Assembly (NCBI GenBank): GCA_016219645.1
Contig: JACRLR010000019.1
Location: 1-64,000, forward strand
Length of the DNA: 64,000 nt
Reading direction: 5' to 3'
DNA from: Nitrospirota bacterium
GTDB lineage: Bacteria > Nitrospirota > Nitrospiria > Nitrospirales > Nitrospiraceae
Numbering within the stretch: position 1 is the stretch's first letter; every line of letters begins with the position of its first letter. The position numbers and the translations under genes were made by a program. Shown in pieces: positions 1 through 64,000 of the stretch. A model generated the notes under the pieces. The model was not told the origin of the DNA. It saw only the letters and a program-made list of their open reading frames with translations, and ran no database searches.

Positions 1-141
1 AGACTATACCCGGCGGCCAACATACGACTGAGTTCTTCACGCTCCATCAGGGTTAACCGTTGATATTGTCCCATGTGCAACTCCTTCGCTCCTGGAATTC
101 CCAGGATACAGGTGTTGCACTAGGATCTTGAACCCGCACAG
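1..141 (-). mobile_element. IS30-family insertion sequence, end cut by window edge
   Basis: On the minus strand an ATG at 74 follows a GGAG box with six bases between, and opens a frame beginning MGQYQRLTLMEREELS, which continues past base 1. That matches the N-terminus typical of IS30-family transposases (a short 'LT..ER..I..LLA.GYS' stretch before the helix-turn-helix). About 40 bases upstream, 111-139 reads like an IS30-type terminal repeat (GTGTTGCA, then TTGAACCCGC), so the element probably ends near 141. Only about 25 codons are visible, so it cannot be said whether the transposase is intact. The insertion lies about 200 bases before the minor-pilin operon and may have separated it from further pilus genes or its promoter. 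The family call is from remembered motifs; the exact boundary is inferred. Confidence 0.6.
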
Positions 142-340
142 TAGCCTTCCTCCTCGGCAGGGCGGCACAAAATGTGCACCTGCTATGACACAAATTGTCG
201 ATCTTCTCCAGAAATCCGCCTAATTCTTCCTCCATCGTAAGCCAATAAAGAGATTTAAAATCCACGAGTTGAGACTCGAATAGCAATCGAAACGGTCGGC
301 ATGCCAATTGCTCAATTGGCGGCCAGCCATGGGTGTATGT
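142..340. other. Leader between IS30 edge and minor-pilin operon, no gene
   Basis: No convincing reading frame is present on either strand. The stretch presumably holds the promoter and leader of the pilus operon, but I see no strong sigma-70 hexamer pair and no clear ribosome-binding site close to the first pilin start. Confidence 0.4.
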
Positions 341-856
341 ATGAAGACACAGTGCGATAAGGTTCTGTCTCGTGAGACAGGATTTTCCTTTATCGAGCTC
401 ATGATTGCAGTGGCGATTATCGGGATCGCTGCCGCGATCGCTACCCCGAGTTTCACGCGGATGTACTACGACTATGAAGCGAAGGCCATAGCCTCAGAAA
501 TCGCTCGCCACCTCGTGCTGGTTCGTACGAGGGCGATGACCACGAACCAAACTCTGAATGTCCAAATCGTAATGGTGAATGGGGATATCCAGATGACAAC
601 TACCAACTTGGCTGGCGCTCCTGCTCTTCAAGGCCTCAACGGGATTACGGCGAGGCATATGGCGCCATTAGTCTTCAATAACGGTGGCATTCCGAACGGT
701 GGAGTAGTCCAGTTTAATTCCTATGGGATCAGGACGAGTGTGCCTGGCACAGGGGTGCAGACGATCCAGGTTGGCGGGACTCTCGGAGGAACTCCAACCA
801 CGCAATATCGCATTAACATTGCGCCGAGCGGAACCAGTGGACTTGTCAGGCTGTGA
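341..856 (+). CDS. Type IV minor pilin, FimT/GspH family
   Basis: A pseudopilin expected to be processed by the prepilin peptidase and built into the initiating tip complex of a type IV pilus. The N-terminus has a short basic leader ending at Gly14, then FSFIELMIAVAIIGI: cleavage between Gly14 and Phe15 puts Glu19 at mature position 5, as the family requires, and the following 20 residues form the membrane helix. The remainder (about residues 40-165) has the length and low-complexity beta-rich look of a GspH domain. I chose ATG 341; in-frame TTG 308 and ATG 329 also exist and the ribosome-binding site is weak. It is the first of seven co-directional genes ending with PilY1 and a lipoprotein, and PilV starts 11 bases after its stop. 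Confidence 0.85.
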   Translation: MKTQCDKVLSRETGFSFIELMIAVAIIGIAAAIATPSFTRMYYDYEAKAIASEIARHLVLVRTRAMTTNQTLNVQIVMVNGDIQMTTTNLAGAPALQGLNGITARHMAPLVFNNGGIPNGGVVQFNSYGIRTSVPGTGVQTIQVGGTLGGTPTTQYRINIAPSGTSGLVRL

Positions 857-866
857 GGGTTCGGTG

Positions 867-1409
867 ATGAGTGATTGCATGCACGATAGGAACGTGAGGA
901 CAAACAGGATTCATCGGGAACAGGGGTTTACGCTCATTGAGGCCATGCTGTCGTCGGCAATTCTAGCAGTTGGGTTGCTCGGCTTGGCTGGGATGACGAC
1001 CTTGTCGTTCACGCGCAACAGCGACAGCAATGAAGTGATGGTTGCCACAAACCTTGCGACGGAACTCGTCGAACGGATGCAATTCAATCGAAGGAACCTC
1101 GTGAATGGCTATAACGGAATCAATCTGGCCTCGGCGAATCCAGCGCTCTGCACCCAGAATGCACTGACGCAGCCTGTGGCGCGAGGGGATTGTCTCCAAT
1201 GGCAAACCCGCCTGTTCGCGTCGGGATTAATAGGGGTTCAAGCCCAGGTGGCGGTGGCGGCCGCAGGACCTGTGGGGCTCAATCAAAACAACATTGGCGT
1301 GACAGTCACTTGGATCGGATCAAGTCAAAATACCATTGCTGGGGGTTCGGCAGCCTGGGTTCCTGGAACCAAGAGGGTCACGGTGAACACGATCATCGCG
1401 CCGGAATGA
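867..1409 (+). CDS. pilV: Type IV minor pilin, PilV-like
   Basis: Class III signal with a 20-residue leader ending in Gly20 followed by FTLIEAMLSSAILAVGLLGL; Glu25 becomes mature Glu5. The 'EAML..AILAVGLLGLAGM' helix is typical of PilV, and the 180-residue length fits. The start is ATG 867, preceded by a TGAGGG box that overlaps the stop of the FimT-like gene. A longer frame exists upstream but runs through the FimT-like gene. PilV is one of the minor pilins that, with PilW, PilX and PilY1, primes pilus assembly. The stop codon overlaps an in-frame ATG of the next gene, consistent with translational coupling. Confidence 0.85.
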   Translation: MSDCMHDRNVRTNRIHREQGFTLIEAMLSSAILAVGLLGLAGMTTLSFTRNSDSNEVMVATNLATELVERMQFNRRNLVNGYNGINLASANPALCTQNALTQPVARGDCLQWQTRLFASGLIGVQAQVAVAAAGPVGLNQNNIGVTVTWIGSSQNTIAGGSAAWVPGTKRVTVNTIIAPE

Positions 1410-1441
1410 ATAGCCGAAGGAGAAAGGGGCGGAGGGATGGA

Positions 1442-2665
1442 ATGAGATCGCGAGACAAGCAAGCTGAGCAGGGATTCACATTGGTCGAGATCATGGTGGC
1501 GACTGCCGTGACCTCTGTCATCGTATTGGCCGGCATGGCTGCCCTGACGATGACAGGCAAGGCAGTACGGGCCAATGAGCAAACTTCCGACGCTCAACAG
1601 AACGCGCGTATGGCAATGGAGATTATTACCCACGATATTAAAATGGCTGGGTTTGGGCCTCCTATCGATCCATCGAGAAATCCACCCCCGGTTGGAAACT
1701 GCGGAATCGGCGGGATTCCCGTGCCGATTCTTCCTGGGGATAACAATCCGACTGTCGGGGTTAACGATACGGGGCCGGATCAAATATCGCTCGTGGTGCC
1801 CCTCACGGTGTACGCTGCGCCGGGGATTACGGCCTGGCAGACCACAGCAGCACTTGGTTTAGGAGCTGTGGGCTTTCCAAATGTGCCGATCAACGCAGCC
1901 ATCCTACCTGCTATGACTGCAGCGGGGTTCGGCGCCAACTCCTTTATTTCGCTCGGCGGCATCGTCATGGCTCAGGTGCAAGGCGCTGCCGCTCCCATCT
2001 TGCTGACGGTCCCCGATCCTGGCCCAACGGTGATTCCCAGCGGGACCCAAGTATTCATCCTTCAATGCATCACCTATCAGGTCATTCCTCAGCTTGCCGG
2101 TGGTACTCCCGGCGCAGATGCCAACAATATCTGTGGCGGTAATGCCCCCTGCCTGGTTCGCGGGATTGCCAATGCCACGGTCAATTCTTTTGGTCGTACT
2201 CTGCCGAATTGCAATGTCGCGGCGAGTCCTTGTTTGCCGATCGTCAACGGGATTGAGGATATGCAGCTCGCCTATGCTTGCGACGGCTGCGTGTTGCCGG
2301 CCGCCGGTCTCTCCGAGCCGAATGGTCGGATCGATGACGTGAGCCTGAACCTTATCTTCGATCAACCGGATTACACCTCGAACCAGATCTGGAACAATCC
2401 GCCCATGACTCCCTCCGCCATCAAAATGGTTCAAGTGTCGATCGTCGCCCGGCAACAATCGATGGATACAGGGCTCGGGGAAGGAAATTCACAGGCAGGA
2501 CCGGGAGTCTTATCCAGTACCTTTCTCACAGTCGATGACCATCCCCATGCAGGCGGAGTCTTCGTGGCAGGCGATGCTGCAGCGCAGGTTCCTCCTTATG
2601 CATCGGTGCGCCGGCGTGTGGTGACGAGAACAGTAGAGACGAGAAATGCGAGACCTTGGTCCTGA
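1442..2665 (+). CDS. pilW: Type IV minor pilin, PilW-like
   Basis: A 407-residue pseudopilin. Residues 1-11 are a basic leader ending in Gly11, followed by FTLVEIMVATAVTSVIVLAG with Glu16 at mature position 5. The long C-terminal part contains several cysteine pairs and ends with a predicted globular domain, as in PilW/PilJ-type minor pilins that are larger than the major pilin. ATG 1442 is preferred because GGAGG lies six bases before it; an alternative ATG at 1406 overlaps the pilV stop and would add 12 basic residues. It lies between pilV and pilX in the conserved minor-pilin order, which supports the name more than sequence identity does. Confidence 0.8.
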   Translation: MRSRDKQAEQGFTLVEIMVATAVTSVIVLAGMAALTMTGKAVRANEQTSDAQQNARMAMEIITHDIKMAGFGPPIDPSRNPPPVGNCGIGGIPVPILPGDNNPTVGVNDTGPDQISLVVPLTVYAAPGITAWQTTAALGLGAVGFPNVPINAAILPAMTAAGFGANSFISLGGIVMAQVQGAAAPILLTVPDPGPTVIPSGTQVFILQCITYQVIPQLAGGTPGADANNICGGNAPCLVRGIANATVNSFGRTLPNCNVAASPCLPIVNGIEDMQLAYACDGCVLPAAGLSEPNGRIDDVSLNLIFDQPDYTSNQIWNNPPMTPSAIKMVQVSIVARQQSMDTGLGEGNSQAGPGVLSSTFLTVDDHPHAGGVFVAGDAAAQVPPYASVRRRVVTRTVETRNARPWS

Positions 2666-2684
2666 ATTGGGAAGGAAGATGACA

Positions 2685-3281
2685 ATGAGTGAGCAGTATA
2701 AGAGGTCATATGTATGGGACGAAGGGGGGGTGAGTCTGATCACCGTCATGATGGTGATCCTGATCATGACCCTGATGGGGATCTCAATCCTTGCCGTCAC
2801 TGGATCTGAGCGGCAAATTGCCGGTTCCGTCAGTGCCAATGAAGCTTCAGTGGCAGCGGCTGAGTCCTGTGTGAGCACCGGAGCGAACGTGCTCCAACAG
2901 TTTTGGGTAAATCATGTCCTGCCGCCGGCGTTGCTCGACAACGCGGTTCCTCCTGGTCCTGTACCGCTCGCGAATGCCGCCGTGTTGGCCGGGGAGCTCA
3001 TCAATGACGGAGGCAATGTGGATTTCCCGGTTGGAGCTGGCTCTGCGCCAAACCTGGCCATGACGATCGGTAACTACCAGGTATTTGGCGACATTGATCG
3101 GATGTACATCAAATATGCCGCGGGGAGTGAGAGCGCTTCCGGCAGTTCGACTCCGTTGACGGATACTTTCTATCAAATCACTTGTGTTGCGCAAAATTTG
3201 ACTACTGGAATCACGAGTCAAGTCGGGGCCTTATATGTCTGTAATAACCCGGGATCTTTTTGTCAGCCAAGGCCCTACTAG
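2685..3281 (+). CDS. pilX: Type IV pilus protein, PilX-like
   Basis: A 198-residue protein with an N-terminal hydrophobic helix (residues 16-40) preceded by a charged leader and a glycine pair, then SERQIAGS, which corresponds to the 'ER..AG' signature of PilX N-terminal domains. Like other PilX proteins it lacks the Glu at mature position 5 (Thr here), so it depends on partner pilins for membrane insertion. Four C-terminal cysteines probably form disulfides. ATG 2685 follows GGAAGGA by seven bases; ATG 2679 and ATG 2646 are in frame but less well placed. It overlaps nothing and lies 19 bases after pilW. Confidence 0.8.
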   Translation: MSEQYKRSYVWDEGGVSLITVMMVILIMTLMGISILAVTGSERQIAGSVSANEASVAAAESCVSTGANVLQQFWVNHVLPPALLDNAVPPGPVPLANAAVLAGELINDGGNVDFPVGAGSAPNLAMTIGNYQVFGDIDRMYIKYAAGSESASGSSTPLTDTFYQITCVAQNLTTGITSQVGALYVCNNPGSFCQPRPY

Positions 3282-3311
3282 ACTAGCGACAGCTGGATAA
3301 GGAGGATCGCC

Positions 3312-3704
3312 ATGAAAGACAATGTTCGCCGACAGAGGGGAAGAAAGGGTCTGTATCCAGGCGGCCGGATGGGTGGACAGAGCCGATTGTTTCTGAGCGT
3401 TGGGATCGTGATGTTGTCAGTGGCAGTCTTCTCTGTCGTGAGTTTTGGCATCACGCAGGCCGACGAGCAGCCCATTCCTTCTAAGACGATCAACTATCAG
3501 AACGGCACGATTACCGCCATCTATGAGAAGACGCTAGACATCGATGGACGGAACTATGGTGTGATGCCGGATGTCGTCATGCTTGATCAACATGGAGAAG
3601 CGATGGATCTCGGTCGTCTGATGGTGAGTGCCGAAGTAAAGTTTCACGTCAAGAAAGAGCAAAGCAACATGATCGACCAGATGATTGTGACTCTCCCCTT
3701 TTAA
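3312..3704 (+). CDS. Small exported protein in pilus operon (PilY2-like position)
   Basis: A 130-residue protein with a basic N-terminus, one hydrophobic segment at about residues 26-47 and a periplasmic remainder with alternating beta-strand patterns. It starts at ATG 3312 with a strong AAGGAGG box. I do not recognise the family with certainty. Its position just before pilY1 and its small size recall PilY2 of pseudomonads, a small exported protein of the same operon, but I cannot show homology. A role in pilus assembly or PilY1 stability is inferred from the operon only. Confidence 0.6.
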   Translation: MKDNVRRQRGRKGLYPGGRMGGQSRLFLSVGIVMLSVAVFSVVSFGITQADEQPIPSKTINYQNGTITAIYEKTLDIDGRNYGVMPDVVMLDQHGEAMDLGRLMVSAEVKFHVKKEQSNMIDQMIVTLPF

Positions 3705-3753
3705 TAGAGAAACGGTAGACAGGATGGTTGGTGCAACAAGAATGGAGGGTGCC

Positions 3754-6700
3754 ATGAAGAGCCGGAATATCGCCACTCGTGGAACCGTCATGCTCGCATT
3801 GATTGGTTGTCTCATCGGGCCTGGGGCGGTCCAGGCCCAAACGATGGACCAGTACTACGGAGTTCCGCCCTTCGTCAACGACCAAGTCGCGCCCAATATC
3901 ATCCTGCTGCTAGACAATTCCGGCAGTATGAGCGGTCTGGCTTGCGACCTCTCTACTCCAGCCGATGGGGACTGCAACGATGCAGGCGATAGGCCTTTCA
4001 CCAACACATTCAATTTCTCCGGCTACTTCGACTCTCTACGCTGTTACACCTACGACAACGGTGCCGACGCGCGCTTCGAGCCAGCGACAGTAAAGGCGGG
4101 CTTGGCGACGCCCTGTTCCGACACTGAATGGGATGGAAACTTTTTAAATTTTGCCACCTTCCGGCGGTTCGATGCCCTCAAGAAAGCGATGATCGGCGGC
4201 GATTGTTTTGTCGCGCGGGCAGCGGACGGAACCTGTCCCACCAATGGGACCCCGGCACTCAAGACGGTGCGGGCGCAAGCGACAGGGGTGAATGTCGAGT
4301 TAGTAGATGTTCAATCTGCGGCAGGACCAACATCATACATTGGAAGAATTCCGTTGGCCGAGAGATCGGGCACCCCCGCGACTCTCTGGATCGGTGTTGC
4401 CGACGCCTATTTCTGTGTCGACAACGACAACTCGTTTAATAGCAATTGCGGAGATGGTGATTACAACACAAATAAGAGATTTCAACTCAAGATCGGATAC
4501 AGCACTGAGCCGACCGGGGTGATTCAGCAGATTGGGGCCCAGGCCCGGTTCGGGCTGTTTGAATTCAAACCGACCGGCGACGGAGCCAGGATGTTGGTGG
4601 GGGTCGGTTCTCGCCAATCGATCGATTTTTCAGGGTCGACCGTGGAGACCTTCATCTCTAATACAGCAGCCATGGTGGATGCGGTTCAGGAGTCCTTTCC
4701 TTCGACCTGGACTCCTCTTGCTGAGTCCCTCTATGAAACTGCCCGCTATATTGCCCAGATCAATTCCACGTACCTAACGAACGCCTATGTCTATCCCATT
4801 GCCTATGCCGGAGGCATCTCGAACGGCGTGGCATTTGGGGCGACAGGTGTTGGTTCAATAGGGGGGTCTGAACTCACCGCCCTGACCGGCAGCGAAACCT
4901 GTACGACTGGGGCCGGTTATATTGCCAATGCCTGTGGGCGAGATCCGTACTTTTTCGGAAGCAATCACACACCACCTTGGGCCACGACCTCCACGCAGGT
5001 CCGCTGCTGCAAGACCTTCGTCATCCTCGTGACAGACGGGGAACCGACGCAGGATACCAATATCCCGGTAGGGGCCCAGGATTACGGCCATGGACAACAT
5101 GGAACCCACTGTGTCGGTGCGGACACGAGCAGCCCCACACCTCCCCTTGATGGAACATGTAATGCCCACCCGTTAACCACCGCTCCTTTTCTTTTGGGGG
5201 AACACAAGACCGATTACGCATCGAGCGGAAACCACTATCTAGATGACGTAGCCTACTGGGCCCATACGAATGACCTGCGGCCCTGTACCGCTGCTGGGAC
5301 GGATGGCACGATAGCGGTGCTCAACGTGACCGGTCATTGTCTGCAGGGGCTGCAGAGCATTTCTATCTACACATTTTTCGCGTTCGGCAACATCGCAGGC
5401 AGAGAAATCTTGATGCACACAGCCAAGCTGGGCGGGTTCGAAGACAGCAATAACAATAACCTTCCGGACCTGGTGACTGAGTGGGACAAGGTCGTCAATG
5501 CGACCGGCGCGCCGGGAACCGACGGAATTCCCGATAACTATTTCGAGTCCTCCAACGTGGACGACCTACAAGATAGGCTGATGGCGACCATCACGGCAAT
5601 CTTGCGGAAGAGTTCATCCGGAACGGCCATTTCCGTATTGGCCACTTCCGCCAGCGGTGAGGGGAGTGTGTATCAGGCCTACTTCTACACCAGCACCGTC
5701 GGGCAGGCTGGAGTCAATGTGAGATGGACCGGGTATACGCAGGGCCTGTTCATCGATCACGTCGGGAACTTTCGGGAAGATACGGATCAGGATGGAAGAC
5801 TCGTCTATGAAAACGATTACATCGTGAAGACTAGGTACGATAACAACCCGAACAGTCTTACCTATGGGACTGTGTTGGTCGACAAGTACAAGGATTCCAA
5901 TGCGGATGGGTTCGCAGATGACAGTACGACGCCGACGATCTCAGGTCTGGCGCTGAAAGATATCCTTCCGTTCTGGGAAGGCGGCAAACAGTTGGCCAAC
6001 CTCGCCTCCTCGTCGAGAAATCTGTTGACCTGGGTGGATATCGACAATGACGGCCTGGTGGATGCCGGCGAGGAGATGCAATTCAGCACTGCGAATTCTG
6101 CGACGTTGAGTCAATATCTTAGGGCCGGCGCCGCCCCCTATACGGCGGACAACATCATCGATTTCGTCCGCGGGGACGAAATCGCCGGGCTTCGCACTCG
6201 CATGGTGGAAGTGCCGATCGGCAGCGGCACCTACAAGGTGTGGAAACTGGGCGATCCGATCCACTCTACTCCCACCATCGTGACAGCGCCGCGCGCGAAC
6301 TACGATCTGATTTATGGAGATTCCAGCTACACGGATTTCTTTACCCGTTGGAAAGATCGCCGTGAGGTCATCTATGTCGGCGCGAACGACGGAATGCTGC
6401 ATGCGTTCAACGGCGGCTTCTACCACAAGAGCGATGATGTGACGACGGCTGGCGTGGTCGAGCATGGGTGGTATACGAAAAACCCAACCGACAACAGCAG
6501 CGGCCGCCCTCTCGGGGACGAGCTCTGGGGCTACATCCCCTACCAGCTCCTGCCGCAGTTGCAATGGTTGACGAGAGCAGATTACAGCCATGTCTACTAT
6601 GTGGACCTTAAACCGACGGTTGCGGACGTGAGGATTTTCACGCCTGACGCGGACCATCCAAACGGCTGGGGCACCATTCTGATTGGAGGTTTCCGCATGG

Positions 6701-8139
6701 GGGGGAGCTGCGGAAGCTGTGCTTCCGGCACAGGCGCCCCTACGATGACGGTCAATATCAGCGGGACAAACCGTAATTTCTACAGTGCCTACTTTGTGCT
6801 CGATATTACCAATCCGGATGTCAATCCCAAGCTCCTCTGGAGTTTCAGCGATGCCGGGTTGGGGCTTACGACAGCCCTTCCGACAGTGGCACGAGTAAGT
6901 CCGACGGCTGATTCGAAGATCGACAATACCAATGCGAAGTGGATGGCCCTGTTCCCTTCCGGGCCTAACGGCTATGCGGCAGACTTGTCAGCCGCTTCAA
7001 CACAAACAGCCAAGGTGTATGCAGTGGATTTGAAGGTTGGGCCTGGTGCCGGCAATTCTCAGGTGACCACGATGCCGATCGGCTCCTGGCGGTCATTTCT
7101 CAGTAACATTGTCGCGCTAGATCGGAATTTCGATTACCGCCACGATGTCGCCTACTTCGGTCGCACGATCCACGACGGATCCTTGCCCTGGAGGGGTAAA
7201 ATGTATCGGTTGACCACCAGCGGTTGCGTGAATGCTCCTTGCAGCACCTCGACCTGGGGTGTCGCCAACGGGGGCAATCGATCAGCCACGGAAATCATCG
7301 ATGACTTCTATGACTACAATGCGTTGACCGGAGCCACGGTGGAAGTGGGGCCTATTACGACTGCACCGTCGGTGACGATCGACGATGCGAATAAGGTCTG
7401 GGTCTTTTTCGGCACCGGCCGCTACTTGAGTAACTCCGACAAGACCGATACTGCGCAACAGTACCTATTCGGAATTAAAGACAACGTGATGAACGGAGGT
7501 TGCACCCAGACGAGTACCACAAACTGTGTAATCGACGATACTAGTGCTAAGGCTCTGGTGAACACCACGAGTGCGGTGGTCTGTGTCGTCTGTGCGACCG
7601 GGACAAACCAAATGACCGATCCCAACAATCCTACTCTCACGGATGTGACCACGGGGACCAACTCGATGGTGGGGTTAGTCCAGAGCAAGGATGGATGGTA
7701 CGTCAAGCTGGTGACTGCAGCCGGCACGTCGGCGGAACGGTCTGTCTCCAGCCCGGTCGTACTTGCCGGAGCGGTGTTCTTTCCGACACTCATACCGACG
7801 AATGATTTCTGCTCCTCCACCGGGACGAGCTATCTCTATGCCCTGTATTACAAGACTGGGTCGGCCTATTCGTCGCCGATTATCGGGACCAGTGCCTCCG
7901 GTGCGAATACGAACAGCGACACCAGGGTCTTGATGGGCGAGGGGGTGGCCTCTCAAGTCGCCGTCCATATCGATGGGCCTGGGACGTCTAACGGCTCCTC
8001 CAACGGAGGTGGGACCGGAGGCAAGCCGCCGATCAAGTTCTGTAGTCAGATGAGCACAGGGAGCAGCGAGTGTAAGGATGCAAGTGGGCCGAACCCTCCC
8101 TGGAGCCGGTATCTGACGTGGATACGTCAGCGAGCTTGA
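3754..8139 (+). CDS. pilY1: PilY1, pilus tip adhesin and mechanosensor-type protein
   Basis: A 1461-residue exported protein that caps type IV pili and supports assembly and surface attachment. Residues 1-28 form a signal peptide ending VQA. A von Willebrand A domain starts with a metal-ion site at about residue 54 (DNSGS), with TDGEP near residue 427. Three calcium-loop-like stretches follow near residues 678, 713 and 763 (DQDGR, DSNADG, DNDGLVDAGE). The C-terminal half is the PilY1 beta-propeller, recognisable by GDPIHSTP near 832 and YVGANDGMLHAF near 870. Cysteines are abundant, implying disulfides. ATG 3754 sits four bases after GGAGGG. The gene closes the minor-pilin operon and is full length for the family. 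Confidence 0.9.
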   Translation: MKSRNIATRGTVMLALIGCLIGPGAVQAQTMDQYYGVPPFVNDQVAPNIILLLDNSGSMSGLACDLSTPADGDCNDAGDRPFTNTFNFSGYFDSLRCYTYDNGADARFEPATVKAGLATPCSDTEWDGNFLNFATFRRFDALKKAMIGGDCFVARAADGTCPTNGTPALKTVRAQATGVNVELVDVQSAAGPTSYIGRIPLAERSGTPATLWIGVADAYFCVDNDNSFNSNCGDGDYNTNKRFQLKIGYSTEPTGVIQQIGAQARFGLFEFKPTGDGARMLVGVGSRQSIDFSGSTVETFISNTAAMVDAVQESFPSTWTPLAESLYETARYIAQINSTYLTNAYVYPIAYAGGISNGVAFGATGVGSIGGSELTALTGSETCTTGAGYIANACGRDPYFFGSNHTPPWATTSTQVRCCKTFVILVTDGEPTQDTNIPVGAQDYGHGQHGTHCVGADTSSPTPPLDGTCNAHPLTTAPFLLGEHKTDYASSGNHYLDDVAYWAHTNDLRPCTAAGTDGTIAVLNVTGHCLQGLQSISIYTFFAFGNIAGREILMHTAKLGGFEDSNNNNLPDLVTEWDKVVNATGAPGTDGIPDNYFESSNVDDLQDRLMATITAILRKSSSGTAISVLATSASGEGSVYQAYFYTSTVGQAGVNVRWTGYTQGLFIDHVGNFREDTDQDGRLVYENDYIVKTRYDNNPNSLTYGTVLVDKYKDSNADGFADDSTTPTISGLALKDILPFWEGGKQLANLASSSRNLLTWVDIDNDGLVDAGEEMQFSTANSATLSQYLRAGAAPYTADNIIDFVRGDEIAGLRTRMVEVPIGSGTYKVWKLGDPIHSTPTIVTAPRANYDLIYGDSSYTDFFTRWKDRREVIYVGANDGMLHAFNGGFYHKSDDVTTAGVVEHGWYTKNPTDNSSGRPLGDELWGYIPYQLLPQLQWLTRADYSHVYYVDLKPTVADVRIFTPDADHPNGWGTILIGGFRMGGSCGSCASGTGAPTMTVNISGTNRNFYSAYFVLDITNPDVNPKLLWSFSDAGLGLTTALPTVARVSPTADSKIDNTNAKWMALFPSGPNGYAADLSAASTQTAKVYAVDLKVGPGAGNSQVTTMPIGSWRSFLSNIVALDRNFDYRHDVAYFGRTIHDGSLPWRGKMYRLTTSGCVNAPCSTSTWGVANGGNRSATEIIDDFYDYNALTGATVEVGPITTAPSVTIDDANKVWVFFGTGRYLSNSDKTDTAQQYLFGIKDNVMNGGCTQTSTTNCVIDDTSAKALVNTTSAVVCVVCATGTNQMTDPNNPTLTDVTTGTNSMVGLVQSKDGWYVKLVTAAGTSAERSVSSPVVLAGAVFFPTLIPTNDFCSSTGTSYLYALYYKTGSAYSSPIIGTSASGANTNSDTRVLMGEGVASQVAVHIDGPGTSNGSSNGGGTGGKPPIKFCSQMSTGSSECKDASGPNPPWSRYLTWIRQRA

Positions 8140-8158
8140 GTAAAGGGTAAAAGGGCCT

Positions 8159-8185
8159 GGAGGGACCTAGTATCATGGTTCCTCC
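8159..8185 (+). terminator. Intercistronic hairpin after pilY1
   Basis: GGAGGGACC and GGTTCCTCC pair (one G-T wobble) around a nine-base loop, 20 bases after the pilY1 stop. No T-run follows, so it may be an attenuating or RNA-stabilising hairpin instead of a full intrinsic terminator. Confidence 0.45.
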
Positions 8186-8242
8186 CGGCTCAAGTAGCAG
8201 AGCAGAGCAACGTCTAGCAACCAACGAGACTGTAGATAACAA

Positions 8243-9208
8243 GTGCTGTACATAAGATTCTTTCCATCGCTCTGTGTTATTGGTTCTCTCCTGTTCGTCG
8301 GGTGCAATCAGAACTCCCATACAGGCGATGGATCTTCTTCTCCAAATGCTGCCTCCTCACAGAACCTTGCGACCATCAGTTTAGCGACGATCACCCCAGA
8401 TCCCATCACGTTGAACGAGACGGTCAAGGTGATGATCGAGACGGATGGTGATTCTTCGGATAGGGCTGGAATTCAGTACCAATGGATGGCAAACGGTTAC
8501 CCCCTTCAAGGTCAGACAGGACCGACCTTGATGCCGAGTATGTTACAGCGCGGAGACCGGGTGACGGTCGATCTGGTGCCGACAAGAGGCACAGCTCAAG
8601 GAGCTCATTACAAGGCTGCTCCCGTGATTGTCGGCAACACCCCCCCGGTCGTCACCAACCTCTATATCGAGCGGCCGGTCGATCCGCATGCACCGGTCTT
8701 TGCGAAGATGGATGCTTCCGATGCAGATCGGGACGAGATGCAGTTCGATCTTCGCTGGTGGCGCAATGGCAAGGTTGTGAAACAGGGGCCGGACACCACA
8801 TTGGATACGACAGGATTTCAGACCAAAGATACGCTCGAGGTGGAAGTGACTCCGAGGGACCAATCGTCTGTTGGGAAGTCGGTTCGTTCTGAAGCGGTCT
8901 ACGTTGGAAATAGTCCTCCGAAGATCGTCTCTGTCCCGGTGGACCTCATTGGCCGCGAACGGTACGAATATCGAGTGAAGGCGGTCGATGCGGACGGAGA
9001 CTCCCTCAGCTTTCTCCTGGAAGTGGCGCCTCCAGGGATGGTGATTGACAAAGAAACAGGGCAGCTTGTCTGGCAGATCCCCCCGGAGCAACATGGCAGC
9101 CATCGAGTTCGCATCATCGCTGAAGACGGGCAAGGGGGAAAAGCCTTTCAGGAATTCGACTTTACTCTCCCTGTTTCGGGCAAGCCTGCTAAGCCGGAAG
9201 GGGCGTGA
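8243..9208 (+). CDS. Lipoprotein with cadherin-like / putative Ig repeats
   Basis: A 321-residue predicted lipoprotein. The N-terminal signal ends LLFVGC with Cys21 as lipid attachment site (Phe at -3 is unusual but tolerated). After a Ser/Asn-rich linker come repeated beta-sandwich-like units: one at about 45-130, one at 135-215 and a C-terminal unit at about 220-310 with VDADGDSLSFLL and EDGQGGKAFQEF, the pattern of putative Ig (He_PIG)/cadherin-like domains. Start is GTG 8243; no ATG fits. It follows pilY1 by about 100 bases in the same direction, separated by a hairpin, so it may be an accessory surface protein of the pilus system. That role is inference. Confidence 0.65.
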   Translation: MLYIRFFPSLCVIGSLLFVGCNQNSHTGDGSSSPNAASSQNLATISLATITPDPITLNETVKVMIETDGDSSDRAGIQYQWMANGYPLQGQTGPTLMPSMLQRGDRVTVDLVPTRGTAQGAHYKAAPVIVGNTPPVVTNLYIERPVDPHAPVFAKMDASDADRDEMQFDLRWWRNGKVVKQGPDTTLDTTGFQTKDTLEVEVTPRDQSSVGKSVRSEAVYVGNSPPKIVSVPVDLIGRERYEYRVKAVDADGDSLSFLLEVAPPGMVIDKETGQLVWQIPPEQHGSHRVRIIAEDGQGGKAFQEFDFTLPVSGKPAKPEGA

Positions 9209-9240
9209 ATGTGCCCGCGCAGCTTTGTCATTTTCTCCGC

Positions 9241-9270
9241 TTGTCACCCCAATCGCCGGTTTGCTAGAAT
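9241..9270 (+). promoter_or_regulatory. Sigma-70-type promoter before phoH
   Basis: TTGTCA (9241-9246) and TAGAAT (9265-9270) are separated by 18 bases, each one mismatch from consensus. The predicted start near 9277 gives a leader of about 35 bases to phoH. Confidence 0.5.
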
Positions 9271-9312
9271 CACTCCGCGTTCGCCGTAGGGAGGGAGCAT
9301 ACCTTAGCGCTT

Positions 9313-10377
9313 GTGCGTAAACTCAAACTGCGAGAAGGCACGAACACCTCCGTTCTGTTCGGTCACCACGACCGGCACCTCAAGCTGATCGAAGAGGACC
9401 TCGGTGTGCGCCTCTCGGCGCGCGGCGAAGAACTCACACTCGATGGTGCTCCAGAGGCTGTTCGCCACGCGGAACGTATCCTCACGGAACTTGCCATTCT
9501 CGCCAACGACGGGATGGTCCTTCAGCCCGATGACATCACCCACGCCTTGAGCGCACTCCGGAATAGTCCTGAGTGTCCGATCAAAGAACTCCTCTCGAAT
9601 GCGGCGACCATCGTCACGAAGAAACGTTTTGTCGCGCCGAAGACGCCGACGCAAAAAGCCTATATCGAAGCCATTGAGACGCACGACATCGTGATCGGCA
9701 TCGGCCCGGCTGGAACGGGAAAAACCTATTTGGCGATGGCGATGGCGGTGAGTTCGTTGCTGAAGAAAGAGGTGAGTCGAATTATTCTCGCGCGTCCAGC
9801 TGTTGAAGCAGGTGAGAAGCTCGGGTTCTTGCCGGGCGACATGATTGCGAAGGTTAATCCCTACCTTCGCCCTCTCTATGACGCGCTCTTCGACATGATG
9901 GATATGGAACGGGCGACTCGGGCAATCGAGCGGGGTGATATTGAAATTGCTCCACTCGGCTTTATGCGGGGCCGCACCTTGAACGATTCCTTCGTCATTC
10001 TCGACGAAGCGCAGAATGCCACGGCAGAGCAAATGAAGATGTTTCTCACGAGGCTCGGCTTCCATTCCAAGGTGGTTGTCACAGGCGATATTACCCAGGT
10101 GGATCTGCCGCCCGAACGGGTCTCCGGCCTGATCGAGGTGCGGGAAATTCTGCGAGATGTCGAAGGCATCGAATTCATCTATTTCGACGAGCGGGACGTA
10201 GTCCGCCATAAGTTGGTGCAGGACATTATCAAAGCCTATGATCAGCATCTGAGCCCCACTCAGTCTTCCAGCCCGTCATCCGGCGCGACGGCTCGTCGAC
10301 CGTCGTCGCACAATAAACAGCAGAAGCCTGTCCTCCCTGCTTCACCGCTTGTGGACCCTTGGGGCCAGTCGCATTAA
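9313..10377 (+). CDS. phoH: PhoH-family ATPase
   Basis: A 354-residue PhoH-like P-loop NTPase, probably an RNA-associated ATPase. A KH-like N-terminal segment (about 1-105) is followed by the ATPase core: Walker A GPAGTGKT near residue 132, ARPAVEAGEKLGFLPGD, the Walker B region FVILDEAQNAT near 230 and VVTGDITQVDLP. The C-terminal 35 residues are Ser/Pro-rich and probably disordered. I used GTG 9313; no in-frame ATG precedes the conserved region and the GGGAGGGA box lies unusually far upstream. ybeY overlaps its stop by one base, the usual phoH-ybeY linkage. Confidence 0.9.
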   Translation: MRKLKLREGTNTSVLFGHHDRHLKLIEEDLGVRLSARGEELTLDGAPEAVRHAERILTELAILANDGMVLQPDDITHALSALRNSPECPIKELLSNAATIVTKKRFVAPKTPTQKAYIEAIETHDIVIGIGPAGTGKTYLAMAMAVSSLLKKEVSRIILARPAVEAGEKLGFLPGDMIAKVNPYLRPLYDALFDMMDMERATRAIERGDIEIAPLGFMRGRTLNDSFVILDEAQNATAEQMKMFLTRLGFHSKVVVTGDITQVDLPPERVSGLIEVREILRDVEGIEFIYFDERDVVRHKLVQDIIKAYDQHLSPTQSSSPSSGATARRPSSHNKQQKPVLPASPLVDPWGQSH

Positions 10378-10865
10378 TGCCGGTCCATGTGCAGAGCCAT
10401 GTCCGCCAGGTGACGTTTAACCAGGCGCGCTTGGATCAGTTGGCGCGGGCGATTCTTTCCGCTGTTGGGGCAGCCTCGGGTGAACTGGGTATCCTGCTCG
10501 TAGGGGATCGGCGGATGCGGGGTCTCAACCGTCGGTATCGTGGCAAAGATTGCACCACCGACGTGTTGGCTTTTTCGATGCGAAACGCTCGTTCGCCTCA
10601 CGCCTCACGCCTCACGCCTGGGCCATTGGGTGACGTAGTAATTGCTGTGCCGACGGCAACCCGCCAAGCCAAGCAGGACCAACGATCGCTGGATGAAGAG
10701 CTGACGGTTCTTTTGATCCACGGCATTCTGCATCTCTGCGGCTACGATCATGAGCAGAATGAAAAAGAAGCGCGTCGGATGCATCGTCGTGAACGGATGA
10801 TTTTGCAGTCGCTTGTGCGGTGGCCGAAACTAGTGGAGAGAGGGGCACGCGCGAGACAAGCGTGA
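10377..10865 (+). CDS. ybeY: Endoribonuclease YbeY with repeat-coded insertion
   Basis: Single-strand-specific metallo-endoribonuclease needed for 16S rRNA maturation and ribosome quality control. The zinc motif H-G-I-L-H-L-C-G-Y-D-H lies at about residues 115-125 and is complete. The start ATG overlaps the phoH stop (TAATG). Residues 71-82 (SPHASRLTPG) are encoded by three tandem copies of a CGCCTCA-type heptamer and sit between the conserved 'TDVLAFSM' strand and the 'LGDVVIA' strand. The same heptamer family occurs inside the midA-like gene and at 41373-41456. The frame is kept, so the protein is probably functional with an enlarged loop. Confidence 0.9.
   Translation: MPVHVQSHVRQVTFNQARLDQLARAILSAVGAASGELGILLVGDRRMRGLNRRYRGKDCTTDVLAFSMRNARSPHASRLTPGPLGDVVIAVPTATRQAKQDQRSLDEELTVLLIHGILHLCGYDHEQNEKEARRMHRRERMILQSLVRWPKLVERGARARQA
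10585..10621. repeat. Heptamer array inside ybeY
   Basis: Three to four direct copies of a CGCCTCA heptamer in tandem inside the ybeY frame, adding about 11 residues between two conserved beta strands. It has only one arm; the other copies (21481-21556 and 41373-41456) have two inverted arms. Confidence 0.7.
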
Positions 10866-10912
10866 AAGGTGAAAGAAGCAAGATTCAATGAATCGGCTTT
10901 ACGGATAGATCT

Positions 10913-11848
10913 ATGGGATGGCTGCAGCGGCTAAGCGACGGGCTTACCAAAACGCGCAATGTTGTTCGCGGGTCTATGGATCGCCTGCTTGGCCGTGCGG
11001 CGGACCCTGCCCTCTTGGAGGAATTCGAAGCGGCCCTCATTGCCTCCGATCTCGGCGCCCCTGTCGTGGATCGCGTGATGAAGCGCCTCAAACAACAGCT
11101 TCAAGGGGCTGATGCCTCACAGCCAAGTCGGGTATGTTCGGGATTGCGGGATACACTGCTGGAGGTGCTGGCCCCAGCGCAAGGGCTGTCGTTGGAGTCC
11201 CTGCTTGAGAAAGGTCCCAAGCCCTTCGTCATCCTGGCAGTGGGCGTGAACGGGGTGGGTAAGACAACCACGATTGCCAAGATTGCGCAACGGCTTGTGT
11301 CGGCCGGGAAGGTTCCGTTGCTGGTGGCAGCCGATACCTTTCGCGCAGCGGCGATCGATCAACTACAAGTCTGGGCCGACAGGGTCGGCGTTGATGTGAT
11401 CCGTCACCGCCATGGAGCCGATCCCGCGGCTGTTGCATTCGATGGGGTCGCTGCCGCAAAAGCCCGGCGGGTGGATGTGGTCCTAATCGATACGGCAGGC
11501 CGGCTGCACACGAAGTCAAATCTCATGGATGAACTTCGCAAAATCACTCGTGTGATCGGAGGGGAATGCCCTGGCGCTCCGCACGAGGTGCTTCTCGTGC
11601 TGGACGCGACGGTTGGGCAGAACGCACTGTCCCAAGCCCGGCAGTTCCATCAAGCGGTCGGCGTCACAGGCTTGGTCCTGACGAAGCTCGACGGCACCGC
11701 TCGCGGCGGGATCGTCGTTGCGATTGCTGAGGAGCTAAAGTTGCCTGTGAGGCTGATCGGAGTCGGGGAGTCGGTTGAGGATCTACAGGATTTTCACAGC
11801 ACCGATTTTGTGGACGCACTCCTGGGGATATCGACGCCGCCCTCCTAG
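10913..11848 (+). CDS. ftsY: Signal recognition particle receptor FtsY
   Basis: GTPase that docks the SRP-ribosome complex at the inner membrane. The 311 residues comprise an N-domain helical bundle (1-95) and the G domain: G1 GVNGVGKTTT near residue 111, the insertion-box DTFRAAAIDQL near 143, G3 DTAGRLHT near 193 and G4/G5 TKLDGTARGG near 256. It lacks the long acidic A domain of the E. coli protein, as many FtsY proteins do. The ribosome-binding site before ATG 10913 is weak. It lies 48 bases after ybeY, in the same direction. Confidence 0.95.
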   Translation: MGWLQRLSDGLTKTRNVVRGSMDRLLGRAADPALLEEFEAALIASDLGAPVVDRVMKRLKQQLQGADASQPSRVCSGLRDTLLEVLAPAQGLSLESLLEKGPKPFVILAVGVNGVGKTTTIAKIAQRLVSAGKVPLLVAADTFRAAAIDQLQVWADRVGVDVIRHRHGADPAAVAFDGVAAAKARRVDVVLIDTAGRLHTKSNLMDELRKITRVIGGECPGAPHEVLLVLDATVGQNALSQARQFHQAVGVTGLVLTKLDGTARGGIVVAIAEELKLPVRLIGVGESVEDLQDFHSTDFVDALLGISTPPS

Positions 11849-11851
11849 CAG

Positions 11852-11935
11852 GTCTATCTGGTCTTTCTTGTGTCTTTAGTTTTCCGGGTTTACCAACCAA
11901 ATAGACCACACCGACGAAACAGACCACACCCGTCG
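11852..11935. repeat. T/G-rich imperfect inverted repeat
   Basis: Two halves built of short GGTCTATCTGGT-like units, the second half running as the complement (ACCAAATAGACC). Related T/G-rich tracts lie at 22741-22788 and 33420-33495. All three are directly after or between genes. Confidence 0.45.
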
Positions 11936-12062
11936 CGTGCAGCTTTCTCACAATCCCGGTGGGATCCCGTCATTTTCTTCTCCGCCGCCCCCGCCTGTGT
12001 TAGGCTAAGCTTGCGAATTACCTGAAGTGCTACCCCACGCTTTCCGTCCCTGAGACTGGACT

Positions 12063-12836
12063 ATGACCAAGATCTTGGTTATTGATAACGACCGCATGAG
12101 CTGCGAGCTGATCCAGTCCGTTCTTACCCGGCATGGCTATCAGGTACTGTCGGCGACAAGTGGAGTTGAAGGCTTGGGCATTTTCCGCCAGCAGGCTCCT
12201 CGTGTCACTATTCTCGATCTTCACATGCCTGAAATGGACGGACTGACCGTGCTCAAAGAAATCCGTGCCTACGATCCCCATGCGCCGGTGATCATCCTGG
12301 GCGGTGGGGCGACCGAAGAGCAGGAAAATCAAGCGCGGGGATTACGTGTCACGGATTTTATCCGCAAGGGCCTGTCGCTTGATGTACTGGTCGAATGTAT
12401 CAGCCGGATCGTGCAGTTACCGGAAAAGTCCATATCGCCTCCACCTGAAGCAGGCAGTGCAGCCATGGTCGATACGGGGGAAACAATCCTCGTCGTCGAT
12501 GATGAACCCTTGGTTCGGGACCTGCTCGTTCAGTTCCTCAGTCTCCGAGGTTATCGAGCGCTTGGCGTGAAAGACGGCCCCGAGGCCCTCTCGATGGTGA
12601 AGCAAGCGCCCCCCGACCTGATTCTCCTTGATCTGTTCATGCCCGGCATGGATGGCGTCGAGGTGCTTCGGCAACTCCGTCAACAAGAATATCCCGGCGC
12701 GGTGATCATCATCACCGGGAGTTACGGTAAGGAGCAAGCCTGGGCTTTGGAGCCGCAAGAAGTCATCGGAAAGCCGATCGATCTGGAGCAGTTACTGATG
12801 TCTATCCAGCTTGTGCTCGTCTGTCGCGAATGCTAA
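12063..12836 (+). CDS. Response regulator with two receiver domains
   Basis: 257 residues made of two CheY-like receivers joined by a Pro/Ala linker (about 122-138). Receiver 1 (1-120) has the acidic pair at Asp8/Asp10 and phosphoacceptor Asp52, but GGGAT stands where the conserved Ser/Thr region is. Receiver 2 (about 140-255) has VVDDEP, LILLDLFMPGMDG, IITGS and the Lys of IGKPID, a complete active site. No output domain is present, so it probably works through protein contacts or as a phosphorelay intermediate. No histidine kinase is nearby. The next gene starts 10 bases downstream. Confidence 0.85.
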   Translation: MTKILVIDNDRMSCELIQSVLTRHGYQVLSATSGVEGLGIFRQQAPRVTILDLHMPEMDGLTVLKEIRAYDPHAPVIILGGGATEEQENQARGLRVTDFIRKGLSLDVLVECISRIVQLPEKSISPPPEAGSAAMVDTGETILVVDDEPLVRDLLVQFLSLRGYRALGVKDGPEALSMVKQAPPDLILLDLFMPGMDGVEVLRQLRQQEYPGAVIIITGSYGKEQAWALEPQEVIGKPIDLEQLLMSIQLVLVCREC

Positions 12837-12846
12837 AACTCTTCCG

Positions 12847-15105
12847 ATGCCAATCGGAAGCAGGGTAGTCTCTATTTCCCGTCTCATCCTTGTCGTGCTC
12901 CTCGGCCATGGGGCGCTCGGCATTGCCTACGCAGCTGACCCGCTGCTGCCGCGAGTCACCATTCGTCATCATGAGCTTTTCGTCCAGATCGTCCCTGAAG
13001 AGCATGCCCTCGCCGCAAGGGACCGGCTGACCCTTGAGGTGCCGCAGCCGAAGGCTTCGATTCGCTTCTCCCTTGCCCGCACATTGCAGATCGACCACAT
13101 TGCCCTCGTGCACAGATCGACCGGGGCGGAGGATGCCATTTCCGATGTGCCGTTTGAACTCAAGTATGGTGCTGCACCGGAGTCGGCTCAGGAGGTGAGT
13201 ATTCCATCTGAGGCGGTGGAGGCTGGATTGGTGACGCTCGATGTGTACTACCATGGCGTCATCAACGATCCGCCGCGAGACGCGCGGCATCTTCGTTTTG
13301 TGACGCCCAGCGAAACTGCCGGGCATATCGGGCCGGAAGGCGTGTACGTGAGCAGTGAGAGCCACTGGTATCCCGATATCTCTGAGTCACTCAGTACTTA
13401 TGCAGTGGTCGTCGCCGTGCCCAGGGGATGGGCTGTCGTCACCCAGGGGAAGGCCGGTGAATCTCAGACCTGTCCAATCAGGCTTTGTCGAGACGAGCAG
13501 ATGGTGATGACGGAATGGGCTGTGACGCAGCCGAGCGAGGCTCTCACGCTCGTCGCCAATACCTTTGTCACATCGTCCCGCGACTGGATCGCCAAGACCG
13601 GTCAGAGGATTCAGCTTTCGACCTATCTCTTCCCCGATGATGCACATCTGGCCGAGGAATACCTCGATGCCACAGCTCGCTATCTCGACGCCTATATCCC
13701 TCTATTGGGCCCCTATCCGTTCGAAAAGTTCGCCGTGGTTGAAAATTTCTTTGCGAGCGGGCTCGGCATGCCCTCGTTCACCCTACTGGGGAGTGGCATC
13801 ATCAAACGCCATTATGTGCAACCCTACGCGCTCGGCCACGAGATCGTGCATTCGTGGATCGGCAATGGGGTCTTCAATCGCGCCGATCGCGGGAATTGGG
13901 TGGAGGGCCTGACGACCTACCTGGCCAATTATTATTGGCACGAACTGATGGGGGATCGCGCGCAGGCGCGGGATCAGCGCCGTCTAATGGTACAGGGGTA
14001 CAATCTCCATGTGCCGCCTGAGCGGGACTATCCAGTTTCGCAGTTCACGCAGAAAGAAAATGAGCGTGACAATGCCATCGGCTATCAAAAGTCCGCCATG
14101 GTATTCCACCTCCTGCGCCAGGAGGTGGGAGAGGAGATCTTCTGGCGAGCCCTCACGAGCTTGATCGCAAGATATCGTGGCAGGTATGCGGAATGGCATG
14201 ACCTCGAGCAGGTCTTTGCAGAAGAGAGCCGGCGGGATCTCCGATGGTTCTTCGCACAGTGGCTGGAGCAGGATGGGGCGCCGGAGCTGTCGTTATCGGA
14301 GGCAGTGGCCCGTCGGGTGGGAGGGGAGCCAACGCAGACCTTCCAGCTGGAAGCCACGATCATTCAATCAAAGAAGCCCTTTCGCCTACCCCTGCAGTTG
14401 CTGATTCGTATGGAAGGTGGCAGCGAGCATCGTCTGACGCTATCGCTTCGGTCGTTGGACGAGAGGGTCTCTGTGACCTTGCCTGCTCGGCCGGTTACGA
14501 TCGATCTCGATCCCGAGTTCATGACCTTTCGACGGATCCCACGGCGATCGTTGTCGCCAGTGCTCAATCACTATGTCACAGACCGGCGCCGGTCTGTCCT
14601 GATGGCGTTTACGGATGAGCCGGGCCAGCCATCGCCGTTTCGGGATGTCGTCGCACGTATCGAAGCTCAGGAACAGCAGAAGCCGATCGGTAATCGCACA
14701 GCGATAGTCTCGATCGCGCGGGGTGGCCTATTGCCTCAGGAAGGTTCGGTGTTAGTATTGGGTGGCTCAGAATCCTATTCTGGTATCCAATCGATCCTGG
14801 CCGATCACTGCGGCGAGCGCCTGTCTCTGAGCGACCAAGCTGTCACTGTGATGGGCACAGTGTACGAAGGGCCTGGCCTGGCTTTGTTGGCTACTTGTCA
14901 TCGGGTTGATCGCCCAGGCAGTGTTGTGACGGTGCTGTATGCAGCTACTCCTCAGGCCGTGGCGAAGGTGGCACGGCTGCTCTTTTTTTACGGGTGGAAT
15001 AGTTTTGTGTTGTTCAAGGATGGAGCAGTGATGACGCGCGGGGACTGGACACTTGCAAACGATCGTACGGAGGTGCGTCTTGATGCGATCAGCCCAATTC
15101 GGTAA
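12847..15105 (+). CDS. Exported M1-family zinc metallopeptidase
   Basis: A 752-residue predicted periplasmic or surface peptidase of the M1 (gluzincin) aminopeptidase type. Residues 1-30 form a signal peptide ending AYA. The zinc site is HEIVHSW near residue 331 with the third ligand in NWVEGLTTY about 20 residues later. The exopeptidase GAMEN element is replaced by a loop around ENFFASGLGMPSF, so the substrate specificity may differ from classical aminopeptidases. The C-terminal 250 residues lack recognisable motifs. I chose ATG 12847; GTG 12811 would overlap the regulator gene. The next gene starts 22 bases before this stop. Confidence 0.8.
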   Translation: MPIGSRVVSISRLILVVLLGHGALGIAYAADPLLPRVTIRHHELFVQIVPEEHALAARDRLTLEVPQPKASIRFSLARTLQIDHIALVHRSTGAEDAISDVPFELKYGAAPESAQEVSIPSEAVEAGLVTLDVYYHGVINDPPRDARHLRFVTPSETAGHIGPEGVYVSSESHWYPDISESLSTYAVVVAVPRGWAVVTQGKAGESQTCPIRLCRDEQMVMTEWAVTQPSEALTLVANTFVTSSRDWIAKTGQRIQLSTYLFPDDAHLAEEYLDATARYLDAYIPLLGPYPFEKFAVVENFFASGLGMPSFTLLGSGIIKRHYVQPYALGHEIVHSWIGNGVFNRADRGNWVEGLTTYLANYYWHELMGDRAQARDQRRLMVQGYNLHVPPERDYPVSQFTQKENERDNAIGYQKSAMVFHLLRQEVGEEIFWRALTSLIARYRGRYAEWHDLEQVFAEESRRDLRWFFAQWLEQDGAPELSLSEAVARRVGGEPTQTFQLEATIIQSKKPFRLPLQLLIRMEGGSEHRLTLSLRSLDERVSVTLPARPVTIDLDPEFMTFRRIPRRSLSPVLNHYVTDRRRSVLMAFTDEPGQPSPFRDVVARIEAQEQQKPIGNRTAIVSIARGGLLPQEGSVLVLGGSESYSGIQSILADHCGERLSLSDQAVTVMGTVYEGPGLALLATCHRVDRPGSVVTVLYAATPQAVAKVARLLFFYGWNSFVLFKDGAVMTRGDWTLANDRTEVRLDAISPIR

Positions 15106-16210
15106 GTGCTGCATAATCGGGCTCGTCTGTTTACTGGTGGCTGACCAGGCGGGGCGGGCGGAGACCCCTGCATCTGAGACTCAGGCGATTTCTGCCCATC
15201 AGGCTGAGCGGCATCTCAAGAATATTCGCCAGCTGACGGTGGGCAGACAGAACGCCGAAGCCTATTTTTCCTTCAGTGGGGACAAATTGATTTTCCAATC
15301 CACGAACAATTGGATGAAAGATACATACGCGGCCTCGCTCACACCGGCCGACGCCGGACTGGGTTGTTACCAGATGTACGTGATGGATCTGAGCAGCGAC
15401 ACAGTTCGATTGGTGAGCACCGGCATGGGCGCCACGACGTGCGGATATTTTTTCCCGGGTGATCGCCGCATACTCTATTCCTCGACCCACGGGTCTGGCC
15501 CAAACTGTCCGCCGAAGCCGAAGAGGGACGGAGCCTACCGGTGGGCCTTGGACGACTACGACATCTATGCCGTACGTATCGATGGTCAGCAGATGCAGCG
15601 GTTGACATCTACGCCAGGCTACGATGCTGAAGCGACTGTGTCACCTGACGGCAAGACGATCGTCTGGACGTCCGTCAAAGACGGGGACTTGGATCTCTAT
15701 GCCATGAATCTCGATGGCTCGAATCCCCGCCGGTTGACAAGTACGCTTGGCTACGACGGAGGGGCGTTCTTTTCACCAGACAGTCGGCGTATCGTCTACC
15801 GGGCCGCCCATCCCACTGATCAGGCAGAGATTGACAAGTATAAGGACCTGCTCAGCCAAGGGTTGGTGGAGCCTGGACAACTAGAAATCTTTGTGATGAA
15901 TGCTGATGGGAGCGGCCAGCGACCGGTCACATCGAACGGCGCTTCGAATTTTTCGCCATTCTATTTTCCCGACGGCAAGAGAATCATTTTCTCATCGAAC
16001 ATTGAAACAAAGGGGAAAGGAGGCCGGCCAAGCTTTCATCTCTACGCGATCGGTGAGGATGGCCAAGGTCTCGAACAGCTGACCTTTGAGGGCCATTTCA
16101 ACAGTTTCCCCATGTTCTCGCCGGACGGCACACGATTAGTGTGGGTATCGGATCGATCGGCTAAGGCTCCCGGCGAGTTCAATATCTTCTTAGCGGATTG
16201 GGTGCCGTGA
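15083..16210 (+). CDS. TolB-like beta-propeller protein, exported
   Basis: 375 residues with a signal peptide (1-27) followed by at least five PD40/TolB-type repeats, seen as 'FSPDG..I.W.S..DG..D.Y.M..DGS..R.LT' variants (for example SPDGKTIVWTS and SPDSRRIVYRA). Such propellers bind proteins or peptides in the periplasm. There is no TolB N-terminal domain, so this is not TolB itself. ATG 15083 follows GGAGGTG by seven bases and overlaps the peptidase gene by 23 bases; the pair probably acts together in the periplasm. The following gene overlaps its stop codon. Confidence 0.8.
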   Translation: MRSAQFGKCCIIGLVCLLVADQAGRAETPASETQAISAHQAERHLKNIRQLTVGRQNAEAYFSFSGDKLIFQSTNNWMKDTYAASLTPADAGLGCYQMYVMDLSSDTVRLVSTGMGATTCGYFFPGDRRILYSSTHGSGPNCPPKPKRDGAYRWALDDYDIYAVRIDGQQMQRLTSTPGYDAEATVSPDGKTIVWTSVKDGDLDLYAMNLDGSNPRRLTSTLGYDGGAFFSPDSRRIVYRAAHPTDQAEIDKYKDLLSQGLVEPGQLEIFVMNADGSGQRPVTSNGASNFSPFYFPDGKRIIFSSNIETKGKGGRPSFHLYAIGEDGQGLEQLTFEGHFNSFPMFSPDGTRLVWVSDRSAKAPGEFNIFLADWVP

Positions 16211-17340
16211 CCGCTTCGGGCCAAGAGCGACAGACGGGAGAACAAGAGTCAATAAGACGACCCCTATCCCCGCAGCCTCTTGTCGCTCGCTTCTTGTCTA
16301 TCGCCTTCTCCTGCATCGCGCTCGTTCTCGCGTTTCTTGGATTGTTCGAGTGGGATGTCCCCCTTACCCGATTTGTCCGTTCGCTCAACGATATTCAAAG
16401 GGACCATCTGGCCAATCCCTGGCTGGCCCAGCTCAGCGACGTTGGGGACCGTCTGGGCCGGGGCGAGTCGTTGGTGATCATCAGCGTCCTCATCCTTGCA
16501 GTCGGATTTGGGCTGAAGTACGAATCATGGAAAGCCGCCGGTTGGCGGAGCTTGCTGGGACACGGAGTTGCCGCAGGCGTCAGCAATCTTGTCAAGCATG
16601 CAATCGGACGGCCTCGTCCAAAGTTCATGCATGCGGGGAATCTCGAATTATCTCCGGTAGCAGGAAGCGGGTGGGACTCGTTTCCGTCGGGCCACGCCAC
16701 AGCGTCGTTTGCGGTTGCCACAGTATTGTCCGAAAAGTTCCCCCGCTGGCGCTGGGTGTTTCTTTCCCTGGCAATTGCCATTGCGGCGAGCCGCATTGTG
16801 CGCGGGTCACATTTTGTCACAGATGTGGCGGGAGGCGCGGTTATGGGGCATGTAATCGGTTCGGTCGTGGCTCGGCCATGGCGAGAGTGGCGTGGGTCCA
16901 TCGAGTCGGCTCTGTTCGAGGTAACGCCGCTCTTGGCGGCAGTCCTCGCCGTTGTCTGGACCATCGGATATCAGTCTTCCGATGCCTGGGCGGTCGCCCA
17001 TTGGATCGGCGCCGGCGTGGTCTTCACCATGTTTGGGCTCTCCGGGCATGTGCTGTTGGTAGTCAAGGCTGCGAAGGCCCCGCCGTGGCTCTCGATGAGT
17101 GCGACACAGAGCTTCATCGGTCTCGGGCTCGGTATGGCGACGGGATCGCTCTGGGTGATGGCGACAATCTTATGTGTCTGTCTCGCGCACTGGTTGCGAA
17201 GCGGTTGGGGTGTAGAGGCGGCTGCTGCAAGCGAGCCTGCTCGATATGGTTTGTTGATCAAGGAAGCGGCACTTGTGCTCGCCGTGCTGTTCGGGCTTCT
17301 GCTGGTTGTGGACCTAAGAGGGGCGCTGCCGATGTTGTAG
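16207..17340 (+). CDS. PAP2-family membrane phosphatase
   Basis: 377 residues, membrane protein. The three PAP2 phosphatase motifs are present: KHAIGRPRP near residue 130, PSGH near 160 and SRIVRGSHFVTD near 195-206. These enzymes dephosphorylate lipid pyrophosphates such as undecaprenyl-PP or phosphatidylglycerophosphate. About 150 extra C-terminal residues form four to five more membrane segments with no motif I recognise. GTG 16207 overlaps the TGA of the upstream gene; TTG 16198 is an alternative. It converges with the ArnT-like gene, the two stops being only four bases apart. Confidence 0.85.
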   Translation: MTASGQERQTGEQESIRRPLSPQPLVARFLSIAFSCIALVLAFLGLFEWDVPLTRFVRSLNDIQRDHLANPWLAQLSDVGDRLGRGESLVIISVLILAVGFGLKYESWKAAGWRSLLGHGVAAGVSNLVKHAIGRPRPKFMHAGNLELSPVAGSGWDSFPSGHATASFAVATVLSEKFPRWRWVFLSLAIAIAASRIVRGSHFVTDVAGGAVMGHVIGSVVARPWREWRGSIESALFEVTPLLAAVLAVVWTIGYQSSDAWAVAHWIGAGVVFTMFGLSGHVLLVVKAAKAPPWLSMSATQSFIGLGLGMATGSLWVMATILCVCLAHWLRSGWGVEAAAASEPARYGLLIKEAALVLAVLFGLLLVVDLRGALPML

Positions 17341-17344
17341 CGGA

Positions 17345-19081
17345 TCAATGCCCGAGAATCGTTGGTGGAGGAGATTGACTCGTGGTCTCCGGCACCGTCA
17401 CCATCGACTGGTTCGCGAGCAGCACATAGCCGTACCGTTTGAGAATCGGGACCAGGGTGACTGCCTCTGCCGGCAATTTCGACTGTGCGTTCTCCGGTAG
17501 GAGGATCATGACTCTCTTCGACTCCTTCAGAGCTGTCCGTATCTTGTCCTCTTCCCCCCTATGTACGAAGAGTGTCTTGCGTCTTGCATAAAATACGGAT
17601 GATGCTCGTGTTATGCCATAGGAGATAAATTGATCCTGGGGGGCGAGGTTCAATCCTGCCGCGTAGGCGAGTTCCTGAGGGGGCGCGACCATATATCGAT
17701 TGACGTGAGGGATGACGAGGATGATAACGATGAGGACGAGGCCGGCCAGAGTCCCCCCTGCGGCCCAGAAGGCTCCTCCACGCCGTTCATCGTTCAACCC
17801 AAGATATCCCACTAACGCCATACCGATTAACAACAGAGTCGCAAGCAGATAGGGGCCGATGCCGAGATCGACTTGTCCTGCCAGGGGGAATTCCTTCACC
17901 ATCTTGGAGGCGTAGGTTGTATAGACCGTTGGAAGGAGGGCAAAGGCGATGGCCAAGAGATACCCCACTCCCATCATGAGGTGAATTGAGCCACGAATTC
18001 CTTTCGTCACCGGATCTTGGAGGCAGCGCGACCAATAGGAGGCGGTCACGATGGCGGCGGCAGGAAACAATGGGCCAATGTAGTGAGGCAAACGGGTCGA
18101 AGAAGCGGTGAAAAATAGGAAGACGCCGACGAGCCATAGAGCCGCAAAGAGGTCAAGTTCGGATGTTTCGGCGGAATTTGCATGGATACGCGCGCGGCGT
18201 ATCAGATACCAGTCCTTGAGAGTCCGATAGAGCGGGATAGGCAGCAATGCGCTCCAGGGAAAGAAGCCGATGAGTAGGACCGGGAAATAGAAGAAGAGGG
18301 TTCCATAATGACCTTCCATCGGGCTGAGGAATCGGCCGATCGTGTGGACCTTTGCGCCTGAGGCATAGGCGTCGCCATGCACGATGAACATGGCTGCATA
18401 CCAGGGCGCAGCAATCAGAAAGAACAACAGCAGGCCTACCAGGGGAAACCCTTTCTGCCAATACTCGGACCAGCGACGTGTCCAGGTGAGGTAGAGTACC
18501 GCTGCGATAAGGGGCACGGCGAATCCGACCGGTCCCTTGGTCAGCGTGGCGACGGCCATGCCGATATAGAACATCCAGATCCACTGGCGGACGATGCCTC
18601 TTCCATGCAGCCCCAGCCAGAATCCGTAGAGCGACGCCGTGGTGAAAAAAATCAGGACGCTGTCTGTCAGTGCCATGCGTCCGAGCCCAAGGATTTCCAG
18701 GTTGAGCAAGAGCATCAAGCCGCCAAAGAGTGCAATGGTCCGGTCGCGCTGGTGTACGAGAAACAGGTAATGGATGAGAATCAATCCCACGCCAAAGAGG
18801 GCTGAGGGAAATCGTGCAGCGAACGTATTGACACCGAACAGGCGATAGGACTGCTCCATCAACCAATAGATAAAGACTGGTTTTGCGACGCGCAGTTCAC
18901 CATTGAACGTGGGTGTCAGGCGATCCCCCGACTCGAACATCTCGCGCCCGGCTTCTGCATTTCGCCCCTCGTCCTGGTCGGTCAGGCCCATGTCGCCGAG
19001 TCCCAGGAAGAACAACAGGCCAGATAGCAGGAGGAGGGCCAGGAGGATCAGTGCGTGGTGCGAACGGTCGGTCGTGGTCAT
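17345..19081 (-). CDS. ArnT/PMT-type lipid-linked glycosyltransferase
   Basis: A 578-residue integral membrane GT-C enzyme with about 12 membrane segments and a C-terminal soluble domain of about 130 residues. The first periplasmic loop contains the acidic pair in TDQDEGRNAEA near residues 35-43, the catalytic signature of the PMT_2/ArnT family. The enzymes transfer sugars from polyprenyl phosphate to lipid A or proteins in the periplasm. ATG 19081 or 19111 could be the start; neither has a good ribosome-binding site. Downstream on the same strand no gene follows. The upstream LpxB-N-like and DPM1-like genes would supply the polyprenyl-phosphate sugar. Confidence 0.85.
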   Translation of the reverse strand: MTTTDRSHHALILLALLLLSGLLFFLGLGDMGLTDQDEGRNAEAGREMFESGDRLTPTFNGELRVAKPVFIYWLMEQSYRLFGVNTFAARFPSALFGVGLILIHYLFLVHQRDRTIALFGGLMLLLNLEILGLGRMALTDSVLIFFTTASLYGFWLGLHGRGIVRQWIWMFYIGMAVATLTKGPVGFAVPLIAAVLYLTWTRRWSEYWQKGFPLVGLLLFFLIAAPWYAAMFIVHGDAYASGAKVHTIGRFLSPMEGHYGTLFFYFPVLLIGFFPWSALLPIPLYRTLKDWYLIRRARIHANSAETSELDLFAALWLVGVFLFFTASSTRLPHYIGPLFPAAAIVTASYWSRCLQDPVTKGIRGSIHLMMGVGYLLAIAFALLPTVYTTYASKMVKEFPLAGQVDLGIGPYLLATLLLIGMALVGYLGLNDERRGGAFWAAGGTLAGLVLIVIILVIPHVNRYMVAPPQELAYAAGLNLAPQDQFISYGITRASSVFYARRKTLFVHRGEEDKIRTALKESKRVMILLPENAQSKLPAEAVTLVPILKRYGYVLLANQSMVTVPETTSQSPPPTILGH

Positions 19082-19139
19082 GGAATCGGTTGGATTGTGT
19101 AATGGCCGCATACGTTGAGAATGTTGGGTCTCAAAGAGT

Positions 19140-19333
19140 TAGCCCCCATTATTCATGACAGTTCGTCGCGAAATCGCTGAGCCGCGTCGCGAGACCGGCG
19201 CGCGGAGCCCTGATGACCCGATGCGTACTCGTGCAGTACGTTGAGGGTTTGAGGGGCGAGCCTGCCGGCCGAAGGCTTGTCGTAGCAGCGGACCGGCGAT
19301 TGCAGCAGAAGTGTTCATGAATAATGGGGGCTA
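19140..19333. mobile_element. 194 bp MITE with perfect 19 bp terminal inverted repeats
   Basis: Left end TAGCCCCCATTATTCATGA (19140-19158) recurs as the exact reverse complement at 19315-19333. The interior has no reading frame and contains GTAC...GTACGTTGAGGG, a motif shared with the other MITE family of this window. No convincing target-site duplication is visible. Its right-hand terminal TAG is the stop codon of the LpxB-N-like gene, so insertion replaced that gene's original end. Confidence 0.85.
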
Positions 19334-19636
19334 GGTTCGTGGAGAGGAGGGGCCGATCGGCTGGTTTGCCTGGTTCGAGCGAGAGATCAGCATCAGGTTG
19401 CGAATATAGACGATGGCCCCGATGCTCTGTCCTGCGATGAAGACGGGATCCTCTCGATAGATCGCATAGGCGAGCGTGATGAGCCCGCCTATCAGGCTCA
19501 TGTACCAAAACGAGATCGGGACCTGACTCTCCGCCTTTTTTTCAGAGGCAATCCATTGGACTACCCAGCGCCCGAAAAACAGCCCTTGGCCAAGAAATCC
19601 GATGGCGAGCCAGATATGTTCAATCGTGATAGTCAT
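19331..19636 (-). CDS. LpxB N-terminal-domain-like membrane protein
   Basis: 101 residues with three predicted membrane helices, matching the LAB_N family (found fused to lipid-A-disaccharide synthase or alone beside DPM1-type transferases). Signature-like stretches are GQGLFFGRWVVQWIASEK and PISFWYMSLIGG. Its usual role is thought to be in lipid-linked sugar handling. ATG 19636 or the adjacent GTG 19639 starts it. The last codon before the stop and the TAG itself fall at the terminal repeat of the 194 bp MITE, so the C-terminal tail may be altered. Confidence 0.75.
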   Translation of the reverse strand: MTITIEHIWLAIGFLGQGLFFGRWVVQWIASEKKAESQVPISFWYMSLIGGLITLAYAIYREDPVFIAGQSIGAIVYIRNLMLISRSNQANQPIGPSSPRT

Positions 19637-19693
19637 CACCTGTTGAATCTTGTTTGCCCCACATTTCTCGCTGTTCTCGCCCGTCCCGCCTGC

Positions 19694-20431
19694 TCATCGC
19701 TTGTCGCGGAATGTATATCTCAATACTCTGGTCTGCATCCACCGCACGGCAATCAAATCGTAGAGTGATTTGAATAGCCGGTTGCCCATGCCATATTTCG
19801 AGACACCGTGAATGCGCGGGTGGTGTCGCACGGGCACTTCGGTGACCGTGAACCCATGCATGAGCGCAAGCGTTGGGAAAAATCGGTGCATGCCCTCGAA
19901 CAGCGTGATCCGTTCCAGCACGGGACGCCGGAATATCTTGAGCGGGCAACCGGTGTCGTGAACGCCGTCGCGCGTAAAGAAATTCCGCACCCGATTGGCG
20001 ATCCGGGAGGACAGTTTTTTTACCAGGCCATCCTGCCGTTGCTGTCTCCATCCACAGACGAGATCGTAGGTGGCAGTATAGGGGAGGAGTTTCAAGATGT
20101 CCTCGCTATCTTGTTGCAGATCGCCGTCAATGTGGATGATGATTTCACCGGCTGACCGCGTAAAGCCCGCGTCGAGCGCGCATGTCTTGCCGTGGTTCCG
20201 GTCGAGGTGGAGGACCTGCACCTGCCGGTGCTGAACAGCCAGACGGTCTAGATCTTCGCTACTGCCGTCGCTGCTGCCATCGTCCACGAGGATAATCTCA
20301 TAGGGACGCGACCGTGAAGCCTCGTGCGAGTCCATTACTTTTCGTAGCCCCTCAATCAGTGGAGTGAGATTGTCTCGCTCGTCCTTAATAGGGATGATGA
20401 CGGAAGCCCATGGGTGGGATGGCACGGTCAT
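19694..20431 (-). CDS. GT2 glycosyltransferase, dolichol-phosphate mannosyltransferase-like
   Basis: 245 residues of a GT-A fold: VIIPIKDERDNL at the N-terminus, VDDGSSDGS near residue 50 and the metal-binding HIDGDLQQD near 100. No C-terminal membrane helices are present, unlike ArnC. Such enzymes charge polyprenyl phosphate with a sugar on the cytoplasmic side, which fits the adjacent LpxB-N-like and ArnT-like genes. The three genes (20431 down to 17345) lie in one direction and probably form a lipid A or protein glycosylation unit, interrupted by the MITE. Confidence 0.85.
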   Translation of the reverse strand: MTVPSHPWASVIIPIKDERDNLTPLIEGLRKVMDSHEASRSRPYEIILVDDGSSDGSSEDLDRLAVQHRQVQVLHLDRNHGKTCALDAGFTRSAGEIIIHIDGDLQQDSEDILKLLPYTATYDLVCGWRQQRQDGLVKKLSSRIANRVRNFFTRDGVHDTGCPLKIFRRPVLERITLFEGMHRFFPTLALMHGFTVTEVPVRHHPRIHGVSKYGMGNRLFKSLYDLIAVRWMQTRVLRYTFRDKR

Positions 20432-20549
20432 GCAGGGTAGATAGTCCTAATGCAGAAGGGGGCTACGTGTGTCCTTTGGCATTCTACAGAACGCTAAAGG
20501 GAGCGTCAAACCATGTGGCGTGGTCGGCGCGCCCTTCTCGCTCGTTCCG

Positions 20550-21125
20550 CTACTGGGTTTCCTTCAGCACGGTGAAGCGCATCGTACCCATCAGACTCAT
20601 CTCGTTGACCTGCTCTCCCACATGAATTTCCACTTTATATCGGCCGGGCTTCCACGTGGTTTGTGGAGGGGAGAGGGCGAGGTAGCCGCTGTCGTCTTCG
20701 AGTGCAATGTGCATGGCATCTTGTCCAATCAACAGCGTGGGATCGAGGCCGGCCACCGCCTCAGGATAACAGCGTCCCAACACCTTGAACCCCTGGTAAT
20801 GCTGGTGGAGATGGAACACAATAAAAACTGACTGGGCATCTGGACGGAATTGGTCGGTTGGTTTCACCGGCACGATCTCATGCGTTCGTTGAAAGCCTAG
20901 TTGCTCATCGAATCCTTCTGCTGTTGTGATGGTACGAAACAGGCCTTGTGGTGGGGCGTCGAAATTGTAGGGCGTGACGTCCTCTACACGGTTCTGAAAA
21001 TCCGAAATAGAAGAATTCTTGGTGATCGGCAGCTCCGCTGCGGGGAGTACGATCGGTGCCGACAAGACCATGGCAAAGACCACTGCGATCGGCCGGCGCA
21101 CCGCGTGTCTCGTTCTTTCTACCAT
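20550..21125 (-). CDS. Exported protein of unknown function
   Basis: 191 residues with a signal peptide (about 1-30, ending PAAE). The mature part has two possible beta-sandwich stretches; the C-terminal half contains WKPGRYKVEIHVGEQ, a pattern common in periplasmic chaperone-like or Ig-like modules. No catalytic motif is visible and I do not recognise the family. ATG 21125 is chosen to give a clean signal peptide; ATG 21140 adds five residues. It precedes the GT2 gene on the same strand by about 120 bases. Confidence 0.6.
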   Translation of the reverse strand: MVERTRHAVRRPIAVVFAMVLSAPIVLPAAELPITKNSSISDFQNRVEDVTPYNFDAPPQGLFRTITTAEGFDEQLGFQRTHEIVPVKPTDQFRPDAQSVFIVFHLHQHYQGFKVLGRCYPEAVAGLDPTLLIGQDAMHIALEDDSGYLALSPPQTTWKPGRYKVEIHVGEQVNEMSLMGTMRFTVLKETQ

Positions 21126-21271
21126 AGCGTCTTGGTACACTCATCGGCGGGGGCTGTCAAGGATATAGGCAGCTGACAACTGAAGGAAGCGCCGTTGCAG
21201 CTGTTTCCTGCCATCTGATAACATCCAACGTTGTTCGCAGTCTCCGAACCATAGCTTTGAACCAGGTTGTT

Positions 21272-22738
21272 ATGATGCTGCAGGACGCAGACGCCTTACC
21301 ACAGCTCATTGGCGACTATAAGCCAGTCGATCAGTGGCAAGTCCACATCAATACCCTCTTCTACCGCTTCCGTGGCGATCAGATCCGCAGCTTCTACCAA
21401 ACCTTTGCCTCGGCGGACCATCGGCTCGCCCATGCTCTGGCAGCGGACTATTTCGAAAAAGCAGTGAAGCGCGCAAAAACGTCAGGCGTCAGGCGTCAGG
21501 CGTCAGGTGAAAATGCGTCCGATTCACACCTCACCGTTCACGCCTCACCCCTCACGATTTTGGAACTGGGCCCGGGCAATGGCAATCTCGCCGCCTGTTT
21601 CTTGAGCCATCTGAAGACCCTCGACAAGAATGGAGTGGTCTACCCCCGCGTCCGCTATATACTGGTTGATTGGGAGCAAGCGGTGCTCGATGCAGCTCTG
21701 GCCCATCCGGACCTCGCGTCCCACCGGGACCGGCTTGCGACACATCTCTGCACTGTGGACCGGCTGGACGGTGTGGCAGACGGCAGTGTCGACCGCATTA
21801 TCTGTAACGAATTGTGGAACGATCTTCCGACTAAATTGATGTCGCGGCAGGGGAATGATATCGAAGAGGAGTTCCTTCGACCGAACCTGAGCGAAGCTTT
21901 GCATGCAAAAATTTCAGACTGGGCGGCCTTTGTCCGGGCGTTCGATGCCATGGACATGGAGGCGCTCAAGCGCTTTCCTCCCTTCCTCGATGATCTGGTG
22001 TGGGAGCGTGAATATCGGGCGGTGGAGTGGAAAGCGGTTCCCTACCGGAAGACGATCACAGACTTTCTCAAACGTATCGATGAAAAAGTCGTGGTTCCCG
22101 TCAATCTGGGGGCCTACGCCACGATCAAGGAAGCCAAACGCCTGTTGGCTCCCGATGCGATCGGGTTCAGCAGTTTCGACGCTGGTACGGCGGATATGAA
22201 AGTGCTAAACGATCCGGAGAAGCCCTGCTACGGGCAATTTGGGGGGCAACAGAGTTTCATGGTTAACTTTGCATTGGCTGAAGCGGTCACTAAGCAATTA
22301 GAGGCCGGCCCAATGAGACTCGAGAGCCAGCGTGAGTTCGTAGGGCGTAGCCTGGGAACCAACGTCGTGACTCTCATGGATCTCATCGCCACTCACCCTT
22401 CCGCCGGCACAAGAATGTCGCCGTGGGAACAGGACCGGTTGATGCTCAAGACCCTCCGAGCATTGAACGAAACCTATCGAAGCCCCTATGCGCGCCCTCT
22501 GAACTTTCCAATTCCATTAGAGATGCCGCCGGAGGAACGTGAAACCCTCCAAGCCCTTGTGCGTTCGCTTACGCCGACAGGTGTTCCGGATACAGTCGCC
22601 TATCTCACGGAGGAAGAGCTGACATTCGCTTCGAAAGATCTCGAAGACATCGGTTACGATCCTCAGTCATTCATGATTGCCTTGACCGCACCACCAAGCC
22701 CTGTGGATTACTTCCACGCTCTGATCCAACCTCGCTGA
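21272..22738 (+). CDS. MidA-like SAM-dependent methyltransferase
   Basis: 488 residues resembling COG1565/MidA (NDUFAF7) arginine methyltransferases. ELGPGNGNLA near residue 97 is the SAM-binding loop, NELWNDLPTKL near 180 replaces the family's NELLDALP, and YGQFGGQQSFMVNFA near 320 matches the C-terminal signature. The family methylates a complex I subunit in mitochondria; the bacterial target is uncertain. Residues 70-95 are encoded by inverted heptamer arrays inserted in frame just before the SAM loop. ATG 21272 or 21275 is preferred over TTG 21257. The gene stands alone, followed by a T/G-rich repeat. Confidence 0.75.
   Translation: MMLQDADALPQLIGDYKPVDQWQVHINTLFYRFRGDQIRSFYQTFASADHRLAHALAADYFEKAVKRAKTSGVRRQASGENASDSHLTVHASPLTILELGPGNGNLAACFLSHLKTLDKNGVVYPRVRYILVDWEQAVLDAALAHPDLASHRDRLATHLCTVDRLDGVADGSVDRIICNELWNDLPTKLMSRQGNDIEEEFLRPNLSEALHAKISDWAAFVRAFDAMDMEALKRFPPFLDDLVWEREYRAVEWKAVPYRKTITDFLKRIDEKVVVPVNLGAYATIKEAKRLLAPDAIGFSSFDAGTADMKVLNDPEKPCYGQFGGQQSFMVNFALAEAVTKQLEAGPMRLESQREFVGRSLGTNVVTLMDLIATHPSAGTRMSPWEQDRLMLKTLRALNETYRSPYARPLNFPIPLEMPPEERETLQALVRSLTPTGVPDTVAYLTEEELTFASKDLEDIGYDPQSFMIALTAPPSPVDYFHALIQPR
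21481..21556. repeat. Inverted heptamer array inside midA-like gene
   Basis: Four direct copies of CGTCAGG are followed, after about 20 bases, by CCTCACC/CCTCACG-type copies in opposite orientation, giving a long imperfect hairpin. The whole unit is read in frame as residues 70-95 of the methyltransferase. Confidence 0.8.
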
Positions 22739-22740
22739 CT

Positions 22741-22788
22741 TATACAGTTCATTTTGTTTATTTGGTTTGTTTTGTTAAAGCAGGCTAG
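22741..22788. repeat. T/G-rich repeat tract
   Basis: A tract of TTTGTTTGG-like units directly after the midA-like stop, related in composition to 11852-11935 and 33420-33495. Confidence 0.35.
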
Positions 22789-22897
22789 CGGCTTCTTTGC
22801 AACAAGCTAGAGCGTTCCAACGCACAGTCGATTTCTTGAGGGATTTAACATATCCTGGAAGCCGACCCAGGAACAATTGCCACCGAGAGGAGGCATC

Positions 22898-23422
22898 ATG
22901 ATGAAGTTCCCCATCAAAACCTCATCGCGGCACCGGGGAAACATTCTTGCGCTGGACAGCGAGACGGAAACGATGACGCTGTTCAGTCCGGCAGGCAAGT
23001 CGCTGGGCGCTGTGTCCTGGGAAGCAGTGGTAGATTTCGTTCAGGCCTCTGTCAAAGAAACCCGCCCCCAACGAGCAGCGCGGGATTATCCCCGCAGTCG
23101 TCTCGCGGCGAAGGTCCGCTACGCGACACCGGACGACAGGCAATTCGACGGTGTGACCTGCGAGATCGGTGGAGGTGGAATCTTCATCGAGACTCAACTG
23201 CCGCCACGGTTAGGGACGACCCTTTCGCTGGCACTCATCCTGCCTGATGATCCGACCACACCGATCAACGCACAAGGCAAAGTAGCCTGGATCAGGCCGA
23301 ATGAGGAGCGTTATGTGTTTTTCCCTGGGATGGGGGTCCAGTTCACCGAAATTTCCGAGGCAGGGCGGGAACGCCTGTTGAGCATGGTCAAGTCTCTCGA
23401 TCACGCGCGCCAGGGAAAGTGA
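22898..23422 (+). CDS. PilZ-domain-like protein with degenerate ligand motif
   Basis: 174 residues. An N-terminal segment of about 60 residues is followed by a PilZ-like barrel: RDYPRSRLAAKV provides the RxxxR element, but the second motif reads EIGGGGIFIE where the c-di-GMP-binding form is (D/N)xSxxG. The Ser is missing, so binding of the nucleotide is doubtful. ATG 22898 (or 22901) follows AGGAGG. The gene stands between the midA-like gene and the PIN module. A role in surface behaviour is possible given the pili and exopolysaccharide genes in the window, but is not shown. Confidence 0.7.
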   Translation: MMKFPIKTSSRHRGNILALDSETETMTLFSPAGKSLGAVSWEAVVDFVQASVKETRPQRAARDYPRSRLAAKVRYATPDDRQFDGVTCEIGGGGIFIETQLPPRLGTTLSLALILPDDPTTPINAQGKVAWIRPNEERYVFFPGMGVQFTEISEAGRERLLSMVKSLDHARQGK

Positions 23423-23615
23423 GCTTCTCCTCGTGACGGTGCTCGAGGCCCGAACTTGTCCAACGCCATGCAACCGACAACTGAACCCACGCCCGTTTAA
23501 ACTATTTAGCCGGCATGTCACAAAATGTCATATGTCGCAGTACGGGCTGTCAAAGAGGCTATTAAGAGAATCGCAACCTATGAAAATGGACGTTTGAGGC
23601 GAGTAAGGAAATTAG

Positions 23616-24032
23616 CTACTGCTTGGCGATCAAAATCTTGAATCCCTCTTGGGAAAAATGTTCATCGTTAGTCAACACATCTGTGATCAGCCGGTTTTTC
23701 ATCGTCATCATCGAAATGCAATCAACCAAGCTGTATTGTTTGTCTTTTCGGTTTTCATAGAACTCGAGGGCAGTTAGAAATGATTGTCTCGACTGCGGCA
23801 CTACAGAAACAGATGCATTATTCAGAATTGCTCTAACTATTTTTGCCCCTTGTACCCGAAGAAGCTCGCCATATCTACTTAGGAAACTCAAAAACTCAAT
23901 CAGCACTTCATCTGTGGTAACCAGCTTTACATTGCCCAATGCTCTCTTTGCCAACATGGCCGCTTCATGCCATTGGTCATTTGGATTGGCAATCGCAACC
24001 CAATAATGAGTATCGACAAAAACCTCCTTCAT
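23616..24032 (-). CDS. PIN-domain ribonuclease, probable toxin
   Basis: 138 residues. VFVDTHYWVA at the N-terminus carries the first catalytic Asp (Asp7). Further acidic residues lie in DEVLIEF (about 43), YSLVDCISM (about 105) and TDVLTNDEHF (about 121), the four-acid arrangement of VapC-type nucleases. The ATG overlaps the TGA of the upstream partner gene, typical of toxin-antitoxin coupling. A longer frame to 24098 exists but lies inside the partner. It is the last gene of its transcript. PIN toxins of this type cleave tRNA or rRNA; the target here is unknown. Confidence 0.8.
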   Translation of the reverse strand: MKEVFVDTHYWVAIANPNDQWHEAAMLAKRALGNVKLVTTDEVLIEFLSFLSRYGELLRVQGAKIVRAILNNASVSVVPQSRQSFLTALEFYENRKDKQYSLVDCISMMTMKNRLITDVLTNDEHFSQEGFKILIAKQ

Positions 24033-24967
24033 TTTTTGGGCCAACCATAAATATAATGATCTAAGTTGTCTGAAAGATCTGTCGGCAACTTTCTCCACTC
24101 TTCCGCCGGAATTTCGCTCGATATTTCTCCTAGCACATCCTCAATTGACCGCTCATACAAGCTCGGCTGGGGAGCCTCTATTGAAATTAGGGAAAGATCT
24201 TCGACATTTGTAATTCGAATCAGCTTGCCGTCAGGTGAAAACTCTCCACGTCCCTTAACATAGATCTTGCATTTCCCGTGATACTTTAAGGCATCCATAA
24301 CTAGTTCTTCTTGCTGAGAGTTGAACGAAACAGTTGCGTATGTCCTATCATTCGTCCAAACCTGGAAGTGGCCCAATCGAACATCTACCTCCAGAATTGT
24401 TCCAGTTACCTCAGCTAAGTTTTCGTGAGGAGTCTCCGAGAGCTCAGACCACCGCGATTGCGTCACACCACTGACCTTAACTGGCTTCTTGCCCTTTCGA
24501 ACGATTTCTATACTTTCATTTTCACTTAGTTGCCTCCCCCATCTCGCATATTCAGAAATCAGGGCTTTGGGAAAGGTGCTCGGCAAAGGCTGATCGCGCT
24601 CGATTGATCCAAACGAATCACAGGCAAGCGAAAGAGCCTGTCTAATTTCTTCCGGTTCTTGCATTTCGCTTTGGCCATACAGATATTCCTGCTTGGTATC
24701 ATCGATATAAACCTCTAGTGGTGCTACGGCACTCCCCTCCTCTATCCTTCGTAGACATAGTCGGATCTTATCTTCGAAGTGCGGGGGCAGACGTTCACGG
24801 TCTGGATTGGCTTCTCTCCAGAGCGCTTTAGCAGTCTCGGTGACAATTTTCTGGAAATTGACCAACTCATCGAGCGCGCTTAGGTCGAGGGCATGGCCCT
24901 CGAAACGTCTCCCTTTGAAGGCTAGACGTATGAGTTCTTTCCATTGTCCCACTTCAAACTCCTCCAC
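24029..24967 (-). CDS. Long partner of PIN protein, possible antitoxin fusion
   Basis: 312 residues, soluble, family not recognised. The last 40 residues contain EIPAEEWRKLPTDLSDNLDHYIYG, which resembles the C-terminal tail I know from small proteins encoded directly before PIN-domain nucleases (the 'P..EW..LP.D....LDHY.YG' pattern). The preceding 270 residues have no motif I can name; a central region (about 190-260) looks like a beta-barrel with KGRGEFSPDGKLIRITNV. The overlap with the PIN gene argues that the two form one unit, with this protein acting as antitoxin or target-sensing partner. Base composition is lower in GC than neighbouring genes, consistent with acquisition. Confidence 0.55.
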   Translation of the reverse strand: MEEFEVGQWKELIRLAFKGRRFEGHALDLSALDELVNFQKIVTETAKALWREANPDRERLPPHFEDKIRLCLRRIEEGSAVAPLEVYIDDTKQEYLYGQSEMQEPEEIRQALSLACDSFGSIERDQPLPSTFPKALISEYARWGRQLSENESIEIVRKGKKPVKVSGVTQSRWSELSETPHENLAEVTGTILEVDVRLGHFQVWTNDRTYATVSFNSQQEELVMDALKYHGKCKIYVKGRGEFSPDGKLIRITNVEDLSLISIEAPQPSLYERSIEDVLGEISSEIPAEEWRKLPTDLSDNLDHYIYGWPKK

Positions 24968-25111
24968 AACGTAATGAGATGCTACCTCTAAAGAGGTTGG
25001 ATATCAAAGGGCCTAAAGAATCGTGACTGGTGAATCTTCGACCACATGCTTGTATTCCACGGCGCAATGGAACGCTTTGGTAACAGGGTTCAAAGAACCT
25101 TGCCTGCACCT

Positions 25112-25816
25112 TCAATGGGACAATCTCAAGAATCTTTCCAAGTCGCGCCGTAGAAGTTCGCGCTGATTAAGAATGCTTTTGGGTGGTTTTTGGCTACCCG
25201 GAAAGCAACTGTAAAGGATTGGCCAGTCGAATCCAGAATCTTGAGGTTCAAGTATCTTTCCCTCAGTAGGGGTTACTTTCATTCTGCCCAGTCTCTCTGA
25301 AATACAAGATAAGGCAGTATATGGTAGTTGCCCAAGCAGACACACTTTTTCCGGAGAAAGGTCCCTTAACTCATCCCTGAGATGTGCGTCAACACAAGCG
25401 CGAAGCAGCGGAAGCCCTACATGCTTCCGATCCATTCCTTTTGCGCCTCGACCAAAACCTGGATATTTTGCACAACACCAGCATTTAACCGCGTGGATAA
25501 AATAGAAGCCCGTTTTCAAGAATTCATCAAGAAAAGTAGCGTCCGGCGTGCTCGCCTTTATTTTCTTTAGTTCGACAAGAACTCTATGAAGCTCGGACCG
25601 CAAGTTGTCATCGAATTTAATCGACCAGAATCCTCCGAACGGCTTTGGCGGATTCCATCCGACAAACAACAATTGAACTTTACGTTCTGCCTTCGGGTAT
25701 GCATATAAGTCAGGCGGGCGTTTGCCAAACGCGGGTATCCTTATTGAGCTAGGAGGTTCACATTTGTATCTGGTGAAAATCTTATCTGTTGGTTGATCTG
25801 GCATCACATCATTCAT
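25112..25816 (-). CDS. Uracil-DNA-glycosylase-superfamily-like protein
   Basis: 234 residues. LLFVGWNPPKPFGGFW resembles motif 1 of the UDG superfamily (a strand then G-x-x-P), VCLLGQLPYTAL resembles the central strand and loop, and YSCFPGSQKPP sits where the C-terminal DNA-intercalation loop is, though the usual His is Gly/Ser. It could be a DNA glycosylase variant or a member of the superfamily with another role. ATG 25816 or 25834 may be the start. It lies 145 bases before the PIN module in the same direction and shares its lower GC, so it may have arrived with it. Confidence 0.45.
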   Translation of the reverse strand: MNDVMPDQPTDKIFTRYKCEPPSSIRIPAFGKRPPDLYAYPKAERKVQLLFVGWNPPKPFGGFWSIKFDDNLRSELHRVLVELKKIKASTPDATFLDEFLKTGFYFIHAVKCWCCAKYPGFGRGAKGMDRKHVGLPLLRACVDAHLRDELRDLSPEKVCLLGQLPYTALSCISERLGRMKVTPTEGKILEPQDSGFDWPILYSCFPGSQKPPKSILNQRELLRRDLERFLRLSH

Positions 25817-25901
25817 GGATGCACCAGTCTCCAATTGTAGCCCACTCTCAAATTTACTATCAGCGGGACCAAACTAACTCCTTACTACCATCCTTCTCAC
25901 T

Positions 25902-25995
25902 GGGGGTGGCTGGGATGATTCCAACTGCGCGCGTCGGACGAGCACATTCTTATCGTGCGCGTTCCGCGAGCAAAGGGATCGTCGCAGCTACCCCC
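25902..25995 (+). repeat. Hairpin element copy 1
   Basis: Arms 25902-25922 and 25975-25995 pair over 21 bases with one mismatch and three G-T wobbles. The core carries the family motifs TGCGCGCGTC, GCAC...GTGC apical stem and CGCGAGCA. It ends five bases before the stop of the DUF4177 gene. The strand given is the one on which wobble pairs form. Confidence 0.85.
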
Positions 25996-26000
25996 TTCTC

Positions 26001-26258
26001 TCACTTCTTAAAGATCAACCTCGGCTCCGTCATATCCCCCATCGAGACCGCCACCAACTCCCACCCGCTTGCCCCAAACTCATTCAGCTTGGTTTGCATA
26101 TTCTGAGTGTCGGGAAGCACCTCGATGATTTTGTACTGAAACCGTTTCGGCTCTTGCGCCTTCGCTGCAAACGGCTGTCCCATGAGAAGCAGGAGTCCCA
26201 ACGCACCAAGACAAACGCCCGTAATCACCCAAGCGGCTGAGAGACGCACGGTCTGCAT
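26001..26258 (-). CDS. Exported DUF4177-domain protein
   Basis: 85 residues with an N-terminal signal peptide or anchor (about 1-34, ending AKA) and a short DUF4177 module, recognisable by FQYKIIEVLPD and LNEFGASGWELVAVS. The function of the family is unknown. ATG 26258 follows a GAGGTG box by four bases. The gene is bracketed by two hairpin elements in the same orientation (25902-25995 and 26348-26445), the first only five bases past its stop. Confidence 0.75.
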   Translation of the reverse strand: MQTVRLSAAWVITGVCLGALGLLLLMGQPFAAKAQEPKRFQYKIIEVLPDTQNMQTKLNEFGASGWELVAVSMGDMTEPRLIFKK

Positions 26259-26347
26259 AGGTCACCTCATATGATGTGGCTGTTATTCATAACTTCGGGG
26301 ACGGGTGCTGAATAAATGCTCCCTCCGAGCTTGCTCGTTCTCTCTCA

Positions 26348-26445
26348 GGGATGGGGGCTGATTGATCTTCTACTGCGCGCGTCCAACGAGGGCCTTCTCA
26401 GGCCGCGCGTTGCGCGAGCACAGAAGATCGTCAGCCTCCATCCCC
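26348..26445 (+). repeat. Hairpin element copy 2
   Basis: Arms 26348-26371 and 26422-26445 pair over about 23 bases. Inner stem CAAC/GTTG and apical stem GGCC/GGCC (on the canonical strand) replace GAAC/GTTC and GCAC/GTGC of the other copies, keeping pairing. It ends about eight bases before the polA stop codon on the facing side. Confidence 0.85.
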
Positions 26446-26452
26446 TCCTCCA

Positions 26453-29098
26453 CTACGGATGCGCCACTCGCCAATTATGTCCGGTACCCAAATCCACTTT
26501 CAGCGGTACCGACAATCCCAGCTTCTCCCCCGTCGCTTCCATTACCGTCTTCACGAGGCGCTTTGCCTCTTCCAATTCCTTCTCCGGCACTTCGAAGATC
26601 AACTCGTCGTGGACTTGAAGAATCATCTTCGTGTGCGGCAGCTCATGATGGAGGGCATTGTTCACGTCGATCATCGCCACCTTGATGAGATCTGCGGCTG
26701 AGCCCTGAATCGGGCTATTCACGGCGATTCGTTCGCCGAATCCACGCTGGACTGGATCCCCGCTCTGCAACTCGGGGATCGGGCGCCGCCGACCGAGGAT
26801 TGTCGTCGTGTAGCCTTTCGTTTTGCCCTCTTCGATATTCCGGTCCATCAGCGCGCGCACCGCCGAAAACTTTTCGAAGAACGTCTCGATGTATTTCTTC
26901 GCGTCCGCCTGTGACACCCCGATATTCGAGGCCAGACCGAAGGGGCTGATGCCATAGACAATGCCGAAGACGACCGTCTTGGCCACGCGTCGCATGTCTC
27001 TCGTGATTTGACTGGAGGGCAGGCTGAAAATCTCCATGGCCGTCGCCATGTGGATATCCTCTCCCTTCGCAAACACGGCAAGCAAACGGGGATCTCGCGA
27101 CAGATGCGCGAGGATGCGCGGCTCGATTTGGCTGTAGTCGGCGCAGAGCAGCGTGTGGCCGGCCGGTGCGATAAAGGCTTCTCTGATTCGTAATCCGTAA
27201 TCGCCCTTCACCGGGATATTTTGCAAATTCGGCTCGGTGGAGGAGAGTCGTCCGGTCGCCGCGACGGTTTGATTGAGTGATGTATGGAGCCGTTTGGTTT
27301 CCGGGTTGACCAATTCTGGTAGCGCATCCACGTAGGTGGACTTGAGTTTGCTGAGACTCCGATAGTTCACAATCTGCGCCGGCAATTCATGTTGTGTCGC
27401 GAGCTGTGTCAGTGTGTCTTCATCGGTTGAGTAGCCGGTTTTGGTTTTCCTGATCGGCTTGAGCCCCAACTTCTCGAAGAGCACCGTAGCCAGCTGCTTC
27501 GGGGAATTGATGTTGAATGCGCCGCCGGCCAATCCTTCGATCGTCTCGATCATTTTGTCGAGATCCCGTTCCAATTCTTTGCTGAGCCGCCGCAGGCCTT
27601 CGACATCCAGTAAGAAGCCGTTCCGCTCGATCTCGGCCAGCACCGGCACCAGTGGCATTTCCACCTCGGTGAAGAGGGAGAGGCTCCCCTGTGCCGAGAG
27701 TCGTTCCATGACGGGCTGGGCGAGTTTGGCCAGCACAGACGCGGACTCCGCTGCCTCCTCTCGTGACCCTGTGTCCTCCTCGAACAGGGATTGCGGGGCT
27801 GCGTTCTCTTTATGACCTGGCCCAAGCCGGTGGTCCAGCATTTCGAACGCGATGGTCTCAAGTTGGTGATCTCGGCGGTTGGGATTGAGCAGATAGTCCG
27901 CAACCATGGTATCCAGATAGGGGCCGGCAAGGGTGAGCCCCATGCGGTGGAACACCAGCAGCGTTGCCTTCAAGTCATGAACAACCTTCGTTCTCGTGGG
28001 GTCGTGCAGCAAGGCTGTGATGGGCCTCATGTAGGTTCGGACGTCGAGAGGAATGAACGCAGTCCTGTCCCCGGTCGACAGGGCCATTCCCAGCACATTC
28101 GACCCGGCGGAGAGTAGACAGTGCAGTCCGAGGGCACTTCCCTTCGGCAATCCCTCCACAAATTTCTGTGCGGACGGTTCATCCTGAATCAGCGCGGTCT
28201 GTATTTCTTGTGTCTTGGTTGGGTGAAACGCCGGCTGAAAGGATTTGAGGAGCGAGGTGAACCCCAGTTCGCGCAACAGATCGGTGAGCTGGTCCTGATG
28301 TGGGGGCTTGATGTGATAGGTCGTGGGATCGAAGGTGACGGGACTATCCAACTGGATGGTCGCCAGGCGTCGGCTGAGGCGGGCATTGTCCGCCTGTTCG
28401 ATCAACAGGGTTTTGATCCGAGGCGGCGTAACTTCCTCTACACGATGCAAGAGTTCCTCTATCGTGCCGAATTGGGCGATCAGCTTCATCGCCGTCTTCT
28501 CACCGATGCCCTTCACCCCGGGAATATTGTCCGTTGCATCGCCCATGAGACCCATAATTTCCACGACGCGCGCCGGCTCCACGCCGAAACGTTCTCGGCA
28601 TTCCGTTTCGCCTAACCATTTGTCCTTTACCGGATCATAGATGCGCACATGGGGGGTCAGGAGTTGGAACATGTCCTTGTCGCCGGTGACGATGATGACG
28701 TCGAAGCCTGCCAGTTCGGCTTGGTGCGCGAGTGAGCCGATCAGATCATCCGCCTCATATCCGGCTTGCCGGACCGAGGGGATGTTGAGGGCATCCACTA
28801 CGCGATGGATGTAGGGAATCTGGGCACTCATGCCTTCCGGCATCGGCGGCCTCTGGGCCTTGTAGGCCTTGAACTCAGCATGGCGCAACGTCGGCCCCTT
28901 TTCATCAAACGCCACGACAAGGCCGTCAGGCTTCCGTTCGCGAAGAATTTTCAGCAACATCGTGGTGAAACCGAGGATGGCGTTGGTCTGGAGGCCTTGG
29001 GAATTATTCAGGGCCGGCAGGGCAAAGAAGGCACGATAGATATAGGCGCTCCCGTCGATCAGGTAGAGCGTCTTGCGGCTGGGCTCTGTGCTCGGCAT
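26453..29098 (-). CDS. polA: DNA polymerase I, proofreading site degenerate
   Basis: 881 residues. The 5'-3' exonuclease (1-290) is intact with LYLIDGSAYIYRAFFA, GYEADD and TGDKDMFQL. The 3'-5' exonuclease-like region (about 300-480) reads ALGLHCLLS where the Exo I motif should supply Asp-x-Glu, so proofreading is predicted to be lost. The polymerase domain has motif A DYSQIEPRILAHLS (Pro for the usual Leu), motif B RRVAKTVVFGIVYG and motif C QVHDELIFE. It repairs DNA and removes Okazaki primers. Start ATG 29098; upstream lies a MITE, so the promoter must be within or beyond that element. Confidence 0.95.
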   Translation of the reverse strand: MPSTEPSRKTLYLIDGSAYIYRAFFALPALNNSQGLQTNAILGFTTMLLKILRERKPDGLVVAFDEKGPTLRHAEFKAYKAQRPPMPEGMSAQIPYIHRVVDALNIPSVRQAGYEADDLIGSLAHQAELAGFDVIIVTGDKDMFQLLTPHVRIYDPVKDKWLGETECRERFGVEPARVVEIMGLMGDATDNIPGVKGIGEKTAMKLIAQFGTIEELLHRVEEVTPPRIKTLLIEQADNARLSRRLATIQLDSPVTFDPTTYHIKPPHQDQLTDLLRELGFTSLLKSFQPAFHPTKTQEIQTALIQDEPSAQKFVEGLPKGSALGLHCLLSAGSNVLGMALSTGDRTAFIPLDVRTYMRPITALLHDPTRTKVVHDLKATLLVFHRMGLTLAGPYLDTMVADYLLNPNRRDHQLETIAFEMLDHRLGPGHKENAAPQSLFEEDTGSREEAAESASVLAKLAQPVMERLSAQGSLSLFTEVEMPLVPVLAEIERNGFLLDVEGLRRLSKELERDLDKMIETIEGLAGGAFNINSPKQLATVLFEKLGLKPIRKTKTGYSTDEDTLTQLATQHELPAQIVNYRSLSKLKSTYVDALPELVNPETKRLHTSLNQTVAATGRLSSTEPNLQNIPVKGDYGLRIREAFIAPAGHTLLCADYSQIEPRILAHLSRDPRLLAVFAKGEDIHMATAMEIFSLPSSQITRDMRRVAKTVVFGIVYGISPFGLASNIGVSQADAKKYIETFFEKFSAVRALMDRNIEEGKTKGYTTTILGRRRPIPELQSGDPVQRGFGERIAVNSPIQGSAADLIKVAMIDVNNALHHELPHTKMILQVHDELIFEVPEKELEEAKRLVKTVMEATGEKLGLSVPLKVDLGTGHNWRVAHP

Positions 29099-29107
29099 GA
29101 TGCGGCC

Positions 29108-29346
29108 TAGCAGGCTGCGGAAAAAATCGGTTTATTCATAAACCACCACGGGAATCTTCCAGATGGCACAGATTTCAAAACAGCCGCGGGATGCTCAAAA
29201 AGGCCGTCCAGCAAGGCCGCAGCGAGCGAAGAGGCGAGGGCGTACCCTTGCGGTACGTTGAGCCTCTGAGCGATGCGACCTGCCTGCGCGAAGCGCTTCG
29301 GCGGAGGCAGGGAACGCCGCTGGCGGACTTTTTCAGCATCCTGCTA
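29108..29346. mobile_element. MITE family B, composite copy between polA and a membrane-protein gene
   Basis: Ends TAGCAGGCTGCGGAAAAA (29108-29125) and the complement of TAGCAGGATGCTGAAAAA (29329-29346) form imperfect 18 bp inverted repeats. A second internal left-type end (GGATGCTCAAAAAGGCCG) begins near 29184, so the unit may be a 163 bp copy next to a solo end. The interior carries GTACCCTTGCGGTACGTTGAGCC, broken here as GTAC, seven bases, GTACGTTGAGCC. The right-hand TAG is the stop of the neighbouring gene. Confidence 0.8.
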
Positions 29347-29775
29347 AGGGCCGGGGGCCAGGGTCAAGGGCGGCTTGCCAAATTTCTGGCGCATGGAATT
29401 AATAACGCCCAGCACAGTCGGTTGCCCGACCATTCTGGCCTCCAGTGCACGCTTTTGTGGGAAATCCATGAGCGAGATCCCGATCAGCATTGTCAGCACG
29501 CCCTGGCCCGGCAAAAAGAGCATGGCGAAGCCGGCCAACAGGAACACGACTCCGACAACGTTCTTGACGACCAGCCCCAACAGGCGCAACGCTGGATGAT
29601 GGTCTTTCATCCAATGGCGAGGAATGCGCGTGTCAAAATAGTCGGCCGGCAAACGCACCAAAATCATCGGGATAGCGATCAGGGACGCGACAAAACCGAT
29701 AGCTGAAGCCACCGTGAGACCGATGAGCACATCGACTGGAATCCATTCCTGGAATGTTGCAAGTAGGCTATCCAT
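29344..29775 (-). CDS. Small membrane protein, PGPGW-like
   Basis: 143 residues with three or four membrane segments. The stretch VVFLLAGFAMLFLPGQG followed by LTMLIGISLMDFP resembles the PGPGW family of small transmembrane proteins, whose function is unknown. The stop codon TAG is exactly the terminal trinucleotide of the adjacent MITE, so the C-terminal end (GKPPLTLAPGP) may have been changed by insertion. It precedes polA on the same strand but is separated from it by the element. ATG 29775 starts it. Confidence 0.65.
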   Translation of the reverse strand: MDSLLATFQEWIPVDVLIGLTVASAIGFVASLIAIPMILVRLPADYFDTRIPRHWMKDHHPALRLLGLVVKNVVGVVFLLAGFAMLFLPGQGVLTMLIGISLMDFPQKRALEARMVGQPTVLGVINSMRQKFGKPPLTLAPGP

Positions 29776-29841
29776 TTAGACGAGGCATCCTAGCATGTGA
29801 CCTGGGACCACTCAAGGCGACGAGCGAGCAGCAACGACGGT

Positions 29842-29870
29842 TTACGGTTGATTTCTCAACCGGCTATAAT
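29842..29870 (+). promoter_or_regulatory. Promoter with perfect -10 placed for a leaderless transcript
   Basis: TTACGG (29842-29847) and TATAAT (29865-29870) are 17 bases apart. Transcription would start about seven bases after the -10 box, which is the A of the ATG at 29877. Confidence 0.55.
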
Positions 29871-29876
29871 CTTTGC

Positions 29877-30233
29877 ATGATCTCGAATCGTTTCCTCCAG
29901 ACATTCCGGATCAGCCTGTTACTTGGGGTCGCGGTCTCTGGGGTGGGATTGCTTACGAATCCTGTTTCTGTCTGGGCATCGGAAGAGCTTCATGTCGAGA
30001 TCACGAAGAAAGGCCTGGGCAAGGAAGTCGTGATTACCCAGGGGGCACGCGAGTGGTTTATGCTGATCGAGGTGACGCAGGAGAATTCCATAGTCCTGCG
30101 GCAGGAAAAAGAGCATGACAAATACCTTGTGGACGAAAGTGAGACACATGACCGGCCCATGACCACGGGGGAAGTCGATGCGGCCCTTGCTGATTATGTG
30201 AATAGTGTCAAGGCGCGCGCCACAATGAAATAG
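29877..30233 (+). CDS. Small exported protein of unknown function
   Basis: 118 residues with a signal peptide (about 1-38, ending VWA) and a mature acidic region of 80 residues with GREV-like beta-strands and a helical end. I do not recognise the family. ATG 29877 is the start because it gives a proper signal peptide. There is no ribosome-binding site before it; instead a perfect TATAAT ends six bases upstream, so translation is probably leaderless. It is a single-gene unit flanked by minus-strand genes. Confidence 0.6.
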   Translation: MISNRFLQTFRISLLLGVAVSGVGLLTNPVSVWASEELHVEITKKGLGKEVVITQGAREWFMLIEVTQENSIVLRQEKEHDKYLVDESETHDRPMTTGEVDAALADYVNSVKARATMK

Positions 30234-30303
30234 CCACTGCCGATGCTCCCGCTACCCCAAATTCGTCATCTTCGCCCAAGGAAAGTTGGCCAGATGGACT
30301 CGC

Positions 30304-30963
30304 TCATCGGGAGCGCGTCACCCCGACACGGTCACAGTGTTTCGCCAGTTTGCATCTGCTACAGAAGGGTGAGACGGGCTGGCATAGGTTCTGTCCATAG
30401 GGAACGAGCAAGTCGTTGAAGGTAATCCAATGGGGCCTCGGCAGTTTCCGGCGTAGGGCCTGTTCAGTTTCCTCCGGAGTCTTCGTCTTCACATAGCCCC
30501 AGCGGTTGCTGATCCGATGCACGTGGATATCCACGCAGATGCCGGGTTTGCCATAGCCGACCGTGACCACCAAATTCGCAGTTTTCCGACCGACTCCTGA
30601 CAGAGTCACCAGCTCTTCGATGGAATCGGGAACTGTTCCTCCATAGACGTCCAGAAGGCGACGGCAGATGGCATGAATGGACTTGGCTTTTGTCCGGTAG
30701 AATCCAACAGGATAGATGGCTCGTTCGATCTTCTTGAGTGGGAGGGTGAGCATGGAGGCAGGCTGATGTGCCAGCGCAAACAGCCTGGCACTGGCTTCAT
30801 GTGTCGTCTTGTCTTTTGTCCGGAGACTGAGGAGACAGGATATGAGGATGCGGAAGGGGTCTCGGTTCGACAGGCTTGCGACCACGCCGACGACTGGTTC
30901 TTCCCACTGGCGAATCTCGCGTTGAACGATTCGAAGCGCAGCAGTGATTTGATCCTGGCGCAT
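30304..30963 (-). CDS. nth: Endonuclease III-type DNA glycosylase/AP lyase
   Basis: 219 residues. The helix-hairpin-helix LVTLSGVGRKTANLVV carries the catalytic Lys, and VDIHVHRISNRWG the catalytic Asp. Four C-terminal cysteines spaced C-x6-C-x2-C-x5-C bind a 4Fe-4S cluster. It removes oxidised pyrimidines in base-excision repair. ATG 30963 is chosen; a longer frame to 31017 adds 18 residues without similarity. It follows rpsU on the same strand with about 70 bases between. Confidence 0.92.
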   Translation of the reverse strand: MRQDQITAALRIVQREIRQWEEPVVGVVASLSNRDPFRILISCLLSLRTKDKTTHEASARLFALAHQPASMLTLPLKKIERAIYPVGFYRTKAKSIHAICRRLLDVYGGTVPDSIEELVTLSGVGRKTANLVVTVGYGKPGICVDIHVHRISNRWGYVKTKTPEETEQALRRKLPRPHWITFNDLLVPYGQNLCQPVSPFCSRCKLAKHCDRVGVTRSR

Positions 30964-31032
30964 GGACGAGGCAAGAATGTAAAGGCCTTGAGAGGGATGT
31001 GTCAACCGAACGGGCAAGCCGCGGGGAAATGT

Positions 31033-31227
31033 TTATTCCGGTTTACGCTTCGACAACCACTTTTGACGCCGCCGCTGCGCTTCGCGCTGCTTGGCTTTCT
31101 TTCGGACACTCGGCTTCTCGTAAAACCGTCTGCGCTTCAGTTCGCGGAAGAGCCCTTCCCCCGCGAGTTTCTTTTTGGCAACCTTGAGGGCTTTTTCAAC
31201 GTTATTATTGAAGACTTTGATTTCCAT
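31033..31227 (-). CDS. rpsU: 30S ribosomal protein S21
   Basis: 64 residues, strongly basic, beginning MEIKVFNNNVEKALKVAKKK with the RRRFYEKPSVRKKAKQREA core of bS21. A GGGAAG box precedes ATG 31227. The ATG and the first 30 codons lie inside the 3' end of the ftcD reading frame in another phase, so translation of rpsU may be coupled to, or hindered by, ribosomes finishing ftcD. Confidence 0.93.
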   Translation of the reverse strand: MEIKVFNNNVEKALKVAKKKLAGEGLFRELKRRRFYEKPSVRKKAKQREAQRRRQKWLSKRKPE

Positions 31228-32828
31228 TCTTCCCGTTTGTCTACTTTCCCAGGCAATGCCTGTACAGGTTTTTTTCTTGAGTCGGCCTGGCCTCGACCAG
31301 GGGGCGCAGTGTAACATAGCCCCCTGAGTTCCTCAAGGCGGATCGTCAGCTGCTCAATCCGATCGAAGAGCGATGATTTAAGCAATGGATTATATTGAAG
31401 TTTTATGTTTTCAGCGACCGTGTGACGTCCCGCATCTGCTGCAGCGAGTGCCAGGAGCATTCCAACGGTCAAATCCGACCTGACGCGTGGTTTTACCCCA
31501 GCCGAGCAGGCATGAAGAATAGCGCCGGCCTCTGTCGCCTGTTCGGCGATTTCAAGCGGAATTTCGGTTGCCAGATGTAATGCAGATGACAAGAGAGCAG
31601 GACGGGCCCTGTCTGTTTTTGGGAGTTTCGTTGCCTGGATAAATCGGCGGTAGGCATCGCCATCTGCTTGCATGAGATCGCGAAGCCTTCGGCTACTCTC
31701 ACTCAGCCGATACTCCACCCTCTTTTGCCGGCTGAGCCGCGCTCCCATGATTCCCAACGAAGCCGCGAGAGCGCCCACCAAAGCCGCGACTGTGCCACCG
31801 GCTGGAGTCGGGGTGGCTGCGCCCACTGAGTCCAGAAAGTCTGCGAGGGATTGTGTCTGCAAATCAACAGGGTCTCCCTTATGAGAAGAGGCCTCTCGGG
31901 CCGGCTCACCGAATAGCCGCATCTCCAGTCTCGTTTCCAATACCTGTAATTCATCGAACTGTTCGAGCGCAAGGCCATGTGCAGCAGCTTGAAGCAGTGC
32001 CGCTTGTGGGACAAGGCCGATTACTTCGCTCCCAGCTACTGCCACGCCCTGTGCGGCTGCGCTGGTACGGACCGCTTCAAAGGCGACATGGATAGGGGTG
32101 ATGACATAATCGGTGAGATTGATGGCCACCTGAACCAACCGTCGGCTGGCTAACTCCACGCCGATTGCTTTGAGATGGGGCAGTCCTCCGTTCGATTGGC
32201 GAATGTCTTTCGCAATGGATCGAGCCAACCCCAGGTCGGTCGAGCGGAGATTCACGTTGAATGCGATCAAGGGAGCGCGCGCGCCGATGACGATGGCGCC
32301 GGCTGTCTTGTGGAGGTGGGGCGGGCCAAAATCCGGTGTCCAGTCAGGATCGGAGGCCATGCGGAAGGCGAGGCCTTGAAGCCCCCCTCGGCGGACCGAT
32401 TCGAGTGGGGCATGATCGCGGTGCAAGGCCGCTTGTTCGTAGAGGAAGACGGGGATCTCCAGCTCTGCCCCGACCTGCTTCCCCAATCGCCTTGCCAGAT
32501 GGATACAGTCCTGCATCGTTGCCCCGCGCAGTGGGACAAAGGGCACGACATCTGTCGCCCCCACCCGCGGATGGACACCTCTATGCTCTCGAAGATCGAT
32601 GAGATCGGTCGCCACGCGAATCGCGCGAAAAGCGGCTTCAGCGACGGCGTCCGGTTCACCGGCAAAGCTCAAGACTGAGCGATGGTGGTCTCGATCCATT
32701 GTCTGGTCCAACAGCCAGACCCCAGGAACAGATTCCACAGCACGTGCCAGCGCATGCACCGTTGTCTGGTTTCGTCCCTCGCTGAAATTCGGCACACATT
32801 CGACGATGCGATCCACGCCCCACCTCAT
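31137..32828 (-). CDS. ftcD: Glutamate formimidoyltransferase / formimidoyl-THF cyclodeaminase fusion
   Basis: 563 residues of the bifunctional FTCD type. The N-terminal formimidoyltransferase starts IVECVPNFSEGR and includes GVHPRVGATDVVPFVP (about 80-95); its second subdomain spans about 180-300. The cyclodeaminase domain (about 330-500) begins SLADFLDSVGAATPTPAGGTVAAL, broken here into SLADFLDSV and TPTPAGGTVAAL. It links one-carbon metabolism with histidine breakdown or formate-folate balance; no hut genes are nearby. The last 60 residues after the conserved end are basic, low in similarity and read 91 bases into rpsU, suggesting loss of the original stop. ATG 32828 or GTG 32831 starts it. 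Confidence 0.88.
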   Translation of the reverse strand: MRWGVDRIVECVPNFSEGRNQTTVHALARAVESVPGVWLLDQTMDRDHHRSVLSFAGEPDAVAEAAFRAIRVATDLIDLREHRGVHPRVGATDVVPFVPLRGATMQDCIHLARRLGKQVGAELEIPVFLYEQAALHRDHAPLESVRRGGLQGLAFRMASDPDWTPDFGPPHLHKTAGAIVIGARAPLIAFNVNLRSTDLGLARSIAKDIRQSNGGLPHLKAIGVELASRRLVQVAINLTDYVITPIHVAFEAVRTSAAAQGVAVAGSEVIGLVPQAALLQAAAHGLALEQFDELQVLETRLEMRLFGEPAREASSHKGDPVDLQTQSLADFLDSVGAATPTPAGGTVAALVGALAASLGIMGARLSRQKRVEYRLSESSRRLRDLMQADGDAYRRFIQATKLPKTDRARPALLSSALHLATEIPLEIAEQATEAGAILHACSAGVKPRVRSDLTVGMLLALAAADAGRHTVAENIKLQYNPLLKSSLFDRIEQLTIRLEELRGLCYTAPPGRGQADSRKKPVQALPGKVDKREEWKSKSSIITLKKPSRLPKRNSRGKGSSAN

Positions 32829-32888
32829 CACATATCAACACAACGAAGCCGGAGGTCTGACCGTCAGCCCTCCGGCTTCTCTCTCCAC

Positions 32889-33103
32889 TAACAGGATGCT
32901 GAAAAAGACCGCCAGCGGCGTTCTCGCATCGTTCAAGCCCTCAACGTACGAGAGAGACTCTAAGAGATCAGAAGTACTGGAGGGGTCTTTCCGTTCGCCA
33001 AGATCCATGAAATGGGCAAACGGCTCCACGAAGTGCGGTGGGTACCTCCTCCGGGCTTTCACTCGCTGCGGCCTTGCTGAACGGCCTTTTTGAGCATCCT
33101 GGG
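32889..33103. mobile_element. MITE family B copy between ftcD and tusA-like gene
   Basis: Left end TAACAGGATGCTGAAAAAG and right end CTTTTTGAGCATCCTG (as read on the plus strand) are imperfect inverted repeats. The interior includes GCCAGCGGCGTTCTCGC near the left, CTCAACGTACGAGAG, and CTCGCTGCGGCCTTGCTG near the right, all shared with the other copies. No reading frame. The ftcD promoter must lie here or just after. Confidence 0.8.
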
Positions 33104-33165
33104 GCTATGTTGACATTGAGACTGTTTATGGAAGGTTCCAGCCTGTGAAAGCTCTGTCCGTACGG

Positions 33166-33411
33166 TTACTTTGTCTTTTTCACAAATGCTTTATAGACCG
33201 TTCCCGCTTTGGTCTGTTCTTCTTCGAGCCCGACCATCTGATGGCCGGTCGTGTCGCACCAGGCAGGCATGTCCTTCTTGATGCCCTCGTCGTCTGAGAC
33301 GACTTCAAGAACCTGGCCCAGCTTCAGTTCCTTGATCTTTTTCAAGGTCATAATAATCGGCATCGGGCAGAAGTAGCCAAGCGTATCGAGTTTCACGTCG
33401 GCATGCAGCAT
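33166..33411 (-). CDS. TusA/SirA-family sulfur carrier
   Basis: 81 residues with the CPMP motif (LGYFCPMPIIMTLKKI) whose Cys carries persulfide in TusA proteins. The domain is complete. TusA-like proteins pass sulfur to tRNA thiolation, molybdenum cofactor enzymes or sulfur oxidation. The DsrE-like gene directly upstream on the same strand supports a role in sulfur transfer. A T/G-rich repeat of about 70 bases separates the two genes. Confidence 0.85.
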   Translation of the reverse strand: MLHADVKLDTLGYFCPMPIIMTLKKIKELKLGQVLEVVSDDEGIKKDMPAWCDTTGHQMVGLEEEQTKAGTVYKAFVKKTK

Positions 33412-33419
33412 AGCGTCTC

Positions 33420-33495
33420 GTTTGTATGGTTTGTTTAGTTTCTTTGGTTATGAACCCACGCACCAAACAAACCGGATGAACTAAATAAACAAATT
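33420..33495. repeat. T/G-rich imperfect inverted repeat between tusA-like and dsrE-like genes
   Basis: TTTGTTTAGTTTCTTTGG-like units on the left and their complement (CCAAACAAACC, AACTAAATAAACAAA) on the right form a weak hairpin. It overlaps the last codons of the DsrE-like gene. Third member of the T/G-rich family. Confidence 0.4.
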
Positions 33496-34011
33496 CACAC
33501 TGCCTTGTTTGGCTTCTGCAAGATAGGTGGTCACCCCTGCGAACTGATCGATACCCTCAATGAGCGTATCCTTCGTGATCCCCATCAACCCCATGGTGGT
33601 CGTACAGGCAATGAAGTGAACACCGAGGCCCAGGGCTGTTTCCATCAGTTCCGGCACACCAGGCATCCGGTTTTGCCTCATGACCTGTTGCATCATCTTT
33701 GTGCCCAACCCCCAGAAGTGGAACCGCGAGAGAGGAAGGCTGTCCGCGCCTCCTTTATTGAGCAGGCCGAACAGTTGACGAAGCCAGTCCTTGGCTGAGC
33801 TGGTTGCTCCTTTCCGGCGGATGGCGTTGAGACCCCAGAAGGTGAAAAATACTGTGACCTGCATTCCCATGGCAGCAGCCCCGGTGGCAATGATGAACGC
33901 CGCCATCGCCCGGTCCATGTCGCCGCTTAGCAGCACGATCGTCACCTTCTCAGGCTTAGAAGCCTGGAGGTCTCCCAACGTGACTGCTGGATCCATCTGA
34001 GCAATTGTCAT
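33481..34011 (-). CDS. DsrE/DsrF-like family protein
   Basis: 176 residues of the DsrE/F/H-like fold (the 'peroxiredoxin-family' group of COG2210): VTIVLLSGDMDRAMAAFIIATGAAAMGMQVTVFFTFWG is the characteristic first half, given here as VTIVLLSGDMDRAM and AAAMGMQVTVFFTFWG. A Cys in HFIACTTTMGLMG occupies the position used in related sulfurtransferases. It is probably membrane-associated through its hydrophobic helices and works with the downstream TusA-like protein in persulfide handling. ATG 34011 starts it. Confidence 0.8.
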   Translation of the reverse strand: MTIAQMDPAVTLGDLQASKPEKVTIVLLSGDMDRAMAAFIIATGAAAMGMQVTVFFTFWGLNAIRRKGATSSAKDWLRQLFGLLNKGGADSLPLSRFHFWGLGTKMMQQVMRQNRMPGVPELMETALGLGVHFIACTTTMGLMGITKDTLIEGIDQFAGVTTYLAEAKQGSVNLFI

Positions 34012-34591
34012 GCGTCCTCTATCCTCTCATGTCCGCATGAATTTGGCGATTTCAATAGGAATTTGACTATAGTCTCCGCTCAATTTTCTTGTCAAGGAAG
34101 GGGAGGATGGAATGACACCCGTGCTGATCCCTTGCTCCCGGAGCGCGCACGATCAGAATGTGCTCGCTCGACGGCCGCAGGGGGATCAACACAGGTGCCA
34201 TTCCAAGGGAAAGAGAACAAGCAAGCCTGGAGGGAGCAGTTATATCGTTGGACGCGCGTAGTGGGAGACCGAGCAGGTTACCCCGTTATAGGAAGTACTG
34301 GGTTGTGGCAGAAAAGAATGCGAAGATGCAGTCGCTCAATGCGCGCAGTGAAGGACAGTCTGGCCGCTCTCTTCTTAGAGCTCGAAAACGCATACCGAAG
34401 AAAACCCTCAGCGAAACGCGGAAGGAAGGTGGGTCCAGCTGTTCCGTTTATAGCCGGGAGGATCATTCGGCGCCAAGTGGCTTGACGTTCCGTGACCCAC
34501 TCGCTATATTTACAAAGTCTAAGTTGGTACTTCCAGCAGATGCTCGCTGCCCTGCCAGCGATTCGAATTCGTCCAGTGCGGATCGCTCTTC
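34012..34591. other. Repeat-rich intergenic region with one intact and two decayed hairpin elements
   Basis: No gene is supported. It contains hairpin element copy 3 (34109-34204), a right-half remnant at about 34236-34280 (TCGTTGGACGCGCG) and another at about 34329-34365 (TCGCTCAATGCGCGCAGTG). Open frames here change phase with the repeats and have no protein-like character. Confidence 0.6.
34109..34204 (-). repeat. Hairpin element copy 3
   Basis: Arms 34109-34131 and 34182-34204 pair over 23 bases; the three non-matching positions are all G-T wobbles when read on the minus strand. The inner stem is GAGC/GCTC, a compensatory change from GAAC/GTTC. The apical stem is GCAC/GTGC with loop GATCAGAAT. 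Confidence 0.85.
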
Positions 34592-34918
34592 GTGTCGAGC
34601 CGAGCCGCGGTGACGCCGATCAGTGAACAGCAATGCCGCATCGACTTTACTGCAGCGCGGAATTGCCTCAGCCGGGTTCCATTTTCCAAGACCATCTTTC
34701 GCTACTTCGCAAACATTTTCATGACGCAGGATCGAGAAGCGATGGAACGCCAGGCGGTGGGATCACGCTACAAACCAGCCCTGATGCTTATCGATGATGC
34801 CGATACGCCGGCGAAATGGTACTACAAGTTGAAAGCCGCGTATCTGATGTCGGCGCAAACTGGACAACTCCTCGACCACCAGCTGAAAGAAAGAGTCACG
34901 CTTCGCTGGAAGAGCTGA
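34592..34918 (+). CDS. Possible small protein, unknown
   Basis: A 108-codon frame from GTG 34592 with moderately GC-rich third positions and a protein-like central part (KTIFRYFANIFMTQDREAM). No family is recognised and no good ribosome-binding site is seen. ATG 34721 inside the frame is an alternative start. It ends 29 bases before the Lon-like gene. It could be a real short gene or a remnant. Confidence 0.35.
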   Translation: MSSRAAVTPISEQQCRIDFTAARNCLSRVPFSKTIFRYFANIFMTQDREAMERQAVGSRYKPALMLIDDADTPAKWYYKLKAAYLMSAQTGQLLDHQLKERVTLRWKS

Positions 34919-34947
34919 ATCCGTATGAGTCATATTGGCGAGGTCTT

Positions 34948-35628
34948 ATGTCGGGCAAGGATGCGACTCGAAAATTACCACACCTTGTTCTCCTCCTCTC
35001 CTCGATAATGCTTTGTGCGCAAGCCTTTCCGGTCTGGCCGGCGGAGAGCCGTCTAGTCGCAACGGTACCGGCATTGGGAGTGCGCGCTGACGGGCAGACG
35101 GGGGTCGTGCACTATATCGTGCTCGAAATCGACAAGGGCCCTCGACAAGAAGGACCGACAGTCCAATTCAATGAGATTAACCTGGGTGGCGGGTCAATAG
35201 TCAGCGACGATTGGAAAGAGGGCATCAGGCAAGCGGTTGCGGCTGCCACGCAGGCAGTAGGGGAGGAGGGGCGAGATTGGGTGATCACGATCAAGAACCG
35301 GTCATACAATGCCATGACTGAAGGAGTGAGCGCGAGCGCTGCCGTGGCAGTCGGGCTTGTTGCAGCCTGGCGAGGCGGCAACGTCAAGCCGGATGTCGCG
35401 CTGACCGGAAAAATCCTACCGGACGGTAGGATCGAGCCGGTCGGTGCCCTGCTCATTAAAACTGAAGCGGCAGCCCGCGCGCAGTTTTCAACCATACTGG
35501 TGCCTCGAGGGCAACCAGCCACTGTTGACAAGGATTTCTTCCAACTGGCCGCCCGATGGAATATCAACGTCATCGAAGTGGCGACGCTGGAAGAGGCCTA
35601 TCAGCTCATGACGACGGCAAAACGCTAG
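34948..35628 (+). CDS. Exported Lon-like serine protease domain (S16)
   Basis: 226 residues: a signal peptide (about 1-35) followed by a stand-alone S16 proteolytic domain without any ATPase. EGVSASAAVAVG near residue 126 corresponds to the Lon 'GPSAG' region with the nucleophilic Ser, and GALLIKTEAAARA near 170 supplies the Lys of the Ser-Lys dyad; LTGKILPDGRIEPVG is the Lon 'TGE....G.V.PIGG' strand. It would act in the periplasm without ATP. ATG 34948 gives the signal peptide; longer frames to 34816 are unlikely. It converges with the antiporter gene, stops four bases apart. Confidence 0.75.
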   Translation: MSGKDATRKLPHLVLLLSSIMLCAQAFPVWPAESRLVATVPALGVRADGQTGVVHYIVLEIDKGPRQEGPTVQFNEINLGGGSIVSDDWKEGIRQAVAAATQAVGEEGRDWVITIKNRSYNAMTEGVSASAAVAVGLVAAWRGGNVKPDVALTGKILPDGRIEPVGALLIKTEAAARAQFSTILVPRGQPATVDKDFFQLAARWNINVIEVATLEEAYQLMTTAKR

Positions 35629-35632
35629 CAGC

Positions 35633-37639
35633 TCATTTCTCGCCCATCTGCACTAAATGCTCCATCGCGTTTTGAATCTGGGAGCGCGAACCGAGCAGGA
35701 CCACGATATCGCCCGCCATCAACCGGGTATGCTCAGGCGGATTTGCTTGCGTTGTTCCAGCACGTGTCCAGGCAATCACCGAAACACCCGTCTTGGCGGG
35801 GAGAGCAATCTCAGCCAATGTTTTCCCCAGAGCAGGGGAATCGTCGTCGATGCGACACGTTTCGACTTCCGTATCCGCCAGGGTCCCATCATGAAGATGA
35901 TGCGGGAGTTCCGGTGATTCGCTGCGACGAAGCAACGCGTACCCTTCACGGCGAACTTGTGTAGCCTTCCGCATCACAAAGTCCTGCGGCATCTTGTAGG
36001 TGCGGAGTATCAAGGAAAATATTTCGATGGAGGTTTCGAATTCTTCCGGCACCACGTCATCCGCGCCGAGATTATGTAGCTCCTCCAATTCGCGGAGATA
36101 GCGGGTCCGCACGACAACATGGAGCTTGGGGTTGATTCCCTTGGCAATCTGCACGACCCGCCGGGTGGTGAATGGATCAGATATCGCGATCACCAATACC
36201 TTGGCATCCTCGACTCTCATATGCCGCAGCACATGCGAATTCGTGGCATCGCCATAGTAGACCGGCAGCCCGTGTTTCGATTCGCGGCTGACGATATCGC
36301 CGTCGAGATCCAATCCCAGGTAGGGGATCTCCGTTTCGCCGAGAACGCGGGCGAGATTCCTCCCGTTTAATCCATACCCTGCAATAATGACGTGGCCCTT
36401 CATCCGAATATGCTTCCCTTCGGTCTGTTCGGCATGGGCGAGGGTGTGCTTCGGCAGCCAATGATGGACCCGCTGCCACGCCTCAGCGCGACGGGCCAGG
36501 TTCGGCGACCACTGTATGAGAAAAGGGGTCACAATCATGGACAGCACCGAGACCGCAAGAAAGACTTGATACGGATCACCATGGAAATAACCACTTGCCT
36601 CCCCCTGCTGTGCCAGCAAGAAACTAAACTCTCCGACCTGAGCCAAGGCGACGCCCACCAGAATCGCCGAACGCGGGGGGGTTCCCGACAGCAGGACCGC
36701 CACGGCCCCGGAGAAAAACTTTACCAGCAGAATTGCCACGAGAAGTCCGAATACCAGTCCTGGATGGGCGAGCAACACCTGCCAGTCCAAGAGGATGCCG
36801 ATCGACACAAAGAAGAGACTGGTGAAACTGTCGCGGAACGGCAACACTTCGGCTATAGCCTGATGGCTGTACTCCGATTCGGAAATGACCAACCCGGCGA
36901 TGAATGCCCCTAATGCCAACGAGAGACCGCCGAGGGACGTGAGCCAGGCGATACCGATACAGGAGACGATGATCGTCAGCAAGAACAGCTCCCGGCTGCG
37001 GCTTCGGACGATATATCCCAAGAGTTTGGGGAGCAGATACCAGGAGGCTCCAATGACAAGCAGGACAACGAGGACCGATTCCCCCAAGGTGATCAGAATC
37101 GCCACCCCGCCTCCCTCCGATTTGCCGGCTAGGATCGGCATCAGCAGCATCATCGGTACGACCGCCAGATCCTGACAGATAAGAATGCCGATCGTGGCTC
37201 GGCCATGGATCGAGTCGCTCTCCCCCCGTTCCGCTAGGGTCTTCAATACGATCGCCGTGCTGCTGAGGGCGAAGAGAAATCCCCAGAACAACCCTTCCCG
37301 CCAGGACAATCCGACGAGCATCGCCCCGAGAAACGCAATCACCAGCACGCCGGCGATCTGGACTGGCGCACCCACAAACATGAGGCGGCGCATGGAAAGT
37401 AATTGCGCAATTGAAAATTCGATGCCGATGGTGAAGAGAAGCAGAACGATTCCGACCTCGGCCAACACCTCGACGGTACCGACATCCGCGATGAGGTTCA
37501 GCCCATGGGGGCCGATGAGTGAGCCGGCGACCAAGAATCCTGCGATCGAGGGAAGTCGCAATTTGTGGAATACGAAGACGACGACGATCGATGCCAAGAA
37601 GATTACCAGCAGATTTGCAAGTACGCCGTAGTCAGTCAT
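35633..37639 (-). CDS. CPA2 cation:proton antiporter with RCK domains (KefB/YbaL type)
   Basis: 668 residues. Twelve or thirteen membrane segments (about 5-385) form the Na/H exchanger fold with FLVAGSLIGPHGL and LICQDLAVVPMM. A TrkA-N domain (about 410-530) starts HVIIAGYGLNGRNLARVL with a Rossmann nucleotide site, and a TrkA-C domain (about 580-665) ends the protein. Such proteins export K+ or Na+ in exchange for protons under nucleotide control. ATG 37639 is preferred; an upstream ATG at 37711 adds 24 residues without membrane character. Confidence 0.88.
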   Translation of the reverse strand: MTDYGVLANLLVIFLASIVVVFVFHKLRLPSIAGFLVAGSLIGPHGLNLIADVGTVEVLAEVGIVLLLFTIGIEFSIAQLLSMRRLMFVGAPVQIAGVLVIAFLGAMLVGLSWREGLFWGFLFALSSTAIVLKTLAERGESDSIHGRATIGILICQDLAVVPMMLLMPILAGKSEGGGVAILITLGESVLVVLLVIGASWYLLPKLLGYIVRSRSRELFLLTIIVSCIGIAWLTSLGGLSLALGAFIAGLVISESEYSHQAIAEVLPFRDSFTSLFFVSIGILLDWQVLLAHPGLVFGLLVAILLVKFFSGAVAVLLSGTPPRSAILVGVALAQVGEFSFLLAQQGEASGYFHGDPYQVFLAVSVLSMIVTPFLIQWSPNLARRAEAWQRVHHWLPKHTLAHAEQTEGKHIRMKGHVIIAGYGLNGRNLARVLGETEIPYLGLDLDGDIVSRESKHGLPVYYGDATNSHVLRHMRVEDAKVLVIAISDPFTTRRVVQIAKGINPKLHVVVRTRYLRELEELHNLGADDVVPEEFETSIEIFSLILRTYKMPQDFVMRKATQVRREGYALLRRSESPELPHHLHDGTLADTEVETCRIDDDSPALGKTLAEIALPAKTGVSVIAWTRAGTTQANPPEHTRLMAGDIVVLLGSRSQIQNAMEHLVQMGEK

Positions 37640-38032
37640 GCAAGAAATTGGTCGGACGTGGGGAGTGACATGGGAGGGCGAAAGAGACTCGTCAATCGCC
37701 TCACGTTTCACGGATTGAGGGCGTAGAATACCCTAGTAGTCAGAAGGTAACAAGGCCAACCTGCTTATTTATGCAAGAAAATCTGTTGATTTCCGCGCGA
37801 GGGCTGCTGGTGGAAGAAACCCGAGCCTGGACACAGGCTCGGGTGGTCTCGGCAAATCGGCTAGCAGAGACGGCTTGCCAGCCCCCCGTCGGTAGCTCGC
37901 CTCCCCTCGAAAGATGAATAGACGGCATTCTGTCCAGTATAATAGTTTGTAAGCATCATCGGCGAGTACATGTACGAAGGACAAACAATGATGCAAGTCT
38001 TGGCTGGTTCACTATCTCAAGGGAGGTGCTCT
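37640..38032. other. Divergent intergenic region with strong hairpin and possible structured leader
   Basis: No gene. CCCGAGCCTG (37820-37829) and CAGGCTCGGG (37834-37843) form a perfect ten-pair stem with a GACA loop. The following 37850-37915 contains further pairing options (GGCAAATCGGCTAGC, GACGGCTTGCC, GGTAGCTCGCC). A TATAAT lies at 37938-37943, about 90 bases before the next start. The region could hold a riboswitch or attenuator; I could not fit it to a known class. Confidence 0.5.
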
Positions 38033-38605
38033 ATGCGGCCTGCTCGCGTGCTCATGATTGCCGCAACGGTCCTCACCCTGTCTTCAGCATCGGCATTTTC
38101 CGATACGACGATCTCCTTCGACCCGTACCTCATGCGGGAATGTACCCAAGCCGATGGGAGCATCCTCTACACGAACAAGGATTTGCCCGGCTGTAAACTG
38201 ATGAAGTTAAAAGAACTGTCGAGCGTACCATCCCTGGAGGACATGCCGACCTATCGCCCCGCTGTGACGGCGGCTCCGCGCTACGACATTCCTCCGTATC
38301 CCGACCGTAATCAGACCGGTATGGCCGGCGGGCGACAGACTGTCCCTGATTGGGCCAAAGATTGGCATGCCAGTATCGCCTCGTCCGGGTCCGTTCAAGC
38401 TGAAGTCTGCTCCATGTACGGAGAATGGATCAATCTCGTTCAGAAAACTCGCGGAGGGTTCTTTTACGGGGCAGATCCTTCCTACGGCGGAGATCTTTCT
38501 GGGAGAAATCAGCGGGGTCCCAGCTATTCGTTCTACGACAACGCGCGATACATCGCGCTGTCTAAGCTGTTCGGGCCTGGATTTGTGCCGATCGGCTGTC
38601 CGTAA
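38033..38605 (+). CDS. Exported protein with DUF4124-like start
   Basis: 190 residues with a signal peptide (about 1-24, ending SAFS). The mature N-terminus CTQADGSILYTNKDLPGC resembles DUF4124, a small module frequent in exported proteobacterial proteins. The rest is Pro/Tyr-rich with one Cys near residue 120. Function unknown. ATG 38033 follows GGGAGGTG. The gene stands alone after a long structured leader and ends before a strong terminator. Confidence 0.65.
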   Translation: MRPARVLMIAATVLTLSSASAFSDTTISFDPYLMRECTQADGSILYTNKDLPGCKLMKLKELSSVPSLEDMPTYRPAVTAAPRYDIPPYPDRNQTGMAGGRQTVPDWAKDWHASIASSGSVQAEVCSMYGEWINLVQKTRGGFFYGADPSYGGDLSGRNQRGPSYSFYDNARYIALSKLFGPGFVPIGCP

Positions 38606-38636
38606 CAAGACGGTTCAGGCGAACGATTGATTGGAA

Positions 38637-38680
38637 GGGGGGCCAGGCTCTTTCGAGAGGGCCAGGCCCCCTTATTTTTT
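38637..38680. terminator. Bidirectional intrinsic terminator
   Basis: GGGGGCCAGGCTCT and AGAGGGCCAGGCCCCC form a GC-rich stem of about 14 pairs with a TTCG loop, followed by TTATTTTTT. It sits between the converging genes ending at 38605 (+) and 38672 (-); the T-run serves the plus strand and overlaps the end of the epimerase gene. Confidence 0.85.
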
Positions 38681-39703
38681 ATAGAACTGCCGATACCACT
38701 CGACGAAACGGGGGATTCCCACTTCGATGGGGGTAGCCGGCTTGAATCCGACATCCTGTGAGAGATCTTCGATGTCGGCATAGGTGGCAGGAACGTCACC
38801 TGGCTGGATGGGCAACAATTTCTTCTTCGCCTGTTTTCCGATCGCCTGTTCCAATACCTCGATAAAGCGCAAGAGTTCGACTGGCTGATGATTCCCGATA
38901 TTGTAGATCCGGGCCGGTGCTGAGCTGGTTCCGGGGTCCGGTCTGTCGCCGGACCAGGCTTGGTTCGGCTTGGCTGGATGGTCGAGGGTCCGGATCACCC
39001 CTTCGACGATGTCATCGACATAGGTAAAGTCTCGCCGCATCTTTCCGTGGTTGTAGACCTCGATCGGTTTTCCTTCCAGAATCGCTTTTGTGAAAATGAA
39101 GAGTGCCATATCGGGTCTCCCCCAGGGCCCATAGACCGTAAAAAACCTCAGGCCAGTGCAGGGGATTCGATAGAGGTGCGCATAGCAATGGGCCATAAGT
39201 TCATTGGCCTTTTTGCTGGCTGCATAGAGAGAGACCGGATGGTCGACGTTGTCATGAATCGAAAACGGCATGTGGGTATTGCCGCCGTAGACGGAACTCG
39301 ACGAGGCATAGACCAGGTGTTCAACCTTTGCCTGTCGGCAACCTTCCAGAATGTTCAGAAACCCTTCGATGTTGCTGTCGGTATAGGCATGGGGATTCAC
39401 CAGCGAATAGCGCACACCGGCTTGCGCCGCCAGATGGACCACCTTCGTGATCGATTGTGTAGCGAAGAGCCTGCGCATTTTCACCCGGTCGGCCAGATCG
39501 GTTTTGGTGAAGGTGAACTCCTTGAAGGGTTTCAGTCTAGCCAGTCTCGCCTTTTTCAACCGCACGTCGTAGTAGTCGTTGATGTTATCGAGCCCGATCA
39601 CCCGCTCGCCCCGCTCCAGCAATCTGATTGCCGTATGAAAGCCGATGAATCCGGCGACACCGGTGACAAGAATCGGGGCCTGCTGTATTTTTCGCAGAGT
39701 CAT
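38672..39703 (-). CDS. NAD-dependent epimerase, UDP-glucuronate 4-epimerase type
   Basis: 343 residues of the extended SDR family. The NAD site is [13 protein letters not shown] at the N-terminus, the catalytic triad lies in ASSSSVYGG (Ser) and YAASKKANE (Tyr, Lys). [24 protein letters not shown] is typical of UDP-glucuronate/UDP-galacturonate 4-epimerases (capsular type); I show it as [17 protein letters not shown]. It would provide UDP-galacturonate for the cell-surface polysaccharides made further along the window. ATG 39703 starts it; the gene before it ends 20 bases upstream on the same strand. Confidence 0.85.
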
Positions 39704-39722
39704 AGTCGGTCCTTATAACCTT

Positions 39723-41360
39723 TCAAGATGGCACGGTGTGATTACTAGATTTCATAAACGGAGGATCGCTGTGGTCAAGGCGATAGAGCGACAGAGGCGC
39801 CAGAGATGCCCCGGTTGTCACTGGTTGCACCGACCCGTCGGTCGTGCGACGAAATAGATCCAACGCATGAGCGTAATGATACCCGCATCTCTGCCCGGCG
39901 AGAAGTTCTTTGAGAGTTTCCGGCTGTTCCCAGTGGGCAGTGAGCAGCGAGGTCCTGGCCTGGTTCCGTCGGCTGAACATGAAAGAGAGATGGTCGGGAT
40001 ACCAATCTGCGCCGCCGGTGGCATAGGACACGAACAACGTCGCCTGCGCCGCCGCGCAGACCTCGGCTAGATAGGCATGTGTGAGATAGCCGTTTTCTCC
40101 CACATCGAGCCATCTTCCGGGATGAGACAAGGGCGCATGGGCTGCATGGCCACGAACTTCGAGCAGTTGTTGTTGCGAAGCGAAGACCAACGGGATCGGC
40201 CCATGCCTCTGCACGAGGGCCTGAATCACCCTGTCCGTGAGAACGGATTTGCCGCTGTTCGTCGGCCCGCTGTCCGCATGCACGAGCATGTTATAGCCGC
40301 GATCGGCGATGAGATAGCAGTTGCGGGGCATCTCCAGATCGCAGGGGTCTTCGCCGTAGAACGGCACGGAGTAGACAGCCCCTCCTTCGAACGCCCAGCT
40401 TTCTCCGTGCGCCAATTCGATCACCTGCCCGAATCCCAGTTCCCGTAAAAGCGATAGATAGTCGTAGTAGAGATTACGCCGGTTCCTCCGGCTTGGCACG
40501 ATGATCGGCGTGTCTTTGGGCAAATGTAAGAGTGTGCGTGGATCGACATGATCGTCGTGATCATGGGTCAAGAAGACAGCGCCAGGTTTGGGCAGCAGCG
40601 ATCCCCACAAGGACGGGATAGAGGATTCGGCAAACCATGGAAGGAGCCAGGGATCGAACAGCAGCACTTGGTCCCGCTGCCGATATAGAAGCGCGGCATG
40701 GCCGAGATGGACCGTGTCCGTATCTTGTAGCGCCTCGAACCAATGGGATCTGATGGAGGAAGTATTCGAGCTGACGAAACACTCATGTTGGTGAAGCGAT
40801 TCGATCAATCGGGTCAGAAGGCGCTCTCCGTCTCGCCCCGAGGTTGCCACCACCGTTCTGATTTCGCCGGCCTGATGCGTGCCGTCCAAAAACCCCAGGA
40901 CCTTTCCCACCAGCGGTCCTAACCGTCGCTGATCGAACCCAATCGGAATGGCCTGCCGTTTCACGGAATTGTAGATCCGGAGCCCGCCGTTTGTGACCCT
41001 GGCGGATTTGGTCGGGTCGGTTGGGAACTCCCATTGAAACGTGCCGTCTGCCATCCGTCCACACCGAATGTGCTGCTGCAGATAGGGGCGGGCGCTGATC
41101 AGTTCCGTATAGGCATCTTCCAATCGCCTCTGTCGATCGGGGTCGTCGAGCGGGGCCCGTTTGGAAAAGACATCGCTGATGGCCGTATCGATCGCGCTGG
41201 AGAGGAGATTATGGGCCTCATGGAGACTTGCGACGACCTCGGGCGCCACTCCTGCGACAAAGGGGAAGGGGCCGGGAGGCTCGGCGCTCTCCAATTGGAC
41301 CCAGGCCCAGGGAGCGAGGCTGAGATAGTGATGTTTGGGCAGGCTGTCCCAGATCTTCAT
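39723..41360 (-). CDS. Metallo-beta-lactamase-fold protein with extra N-terminal domain
   Basis: 545 residues. The C-terminal half (about 215-480) is an MBL-fold domain with FLTHDHDDHVD near residue 263, HADSGP near 360 and further His residues suitable for two metal ions, of the UlaG/beta-lactamase-2 kind. The N-terminal 200 residues include a helical part and a PqqD-like stretch (about 115-175) with LVGKVLGFLDGTHQAGEI. The substrate is unknown; similar two-part proteins are reported beside sugar or peptide modification genes. ATG 41360 starts it. It is followed by the epimerase gene, so a link to nucleotide-sugar metabolism is possible but not shown. Confidence 0.65.
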   Translation of the reverse strand: MKIWDSLPKHHYLSLAPWAWVQLESAEPPGPFPFVAGVAPEVVASLHEAHNLLSSAIDTAISDVFSKRAPLDDPDRQRRLEDAYTELISARPYLQQHIRCGRMADGTFQWEFPTDPTKSARVTNGGLRIYNSVKRQAIPIGFDQRRLGPLVGKVLGFLDGTHQAGEIRTVVATSGRDGERLLTRLIESLHQHECFVSSNTSSIRSHWFEALQDTDTVHLGHAALLYRQRDQVLLFDPWLLPWFAESSIPSLWGSLLPKPGAVFLTHDHDDHVDPRTLLHLPKDTPIIVPSRRNRRNLYYDYLSLLRELGFGQVIELAHGESWAFEGGAVYSVPFYGEDPCDLEMPRNCYLIADRGYNMLVHADSGPTNSGKSVLTDRVIQALVQRHGPIPLVFASQQQLLEVRGHAAHAPLSHPGRWLDVGENGYLTHAYLAEVCAAAQATLFVSYATGGADWYPDHLSFMFSRRNQARTSLLTAHWEQPETLKELLAGQRCGYHYAHALDLFRRTTDGSVQPVTTGASLAPLSLYRLDHSDPPFMKSSNHTVPS

Positions 41361-41372
41361 GATCGTAAGGTG

Positions 41373-41456
41373 TAAGGCGTGAGGCGTAAGGGGATCACCC
41401 CTCCGTCTCCGACCGTGTTTTTCTCAACCATCACCTCACCCCTCACGCCTTACCCA
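41373..41456. repeat. Inverted heptamer array between genes
   Basis: TGTAAGG, CGTGAGG and CGTAAGG copies on the left and CCTCACC, CCTCACG, CCTTACC on the right with a spacer of about 40 bases. The right arm encodes the last codon and the TAA stop of the glyoxalase-fold gene. Confidence 0.75.
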
Positions 41457-41887
41457 TTTCGTGTGAATTCCAGTTTGCTGATGGAGGGTTCGTACAGTGC
41501 CTGAATGACCGTTCCGTCCGGATCGCAAAAGTAAAAAGAGTAACTGCCATCGCGGTGCTGTTTCGGCTGCTTCAAAATTTTCCCGCCCAGCTGCGCGAGG
41601 CGAGGTTCAATCTCCCGATACATCCGGTCGACTGCCTCAGGACTCTCAAGAATCACGCCGATATGATCCAACAGTTGCCCAGTCAAGGGTTGATAGGATG
41701 GAAGCTCGGAGGGAGGAATCTGATGTAACGCGAAATTATCCGAACCGGAGCTGAAATACACATTGTCCGCATCCGGCTCCCATACCACCTTCATTCCCAA
41801 CAACTCTTCATAGAATGTGCGAGAACGAGCCAGGTTTCTGACGCGCAACGCCACATGGCGTAATCCTCGATGGAGTGGAACAGTCAT
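41450..41887 (-). CDS. Glyoxalase/VOC-family protein
   Basis: 145 residues forming two beta-alpha-beta-beta-beta modules. Metal-ligand candidates are His in GLRHVALRV, His in LLDHIGVIL and Glu in IQALYEP. VOC enzymes include glyoxalases, dioxygenases and antibiotic-resistance proteins; no specific one can be chosen. ATG 41887 follows GAGGA by about six bases. The stop codon lies in the arm of a heptamer array, so the C-terminal residues RNG may come from repeat insertion. Confidence 0.8.
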   Translation of the reverse strand: MTVPLHRGLRHVALRVRNLARSRTFYEELLGMKVVWEPDADNVYFSSGSDNFALHQIPPSELPSYQPLTGQLLDHIGVILESPEAVDRMYREIEPRLAQLGGKILKQPKQHRDGSYSFYFCDPDGTVIQALYEPSISKLEFTRNG

Positions 41888-41984
41888 AGCTATCCTCAAT
41901 CGTGACCGTATAGTAGGGAGCGACTATGACTCCGTCAATCGAAAATCCCAAGCAGGAAGCTGTAAGAGCCCGCCAGCAGGGAGA

Positions 41985-42194
41985 GGGATGGCCCCGATGA
42001 GTCCCCTGTGCTCGCGCAACGCGCGCCCTCGGAAGGATGGGAAGGGCAGCCTGGCCGTCCTCCTGCTCGCGGAACGCGCACGATAAGAATGTGCTCGTTC
42101 GACGCGCGCAATCGAGGAACGACCAGGCTACCCTCGAACATGTAATGGGAGGATTGAATGGACGCGCGCAGTGGGGGACCATCCGGGCCATCCC
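41985..42194 (-). repeat. Hairpin element copy 4, interrupted by copy 5
   Basis: Outer arms 41985-42006 and 42173-42194 (GGGATGGCC on the left, GGCCATCCC on the right) pair. The core halves TGCTCGCGCAACGCGC and GACGCGCGCAGTG are separated by the inner element, showing that these units can insert into each other. Confidence 0.75.
42043..42134 (-). repeat. Hairpin element copy 5, nested
   Basis: Arms 42043-42062 and 42114-42134 (AGGGCAGCCTGGCC left, its partner GACCAGGCTACCCT right) with two G-T wobbles on the minus strand. The core has all motifs: TGCTCGCGGAAC, GCAC loop GATAAGAAT GTGC, GTTCGACGCGCGCA. Confidence 0.85.
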
Positions 42195-42235
42195 GGGACA
42201 ACATCAATGAGCAAGCTTGGAAGAACTATTTCATT

Positions 42236-42322
42236 GCTCGCTGCGGCCTTGCTTGGGACGAGGCGCCTCTCGGCGCGCCAGGGTCAGGGGGGGAGAAGTT
42301 CAGGCTTTTTGAGCATCCTATG
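42236..42322. mobile_element. Decayed MITE family B remnant
   Basis: CTCGCTGCGGCCTTGCT followed, after an insertion, by CTTTTTGAGCATCCT matches the right-hand end of the family-B MITE. The left end is missing. Confidence 0.55.
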
Positions 42323-42429
42323 TCCTGTACTTCTGGTGCCAGATCGATGGCTGCGTCTCCAATCTCGGCTTATGGTATGGTGAGGATGCCCACACTTCCG
42401 ATGTAAATTTGAGTTTTTCATTCAGGGCC

Positions 42430-43281
42430 ATGACACAAAATCAGAGTTTTAGAGGATTGGCGGTGGCCGCGTTCGAAAGCCGTATGGCAACGGAGATGGC
42501 TCGATTGATCGAACGGTACGGCGGCCGACCCTTTGTGGCTCCTGCCCTCCGGGAAATCCCCATTCAGGACAATCCCACTGTGCTGCAGTTCGGCGCCAGA
42601 CTGATTGACGGGCAGGTCGACATTCTCATCCTCATGACTGGCATCGGCACGACGACTCTCTTCGAAATTCTACGTTCGCACCACCGCATGCCATCGATCA
42701 TGGAGGGGCTCAATCGGACGGCGATAGTCACTCGTGGCCCGAAGCCGGTTGCAGCACTCAAGGCCCTTGGCATCATCCCGACACTCACTGTGCCGGAACC
42801 GAACACGTGGACAGAGGTCGTCGCGACGCTTGATGAATATCGGCCTGTCAGAGGCCTCCGCGTCGCTGTCCAAGAATACGGCGTATCCAATCCGGATCTC
42901 TTGAATGCCATGAGACAACGTGGCGCCGAGGTCTTTCCCGTGCCCATTTACCGTTGGGCGCTTCCCGAAGACAAGGGCCCGTTGGAACAGGTGCTCGGAA
43001 GGATCATGGCTGGGGGGATAGAGGTAATGCTGGTCACCAACGCTGCGCAGATCGATCATGTCATGCAATTACTCGAAGAGGAAGACGCGACCGCGCAGTT
43101 CAAGCTGGCATGCAAGAAGATGGTCGTCGCGTCCATCGGCCCCACAGCCAGTGAACGACTCCGTCATCACGGTCTCCCTATCGACTTCGAACCGTCCCAC
43201 CCAAAGATGGGCATCCTGGTCAAAGAAATCTCCGAACAGATTTACTCTCTGCGTGAAGCAAAAATAGCGAAGCAACTGTAG
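42430..43281 (+). CDS. Uroporphyrinogen-III synthase-like protein (HEM4 family)
   Basis: 283 residues of the two-lobed HemD/HEM4 fold: an N-terminal lobe beginning GLAVAAFESRMATEMARLI, VDILILMTGIGTTTLF, and the second lobe with IEVMLVTNAAQIDHVMQLL and MVVASIGPTASERLRHHGL (shown as VASIGPTASERLRHHGL). HemD cyclises hydroxymethylbilane in heme, siroheme and d1 heme synthesis. No other heme gene is near, so it may be a stand-alone or regulatory paralogue. ATG 42430 is preferred over TTG 42409. The region upstream is full of repeats. Confidence 0.8.
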   Translation: MTQNQSFRGLAVAAFESRMATEMARLIERYGGRPFVAPALREIPIQDNPTVLQFGARLIDGQVDILILMTGIGTTTLFEILRSHHRMPSIMEGLNRTAIVTRGPKPVAALKALGIIPTLTVPEPNTWTEVVATLDEYRPVRGLRVAVQEYGVSNPDLLNAMRQRGAEVFPVPIYRWALPEDKGPLEQVLGRIMAGGIEVMLVTNAAQIDHVMQLLEEEDATAQFKLACKKMVVASIGPTASERLRHHGLPIDFEPSHPKMGILVKEISEQIYSLREAKIAKQL

Positions 43282-43444
43282 TCTGCCCATAAGGCCGTTT
43301 CTGACATAGAACCCCGCAACCTCGAGGGGTTCCATATCAGAAAATCCGACTCAAATATTCAAAAACCAAAAGGGCTTTGACAAACCACTTGCGCAGAACA
43401 GACACGCAATGTCCGGATACTTGCAGGCCAGTTCAGAAGCCATT

Positions 43445-43572
43445 GCAGGCTGTTCAGAAAGGCCGTCCAGCAAGGCCGCAGCAAGCGACGAGGCGAAGCG
43501 TACTCTCTGTAGTACGTTGAGCCTCAGCGCGCGGCGAGAACGCCGCTGGCGGACGTTGTCAACAGCCTGCTA
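43445..43572. mobile_element. MITE family B, 128 bp copy
   Basis: GCAGGCTGTTCAGAAAGG (43445-43462) and the complement of TAGCAGGCTGTTGACAACG (43554-43572) are the inverted ends. Interior motifs GTAC, eight bases, GTACGTTGAGCC and GAACGCCGCTGGCGG are shared. The final TAG, read on the minus strand, is the stop of the outer-membrane barrel gene. Confidence 0.8.
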
Positions 43573-44202
43573 AAAGAAGAGTTTGGCGCCGAAGAGAAAG
43601 CCAAAGGACGAGGCGTTCCAGTCGTCCACACGAGCCCCGCCGATCGTGGCGTGACCATCGTTGCGCTTGTAGGCCATTTCCGTGTTCAGCGCGAACTGTC
43701 TGGTGAACATGTAGTCGGCGCCCCAGCCGAGTCGCCAGGCAAAGTTGTTGCTGGGTGAAATGGTAGTTCCGACGTCTTCACCAAAGCTGTTGACGTTCAC
43801 GCCAAAGCTCATGTTCGCGTAAGGAATGACCGGGCCGAATTTGACCGGACGGACTTCCACCGTCGGAAGCACAGAGACTGTGTCTTGATGGCCCAAGTCC
43901 CCGTCGGTCTGTTCTACATTTACGGAATGGCGTTCCCACTCCAACATCATCCCGAGCAAGAGCCACTTGTTGAGGCTATACATCCCTTGAAAATTGACTA
44001 AGGAGCCCACTTCGGTTGAGGTATTATCAGTCAACGATTGGGTCAACGGCGCAAATCCTGCGCGCATGCCGAGCACGACCTTACCCGGTTCTATCCCGCC
44101 CTGCTCCATCTTCCAGGCTTCTGCGCTTGCGTGGCTGCCCAGGGCAAGCGAGCTAAGCAGCATGAAACCTACCAACCCCCACCGAACCATGACGACACCC
44201 AT
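43570..44202 (-). CDS. Outer-membrane beta-barrel protein (OmpW-like size)
   Basis: 210 residues with a signal peptide (about 1-27, ending SHASA) and alternating hydrophobic strands, enough for an eight-stranded barrel. It ends KLFF, a C-terminal aromatic typical of outer-membrane proteins, followed by a TAG that is also the last trinucleotide of a MITE. The family is uncertain (OmpW or generic porin). GGAGG precedes ATG 44202 by ten bases. It stands alone upstream of the metal transporter genes but is separated from them by 300 bases. Confidence 0.7.
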   Translation of the reverse strand: MGVVMVRWGLVGFMLLSSLALGSHASAEAWKMEQGGIEPGKVVLGMRAGFAPLTQSLTDNTSTEVGSLVNFQGMYSLNKWLLLGMMLEWERHSVNVEQTDGDLGHQDTVSVLPTVEVRPVKFGPVIPYANMSFGVNVNSFGEDVGTTISPSNNFAWRLGWGADYMFTRQFALNTEMAYKRNDGHATIGGARVDDWNASSFGFLFGAKLFF

Positions 44203-44509
44203 AATAATTAAACCTCCGTGAGGTGATGATGTAAATTGGCCACAGGCTCCCGTTCAGCCTGCGTCAAGATAGCAAGTTCGATGCCTGGATATCCACTGAG
44301 TCGATTGTGGTCTGGTAAACAAAATTGCTCAATAAGTAGGAAATCATAACCAGATTATGGTTGCGAGTGATTCATGGGCAGCCTTGATCCCGTTTTACTT
44401 CGGGATTAATGGCTCATTGCCGACACAGGGTGTATCCGTAGCCCTACAGGGGGGAGCGCCTCAAGAAATGTGCGAGGACTCAGATAGCACACGTGAGAGG
44501 GAGTTGAAA
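44203..44509. other. Intergenic region between barrel gene and metal transporter
   Basis: No gene supported. A+T-rich stretch at about 44315-44360 contains the short dyad AACCAGATTATGGTT, which could be a regulator site for the barrel gene, but no match to a known metal-repressor box could be shown. Confidence 0.35.
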
Positions 44510-45334
44510 TCAATTGAGGGCAAGAGACCGCCGTTGTCTCTTGGGAGAAAGCAAGACTGCGATAAAGAAGAGCAACGTGGCAAGCAGCACAATGGCAGGA
44601 CCGGATGGGATATCCCAGTAAGAAGAGATGAGGACTCCTCCGACTGAACAGGAGACTCCAATGATGATGGAGTACCAGGTCAGCGTCGAGAGGCTATGCG
44701 TCAGTTGGTAAGCGGTGGACGCTGGAATCAGGATCATCGCAAAGACCAGGATCCCGCCGACGGTCTTGAGCGATATCACCACTGTGAGTGCGATCAGGGT
44801 CAGTAAGATGAAGTATATGCGCCTGGCCGGTATTCCGGAGGCTTCCGCCATTTCTTGGTCGAACGCGATGAAGTAGAGTTCCTTCGAGAAGAGCACAAGT
44901 GCTCCGATGACGATGATGCTCAATACGGCAATCGTGAGTAGCTCTTCATTGGTTACTGCGAGCACGTTTCCGAAGAGGTAGCCATAGACTTCGGCATTAT
45001 AGGTCTTCATCAGGCCGATGAAGAGAATGGCCAGGGCCATGGTAGCGGTGTAGAGGATGCCGATGGAGACATCCAGCTTCATGCGGCCTTTTTCTTCGAC
45101 CCATCCCGTGACCCAAACCGTGGCAAGGCCGAACAGCAAGGCCATCAGTAGTGGCGGCCAGCCCATGAGATAGCCGAGCGCAACCCCGGCAAACGCCGCA
45201 TGTGCCGTACCGGCTCCCATAAACGCCAGTCCACGGAGCACGACGAAGACCCCGATCGTCGAGCACAAGGCGCCGACCAGCGCAGCAGCCAGTAGCGAGC
45301 GTTGCATGAAGTCGTAGGTGAATAGTTCAAGCAT
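44510..45334 (-). CDS. znuB: Metal ABC transporter permease, ZnuB/MntB type
   Basis: 274 residues, eight to nine membrane segments, of the ABC-3 permease family. GALCSTIGVFVVLRGLAFMG and GTAHAAFAGVALGYL are the family's N-terminal signature, split here. Together with the next two genes it forms a complete binding-protein-dependent importer for zinc or manganese. It starts 12 bases after the ATPase gene stop, so the two are co-transcribed. Last gene of the operon. The specific metal cannot be read from the sequence. Confidence 0.88.
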   Translation of the reverse strand: MLELFTYDFMQRSLLAAALVGALCSTIGVFVVLRGLAFMGAGTAHAAFAGVALGYLMGWPPLLMALLFGLATVWVTGWVEEKGRMKLDVSIGILYTATMALAILFIGLMKTYNAEVYGYLFGNVLAVTNEELLTIAVLSIIVIGALVLFSKELYFIAFDQEMAEASGIPARRIYFILLTLIALTVVISLKTVGGILVFAMILIPASTAYQLTHSLSTLTWYSIIIGVSCSVGGVLISSYWDIPSGPAIVLLATLLFFIAVLLSPKRQRRSLALN

Positions 45335-45346
45335 CGTACGTTCTGA

Positions 45347-46138
45347 TCAATGATGGTGGTGATAATCCTCAACGATGACGAGATCTTTGTCTGTAATAAC
45401 AAGGTCTTTCCCATAGACTTGGCTGAGGATGTCCGGTTTCAGGACATCGGCAGGCGGTCCTGCGGCATAGAGGCGTGTTTTGAGAAGCACGAGCCGGTCT
45501 ACCCGCGAACGGATCATGTTGATGTCATGGGTGATCAACAGAACAGTCAGGCCCAACTCTTCGTGCAGATGTTGCACCAACTCCACGACGTTGTGCTGCG
45601 TCGTGATATCCAGTCCGGTCGTTGGCTCGTCAAGTAGCAAGATCTGTGGCTGCTGCGCTAACGCTCGGGCGATGAAGACCCGCTGCTGTTGTCCTCCGGA
45701 GAGCAGGCCCAGCGCTGTGTCCTTGTGCATATCCATCCCGACGTGAGCCAGTGCTTCCATCGCGATCTCGCGATCCTTCCGCCCCGGGCGTTTGAACAGG
45801 CCTAAGGCCCCATACCGGCCCATTGTCACTGTCTCAAGCACCGTCACAGGAAAATTACGGTCCACGACTCCCTTCTGTGGAAGGTAGCCGATCTTGGCCC
45901 TGTGATGACAGCGCAACTCATCACAGGCACAATCGAAGATTCTCAGGTGCCCCTTCAGTGGAGCCATCAACCCGAGAACTGCGCGGCAGAGTGTTGTCTT
46001 CCCTGACCCGTTGGGTCCAATAACCCCTACGAACTCGCCAGGTTGAATCTCGAGTGAAATATCTTCGAGCGCAACCACCCCGGGGAATCCAAAGGTGGCA
46101 TGGTCGAAGTGAATGAAAGGAGGAGGCTGAATGGCCAC
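45347..46138 (-). CDS. znuC: Metal ABC transporter ATP-binding protein, ZnuC type
   Basis: 263 residues. Walker A GPNGSGKTT near residue 40, LSGGQQQRV signature near 145, Walker B LLLDEPTTGLD near 165 and the H-loop THD near 200. The C-terminus ends in YHHHH, a metal-binding tail that may sense or buffer the imported ion. It lies between the binding-protein gene and the permease gene on the minus strand. The spacing of 50 bases to the binding-protein gene contains no terminator. Confidence 0.9.
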   Translation of the reverse strand: MAIQPPPFIHFDHATFGFPGVVALEDISLEIQPGEFVGVIGPNGSGKTTLCRAVLGLMAPLKGHLRIFDCACDELRCHHRAKIGYLPQKGVVDRNFPVTVLETVTMGRYGALGLFKRPGRKDREIAMEALAHVGMDMHKDTALGLLSGGQQQRVFIARALAQQPQILLLDEPTTGLDITTQHNVVELVQHLHEELGLTVLLITHDINMIRSRVDRLVLLKTRLYAAGPPADVLKPDILSQVYGKDLVITDKDLVIVEDYHHHH

Positions 46139-46188
46139 GTCGGTAAGACTCCTATCGGAACAGGCCGCTGGAGGCGCTCTAGCAACAG

Positions 46189-47118
46189 CTAGGTTGTCTC
46201 CAGTGCGTTGGCCAATTGGAGCACATTATAACGGAGCATGTCGAGATAGGTCTCTGTGTGCGGGAGTCCTCCCGGGAGTGTGGTGAGCACCACCACTCGC
46301 GCGCCGGTCTCTTTGGCCAACAGGTCGGGAATCTTTTGGCTGAGCTGAACTTCCGAGACCACGACCTTGATCCGGTTCTTCTTGATCATCGCGATGAGGT
46401 TGTGAAGATGGAGCGCCGATGGTTCGCTCCCGGACTGGGGTTGGATCGTCCCGACTACTTGGAATCCGAATCGCCTCGCGAAGTACGGCCAGGCCGGGTG
46501 ATGGGAGATGAATCGCCGATCAGAGAGCCGTTTGATTCGATCGTTCAGGTCCCCTCGAAGCTGGTCCAACTTTCGAAGGTAGGAGGCCTGATTGGCCCGA
46601 TATTCATTCGCATGGGCCGGATCCGCCTGAATGAGCGCTTCCGTGATATGCCGCATCATGGTCGCCGCATTCTCAGGATCCATCCATACGTGAGGATTCC
46701 CGTGGTCAGGCTCTTTGGCGGCATGAGCTGTGCTGCCATGGTCCGGTCTGTCGCGAAGCAGTGCGATGCCCTTGGAGGTGGTGATGACCCGGAGTGAGGA
46801 GCTGCCGGCGTTCTTCACCAACGAGGAGACCCATACCTCGAGACCGATACCGACTTCGAACAGCAACCGGGCTTTCCGGACGGCGACGAGATCGCTTGGT
46901 TTGGGAGAATAGGTATGTTCGTTTTCATACCCGCTCAGCAGGGATGTGACGCGCACATAGGGTCTGCCGACTTGTTCAGTCAGATCCTTTAAAACTGGAA
47001 TCGTGACCACGATATTGAGAGGTTCAGTAGGGGAGCCGGCAAGGGCCGGCGGTGTGGCGAGGGGGCCATAGCTAATCAGGATTGCCCCAAGAAGGCGCAC
47101 CAATTGGAAACGTGGCAT
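46189..47118 (-). CDS. znuA: Metal ABC transporter binding protein, ZnuA/TroA type
   Basis: 309 residues with a signal peptide (about 1-28, ending ALA). Cluster A-I fold signatures are ENEHTYSPKPSD (first His ligand), NPHVWMDPENA (second His) and FISHHPAWPYFARRFG (third His); the fourth ligand is probably the acidic residue in VSEVQL. A short His/Asp-containing loop (DHGSTAHAAKEPDHGNPH) near residue 145 recalls the zinc-binding loop of ZnuA, which favours zinc. ATG 47118 gives the better signal peptide than ATG 47136. First gene of the importer operon. Confidence 0.88.
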   Translation of the reverse strand: MPRFQLVRLLGAILISYGPLATPPALAGSPTEPLNIVVTIPVLKDLTEQVGRPYVRVTSLLSGYENEHTYSPKPSDLVAVRKARLLFEVGIGLEVWVSSLVKNAGSSSLRVITTSKGIALLRDRPDHGSTAHAAKEPDHGNPHVWMDPENAATMMRHITEALIQADPAHANEYRANQASYLRKLDQLRGDLNDRIKRLSDRRFISHHPAWPYFARRFGFQVVGTIQPQSGSEPSALHLHNLIAMIKKNRIKVVVSEVQLSQKIPDLLAKETGARVVVLTTLPGGLPHTETYLDMLRYNVLQLANALETT

Positions 47119-47253
47119 GGGTGAGGACGCTAACATTGGGTATCTTCGTTGTCAACGCAACCGGTGGCGAGTCTGTCACGTCAGTTTGGTTGAACCGGGC
47201 AGATGGAAGAACCCGATGAAGCGGACATACCACACACAAAAAGAGGACGACCG

Positions 47254-47985
47254 TTATGTGGGCAAGGCATCAACGGCGCCGAATTCAATGAGCCCCTGCT
47301 GGTGAGCTGCAATGAGCAACTGTTGCCGATTGGAGACATGCAGCTTACTAAAGATCGCGGTAAAGTGATGGCGGACCGTCGTTTCTGAAATGTATAGCCT
47401 GTCTGCGATCTGTTTGTTCTTTAAACCCTTCGCGAGGAAATGGACGATCTCAAGTTCTCGAGAGGTGAGGCTCTCAATAAACCCTGCCTGAGTTCGATCC
47501 TTGTTTCTGTCCGAAGACCTATCGTGGGTCAGGCCTAGGGGGGGGTGCGCCGGTCGATTGTCCACGGATCCTGCCGCAAAGCCGCGGAGTGAATCAATGG
47601 CGGCAAAGAGTACGGCAGGCGGTTGAATGGTGAGCACGACTCCGTCTGCGCCTGCTGCTAAGGCCTCGCGTGTCAGCTTCGTGTCGTCCAATCCGCTCAG
47701 GACCAAAATATTCGAATCAGCGGATGCCGCGCGCAATTTTCTGATGAGCTCAGACGTGTGTACATCGGCCAATTCCAGATCGACGATGATGACCTGCGGC
47801 CTTTTCAGAGCAATGATCTCCACCGCGGTAGCGCCCAGGGGTATGTCGTCAACTTCGGAAACGAGCGAATGGGTGTTCAAGATCATACGCAACCCCATGC
47901 GTATGGCAGCATTGCTGCTAATGAGCGCTATTCTAAGAAAGCGAGCATTCGATTCTTGGATGGGCAACGCCTTCGTCGTGTTCAT
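47254..47985 (-). CDS. LuxR/NarL-type regulator with degenerate receiver
   Basis: 243 residues. The receiver (about 15-135) keeps the phosphoacceptor in VIIVDLELAD but the acidic pair is replaced by Ser-Ser-Asn (ALISSNAAIRMG) and the usual Lys by Thr (GVVLTIQPP), so classical phosphorylation is unlikely. The C-terminal helix-turn-helix (about 175-238) is standard: LTSRELEIVHFLAKGLKNKQ and ISETTVRHHFTAIFSKL. It lies upstream of znuA on the same strand with about 120 bases between, and diverges from the exopolysaccharide locus, which is a plausible target. No histidine kinase gene is near. Confidence 0.85.
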   Translation of the reverse strand: MNTTKALPIQESNARFLRIALISSNAAIRMGLRMILNTHSLVSEVDDIPLGATAVEIIALKRPQVIIVDLELADVHTSELIRKLRAASADSNILVLSGLDDTKLTREALAAGADGVVLTIQPPAVLFAAIDSLRGFAAGSVDNRPAHPPLGLTHDRSSDRNKDRTQAGFIESLTSRELEIVHFLAKGLKNKQIADRLYISETTVRHHFTAIFSKLHVSNRQQLLIAAHQQGLIEFGAVDALPT

Positions 47986-48358
47986 TTGAAAGAACCGTAG
48001 TGTGTTTCAAATCCGTGGCCAGACCGACGAGAGATACTCCGGCCATGGACCTGTATGATGAGAAAGCTTCAGGAATTCAACGCTAAGCATCCTGCGTGTG
48101 CCCTCTGCATGTCTCCGGTCCGGCTCGCGCCGAACACAGTATGTATTCCTTTATATCCAGCGGAATCGGCTCCAGCCAATGATTACCGAGATATCAGCTG
48201 TATTTATATACCGACATGCCGACGAAGGCGCAATACAACAAAAGGTGTATGGACACAACTCAACCATGCAGTGATATCCGGGGAAATTCGCACTCCAATA
48301 ATAGAATTTGGTTTTCTCGTCACCCATGCAACTGGTTGAAATGCCACAGCTGCTGGTT

Positions 48359-48374
48359 TGGCGGATGCGTTGCC
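48359..48374 (+). promoter_or_regulatory. Candidate sigma-54 (-24/-12) promoter
   Basis: TGGCGGATGCGTTGCC has GG and GC elements exactly ten bases apart, three mismatches from TGGCAC-N5-TTGCA. It points toward the NusG-like gene 100 bases downstream. Confidence 0.45.
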
Positions 48375-48381
48375 GCCTTAT

Positions 48382-48399
48382 GCCTACGGGCAGGTAGGC
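48382..48399 (+). promoter_or_regulatory. Leader hairpin with ops-like loop
   Basis: GCCTAC and GTAGGC pair around GGGCAG. The loop and right arm read GGCAGGTAGGC, similar to the RfaH-recruiting ops element GGCGGTAGCG with single-base insertions. It would be in the first 20 bases of a transcript from the sigma-54 site. Confidence 0.35.
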
Positions 48400-48474
48400 C
48401 CTACAAAAGAGGGGGTATGAATGTCGTAGTTCTTTAGAGGTATTGGCCGTTATGAGAAATGGGAGGATACGACG

Positions 48475-49182
48475 ATGTGGGAACTTGCAAACATAGGTTA
48501 TAAAGCACGCGTTCTTAATCTTAATAAGAATGTAGGCGCTTCTAATAAAGACTGGGAGTGGATGGGCGAAGCTCTATCAGGAAAGGATCATGCACCCATG
48601 ATATTGCAAGAATACCCAGCCGCTTCTTGGTACGCTCTTACAACACGTTCGCGGCAGGAAAAATTGGTTCGTGATGGTCTTGCCGACAGAGAGATCGAGC
48701 AACTCCTGCCCCTGACCAGGCGTCTGAGCCAGTGGTCGGATCGGAAAAAGTGGATTGAGGTGCCGTTATTCTCCGGTTTTTGTTTCGGGAGATTTTCGCT
48801 CGAGAACCAGTTGTCGGTGCTCACAGTCCCCGGCGTTGTGAGAATCGTGGGATGCAAAGGCCCTGAAGCCATCCCGGATGAAGAAATGCTGTCCCTTCAG
48901 AAGCTGGCTGTCAGTGGACTAGATTACGAGCGGCATGAGTATTGTGAAGAAGGAATGATTGTCGAGGTGATAGGGGGCCCGCTCGCAGGAGTGAGGGGCA
49001 CTCTTATTCGGAAAGCCGGCCGTGATCATGTTGTGGTCCGGGTGCGTCTGATCCAACAATCTGCATCGGTAGAGGTTGTGCGCAGTAATATCAGACCGGT
49101 GCGCAATGCAAACGACCTCCCTCCAGCCCGCGATGTTCGTAACAGTTTCTTCCGAAATCCCACTAACGCATATTCCTCGTGA
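48475..49182 (+). CDS. NusG paralogue (RfaH/LoaP-type antiterminator)
   Basis: 235 residues. A 50-residue extension precedes the NGN domain (about 50-145), recognisable from SWYALTTRSRQEKLV, VPLFSGFCFGRF and VPGVVRIVG. A KOW domain follows (about 160-205) with EEGMIVEVIGGPLAGVRGTL. Specialised NusG paralogues at the head of polysaccharide loci allow RNA polymerase to read through long operons. This matches its position as first gene of a 15 kb co-directional cluster. ATG 48475 follows GGGAGG by eight bases. It is not the housekeeping NusG, which would lie beside secE and ribosomal genes. Confidence 0.85.
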   Translation: MWELANIGYKARVLNLNKNVGASNKDWEWMGEALSGKDHAPMILQEYPAASWYALTTRSRQEKLVRDGLADREIEQLLPLTRRLSQWSDRKKWIEVPLFSGFCFGRFSLENQLSVLTVPGVVRIVGCKGPEAIPDEEMLSLQKLAVSGLDYERHEYCEEGMIVEVIGGPLAGVRGTLIRKAGRDHVVVRVRLIQQSASVEVVRSNIRPVRNANDLPPARDVRNSFFRNPTNAYSS

Positions 49183-49315
49183 TACAGATCTCGTCCGAAC
49201 GTTTCTGGCTTTGAGTTTCTCGTTTCATGTTATTCGATTCGGATCGCTTAAACTCCTAATGCAAACCTGAAACTAGAAGGCAACCACTCAGAACGCCAGT
49301 GGGTGCGACTGCGGG

Positions 49316-49669
49316 ATGTTCCGAGATGTGCCGATGGCGTGGAAGCGTCGGCGGATGGGGCAAGGCAAGCGCACCGAACTCAACCAGGCGGTCCAATTCA
49401 TGAGACGCTCAAACTTTTCCGATGATGAAATAAGAAGCATATTGAGAGAGGCTGACGGAGGTCTGAGGCCAAGCGTCGTGTGCCAATCACACGGGATTTC
49501 CGTGCAAACTTTCTACCGGTGGAAAACACTGTTCGGAAACCACAGTGGGATGATCATCGTGCGATTGCGCAATCTTGAATTGGAGAATCGTCGTCTTAAG
49601 CAAACTGTGGCGGAGCTTTCTCTCGATATACGCACGCTGAAAGTCGCGATTTCCAAAAGTCTTCACTGA
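49316..49669 (+). CDS. Orphan IS3-family OrfA-like protein
   Basis: 117 residues with the helix-turn-helix of IS3-family OrfA: FSDDEIRSILREADGG, VCQSHGISVQTFYRWK and a leucine-zipper-like region LRNLELENRRLKQTVAEL. The catalytic OrfB partner is absent downstream and no terminal repeats are evident. ATG 49334 is an alternative start. It lies between the NusG paralogue and the beta-barrel gene in the same direction. It may be a relic of an insertion or a captured DNA-binding protein. Confidence 0.75.
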   Translation: MFRDVPMAWKRRRMGQGKRTELNQAVQFMRRSNFSDDEIRSILREADGGLRPSVVCQSHGISVQTFYRWKTLFGNHSGMIIVRLRNLELENRRLKQTVAELSLDIRTLKVAISKSLH

Positions 49670-49825
49670 CGTCAGAGCTGTTCAGAACTCTGAAGTAACA
49701 CCGGAGCAAACGCCCAAAGATCTTATTCATTGGCCCATTCATTGTTGATATGCTCAAATCAAGGAATGTTGGGTTGTAGGCTTGCCGCTACGCGGATTCC
49801 AGCAGCGGACCCTCCAAGGGTATCC

Positions 49826-51238
49826 ATGATTCGTTCTCTTCAGGCAGGCGCATGCGTCATAGGTGTTCTTGCCATTTTAGTGACGACCGAACTGACATTG
49901 GCACAACAACCCGTCGTACCGGGCGACCCTTCTCAAACCGCGGCGTCCATCCAGAGTGCATCGGGGGATACTTTCTTGTCTCAGTTCGCCAACCCGGCGC
50001 TCCGGGGATCCTTGTATTTGACCCCACAGTGGCCCATGACCGGTTATTATCCCCTATTTCCTGGAGGCTTCGCTCAACCTCTTCGCACCGATGGGGTTTC
50101 GGTGGGGCCGCTCCGGCTGCGTCCCCACATGGGGGTGGCCCAAATGTACACCGATAATGCGTTCAGGACCAACAGCAACAAAATCAGCGACTATGTGACG
50201 ACCCTTGCACCGGGTATCCAGGCACAATTGCCGTTCGGAGGTTTTCATAGCTTCATGATCGATTATCGCACCAATATTCAATACTATTCACGGACTCCGT
50301 CGAACGATGTCCAGGATCAGACCGCAACAGGAGGATTCAAATTCAATTTCCCCGGCGGCCTCAATATCGACCTCCAGGGCCACCATAAGCTCGGACATGA
50401 CCCCAGAGGTTCTGCCGTGGATGATGTGAATACGCAGGGTCTCGAGGTGAACAAATGGACAGCCAATGGTTTCACCGGCCAGGCTGAATACCTTGGAGCG
50501 CAGTCAAGTGTGAGCCTGAACGTGCAAACGATTCGCTGGGACTATCTGAACAATAACCAGAGCCCCAGTCGAGATCGGCTGACGAATCGTGCCGGCCTGA
50601 CGTTCTCTCGCAACGTCACAGGCAAAACGTCTCTGCTGGTCAACGTTGGCGCGCTTCAATCAATTTATGACCAGAATAAGAATCTTGATAATGTCATATA
50701 TACCTTCAGCGGCGGAGGGACATGGAATATCACCGATCTGACTTCCGGAGAGATTCTGGTCGGATATCAGATCGTGCAATTTTCCAATGCGGAGGTCAAT
50801 CAGCCTCCTCCGTTGAGCCAATTTTCGAGGGACAAAGATAACTACTCCAATTCCTATTTCATGGGGAGGCTCAATTGGCAGGCGACACCTCTGCTGAGGA
50901 TCACTTTGCAGCCCTATAGGACGGTCCAACAGATCGTAACAAACGGGTCTCTGTTCTATACAGCAACCGGTGTGAATCTTACAGGAAGGCATGAATTGAC
51001 CGACAGCACGACCATAAATCTCAATCTGGGGTTCGAGGAGGATAATTTTCAAAGTTCTGGTTCCGGCGGCTCCGACAGAACCGACCAATTAAAGAACGTC
51101 GCTATCGGAATGAATTACCGAGCTGTCAAATGGGTGGGACTGGGTATCCAATACATTTTTGAGGACCGGAACTCCAATCAGAGTCAGTTTACCTACCAAG
51201 CAAACACTGTGATGTTATCTGCTCAGGTGCTCCTCTAG
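49826..51238 (+). CDS. Outer-membrane beta-barrel of the exopolysaccharide locus
   Basis: 470 residues: signal peptide (about 1-28), a linker of 60 residues, then a long series of amphipathic strands (about 95-470) such as LRPHMGVAQMYTDNAFRTNS and NYRAVKWVGLGIQYIFEDRN, resembling the putative beta-barrel porin 2 type found in exosortase-associated and other polysaccharide clusters. It probably forms an outer-membrane pore or assembly factor for polymer export. No Wza-type export lipoprotein is in the window, so this barrel may serve the role, or Wza lies downstream. ATG 49826 gives the signal peptide; earlier starts to 49730 are unlikely. Confidence 0.7.
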   Translation: MIRSLQAGACVIGVLAILVTTELTLAQQPVVPGDPSQTAASIQSASGDTFLSQFANPALRGSLYLTPQWPMTGYYPLFPGGFAQPLRTDGVSVGPLRLRPHMGVAQMYTDNAFRTNSNKISDYVTTLAPGIQAQLPFGGFHSFMIDYRTNIQYYSRTPSNDVQDQTATGGFKFNFPGGLNIDLQGHHKLGHDPRGSAVDDVNTQGLEVNKWTANGFTGQAEYLGAQSSVSLNVQTIRWDYLNNNQSPSRDRLTNRAGLTFSRNVTGKTSLLVNVGALQSIYDQNKNLDNVIYTFSGGGTWNITDLTSGEILVGYQIVQFSNAEVNQPPPLSQFSRDKDNYSNSYFMGRLNWQATPLLRITLQPYRTVQQIVTNGSLFYTATGVNLTGRHELTDSTTINLNLGFEEDNFQSSGSGGSDRTDQLKNVAIGMNYRAVKWVGLGIQYIFEDRNSNQSQFTYQANTVMLSAQVLL

Positions 51239-51254
51239 TCGCACGCTCAAACAT

Positions 51255-51351
51255 TGTCAGCATTCTGAAAGGCTGAGGTTCAGGCCAAGGATGAGATTGC
51301 AAGATCTCGACTCTCACTCCGGCCGCACTGGACGGCCTTATTGAGCATCCT
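51255..51351. mobile_element. Decayed MITE family B copy
   Basis: Left remnant CATTGTCAGCATTCTGAAAG and right remnant CGGCCTTATTGAGCATCC match the ends of the family. The interior is about half the usual length. It separates the barrel gene from the autokinase gene. Confidence 0.55.
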
Positions 51352-51449
51352 CCGCCGTTCCGGCTCCCTCACTACGCAGAAGATGACACCTGCTTCTTGA
51401 ATTACCTCAGAGTTCTTCCTCAACCTGTTTACAGGGAGACCTGTCTATC

Positions 51450-53744
51450 ATGGATCGCAATACGGATTTTATTCCATTCCAATCACCCCAAAGTGATGAC
51501 TCTGAGAACGCCCTCGCGGACTATGCCGGCGCCTGTCGGCGGCGGATATGGCTTATCGTCGGGTGTACGGTGGGGTTTGCAGCGGTTGCGGCGGTCTGGT
51601 CACTCATGCAGACGCCGCTCTATCAGGCGAAAGCCACGGTGGTCGTCGACAAAGCAGGACCGAGCGGTCTGGAAAGAGACCGGGAATACCGTCAGGACCT
51701 TACCCCGGAATACTTCCAGACTCAGTTTGAACTGATGAAAAGCCATCATATATTTCAACGAACTGCACAGCTCCTTCATCTGTCCGAGCGGCCGGAGTAC
51801 AAACCTAACCCCTCAGCACTGAAATCACTATGGGGTAGCATATTTCCCGGCCCGCCAAGCATGGATGCTGTCGAGCGGAAAAATGGAGCGGGTGGACCGT
51901 CATTGGAAGAAGAAGAAATTGACGATCGATTACTCAAGCGTTTTGCTGAAACTGTCGAGATCGTGCCGATTCGGGGCGCAAGACTGGCTCATGTGATCGC
52001 AACCTCTGAGGATCCACAATTTGCCGCTCTGATCGCCAATACCCTGGCGTCGGTCTACATCGAACGCACCCAAGAGCTGAACGCAGTGTCGAAGGAAAAA
52101 GCCGCTCAGTGGTTTACCAACAATCTCGATGGCCTGCGGAAGAAAGCCGAAGCGGCTCAACAGGCGCTGTATCGTTTTCGTGTGAAGCATGGGTTGTTGG
52201 GAGGGAAGGATCGACAATCGGCGGCCACGCAAGCGAACAGCGAATTGGACTCGGAGCTTGTCAGGGCGGAAATGAAGCGAGTCGAGGCCCAATCGCGGAT
52301 GGAGCAACTTCAATCGGTCTTGCGTAACCGAACCGGTCAGAATGGCGTGACCGAAATCGACTGGTCGAGCTTGGATGCCTTGACCGAAGTGCTGAACTCG
52401 CCGCTGATTCAGACGCTGCGGGCGCAGGAGATCAGGGCGTCAGGACAGGTTGCCGAGCTGGCGGAAAAGTATGGCCCGCTTCATCCGAAACTGGGTCGCG
52501 CACAGGCGGAGATGCAGGATCTTCGTGAGCGGATCCGGCAAGAGGCGCAGAAAATTTTCGACTCTGTGAAACACGAATATAACGCGGCATCCAGCCGGGT
52601 ACGCGTCATGAAGGAAGCAGCGGGTCGACATAGACAAGAGAAAATCCAGCTTGAGCAGCATGAAGTCGAGTACGGAATCCTCGAACGGGAGGCAGAAAGC
52701 ACGCAGCATATATATGATGTCTTTCTGAAACAGACGAAAGAAGCCGATCTCCCGGTGGGATTGGGAGCTGCCAATGTGTATCTCGCCGACGCCGCAGTGC
52801 CAAGTTCCATTCCAGTAAAACCCAGGAAGCAGCTCAACACTCTTTTGGGTCTTCTACTGGGACTCATGACGGGGGTCGGACTCGCGCTCGTCCTTGAAGC
52901 CCGCGACCGGACCCTGAAGGGGCCAAAAGATTTGGAGCGCTATCTGCCCAAGGTCTCCTTGCTGGGTGTGTTACCACTCTTGCCGAAAGCCGGGACCGGA
53001 GAGAGCACACGTCTCCTCACCGACCAATCCTCCGGCGCCACGGCTGAAAGTATCCGCATTATCAGGACCAGTGTATTGCTCTCCAGTCCCAACGAGTTGC
53101 CGGCCTGTGTTCTTATCACGAGCCCCGGAGAAAACGAGGGGAAGACCACGCTTGCAGTGAGCCTGGCGATCGCGCTGGCTCAGTTGAAAAACGCGCGAGT
53201 CTTGCTGATTGATGCGGACTTCCGGAAACCACCTCACCGGTACATCCACGGGATCCAACGCAACGGAAATCAGACGAAAGGACTCGCCGGTTTCCTGTCT
53301 GGAAGCATGAAACTGGAAGAAGTTATTCATCAAACCGACATTCCAAACCTCTCCGTGATTCCTCGAGGGAAGCGACCATCCAATCCTTCGGAACTGTTCC
53401 ACTCCAAGCAGATGAGACTGCTGCTGAATCGATGTCGAGAGGAGGGGTATCACGTCATTCTGGATGCTCCACCGGTCCTCCCTGTCACCGACCCTGTGAT
53501 CCTCGCACGCCAGGTCGATGGCGTGCTCATGGTGGCCAGTGTCGGTCAGACAACCAGGGAAGCCTGTCGCTTGGCGATCCAACGACTGACGGGGGCGGGA
53601 GGGAACATATTGGGAATCGTCCTACAGAAAGTCCATGTCCCGGATAACTCGTACTTCTGTCATGTGCCTGAGGAAGGTGACGAAGCTGATGATAATGGAT
53701 TGGTTTCTGAAGCCGATCAATGGAGTTCCTCTTCGAAGTTCTAA
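51450..53744 (+). CDS. Polysaccharide co-polymerase and tyrosine autokinase (Wzc-like)
   Basis: 764 residues. N-terminal Wzz domain with membrane segments near 30-55 and about 465-485, a long coiled-coil periplasmic part (200-430) and a GNVR-like region. The C-terminal BY-kinase has Walker A SPGENEGKTT near 557, Walker A' LLIDADFRKP near 585 and Walker B VILDAPPVLPVTD near 668. The tail has few tyrosines (one in NSYFCHV), fewer than the usual Tyr cluster, so autophosphorylation may be limited. It sets chain length and drives export. ATG 51450 starts it; the flippase gene follows 92 bases after its stop. Confidence 0.88.
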   Translation: MDRNTDFIPFQSPQSDDSENALADYAGACRRRIWLIVGCTVGFAAVAAVWSLMQTPLYQAKATVVVDKAGPSGLERDREYRQDLTPEYFQTQFELMKSHHIFQRTAQLLHLSERPEYKPNPSALKSLWGSIFPGPPSMDAVERKNGAGGPSLEEEEIDDRLLKRFAETVEIVPIRGARLAHVIATSEDPQFAALIANTLASVYIERTQELNAVSKEKAAQWFTNNLDGLRKKAEAAQQALYRFRVKHGLLGGKDRQSAATQANSELDSELVRAEMKRVEAQSRMEQLQSVLRNRTGQNGVTEIDWSSLDALTEVLNSPLIQTLRAQEIRASGQVAELAEKYGPLHPKLGRAQAEMQDLRERIRQEAQKIFDSVKHEYNAASSRVRVMKEAAGRHRQEKIQLEQHEVEYGILEREAESTQHIYDVFLKQTKEADLPVGLGAANVYLADAAVPSSIPVKPRKQLNTLLGLLLGLMTGVGLALVLEARDRTLKGPKDLERYLPKVSLLGVLPLLPKAGTGESTRLLTDQSSGATAESIRIIRTSVLLSSPNELPACVLITSPGENEGKTTLAVSLAIALAQLKNARVLLIDADFRKPPHRYIHGIQRNGNQTKGLAGFLSGSMKLEEVIHQTDIPNLSVIPRGKRPSNPSELFHSKQMRLLLNRCREEGYHVILDAPPVLPVTDPVILARQVDGVLMVASVGQTTREACRLAIQRLTGAGGNILGIVLQKVHVPDNSYFCHVPEEGDEADDNGLVSEADQWSSSSKF

Positions 53745-53836
53745 ATCACTACAGGTAGGTGGGACTGCGTGACAATTCTACGGGCAGGGCCCTTCCACAC
53801 GGGCCCTCGATCGCACCATGCAGAAGAGACTAGTAG

Positions 53837-55231
53837 ATGGTTGGAAACATTGGGATTATGAAGAGCGCCGTGCAAGTCGGCCTGAACTGGTGGAACACCT
53901 GGCGGGAACAATCGATCAACCGTCGGATCTTTGCCGCCATGCTCACGGTCGGTGGGGTGACCGTTGTCGTCAAGCTGGCTGCGGCTGCCAAAGAGATCGT
54001 CGTAGCCTCCCAATTCGGCACGAGCGACGAATTAGATGCATTCCTGATCGCGTTCCTGCTGCCGCAATTCGCCATAAATTTGATCGGGGGGTCCTTAAAT
54101 GCTGCGCTTATCCCAACTTACCTTCAGGTGCGGGAACAACAGGGGAAGGAGGCGGCCCAGCGTCTATTATCGGGCGTCATGGTCTTGAGCGTCGGCTTTC
54201 TAGTCGGCCTGTCCGTGGTGCTAGCGGTCACTGCCTCGTACATCCTTCCACTGGTGGCGTCTGGATTTTCCCCCGAAAAGCTGGCCCTTGCCCGATCATT
54301 GTACTATGGGTTGCTGGCCACGCTGGTCTTGAGTGGGTTGGCCACAACCTGGGGAGCCATTCTTAACGCAGAGAACCGCTTTGCCCTACCGGCTGCGGCA
54401 CCGGTGGCCACCTCGATTCTCACAGTGCTTGTGGTCATAGGCATCGCAAAACAGTGGGGCGGTCATGCCCTTGTCTTAGGGGTTGTCGGAGGAGTGCTGA
54501 TTGAAACAGTCATGCTGGGGTGGGCGCTTGCACAAGAAGGGGTATCGCTGATTCCCCGGTGGAGCGGAATCTCTCCTGCCGTCAAAGAAGTATTACGGCA
54601 ATATGCCCCAATGGTCGCCGCTGGCTTCTTAATGGGCGGCGCTGCCGTCGTGAGCCAATCCATGGCCGCAATGCTTGATTCAGGCAGCGTGTCTGCATTG
54701 GCCTATGGGAACAAGGTTACGAGCCTTATTATTGGCATTGGCGCGGTTGCTGTGAGTAGAGCAGTCCTTCCCCATTTTTCCCGTATGGTCATCGCAATGG
54801 ATTGGGATGGGCTCCGGCACACCCTCCTCATGTACTCTCGGTGGCTCCTCATCGTGACACTCCCTGTGACGCTGGCTCTGATCTACTTCTCTGAGTCCAT
54901 TGTGGCGGTGCTGTTCCAGCGGGGCGCATTTACGGAAGCGGATACCAACTTGGTGGGCCGAGTGCAGGCAATGTTGTTGTTACAAGTTCCCTTGTACATG
55001 GTGAGCATGTTATTCGTGAGACTGATTTCTGCCTTCAAGGCCAATCATTGGATGCTGTGGGGCAACGTCATCAACCTCTGCCTGTGTATTGCCCTGACCT
55101 ATGTCTTTATGCAGTGGTTCGGCGTGGTGGGTGTCGCATTGGCTACAAGTATCATGTACATCATGTCATGTGGCTTTCTGGTTCTTGTTTCATTGCGACT
55201 GATAAAGGAGAAGACGGGTGAGCGGCGATAA
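53837..55231 (+). CDS. MurJ/MOP-superfamily lipid flippase
   Basis: 464 residues, 12 to 14 membrane segments, of the MVF (MurJ) branch: KEIVVASQFGTSDELDAFLIAF and LPQFAINLIGGSLNAALIPTY are the family's signature start, shown partly. In an exopolysaccharide locus it probably flips the lipid-linked repeat unit, standing in for Wzx. ATG 53837 or ATG 53858 starts it. The GT4 gene follows 35 bases after the stop. Confidence 0.85.
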   Translation: MVGNIGIMKSAVQVGLNWWNTWREQSINRRIFAAMLTVGGVTVVVKLAAAAKEIVVASQFGTSDELDAFLIAFLLPQFAINLIGGSLNAALIPTYLQVREQQGKEAAQRLLSGVMVLSVGFLVGLSVVLAVTASYILPLVASGFSPEKLALARSLYYGLLATLVLSGLATTWGAILNAENRFALPAAAPVATSILTVLVVIGIAKQWGGHALVLGVVGGVLIETVMLGWALAQEGVSLIPRWSGISPAVKEVLRQYAPMVAAGFLMGGAAVVSQSMAAMLDSGSVSALAYGNKVTSLIIGIGAVAVSRAVLPHFSRMVIAMDWDGLRHTLLMYSRWLLIVTLPVTLALIYFSESIVAVLFQRGAFTEADTNLVGRVQAMLLLQVPLYMVSMLFVRLISAFKANHWMLWGNVINLCLCIALTYVFMQWFGVVGVALATSIMYIMSCGFLVLVSLRLIKEKTGERR

Positions 55232-55266
55232 GGCTGAGAAACATAGAGTGTGATGGGTAGGGGAGC

Positions 55267-56430
55267 ATGCGCATAACACTGGTGGTTTCGTCTGTTTCCG
55301 GTGGCGGAGCAGAAGCGGTACTGGCCGGCATGGCCAATTACTGGGCCGAACGGTCGCATGAAGTGACGCTCATCACAGTTACTTCAGCAAAACACGACAT
55401 CTTCCCGCTTCATCCTGGCATCCGTCGAATCGGCCTGAGGCTCATGGGAGACTCTTCCCATGTTGTTGCGGCTGGGTGGAACAATTTCCGGAGGCTCACG
55501 CGCTTGCGTCAAGCGATCAAGGTAAGTCACCCGGACGTGGTCCTGAGTTTTATCGATAAAACGAATGTCCTTACATTGGCGGCGAGCCTTGGGTTAGGGA
55601 TACCCGTCATCGTGTCCGAACGCAATGACCCCCGTCACCATGACATCGGAACCGTCTGGGCTAGGCTGCGGCGCTTGCTCTACCCACAAGCCACGGCAGT
55701 GGTAGTACAGACCGATGGAGTTCGGATTTGGGCCGAACGGTTTCTGAAGAGTCATAGGGTCCATGTCATCCCGAATGCCGTGTCTGTTCCGGACGGAGTG
55801 CGCAAGGGTCGTACTGAGATAAAGCCCCCGGGATGGAGGGTTGCGGCCATGGCACGGCTTCAGCCTCAGAAGGGACTTGACATCCTGCTGAAGGCCTTTG
55901 CTCAATGCGCCAGGAAACACTCCGATTGGTCCTTAATCATTGTCGGGGAAGGTGGAGAGCGGAAGCGGCTGGAGGCATTGGCCATTGAGTTGGGCATAGC
56001 GAATCGTGTGAGTATGCCGGGGCGAATGCGCTATCCCTGGAGGACCCTGTGTGGGACCGATCTGTTCGTCCTGTCATCTAATTATGAAGGGTTCCCGAAT
56101 GCTCTGATGGAGGCGATGGCCTGCGGACTTCCAGCGATCAGTACTGACTGTCCCAGTGGACCAAGGGAAATTATCCGTGACGGCGTTGACGGTCTCTTGG
56201 TCTCTCCCAATGATGTACCTGCCCTGGCAGGAGCAATGGATCGCTTGATGGCAGATCCAACGGAACGCCAACGGTTTGGTGCGCGTGCACCCGAAGTCGT
56301 TGAACGGTTCAGCAGAGACAAAATTATGAGCTTGTGGGACGAGTTATTGTCGCGCATATCGCGCGACGAACCGATCATGGGGCCGGTCAGATTTTTTGCC
56401 AAAGATTACCAGCCTGAGACGACCCCCTGA
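55267..56430 (+). CDS. GT4 glycosyltransferase
   Basis: 387 residues of a GT-B retaining glycosyltransferase. The N-terminal lobe starts ITLVVSSVSGGGAEAVLAGM; the C-terminal lobe has VAAMARLQPQKGLDILLKAF and the E-x7-E signature in SNYEGFPNALMEAMACGLP. The sugar specificity is unknown. It likely adds one residue to the polyprenyl-linked repeat unit. GGGGAGC precedes ATG 55267. A broken second GT4 gene follows after about 250 bases. Confidence 0.88.
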   Translation: MRITLVVSSVSGGGAEAVLAGMANYWAERSHEVTLITVTSAKHDIFPLHPGIRRIGLRLMGDSSHVVAAGWNNFRRLTRLRQAIKVSHPDVVLSFIDKTNVLTLAASLGLGIPVIVSERNDPRHHDIGTVWARLRRLLYPQATAVVVQTDGVRIWAERFLKSHRVHVIPNAVSVPDGVRKGRTEIKPPGWRVAAMARLQPQKGLDILLKAFAQCARKHSDWSLIIVGEGGERKRLEALAIELGIANRVSMPGRMRYPWRTLCGTDLFVLSSNYEGFPNALMEAMACGLPAISTDCPSGPREIIRDGVDGLLVSPNDVPALAGAMDRLMADPTERQRFGARAPEVVERFSRDKIMSLWDELLSRISRDEPIMGPVRFFAKDYQPETTP

Positions 56431-56686
56431 AATCGTTTTCCTTCTTCGGTCACTGAACTAGTGTCGGAGAGGCATGAGTATCAACAATAGGCGGGCTTCC
56501 GTCAGCATCCAAGCTGTTCGATCTTCGACGTAGAGCCAAGAACCCTTCTCGCCACCGTTTCTGTATCATTTCGGCAGCACCGGAAACCCCAATCATATGG
56601 ACAAGGCATACAGACGCTCGCAATTCTCCAACGACGAGAGATTGACCGACCCGGCAACAACCTCCTATGTCGTCGACCATAAAGAA

Positions 56687-57754
56687 ATGAACATGTTGAG
56701 CAAAGCGAAAGTGAAAGCCCCAATTACCGTCCTGTGCTTGATCACATGCATCGGCCCCGGCGGCGCTGAGACGATGCTGTACAAACTCCTCTCGCGCCTG
56801 AACCGGACAAGATTCACAGCCCAGGTCATTTCTCTCGTCGATCTGGGTCCCAATGCTGTTACTGAGAAAATCCTCAAGCTAGGGATCCCGATACGCTACT
56901 TAAAAATGCGACAAGGAAGGCCAAACCCTACCTCTTTGGCACGGCTGATTCGTTGGCTAAAAAAAGACCCGCCGGATCTGATTGTGGATGTACCACTCCG
57001 ACCTGATCGGTGGCTTGGCGGCTCTATTGGCGGGAGGTATCCCCGTGGCCTGGGGAATCCGGCACAGCAATCTCAATCCTGAAGAAAGCAGCCGCCTTAC
57101 TGTTCTTACAATGAAAGCCTGTGCATTGTTGTCACGCTGGTTGCCGGACCGAATTATTTGTTGTTCGTTTAGGCTTCGCGACAAGTCCATACGGCACTTG
57201 GATATGCAGCCGAGAAAATGGTGGTCATTCCCAACGGATTTGATCTTGAAACATGCAGGCCGGATTCAGCGGCACGCGAGTCAGTCCGGAACGAATTACA
57301 AATCCCCGAGGATGCTCCAGTCATCGGCTTGGTAGCACGCTTTAACCCTCAGAAAGACCATCGCACCTTTATCCAGGCTGCGAGATTGCTCCACAACGAC
57401 AGACCGGACGTGCGTTTCGTGCTTTGCGGGGCTGAAGTGAGTTGGGACAATCAGGCCCTGGTCAGGTGGATCGAGGAGGGAGGTGTTAGAAAGCAGGTTT
57501 ACCTGCTGGGAAGGCGTAATGATATTCCCAGGCTGACCGCCTCCTTCGACATTGCCTCTTCCTCTTCTTCCTTTGGTGAGGGGTTTCCAAATGTTCTCGG
57601 CGAGGCCATGAGTTGTGGTGTGCCCTGCGTGACAACCGATGTAGGGGATTCCGCTCTTATCGTGGGACAAAATGGCATGGTCGTGCCGCCAAGTATGAAT
57701 CCATTTTTCAGAAAGTCGCCTGCGGCGAACGTGTCTAGCAGGATTCTTCCGTGA
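56687..57754 (+). pseudogene. Broken GT4 glycosyltransferase, two frameshifts and lost C-terminus
   Basis: Three reading frames in succession encode parts of one GT4 enzyme. 56687 to about 56975 gives ITVLCLITCIGPGGAETML up to DPPDLI; from about 56980 a second phase continues with WMYHSDLIGGLAALL to RIICCSF near 57170; from there the third phase continues with ASRQVHTALGYAAEKMVVIP through SFGEGFPNVLGEAMSCGVP to 57754. The end is shorter than the family by about 60 residues and unrelated in its last 20. Two indels, near 56978 and 57172, explain it. Sequencing error at both points cannot be excluded. If real, one sugar of the polymer is missing or the enzyme was replaced by the intact paralogues nearby. 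Confidence 0.8.
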
Positions 57755-57856
57755 CTCGGGGACACACAAAAGAAGTATGCACAAGGTAACTTTGCGTGAA
57801 GCACGATAGGCGAACAGGATCACGCAGCCTACAGATTGAATGAGGGACTTTCCCCA

Positions 57857-59821
57857 ATGTGCGGTATCAGTGGATTTCTTGAGCCATCTCGTCGATCCGG
57901 GAACCGGGAGCTTCAGCGCACCGTCTTGAAGATGGTGAACACCCTTCATCACCGAGGGCCGGACGACGGTGGTGCCTGGGTGGATGCTGAAACCGGGATC
58001 GCCCTAGGACATCGGCGCTTGTCCATCGTAGACATTTCACCGGAAGGCCACCAGCCGATGCGTTCCGCGTGCGGACGGTTTGTGATCAGCTTCAACGGCG
58101 AAGTCTATAACTTCAAAGAGTTGCGTCGTGAGCTGGAAGATTTAGGGTATGCCTTCCGTGGCCATTCGGATACAGAGATCATGCTGTCCTCCATTTCCCA
58201 TTGGGGTGTGGTCCCCTCACTAAGTCGCTTTAACGGAATGTTCGCATTCGCCTTGTGGGACCGCCAAGAACGGGAGCTGCACCTGGTGCGTGACCGGCTC
58301 GGCGAGAAGCCGCTCTATTACGGATGGATCGGCAAAGCGTGGGTGTTCGGTTCAGAACTCAAGGCCTTGCGGGCTCATCCAGACTTTCATGGAGAGATTA
58401 ACCGTGATGCGCTGACGCTCTATTTTCGCCACAACAATATTCCAGCTCCCTATTCGATCTACAAGGACATCTCTAAGGTGCTGCCGGGAACAATCGTGAC
58501 ATTGGCCCGAACCGACGGTGGCTATTCCCCTAGAGTTACTCGTTACTGGTCCGCCCGGTCCGCGGCGGAACGAGGTTTGACCGAGCCGTTTGCCGGCTCC
58601 CAGACGGAGGCTCTCGATTGCCTGGATGGATTACTCAGGGACACGGTCAAACACCGGATGATCTCGGACGTGCCGCTGGGTGCCTTTCTTTCTGGAGGAA
58701 TCGATTCCTCGACGATAGTTGCCCTCATGCAGGCCCAAAGTGAAAAGCCCGTACAAACCTTTACGATTGGCTTTCATGAGGCAGAATACAACGAAGCTAC
58801 GCAAGCGAAGGCAGTGGCACGGCATTTGGGAACAGCCCACACCGAGCTGTATGTCACCCCGGAAGAGACGATGGCGGTCATTCCCAAGCTGCCATCTCTC
58901 TACGACGAACCGTTTGCAGACGTTTCACAAATCCCGACATTCTTGGTTTCCGAGTTGGCCTGCCGGAACGTAACTGTGGCCCTGTCGGGTGACGGCGGGG
59001 ACGAACTCTTCGGCGGGTACGAACGCTACATCAGGGGTCTCGCCATTTGGAACAAGGTCGGCTGGATGCCCGCGTGGGCCAGCACCATTTTGGCGCGCTG
59101 TCTACGGACGTTGTCAGTGCAATCGTGGGACAACGTGTTTCGGATCTTCGACTTGGTGGCACCGAAAGTGCTCGGTCATCGGAGTCCCGGAGACAAGCTC
59201 CACAAGCTTGCGGAGGTCATACTGAGGGGAGGACCTCCGGGAATCTACCTGCACCTCGCCTCGCATTGGGCCAAACCTTCCTCGCTGGTCTTGGGCGGAT
59301 CGGAACCGTTAACAGTCGTAACAGATCCATCGCACCGGATTGAGCGGCTACAGTTTCAGGAACACATGATGTACTGGGACATGGTCTCATACCTGCCTGA
59401 CGACATTCTGGTCAAAGTGGATCGGGCCAGCATGGGGGTGAGCCTGGAGTCTCGCGTGCCGTTCCTGGACCACCGTATAGTCGAGTTCGCCTGGCAGATA
59501 CCGTTGGAGATGAAAATCCGCAATGGTCGAGGAAAGTGGCTTTTACGGCAGCTACTATACAAGTATGTCCCGCCGGCGCTCATCGACCGGCCTAAGATGG
59601 GATTCGGAGTCCCGATCGAGACCTGGCTGCGCGGCCCCCTACGGGAATGGGCCGAAGACCTATTGACCGGAAAAAAATTGGAGGATCAGGGATTCTTGGA
59701 CGCCAATCCGATCCGGGAACGATGGAACCAGCATATCTCGGGAACCCGCAATTGGGAATATGAATTGTGGGATGTGCTCATGTTTCAAGCATGGCTGGGG
59801 CGTGAACAGCAGTACGTATAG
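57857..59821 (+). CDS. asnB: Asparagine-synthetase-type amidotransferase
   Basis: 654 residues. The glutaminase domain begins MCGISGF with Cys2 as nucleophile (so ATG 57857, not the longer frame). The synthetase domain has the pyrophosphate loop LSGGIDSSTI near residue 280 and SGDGGDELFGGYERY near 380. In exopolysaccharide loci such paralogues are thought to amidate sugar acids or to make amide-linked decorations, as in the exosortase-associated amidotransferases. A nearby polysaccharide deacetylase fits sugar modification. It is full length for the family. Confidence 0.88.
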   Translation: MCGISGFLEPSRRSGNRELQRTVLKMVNTLHHRGPDDGGAWVDAETGIALGHRRLSIVDISPEGHQPMRSACGRFVISFNGEVYNFKELRRELEDLGYAFRGHSDTEIMLSSISHWGVVPSLSRFNGMFAFALWDRQERELHLVRDRLGEKPLYYGWIGKAWVFGSELKALRAHPDFHGEINRDALTLYFRHNNIPAPYSIYKDISKVLPGTIVTLARTDGGYSPRVTRYWSARSAAERGLTEPFAGSQTEALDCLDGLLRDTVKHRMISDVPLGAFLSGGIDSSTIVALMQAQSEKPVQTFTIGFHEAEYNEATQAKAVARHLGTAHTELYVTPEETMAVIPKLPSLYDEPFADVSQIPTFLVSELACRNVTVALSGDGGDELFGGYERYIRGLAIWNKVGWMPAWASTILARCLRTLSVQSWDNVFRIFDLVAPKVLGHRSPGDKLHKLAEVILRGGPPGIYLHLASHWAKPSSLVLGGSEPLTVVTDPSHRIERLQFQEHMMYWDMVSYLPDDILVKVDRASMGVSLESRVPFLDHRIVEFAWQIPLEMKIRNGRGKWLLRQLLYKYVPPALIDRPKMGFGVPIETWLRGPLREWAEDLLTGKKLEDQGFLDANPIRERWNQHISGTRNWEYELWDVLMFQAWLGREQQYV

Positions 59822-59847
59822 CACTTGAATCAATACCGCGAGCGAGT

Positions 59848-60117
59848 TTGAAGGGAGAAGATTTCTTACGCCCTACCGCGAAACAATTATTCTTGGAAGT
59901 GAGTCCGCTCTTGGACGAGCCTACGGCGACCCGCGCTCTAATGGAGAAAGAGTTCTTCTCCTCAATACGCCTGAGCAACGGCGCGCATAAGACAACAGCG
60001 CCCCTGCGACTGGATGACGCGAATAGGCTTTTGATTGCCGTTGGGACGGGTTGGTGCCCCATACCGGTCGAAGGGGAACCGGAGGGGAATATAAACGAAG
60101 AGTTTGGAGAATACTGA
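59848..60117 (+). CDS. Possible small protein between asnB and deacetylase
   Basis: A frame of 89 codons from TTG 59848 (no ATG before 59941) that ends 16 bases before the deacetylase start. The part LRLDDANRLLIAVGTGWCP looks protein-like, the rest less so. No family is recognised. It may be a remnant or a genuine short gene. Confidence 0.3.
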   Translation: MKGEDFLRPTAKQLFLEVSPLLDEPTATRALMEKEFFSSIRLSNGAHKTTAPLRLDDANRLLIAVGTGWCPIPVEGEPEGNINEEFGEY

Positions 60118-60133
60118 TTCACAAGGAGAAGTC

Positions 60134-61129
60134 ATGGCCGGGACTACCCGTGGCACAATGGTACTGAGCCTTGATCTGGAGCTGGCGTGGGGGCGTTTCG
60201 ACAACATTCCGGTCGAGGTTCTCGGCACTGAGTCGTTAGCGGAGCGACAGCAAATCAGGCGCTTTCTTGCCCTCCTTGACCAATATGAGATTCCAGTCAC
60301 CTGGGCAGTGGTTGGTCATCTCATGTTGGACGGTTGCGTCAGGGATCATCACGGCCGCGCGCATGCCGAGACGATGCCCCACGCACAGTACTCCTGGTAC
60401 TCTCGTGACTGGTATAGCTGTGACCCCTGTACGAACGGTTCTCTCGCCCCCGGCTGGTACGGCCTCGATATCCTGGAATGGATACGCTCGACCAGGGTTC
60501 GCCATGAAATCGGGTCCCACTCCTTCGCGCACATTGTGTTTGGAGATCCGGAATGCAGCGCCTCCACTGCCGAGGCCGACATCAAGGCAGCTGTGGAAGC
60601 CGCGGCCTCCAGGGGGATTACCCTGAACAGCTTCGTCTTTCCTCGAAACAGGGTCGGTCACCTGGAAACGTTGAAACGGTTGGGGATATCGGCCTACCGA
60701 GGAGAAGCTCCTGCGGTCGGCGACGGATATGCGGTTGTTCTGAAGCCGGTAAACTTGCTGAGACAGGTTCTGGCCCTTCCGATGGAGCCGGTTCGACCGG
60801 AAGAGACCCTGCCAGGGCTCTGGAACATTCCTGGAAACCATTTCTTCCTGCCTCGAAAAGGTATCCGCAAGATTCTTCCGCGAGGAGGTCAGGCACTGCG
60901 AGCGAAACGATGCATCGACAAGGCTGTGAGGACTGGCCGGCTCTACCACATGTGGTTTCACCCATTCGACTTGCTGACAGACTCGGACGCCATGTTCGCG
61001 GGATTAGAAACGGTCTTCGTCCATGCGCGGCGCCTTCGGGAGGAAGGGCTGCTCGATATCCTGACCATGGAAGACTATGCGCGGTGTTTGGAAAGAGAAA
61101 AATATGGCGCCCCGCCAGAACTCAAGTGA
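60134..61129 (+). CDS. Polysaccharide deacetylase-family protein
   Basis: 331 residues of the NodB-homology type. The first motif reads SLDLELAWG (Asp then Glu where the family has Asp-Asp), and the metal motif H-x3-H is present in GSHSFAHIVF. NSFVFPRNRVGHLETL is a further family stretch. It may remove N-acetyl groups from the polymer, or with the altered first motif act on another substrate. ATG 60134 follows AAGGAG; TTG 60104 is an alternative. No signal peptide, so it acts in the cytoplasm or on the lipid-linked unit. Confidence 0.8.
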   Translation: MAGTTRGTMVLSLDLELAWGRFDNIPVEVLGTESLAERQQIRRFLALLDQYEIPVTWAVVGHLMLDGCVRDHHGRAHAETMPHAQYSWYSRDWYSCDPCTNGSLAPGWYGLDILEWIRSTRVRHEIGSHSFAHIVFGDPECSASTAEADIKAAVEAAASRGITLNSFVFPRNRVGHLETLKRLGISAYRGEAPAVGDGYAVVLKPVNLLRQVLALPMEPVRPEETLPGLWNIPGNHFFLPRKGIRKILPRGGQALRAKRCIDKAVRTGRLYHMWFHPFDLLTDSDAMFAGLETVFVHARRLREEGLLDILTMEDYARCLEREKYGAPPELK

Positions 61130-61324
61130 TTGACGGAAATCTCACTCGATAGGCACTCGTCGCACAATGGGACCGCTCGGCGCACGGAGCATGGCGCAGC
61201 CTATTCTCGGCAGCGTCAGGACTGTTCCCTGTGACGCTCCACAAATCCGTTGTGAAGGAAACTCGTGAAATTGCAAGAAGCTGTTGATCACATTCCTCAG
61301 CGAGTCGAGCAATCGAGCTAATCC

Positions 61325-62524
61325 ATGAAAGTGGTGTTTCTCACTCGCGAACTCGACTACGGTGGCGCACAACGACAACTCGTTGCGTTGGCCAAGGGGC
61401 TTCACGCCAGGGGGCACAGGGTCGTCGTCGCGCTGTTCTACTCCGGCGGACCGTTGGAGCAGGAGCTGCTGGAAGCGGGGGTCCGGATTCGACCGCTGCA
61501 GAAGCGCGGGCGGTGGGATCTGCTGCCTTTCCTGTTCCGACTCGCCCAGGTCATGCGGGAGGAGCGTCCCGACATCCTGCATAGTTATCTCACCGATCTT
61601 GTGACGGTGGCCCTCAAACCGTGGCTCCCTTCGACGAAGATCGTGTGGGGTATTAGGTTCTCCAGCATAGATCTCAGCCAGTATGATCTGGTTACGAGGG
61701 TCAGCTGCAAACTGACTTTCCGGCTGTCGCGCTTCGCGGATGCCGTCATCGCGAATTCCCGATCAGGAAGTGACTATCATATCGCCCAAGGGTACCCCCG
61801 GGCGAAAGTAGTCGTGATACCCAACGGGATCGATACGAATCGGTTTCATCCCGATCCGGAGGCGCGTCATCACGTCCGATCCGAGTGGGGCATCCAGGAC
61901 CATGAGCAGGTGATCGGGATCGTGGGGCGACTGGACCCTGAGAAGGATTATCCCACTTTTCTCCACTCAGCAGGGTTGTTGGCGCAGGAACGGAAACATC
62001 TTCGGTTCGTGTGCGTGGGAGAAGGACCGGTTGAGTATCGCGATTTGCTCCATCAACTGACTCGAACGTTGAAGTTAACTGAACATGTGATCTGGCTGGC
62101 CGGACGCAGCGACATGCCCGCTGTCTACAATGGACTGGACCTGCTAATCAGCAGCTCGACCACCGAGGGATTCAGCAACGTCGTCGCAGAAGCCATGGCC
62201 TGTGGGGTGACGTGTGTCGTGACGAACGTCGGCGATTCTGCCTGGCTTGTGGGGAACCTAGGTGAGGTGATTCCGCCTCGTGATCCGGTCGCGTTGGCGA
62301 ACGCATTGAATAAGTTGATCGATCGAAGACCGCATACTCCGGCTCAAATCCGCCGGCGCATCGTCGAGCAATTCTCGTTTGAGAAACTCGTGAACGATAC
62401 CGAGCACGTTCTTCTCACGTTGCTGCAAGGCACGGTTCACGATCCCTCGAGTACTGCGCGGATGGAAAACGGTGAGCCAGAGAAATTCCCTGTTGGAATG
62501 AACAAGAGGCCGAGGGCGTTGTGA
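61325..62524 (+). CDS. GT4 glycosyltransferase
   Basis: 399 residues, GT-B fold. N-terminal VVFLTRELDYGGAQRQLVAL, C-terminal IGIVGRLDPEKDYPTFLHSA and the E-x7-E signature in STTEGFSNVVAEAMACGV. It shares the closest pattern with the broken gene at 56687-57754 (both have 'RLDPEKD/RFNPQKD' and 'VGDSA' regions), so it may be the paralogue that makes the broken one dispensable. ATG 61325 starts it. Ribosome-binding site weak. A MITE remnant follows the stop. Confidence 0.87.
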   Translation: MKVVFLTRELDYGGAQRQLVALAKGLHARGHRVVVALFYSGGPLEQELLEAGVRIRPLQKRGRWDLLPFLFRLAQVMREERPDILHSYLTDLVTVALKPWLPSTKIVWGIRFSSIDLSQYDLVTRVSCKLTFRLSRFADAVIANSRSGSDYHIAQGYPRAKVVVIPNGIDTNRFHPDPEARHHVRSEWGIQDHEQVIGIVGRLDPEKDYPTFLHSAGLLAQERKHLRFVCVGEGPVEYRDLLHQLTRTLKLTEHVIWLAGRSDMPAVYNGLDLLISSSTTEGFSNVVAEAMACGVTCVVTNVGDSAWLVGNLGEVIPPRDPVALANALNKLIDRRPHTPAQIRRRIVEQFSFEKLVNDTEHVLLTLLQGTVHDPSSTARMENGEPEKFPVGMNKRPRAL

Positions 62525-62539
62525 CTCGCGAGAGGTAGA

Positions 62540-62642
62540 TCGGCCTGGACCGCAGCAGGCGAAGAGGCAAGGCATACGCTTCGGCACCTTGAGCCTCTGA
62601 GCGGTGTAAGAACACCGGCGGCGAATTTCAACATCCTGTTAG
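62540..62642. mobile_element. MITE family B copy in leader of ligase gene
   Basis: GCAGCAGGCGAAGAGGCAAG, GCACCTTGAGCCTCTGAGCG and the end CAACATCCTGTTAG match the family; the left end is eroded. Its last bases are directly followed by the GAGG box and ATG of the ligase gene, so it forms that gene's 5' leader. Confidence 0.6.
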
Positions 62643-62647
62643 AGGAT

Positions 62648-63895
62648 ATGCCGATGATATGGGCCTACTATCGCAACGTACTCGCAATCTTTGCCGTGGC
62701 CACGATTTGCACCGGATGGTCAACATATCAATCTTATGCATACCCAGCTCTTGGGCAAGCGAAGGATTGGATTTTTGGTCTGTCCCTGTTGTCGTTACCC
62801 CTGTGGTTACTCACACCGACGTTCAGACGGGACTTTCTGAAGGTGCCTCTCGTCGTCTGGTGCTTCGGGTTCGCGTGGGTGACGATGTTATGGTTCCTCG
62901 GGTCCTCCCAATCCGAGACCGCATGGAGGGACGTGCGGTTAAGGCTGTCGGCCATCATGCTGGTCCTGTCCTGTCTGATGATCTTTGCAAGTCCCAGCGC
63001 AGTCCGTTCGGCACGATGGACGCTCGTGTTCTCGGTGCTGCTTGGAGTGACGCTCAATATCTACGACTTCTTTGTGCCGATGACTTTCAGCGAGTTTCAA
63101 GGTCGCGCCGCCGGCCTCTACATAAACCCAAACATTTCTGGCGAAGCACTGGTACTAGGGATGATCCTGAGCGTGACGGTTCTGCCCTCCTCCTGTCGGG
63201 GTCCATTCCTATTGTTGACGGGAGTTGGAATATTTTTGACCTTCTCCCGCGGTGGTATCTTGGCCTGGTTAATAGCTGTGAGTGGCTTGCTCTTATTCAC
63301 AAAGGTCGTGCGAGCGAAGGATCTGATTTCGACGTTCTTGGTGAGCCTCCTCGTCGTGGGCATCGTCCTTCTGCCGAAGCTGGACGCCATCCTGACGACG
63401 ATGGACCAAAGCGGCGCGATCAGTAAGGATACTGAGACGCGGTTAGCATGGCTCACAGATCCCTTCGGGGTGCCCGATAATTCCGCTTTGGCGCGCAAGT
63501 ATGTCGCGGAACAAGCCTGGAGGAAGTTCACCGATCACCCTTGGATTGGGAGTGGGACTGGAACGATGTATGAATCGTTCGACATCCCGCCGCATAACCA
63601 ATATCTGTCCTATATGCTGGACCATGGGGTTTTGGGTGCGGCCATCGTGCCGTTGTTGATCCTGTCCCTCATCTGGAAGGCGCGTGGAGAGACGAGGCGC
63701 CTCGGGCTCCTCTTCGGCGCGACCATCTTGTGGCTGTGCTTCTTCACTCACTCGATTCTGGACTTCGGCCACTGTCTAGTCCTGTTCGCGCTACTGGCCG
63801 CCATGGTTTCGACAGAATCATTCCTGGTCCGTGACGCAACCAAGGCCACGGCGGCGGGCGAAGCGACCCTCGACAAGGCTTTGTCGGGGGCGTAG
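62648..63895 (+). CDS. O-antigen ligase / Wzy-type polymerase
   Basis: 415 residues with 10 to 12 membrane segments. The large periplasmic loop contains AWRKFTDHPWIGSGTGT and HNQYLSYMLDHG, the signature of the O-antigen ligase/polymerase family. In this locus it either polymerises repeat units or attaches the chain to an acceptor. ATG 62648 lies three bases after a GAGG box that abuts a MITE end. Last complete gene of the window; the locus probably continues beyond 64000. Confidence 0.85.
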   Translation: MPMIWAYYRNVLAIFAVATICTGWSTYQSYAYPALGQAKDWIFGLSLLSLPLWLLTPTFRRDFLKVPLVVWCFGFAWVTMLWFLGSSQSETAWRDVRLRLSAIMLVLSCLMIFASPSAVRSARWTLVFSVLLGVTLNIYDFFVPMTFSEFQGRAAGLYINPNISGEALVLGMILSVTVLPSSCRGPFLLLTGVGIFLTFSRGGILAWLIAVSGLLLFTKVVRAKDLISTFLVSLLVVGIVLLPKLDAILTTMDQSGAISKDTETRLAWLTDPFGVPDNSALARKYVAEQAWRKFTDHPWIGSGTGTMYESFDIPPHNQYLSYMLDHGVLGAAIVPLLILSLIWKARGETRRLGLLFGATILWLCFFTHSILDFGHCLVLFALLAAMVSTESFLVRDATKATAAGEATLDKALSGA

Positions 63896-64000
63896 CAGAC
63901 TCTTGCGTCTTTTCCGGGCCATACCGGTTGTACCGACACAGGTGTTCAGGCTGAAGACGATGAAGCTGTGTGCGGGATTTTCATAACACTCCCGTGCGTC

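Follow-up and report, generated by a model that had tools for sequence, protein, structure and literature searches.

How does one hairpin come to lie inside another of the same kind? The question is raised by a 210-nt element at positions 41985 to 42194 of a 64,000-nt stretch of DNA (hereafter the window) from a Nitrospirota genome, which on its sequence we take to be that of a Nitrospira. The original prediction was that a complete 92-bp inner copy with its own arms splits the core of an outer copy, and that this nesting reveals a unit that moves as a discrete element and prefers its own core as a target. We consider it quite probable that the element belongs to a composite palindromic Nitrospira repeat whose units insert into the loops of their own kind, and that the window copy is an old composite that has been amplified.

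The element is a hairpin, and a second hairpin from the same family interrupts its 47-bp core; all parts of the element lie on the plus strand. The outer left arm, of an arm family (b) that recurs in other copies, occupies the left end (41985 to 42008) and pairs with the outer right arm (42171 to 42194). Next to the left arm stands the left half of the outer core, TGCTCGCGCAACGCGCGCCCTCGGAA (42009 to 42034), which resembles intact cores over their left half, ends in the apical loop TCGGAA, and breaks off at the same point as other nested copies. A 9-bp leader, GGATGGGAA (42035 to 42043), separates this loop from the inner arm; it is common to most nests of inner families a and c and absent from the standalone a copies inspected. 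The inner element consists of a left arm of family a (42044 to 42063), an intact copy of the conserved 47-bp family core (42064 to 42110), recognized from core pattern counts and base-pair covariation, and a right arm (42111 to 42133) that pairs with the left one. It is followed by a 27-bp tail (42134 to 42160), which resembles the tails of most other a-type nests in both length and sequence, and then by the right remnant of the outer core, GACGCGCGCA (42161 to 42170). The segment GGCCCTCGTTG, which precedes this remnant in intact cores, is missing, and the outer core is thus short of about 11 bp of its right half. The outer and inner arm duplexes have energies of -42.9 and -29.2 kcal/mol, values reached by 0 of 5000 same-spacing controls from the window in either case, and the fold of the whole 210 nt has a z score of -5.6 against dinucleotide shuffles. 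The element has 55 matches in the genome. The predicted coordinates and hairpin-in-hairpin structure are borne out, as is a complete inner copy with its own arms splitting the outer core. A clean 92-bp insertion is not what we find: the inner unit proper measures 90 bp (42044 to 42133), and the insert adds the leader and the tail.

The element is flanked by two divergent genes, which encode a glyoxalase-fold (VOC) protein and a HemD-type uroporphyrinogen-III synthase; the pair is kept in relatives. Around it lies a third, outermost hairpin, AGCAGGAAGCTGTAAGAG...AGGCTTTTTGAGCATCCT (41951 to 42319, no strand assigned), a diverged copy of a GCAGGATGCTGAAAAAG...CTTTTTGAGCATCCTGC module that occurs at the syntenic VOC-hemD site of three relatives (L041, L042, and L049). 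There the outermost hairpin, as GCAGGATGCTGAAAAAG...TTTTTGAGCATCCTGC or close variants, stands at the same point without the 210-bp element; a further group of relatives (L045 to L048 and L052) has the site without the outermost hairpin as well. Because the 210-bp element sits within an outermost hairpin that relatives have alone, we read the locus as three nested hairpin levels. Across 41900 to 42408, the composite lies between two motifs kept in relatives, GTATAGTAGGG on the VOC side and TATGGTAYGRT on the hemD side. Both are intact, and they are possibly the promoters of the divergent genes.

The basic unit of the family is a hairpin of about 90 to 100 bp. Its conserved 47-bp core forms a stem-loop of its own, with TCNGAA as the apical loop, and stands between arms of 20 to 24 bp. 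The arms vary between copies yet pair within each copy: pairing of an arm with its own partner averages -37 kcal/mol, versus -22 kcal/mol with the arms of other copies. By eye, GTAG, the type of head conserved in REP/REPIN palindromes, occurs within family a and f arms and is absent from those of b and e. Among 115 distinct cores, the core helix shows many double compensatory changes, and several of its pairs exceed all 200 shuffles. In 864 kb of the window's genome the core occurs 51 times and a reversed control pattern not once, which extrapolates to about 200 to 215 copies in that genome, a figure that is perhaps somewhat high, as part of the sampled contigs were picked for holding matches. 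The copies avoid genes, with 15 of the 51 in open reading frames of at least 150 amino acids, whereas such frames, crudely called, cover 79% of the sequence. The window itself holds two further single-core copies on the minus strand, within 500 bp of one another (25898 to 25998 and 26356 to 26434), and a degenerate or compound copy at 34100 to 34390 that matches pieces of the 210-bp element. Elsewhere, two copies about 5 kb apart in opposite orientation (L105:4646-4746 and L105:9563-9663) have identical family d arms and cores that differ once.

Strong covariation of both core and arms would also be expected if these structures were chiefly structured RNAs or terminators under selection, with nesting as a peripheral extension of the stem. 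We regard this as very improbable: there is no Rfam covariance-model match up to E = 1 across 41800 to 42500, the copy at the VOC-hemD site stands between divergent genes and is missing from relatives, and some 200 copies are dispersed in the genome.

By sequence-profile search, the family is present in all 32 genomes of the genus, most of them with at least 66 scored matches. The same search found 2 to 35 matches in five genomes of sister genera, and one match each in 2 of 24 genomes from the rest of the order. The model behind it (R1) served solely as a sequence profile for distribution, as its MAFFT-based consensus structure misaligned the arms and retained only 11 pairs. For the exact core, the named records among the matches listed are Nitrospira, Nitrospiraceae, Nitrospirae, or Nitrospirota metagenome-assembled genomes. 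The family is apparently undescribed: the literature searched, in which subscription journals are thinly covered, holds no description of it in Nitrospira, and one survey merely counts palindromes in N. moscoviensis.

Is the core a preferred target, as predicted? About 55 to 60 distinct nested copies are interrupted where the host core has its apical loop, TCNGAA (54 are tabulated, and about 60 result when copies with a degenerate inner core are included). The break falls at position 12 in 39 cases and at positions 9 to 11, which also belong to the loop, in 16, with few further on; apparent breaks at positions 0 to 7 are mostly chance matches of the short anchor. The inner units represent no fewer than five arm families (a, c, c', g, and h) and the hosts several, and one locus (L108) is a triple nest. 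All classifiable loop inserts are units of the hairpin family, and no full-length IS was present in those examined. In most c, c', and h nests the motif TYNGAA precedes the right half of the host, as a doubled loop would produce. Another type of insert, GGGCTMATGGCACGTCTCGGCGTGCCAGTGGGTGGGCGGGTGAGAA, lies in the right half of host cores and not in the loop (L196 from position 1543 onward, L210, L129, L202, and L230); the corresponding core is uninterrupted in L288.

The most direct view of an insertion comes from a site shared by five loci, which adjoins a conserved neighboring unit and has flanks roughly 84 to 96% identical. In L288 the site holds an intact simple core, TGCTCGCGCAACACGCGGCTTCAGAAGACCCTCGCTGGACACGCGCA. 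In L196, L210, and L129 the host likewise has a continuous loop region, and further along comes another insert, the GGCACG module; L210 and L129 are near-identical at the site, possibly from the same or sister genomes, and so perhaps do not count independently. In L211 an additional c' unit fills the loop, the sequence running GGCCTCAGAA, then the insert TGATTCGAGGG...GTTGGGGAA, then TCAGAAGGCC, with the 6-bp loop sequence TCAGAA at both ends of the insert. The simplest history would be one gain in the L211 lineage with duplication of the 6-bp loop. A less simple alternative would be that several lineages lost the insert by precise deletion between the 6-bp repeats, which takes at least two losses against one gain. 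This is the single nested insertion seen in both states in synteny, and of the 6-bp duplications, seen in nested copies, one is exact and others are eroded. A long syntenic stretch between two genomes (G043 and G062), with collinear matches over about 14 kb, held no further insertion polymorphism, and several other indels between relatives (L207/L166, L240/L226, and L054/L050) have ends too unclean to define a target duplication. Taking the recurrent break point with its several inner families together with the syntenic case, we conclude that the loop of the core is a genuine hotspot for insertion. The predicted insertion of the unit as a discrete element is likewise upheld, mostly by evidence from outside the window locus.

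The window copy itself does not demonstrate insertion in the way first supposed. Essentially all of the approximately 38 nests of an a unit in an outer unit share the loss from the right half of the host: GGCCCTCGTTG is kept in essentially none of them, versus 11 of 12 c, c', and h nests, once two a-type cases flagged as keeping it are discounted (L139 is a miscalled c unit and L132 a chance match). Given this common loss, the a-type nests, window copy included, most likely go back to a single old nesting, whose product was then copied as a ready-made composite. The a-type double core is found between differing outer arms (b in the window; e, f, and others elsewhere), and its outer arms are mismatched in 10 of 28 composites versus 25 of 256 single-core copies. 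Based on these two observations, recombination between copies has probably also moved the double core. Left and right arms from different families, apparent products of recombination, occur at L075:7941-8041, L081:11491-11591, L005, L122, L124, and L128.

Should recombination then replace transposition altogether? On that account, repeats with core halves in common give rise to nests and spread them through homologous recombination, template switching, and local duplication, and the mismatched arms and the several outer arm families of the a composite do speak for it. We nevertheless judge it rather unlikely. At the L211 locus a complete unit has been cleanly gained, precisely within the loop, and the flanks are otherwise collinear; different inner families have one break point in common; and dispersal to hundreds of sites is left unexplained by recombination alone. 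Our preferred reading of units inserting into loops of their own kind, for its part, needs recombination as an extra assumption to account for the different outer arms of the a composite.

Under this preferred reading, the units would move as small nonautonomous elements. A putative enzyme would recognize the folded core and make cuts staggered by about 6 nt in the host loop, probably when the hairpin is extruded or the DNA is single-stranded. The window composite would go back to an a unit that became nested, once and long ago, in an outer unit; the double core would then have been amplified and shuffled between outer arms via recombination among repeats. In this lineage, the composite would finally have landed between the divergent VOC and hemD genes, within an older hairpin that resembles a terminator. 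It counts against this explanation that we found no mobilizing enzyme or autonomous partner for the hairpin family.

One candidate for that enzyme is RAYT, a Y1 HUH transposase, which would make the family a REP/REPIN set. The copies are indeed intergenic, high-copy, imperfect palindromes that form mosaic compounds as in BIMEs, and the window's genome has one Y1 gene. RAYT genes, however, are described as invariably flanked by two inverted REPs (PMC2817692), and a core lies within flanks of about 1.5 kb at only 1 of 20 Y1 loci scanned, some of them shortened by contig ends. Moreover, Y1 matches are absent from 13 of the 32 Nitrospira genomes, among them three that are each 99% complete (G001, G008, and G017), and all 13 carry the family, most of them densely. 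Because the Y1-less genomes are mostly repeat-rich and the Y1 genes are not flanked by cores, RAYT is unlikely to mobilize the family; we rejected it on these grounds and consider a RAYT-driven origin highly improbable. A broader formulation, which we offer only tentatively and would not expect to hold in full, is that these are self-nesting mobile hairpins that recognize their own folded core, enter its apical loop with a 6-nt duplication, build compounds up to three deep, and depend not on a Y1 transposase but on another enzyme.

The family is an abundant, apparently undescribed repeat in a major nitrite-oxidizing genus, and its insertion target, the loop of another unit like it, is sharply defined. 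The syntenic pair of states before and after insertion makes the movement of short palindromic repeats testable outside the REP-RAYT system. Through its chimeric arms the family also marks recombination junctions, and it may complicate short-read assembly of Nitrospira.

In kind, the family is REP- or MITE-like, and its design of conserved core and variable arms, together with nesting in its own loops, is unusual. Like REP/BIME and REPIN-RAYT sequences, the units are high-copy, intergenic, imperfect palindromes with mosaic compounds and compensatory stem changes. They differ in being longer (about 90 to 100 bp), in combining a conserved core with variable arms, in needing no RAYT, the Y1 genes being without flanking cores, and in nesting within each other instead of merely lying side by side. 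Palindromic repeats are known as preferred insertion sites, as REPs are targeted by IS1397, ISKpn1, IS621, and ISPpu9 (PMC1525189); the Nitrospira repeat is a preferred target too, but what enters it is a noncoding unit of the same family and not an IS. Bacterial MITEs such as Correia/NEMIS, RUP, and RPE are short, noncoding, hairpin-forming mobile repeats without a transposase gene (PMC2229807), and the Nitrospira units are similarly short, noncoding, hairpin forming, and dispersed. In these units the core is conserved and the arms vary from one subfamily to the next. This is the reverse of a typical MITE, in which the terminal inverted repeats are the conserved part.
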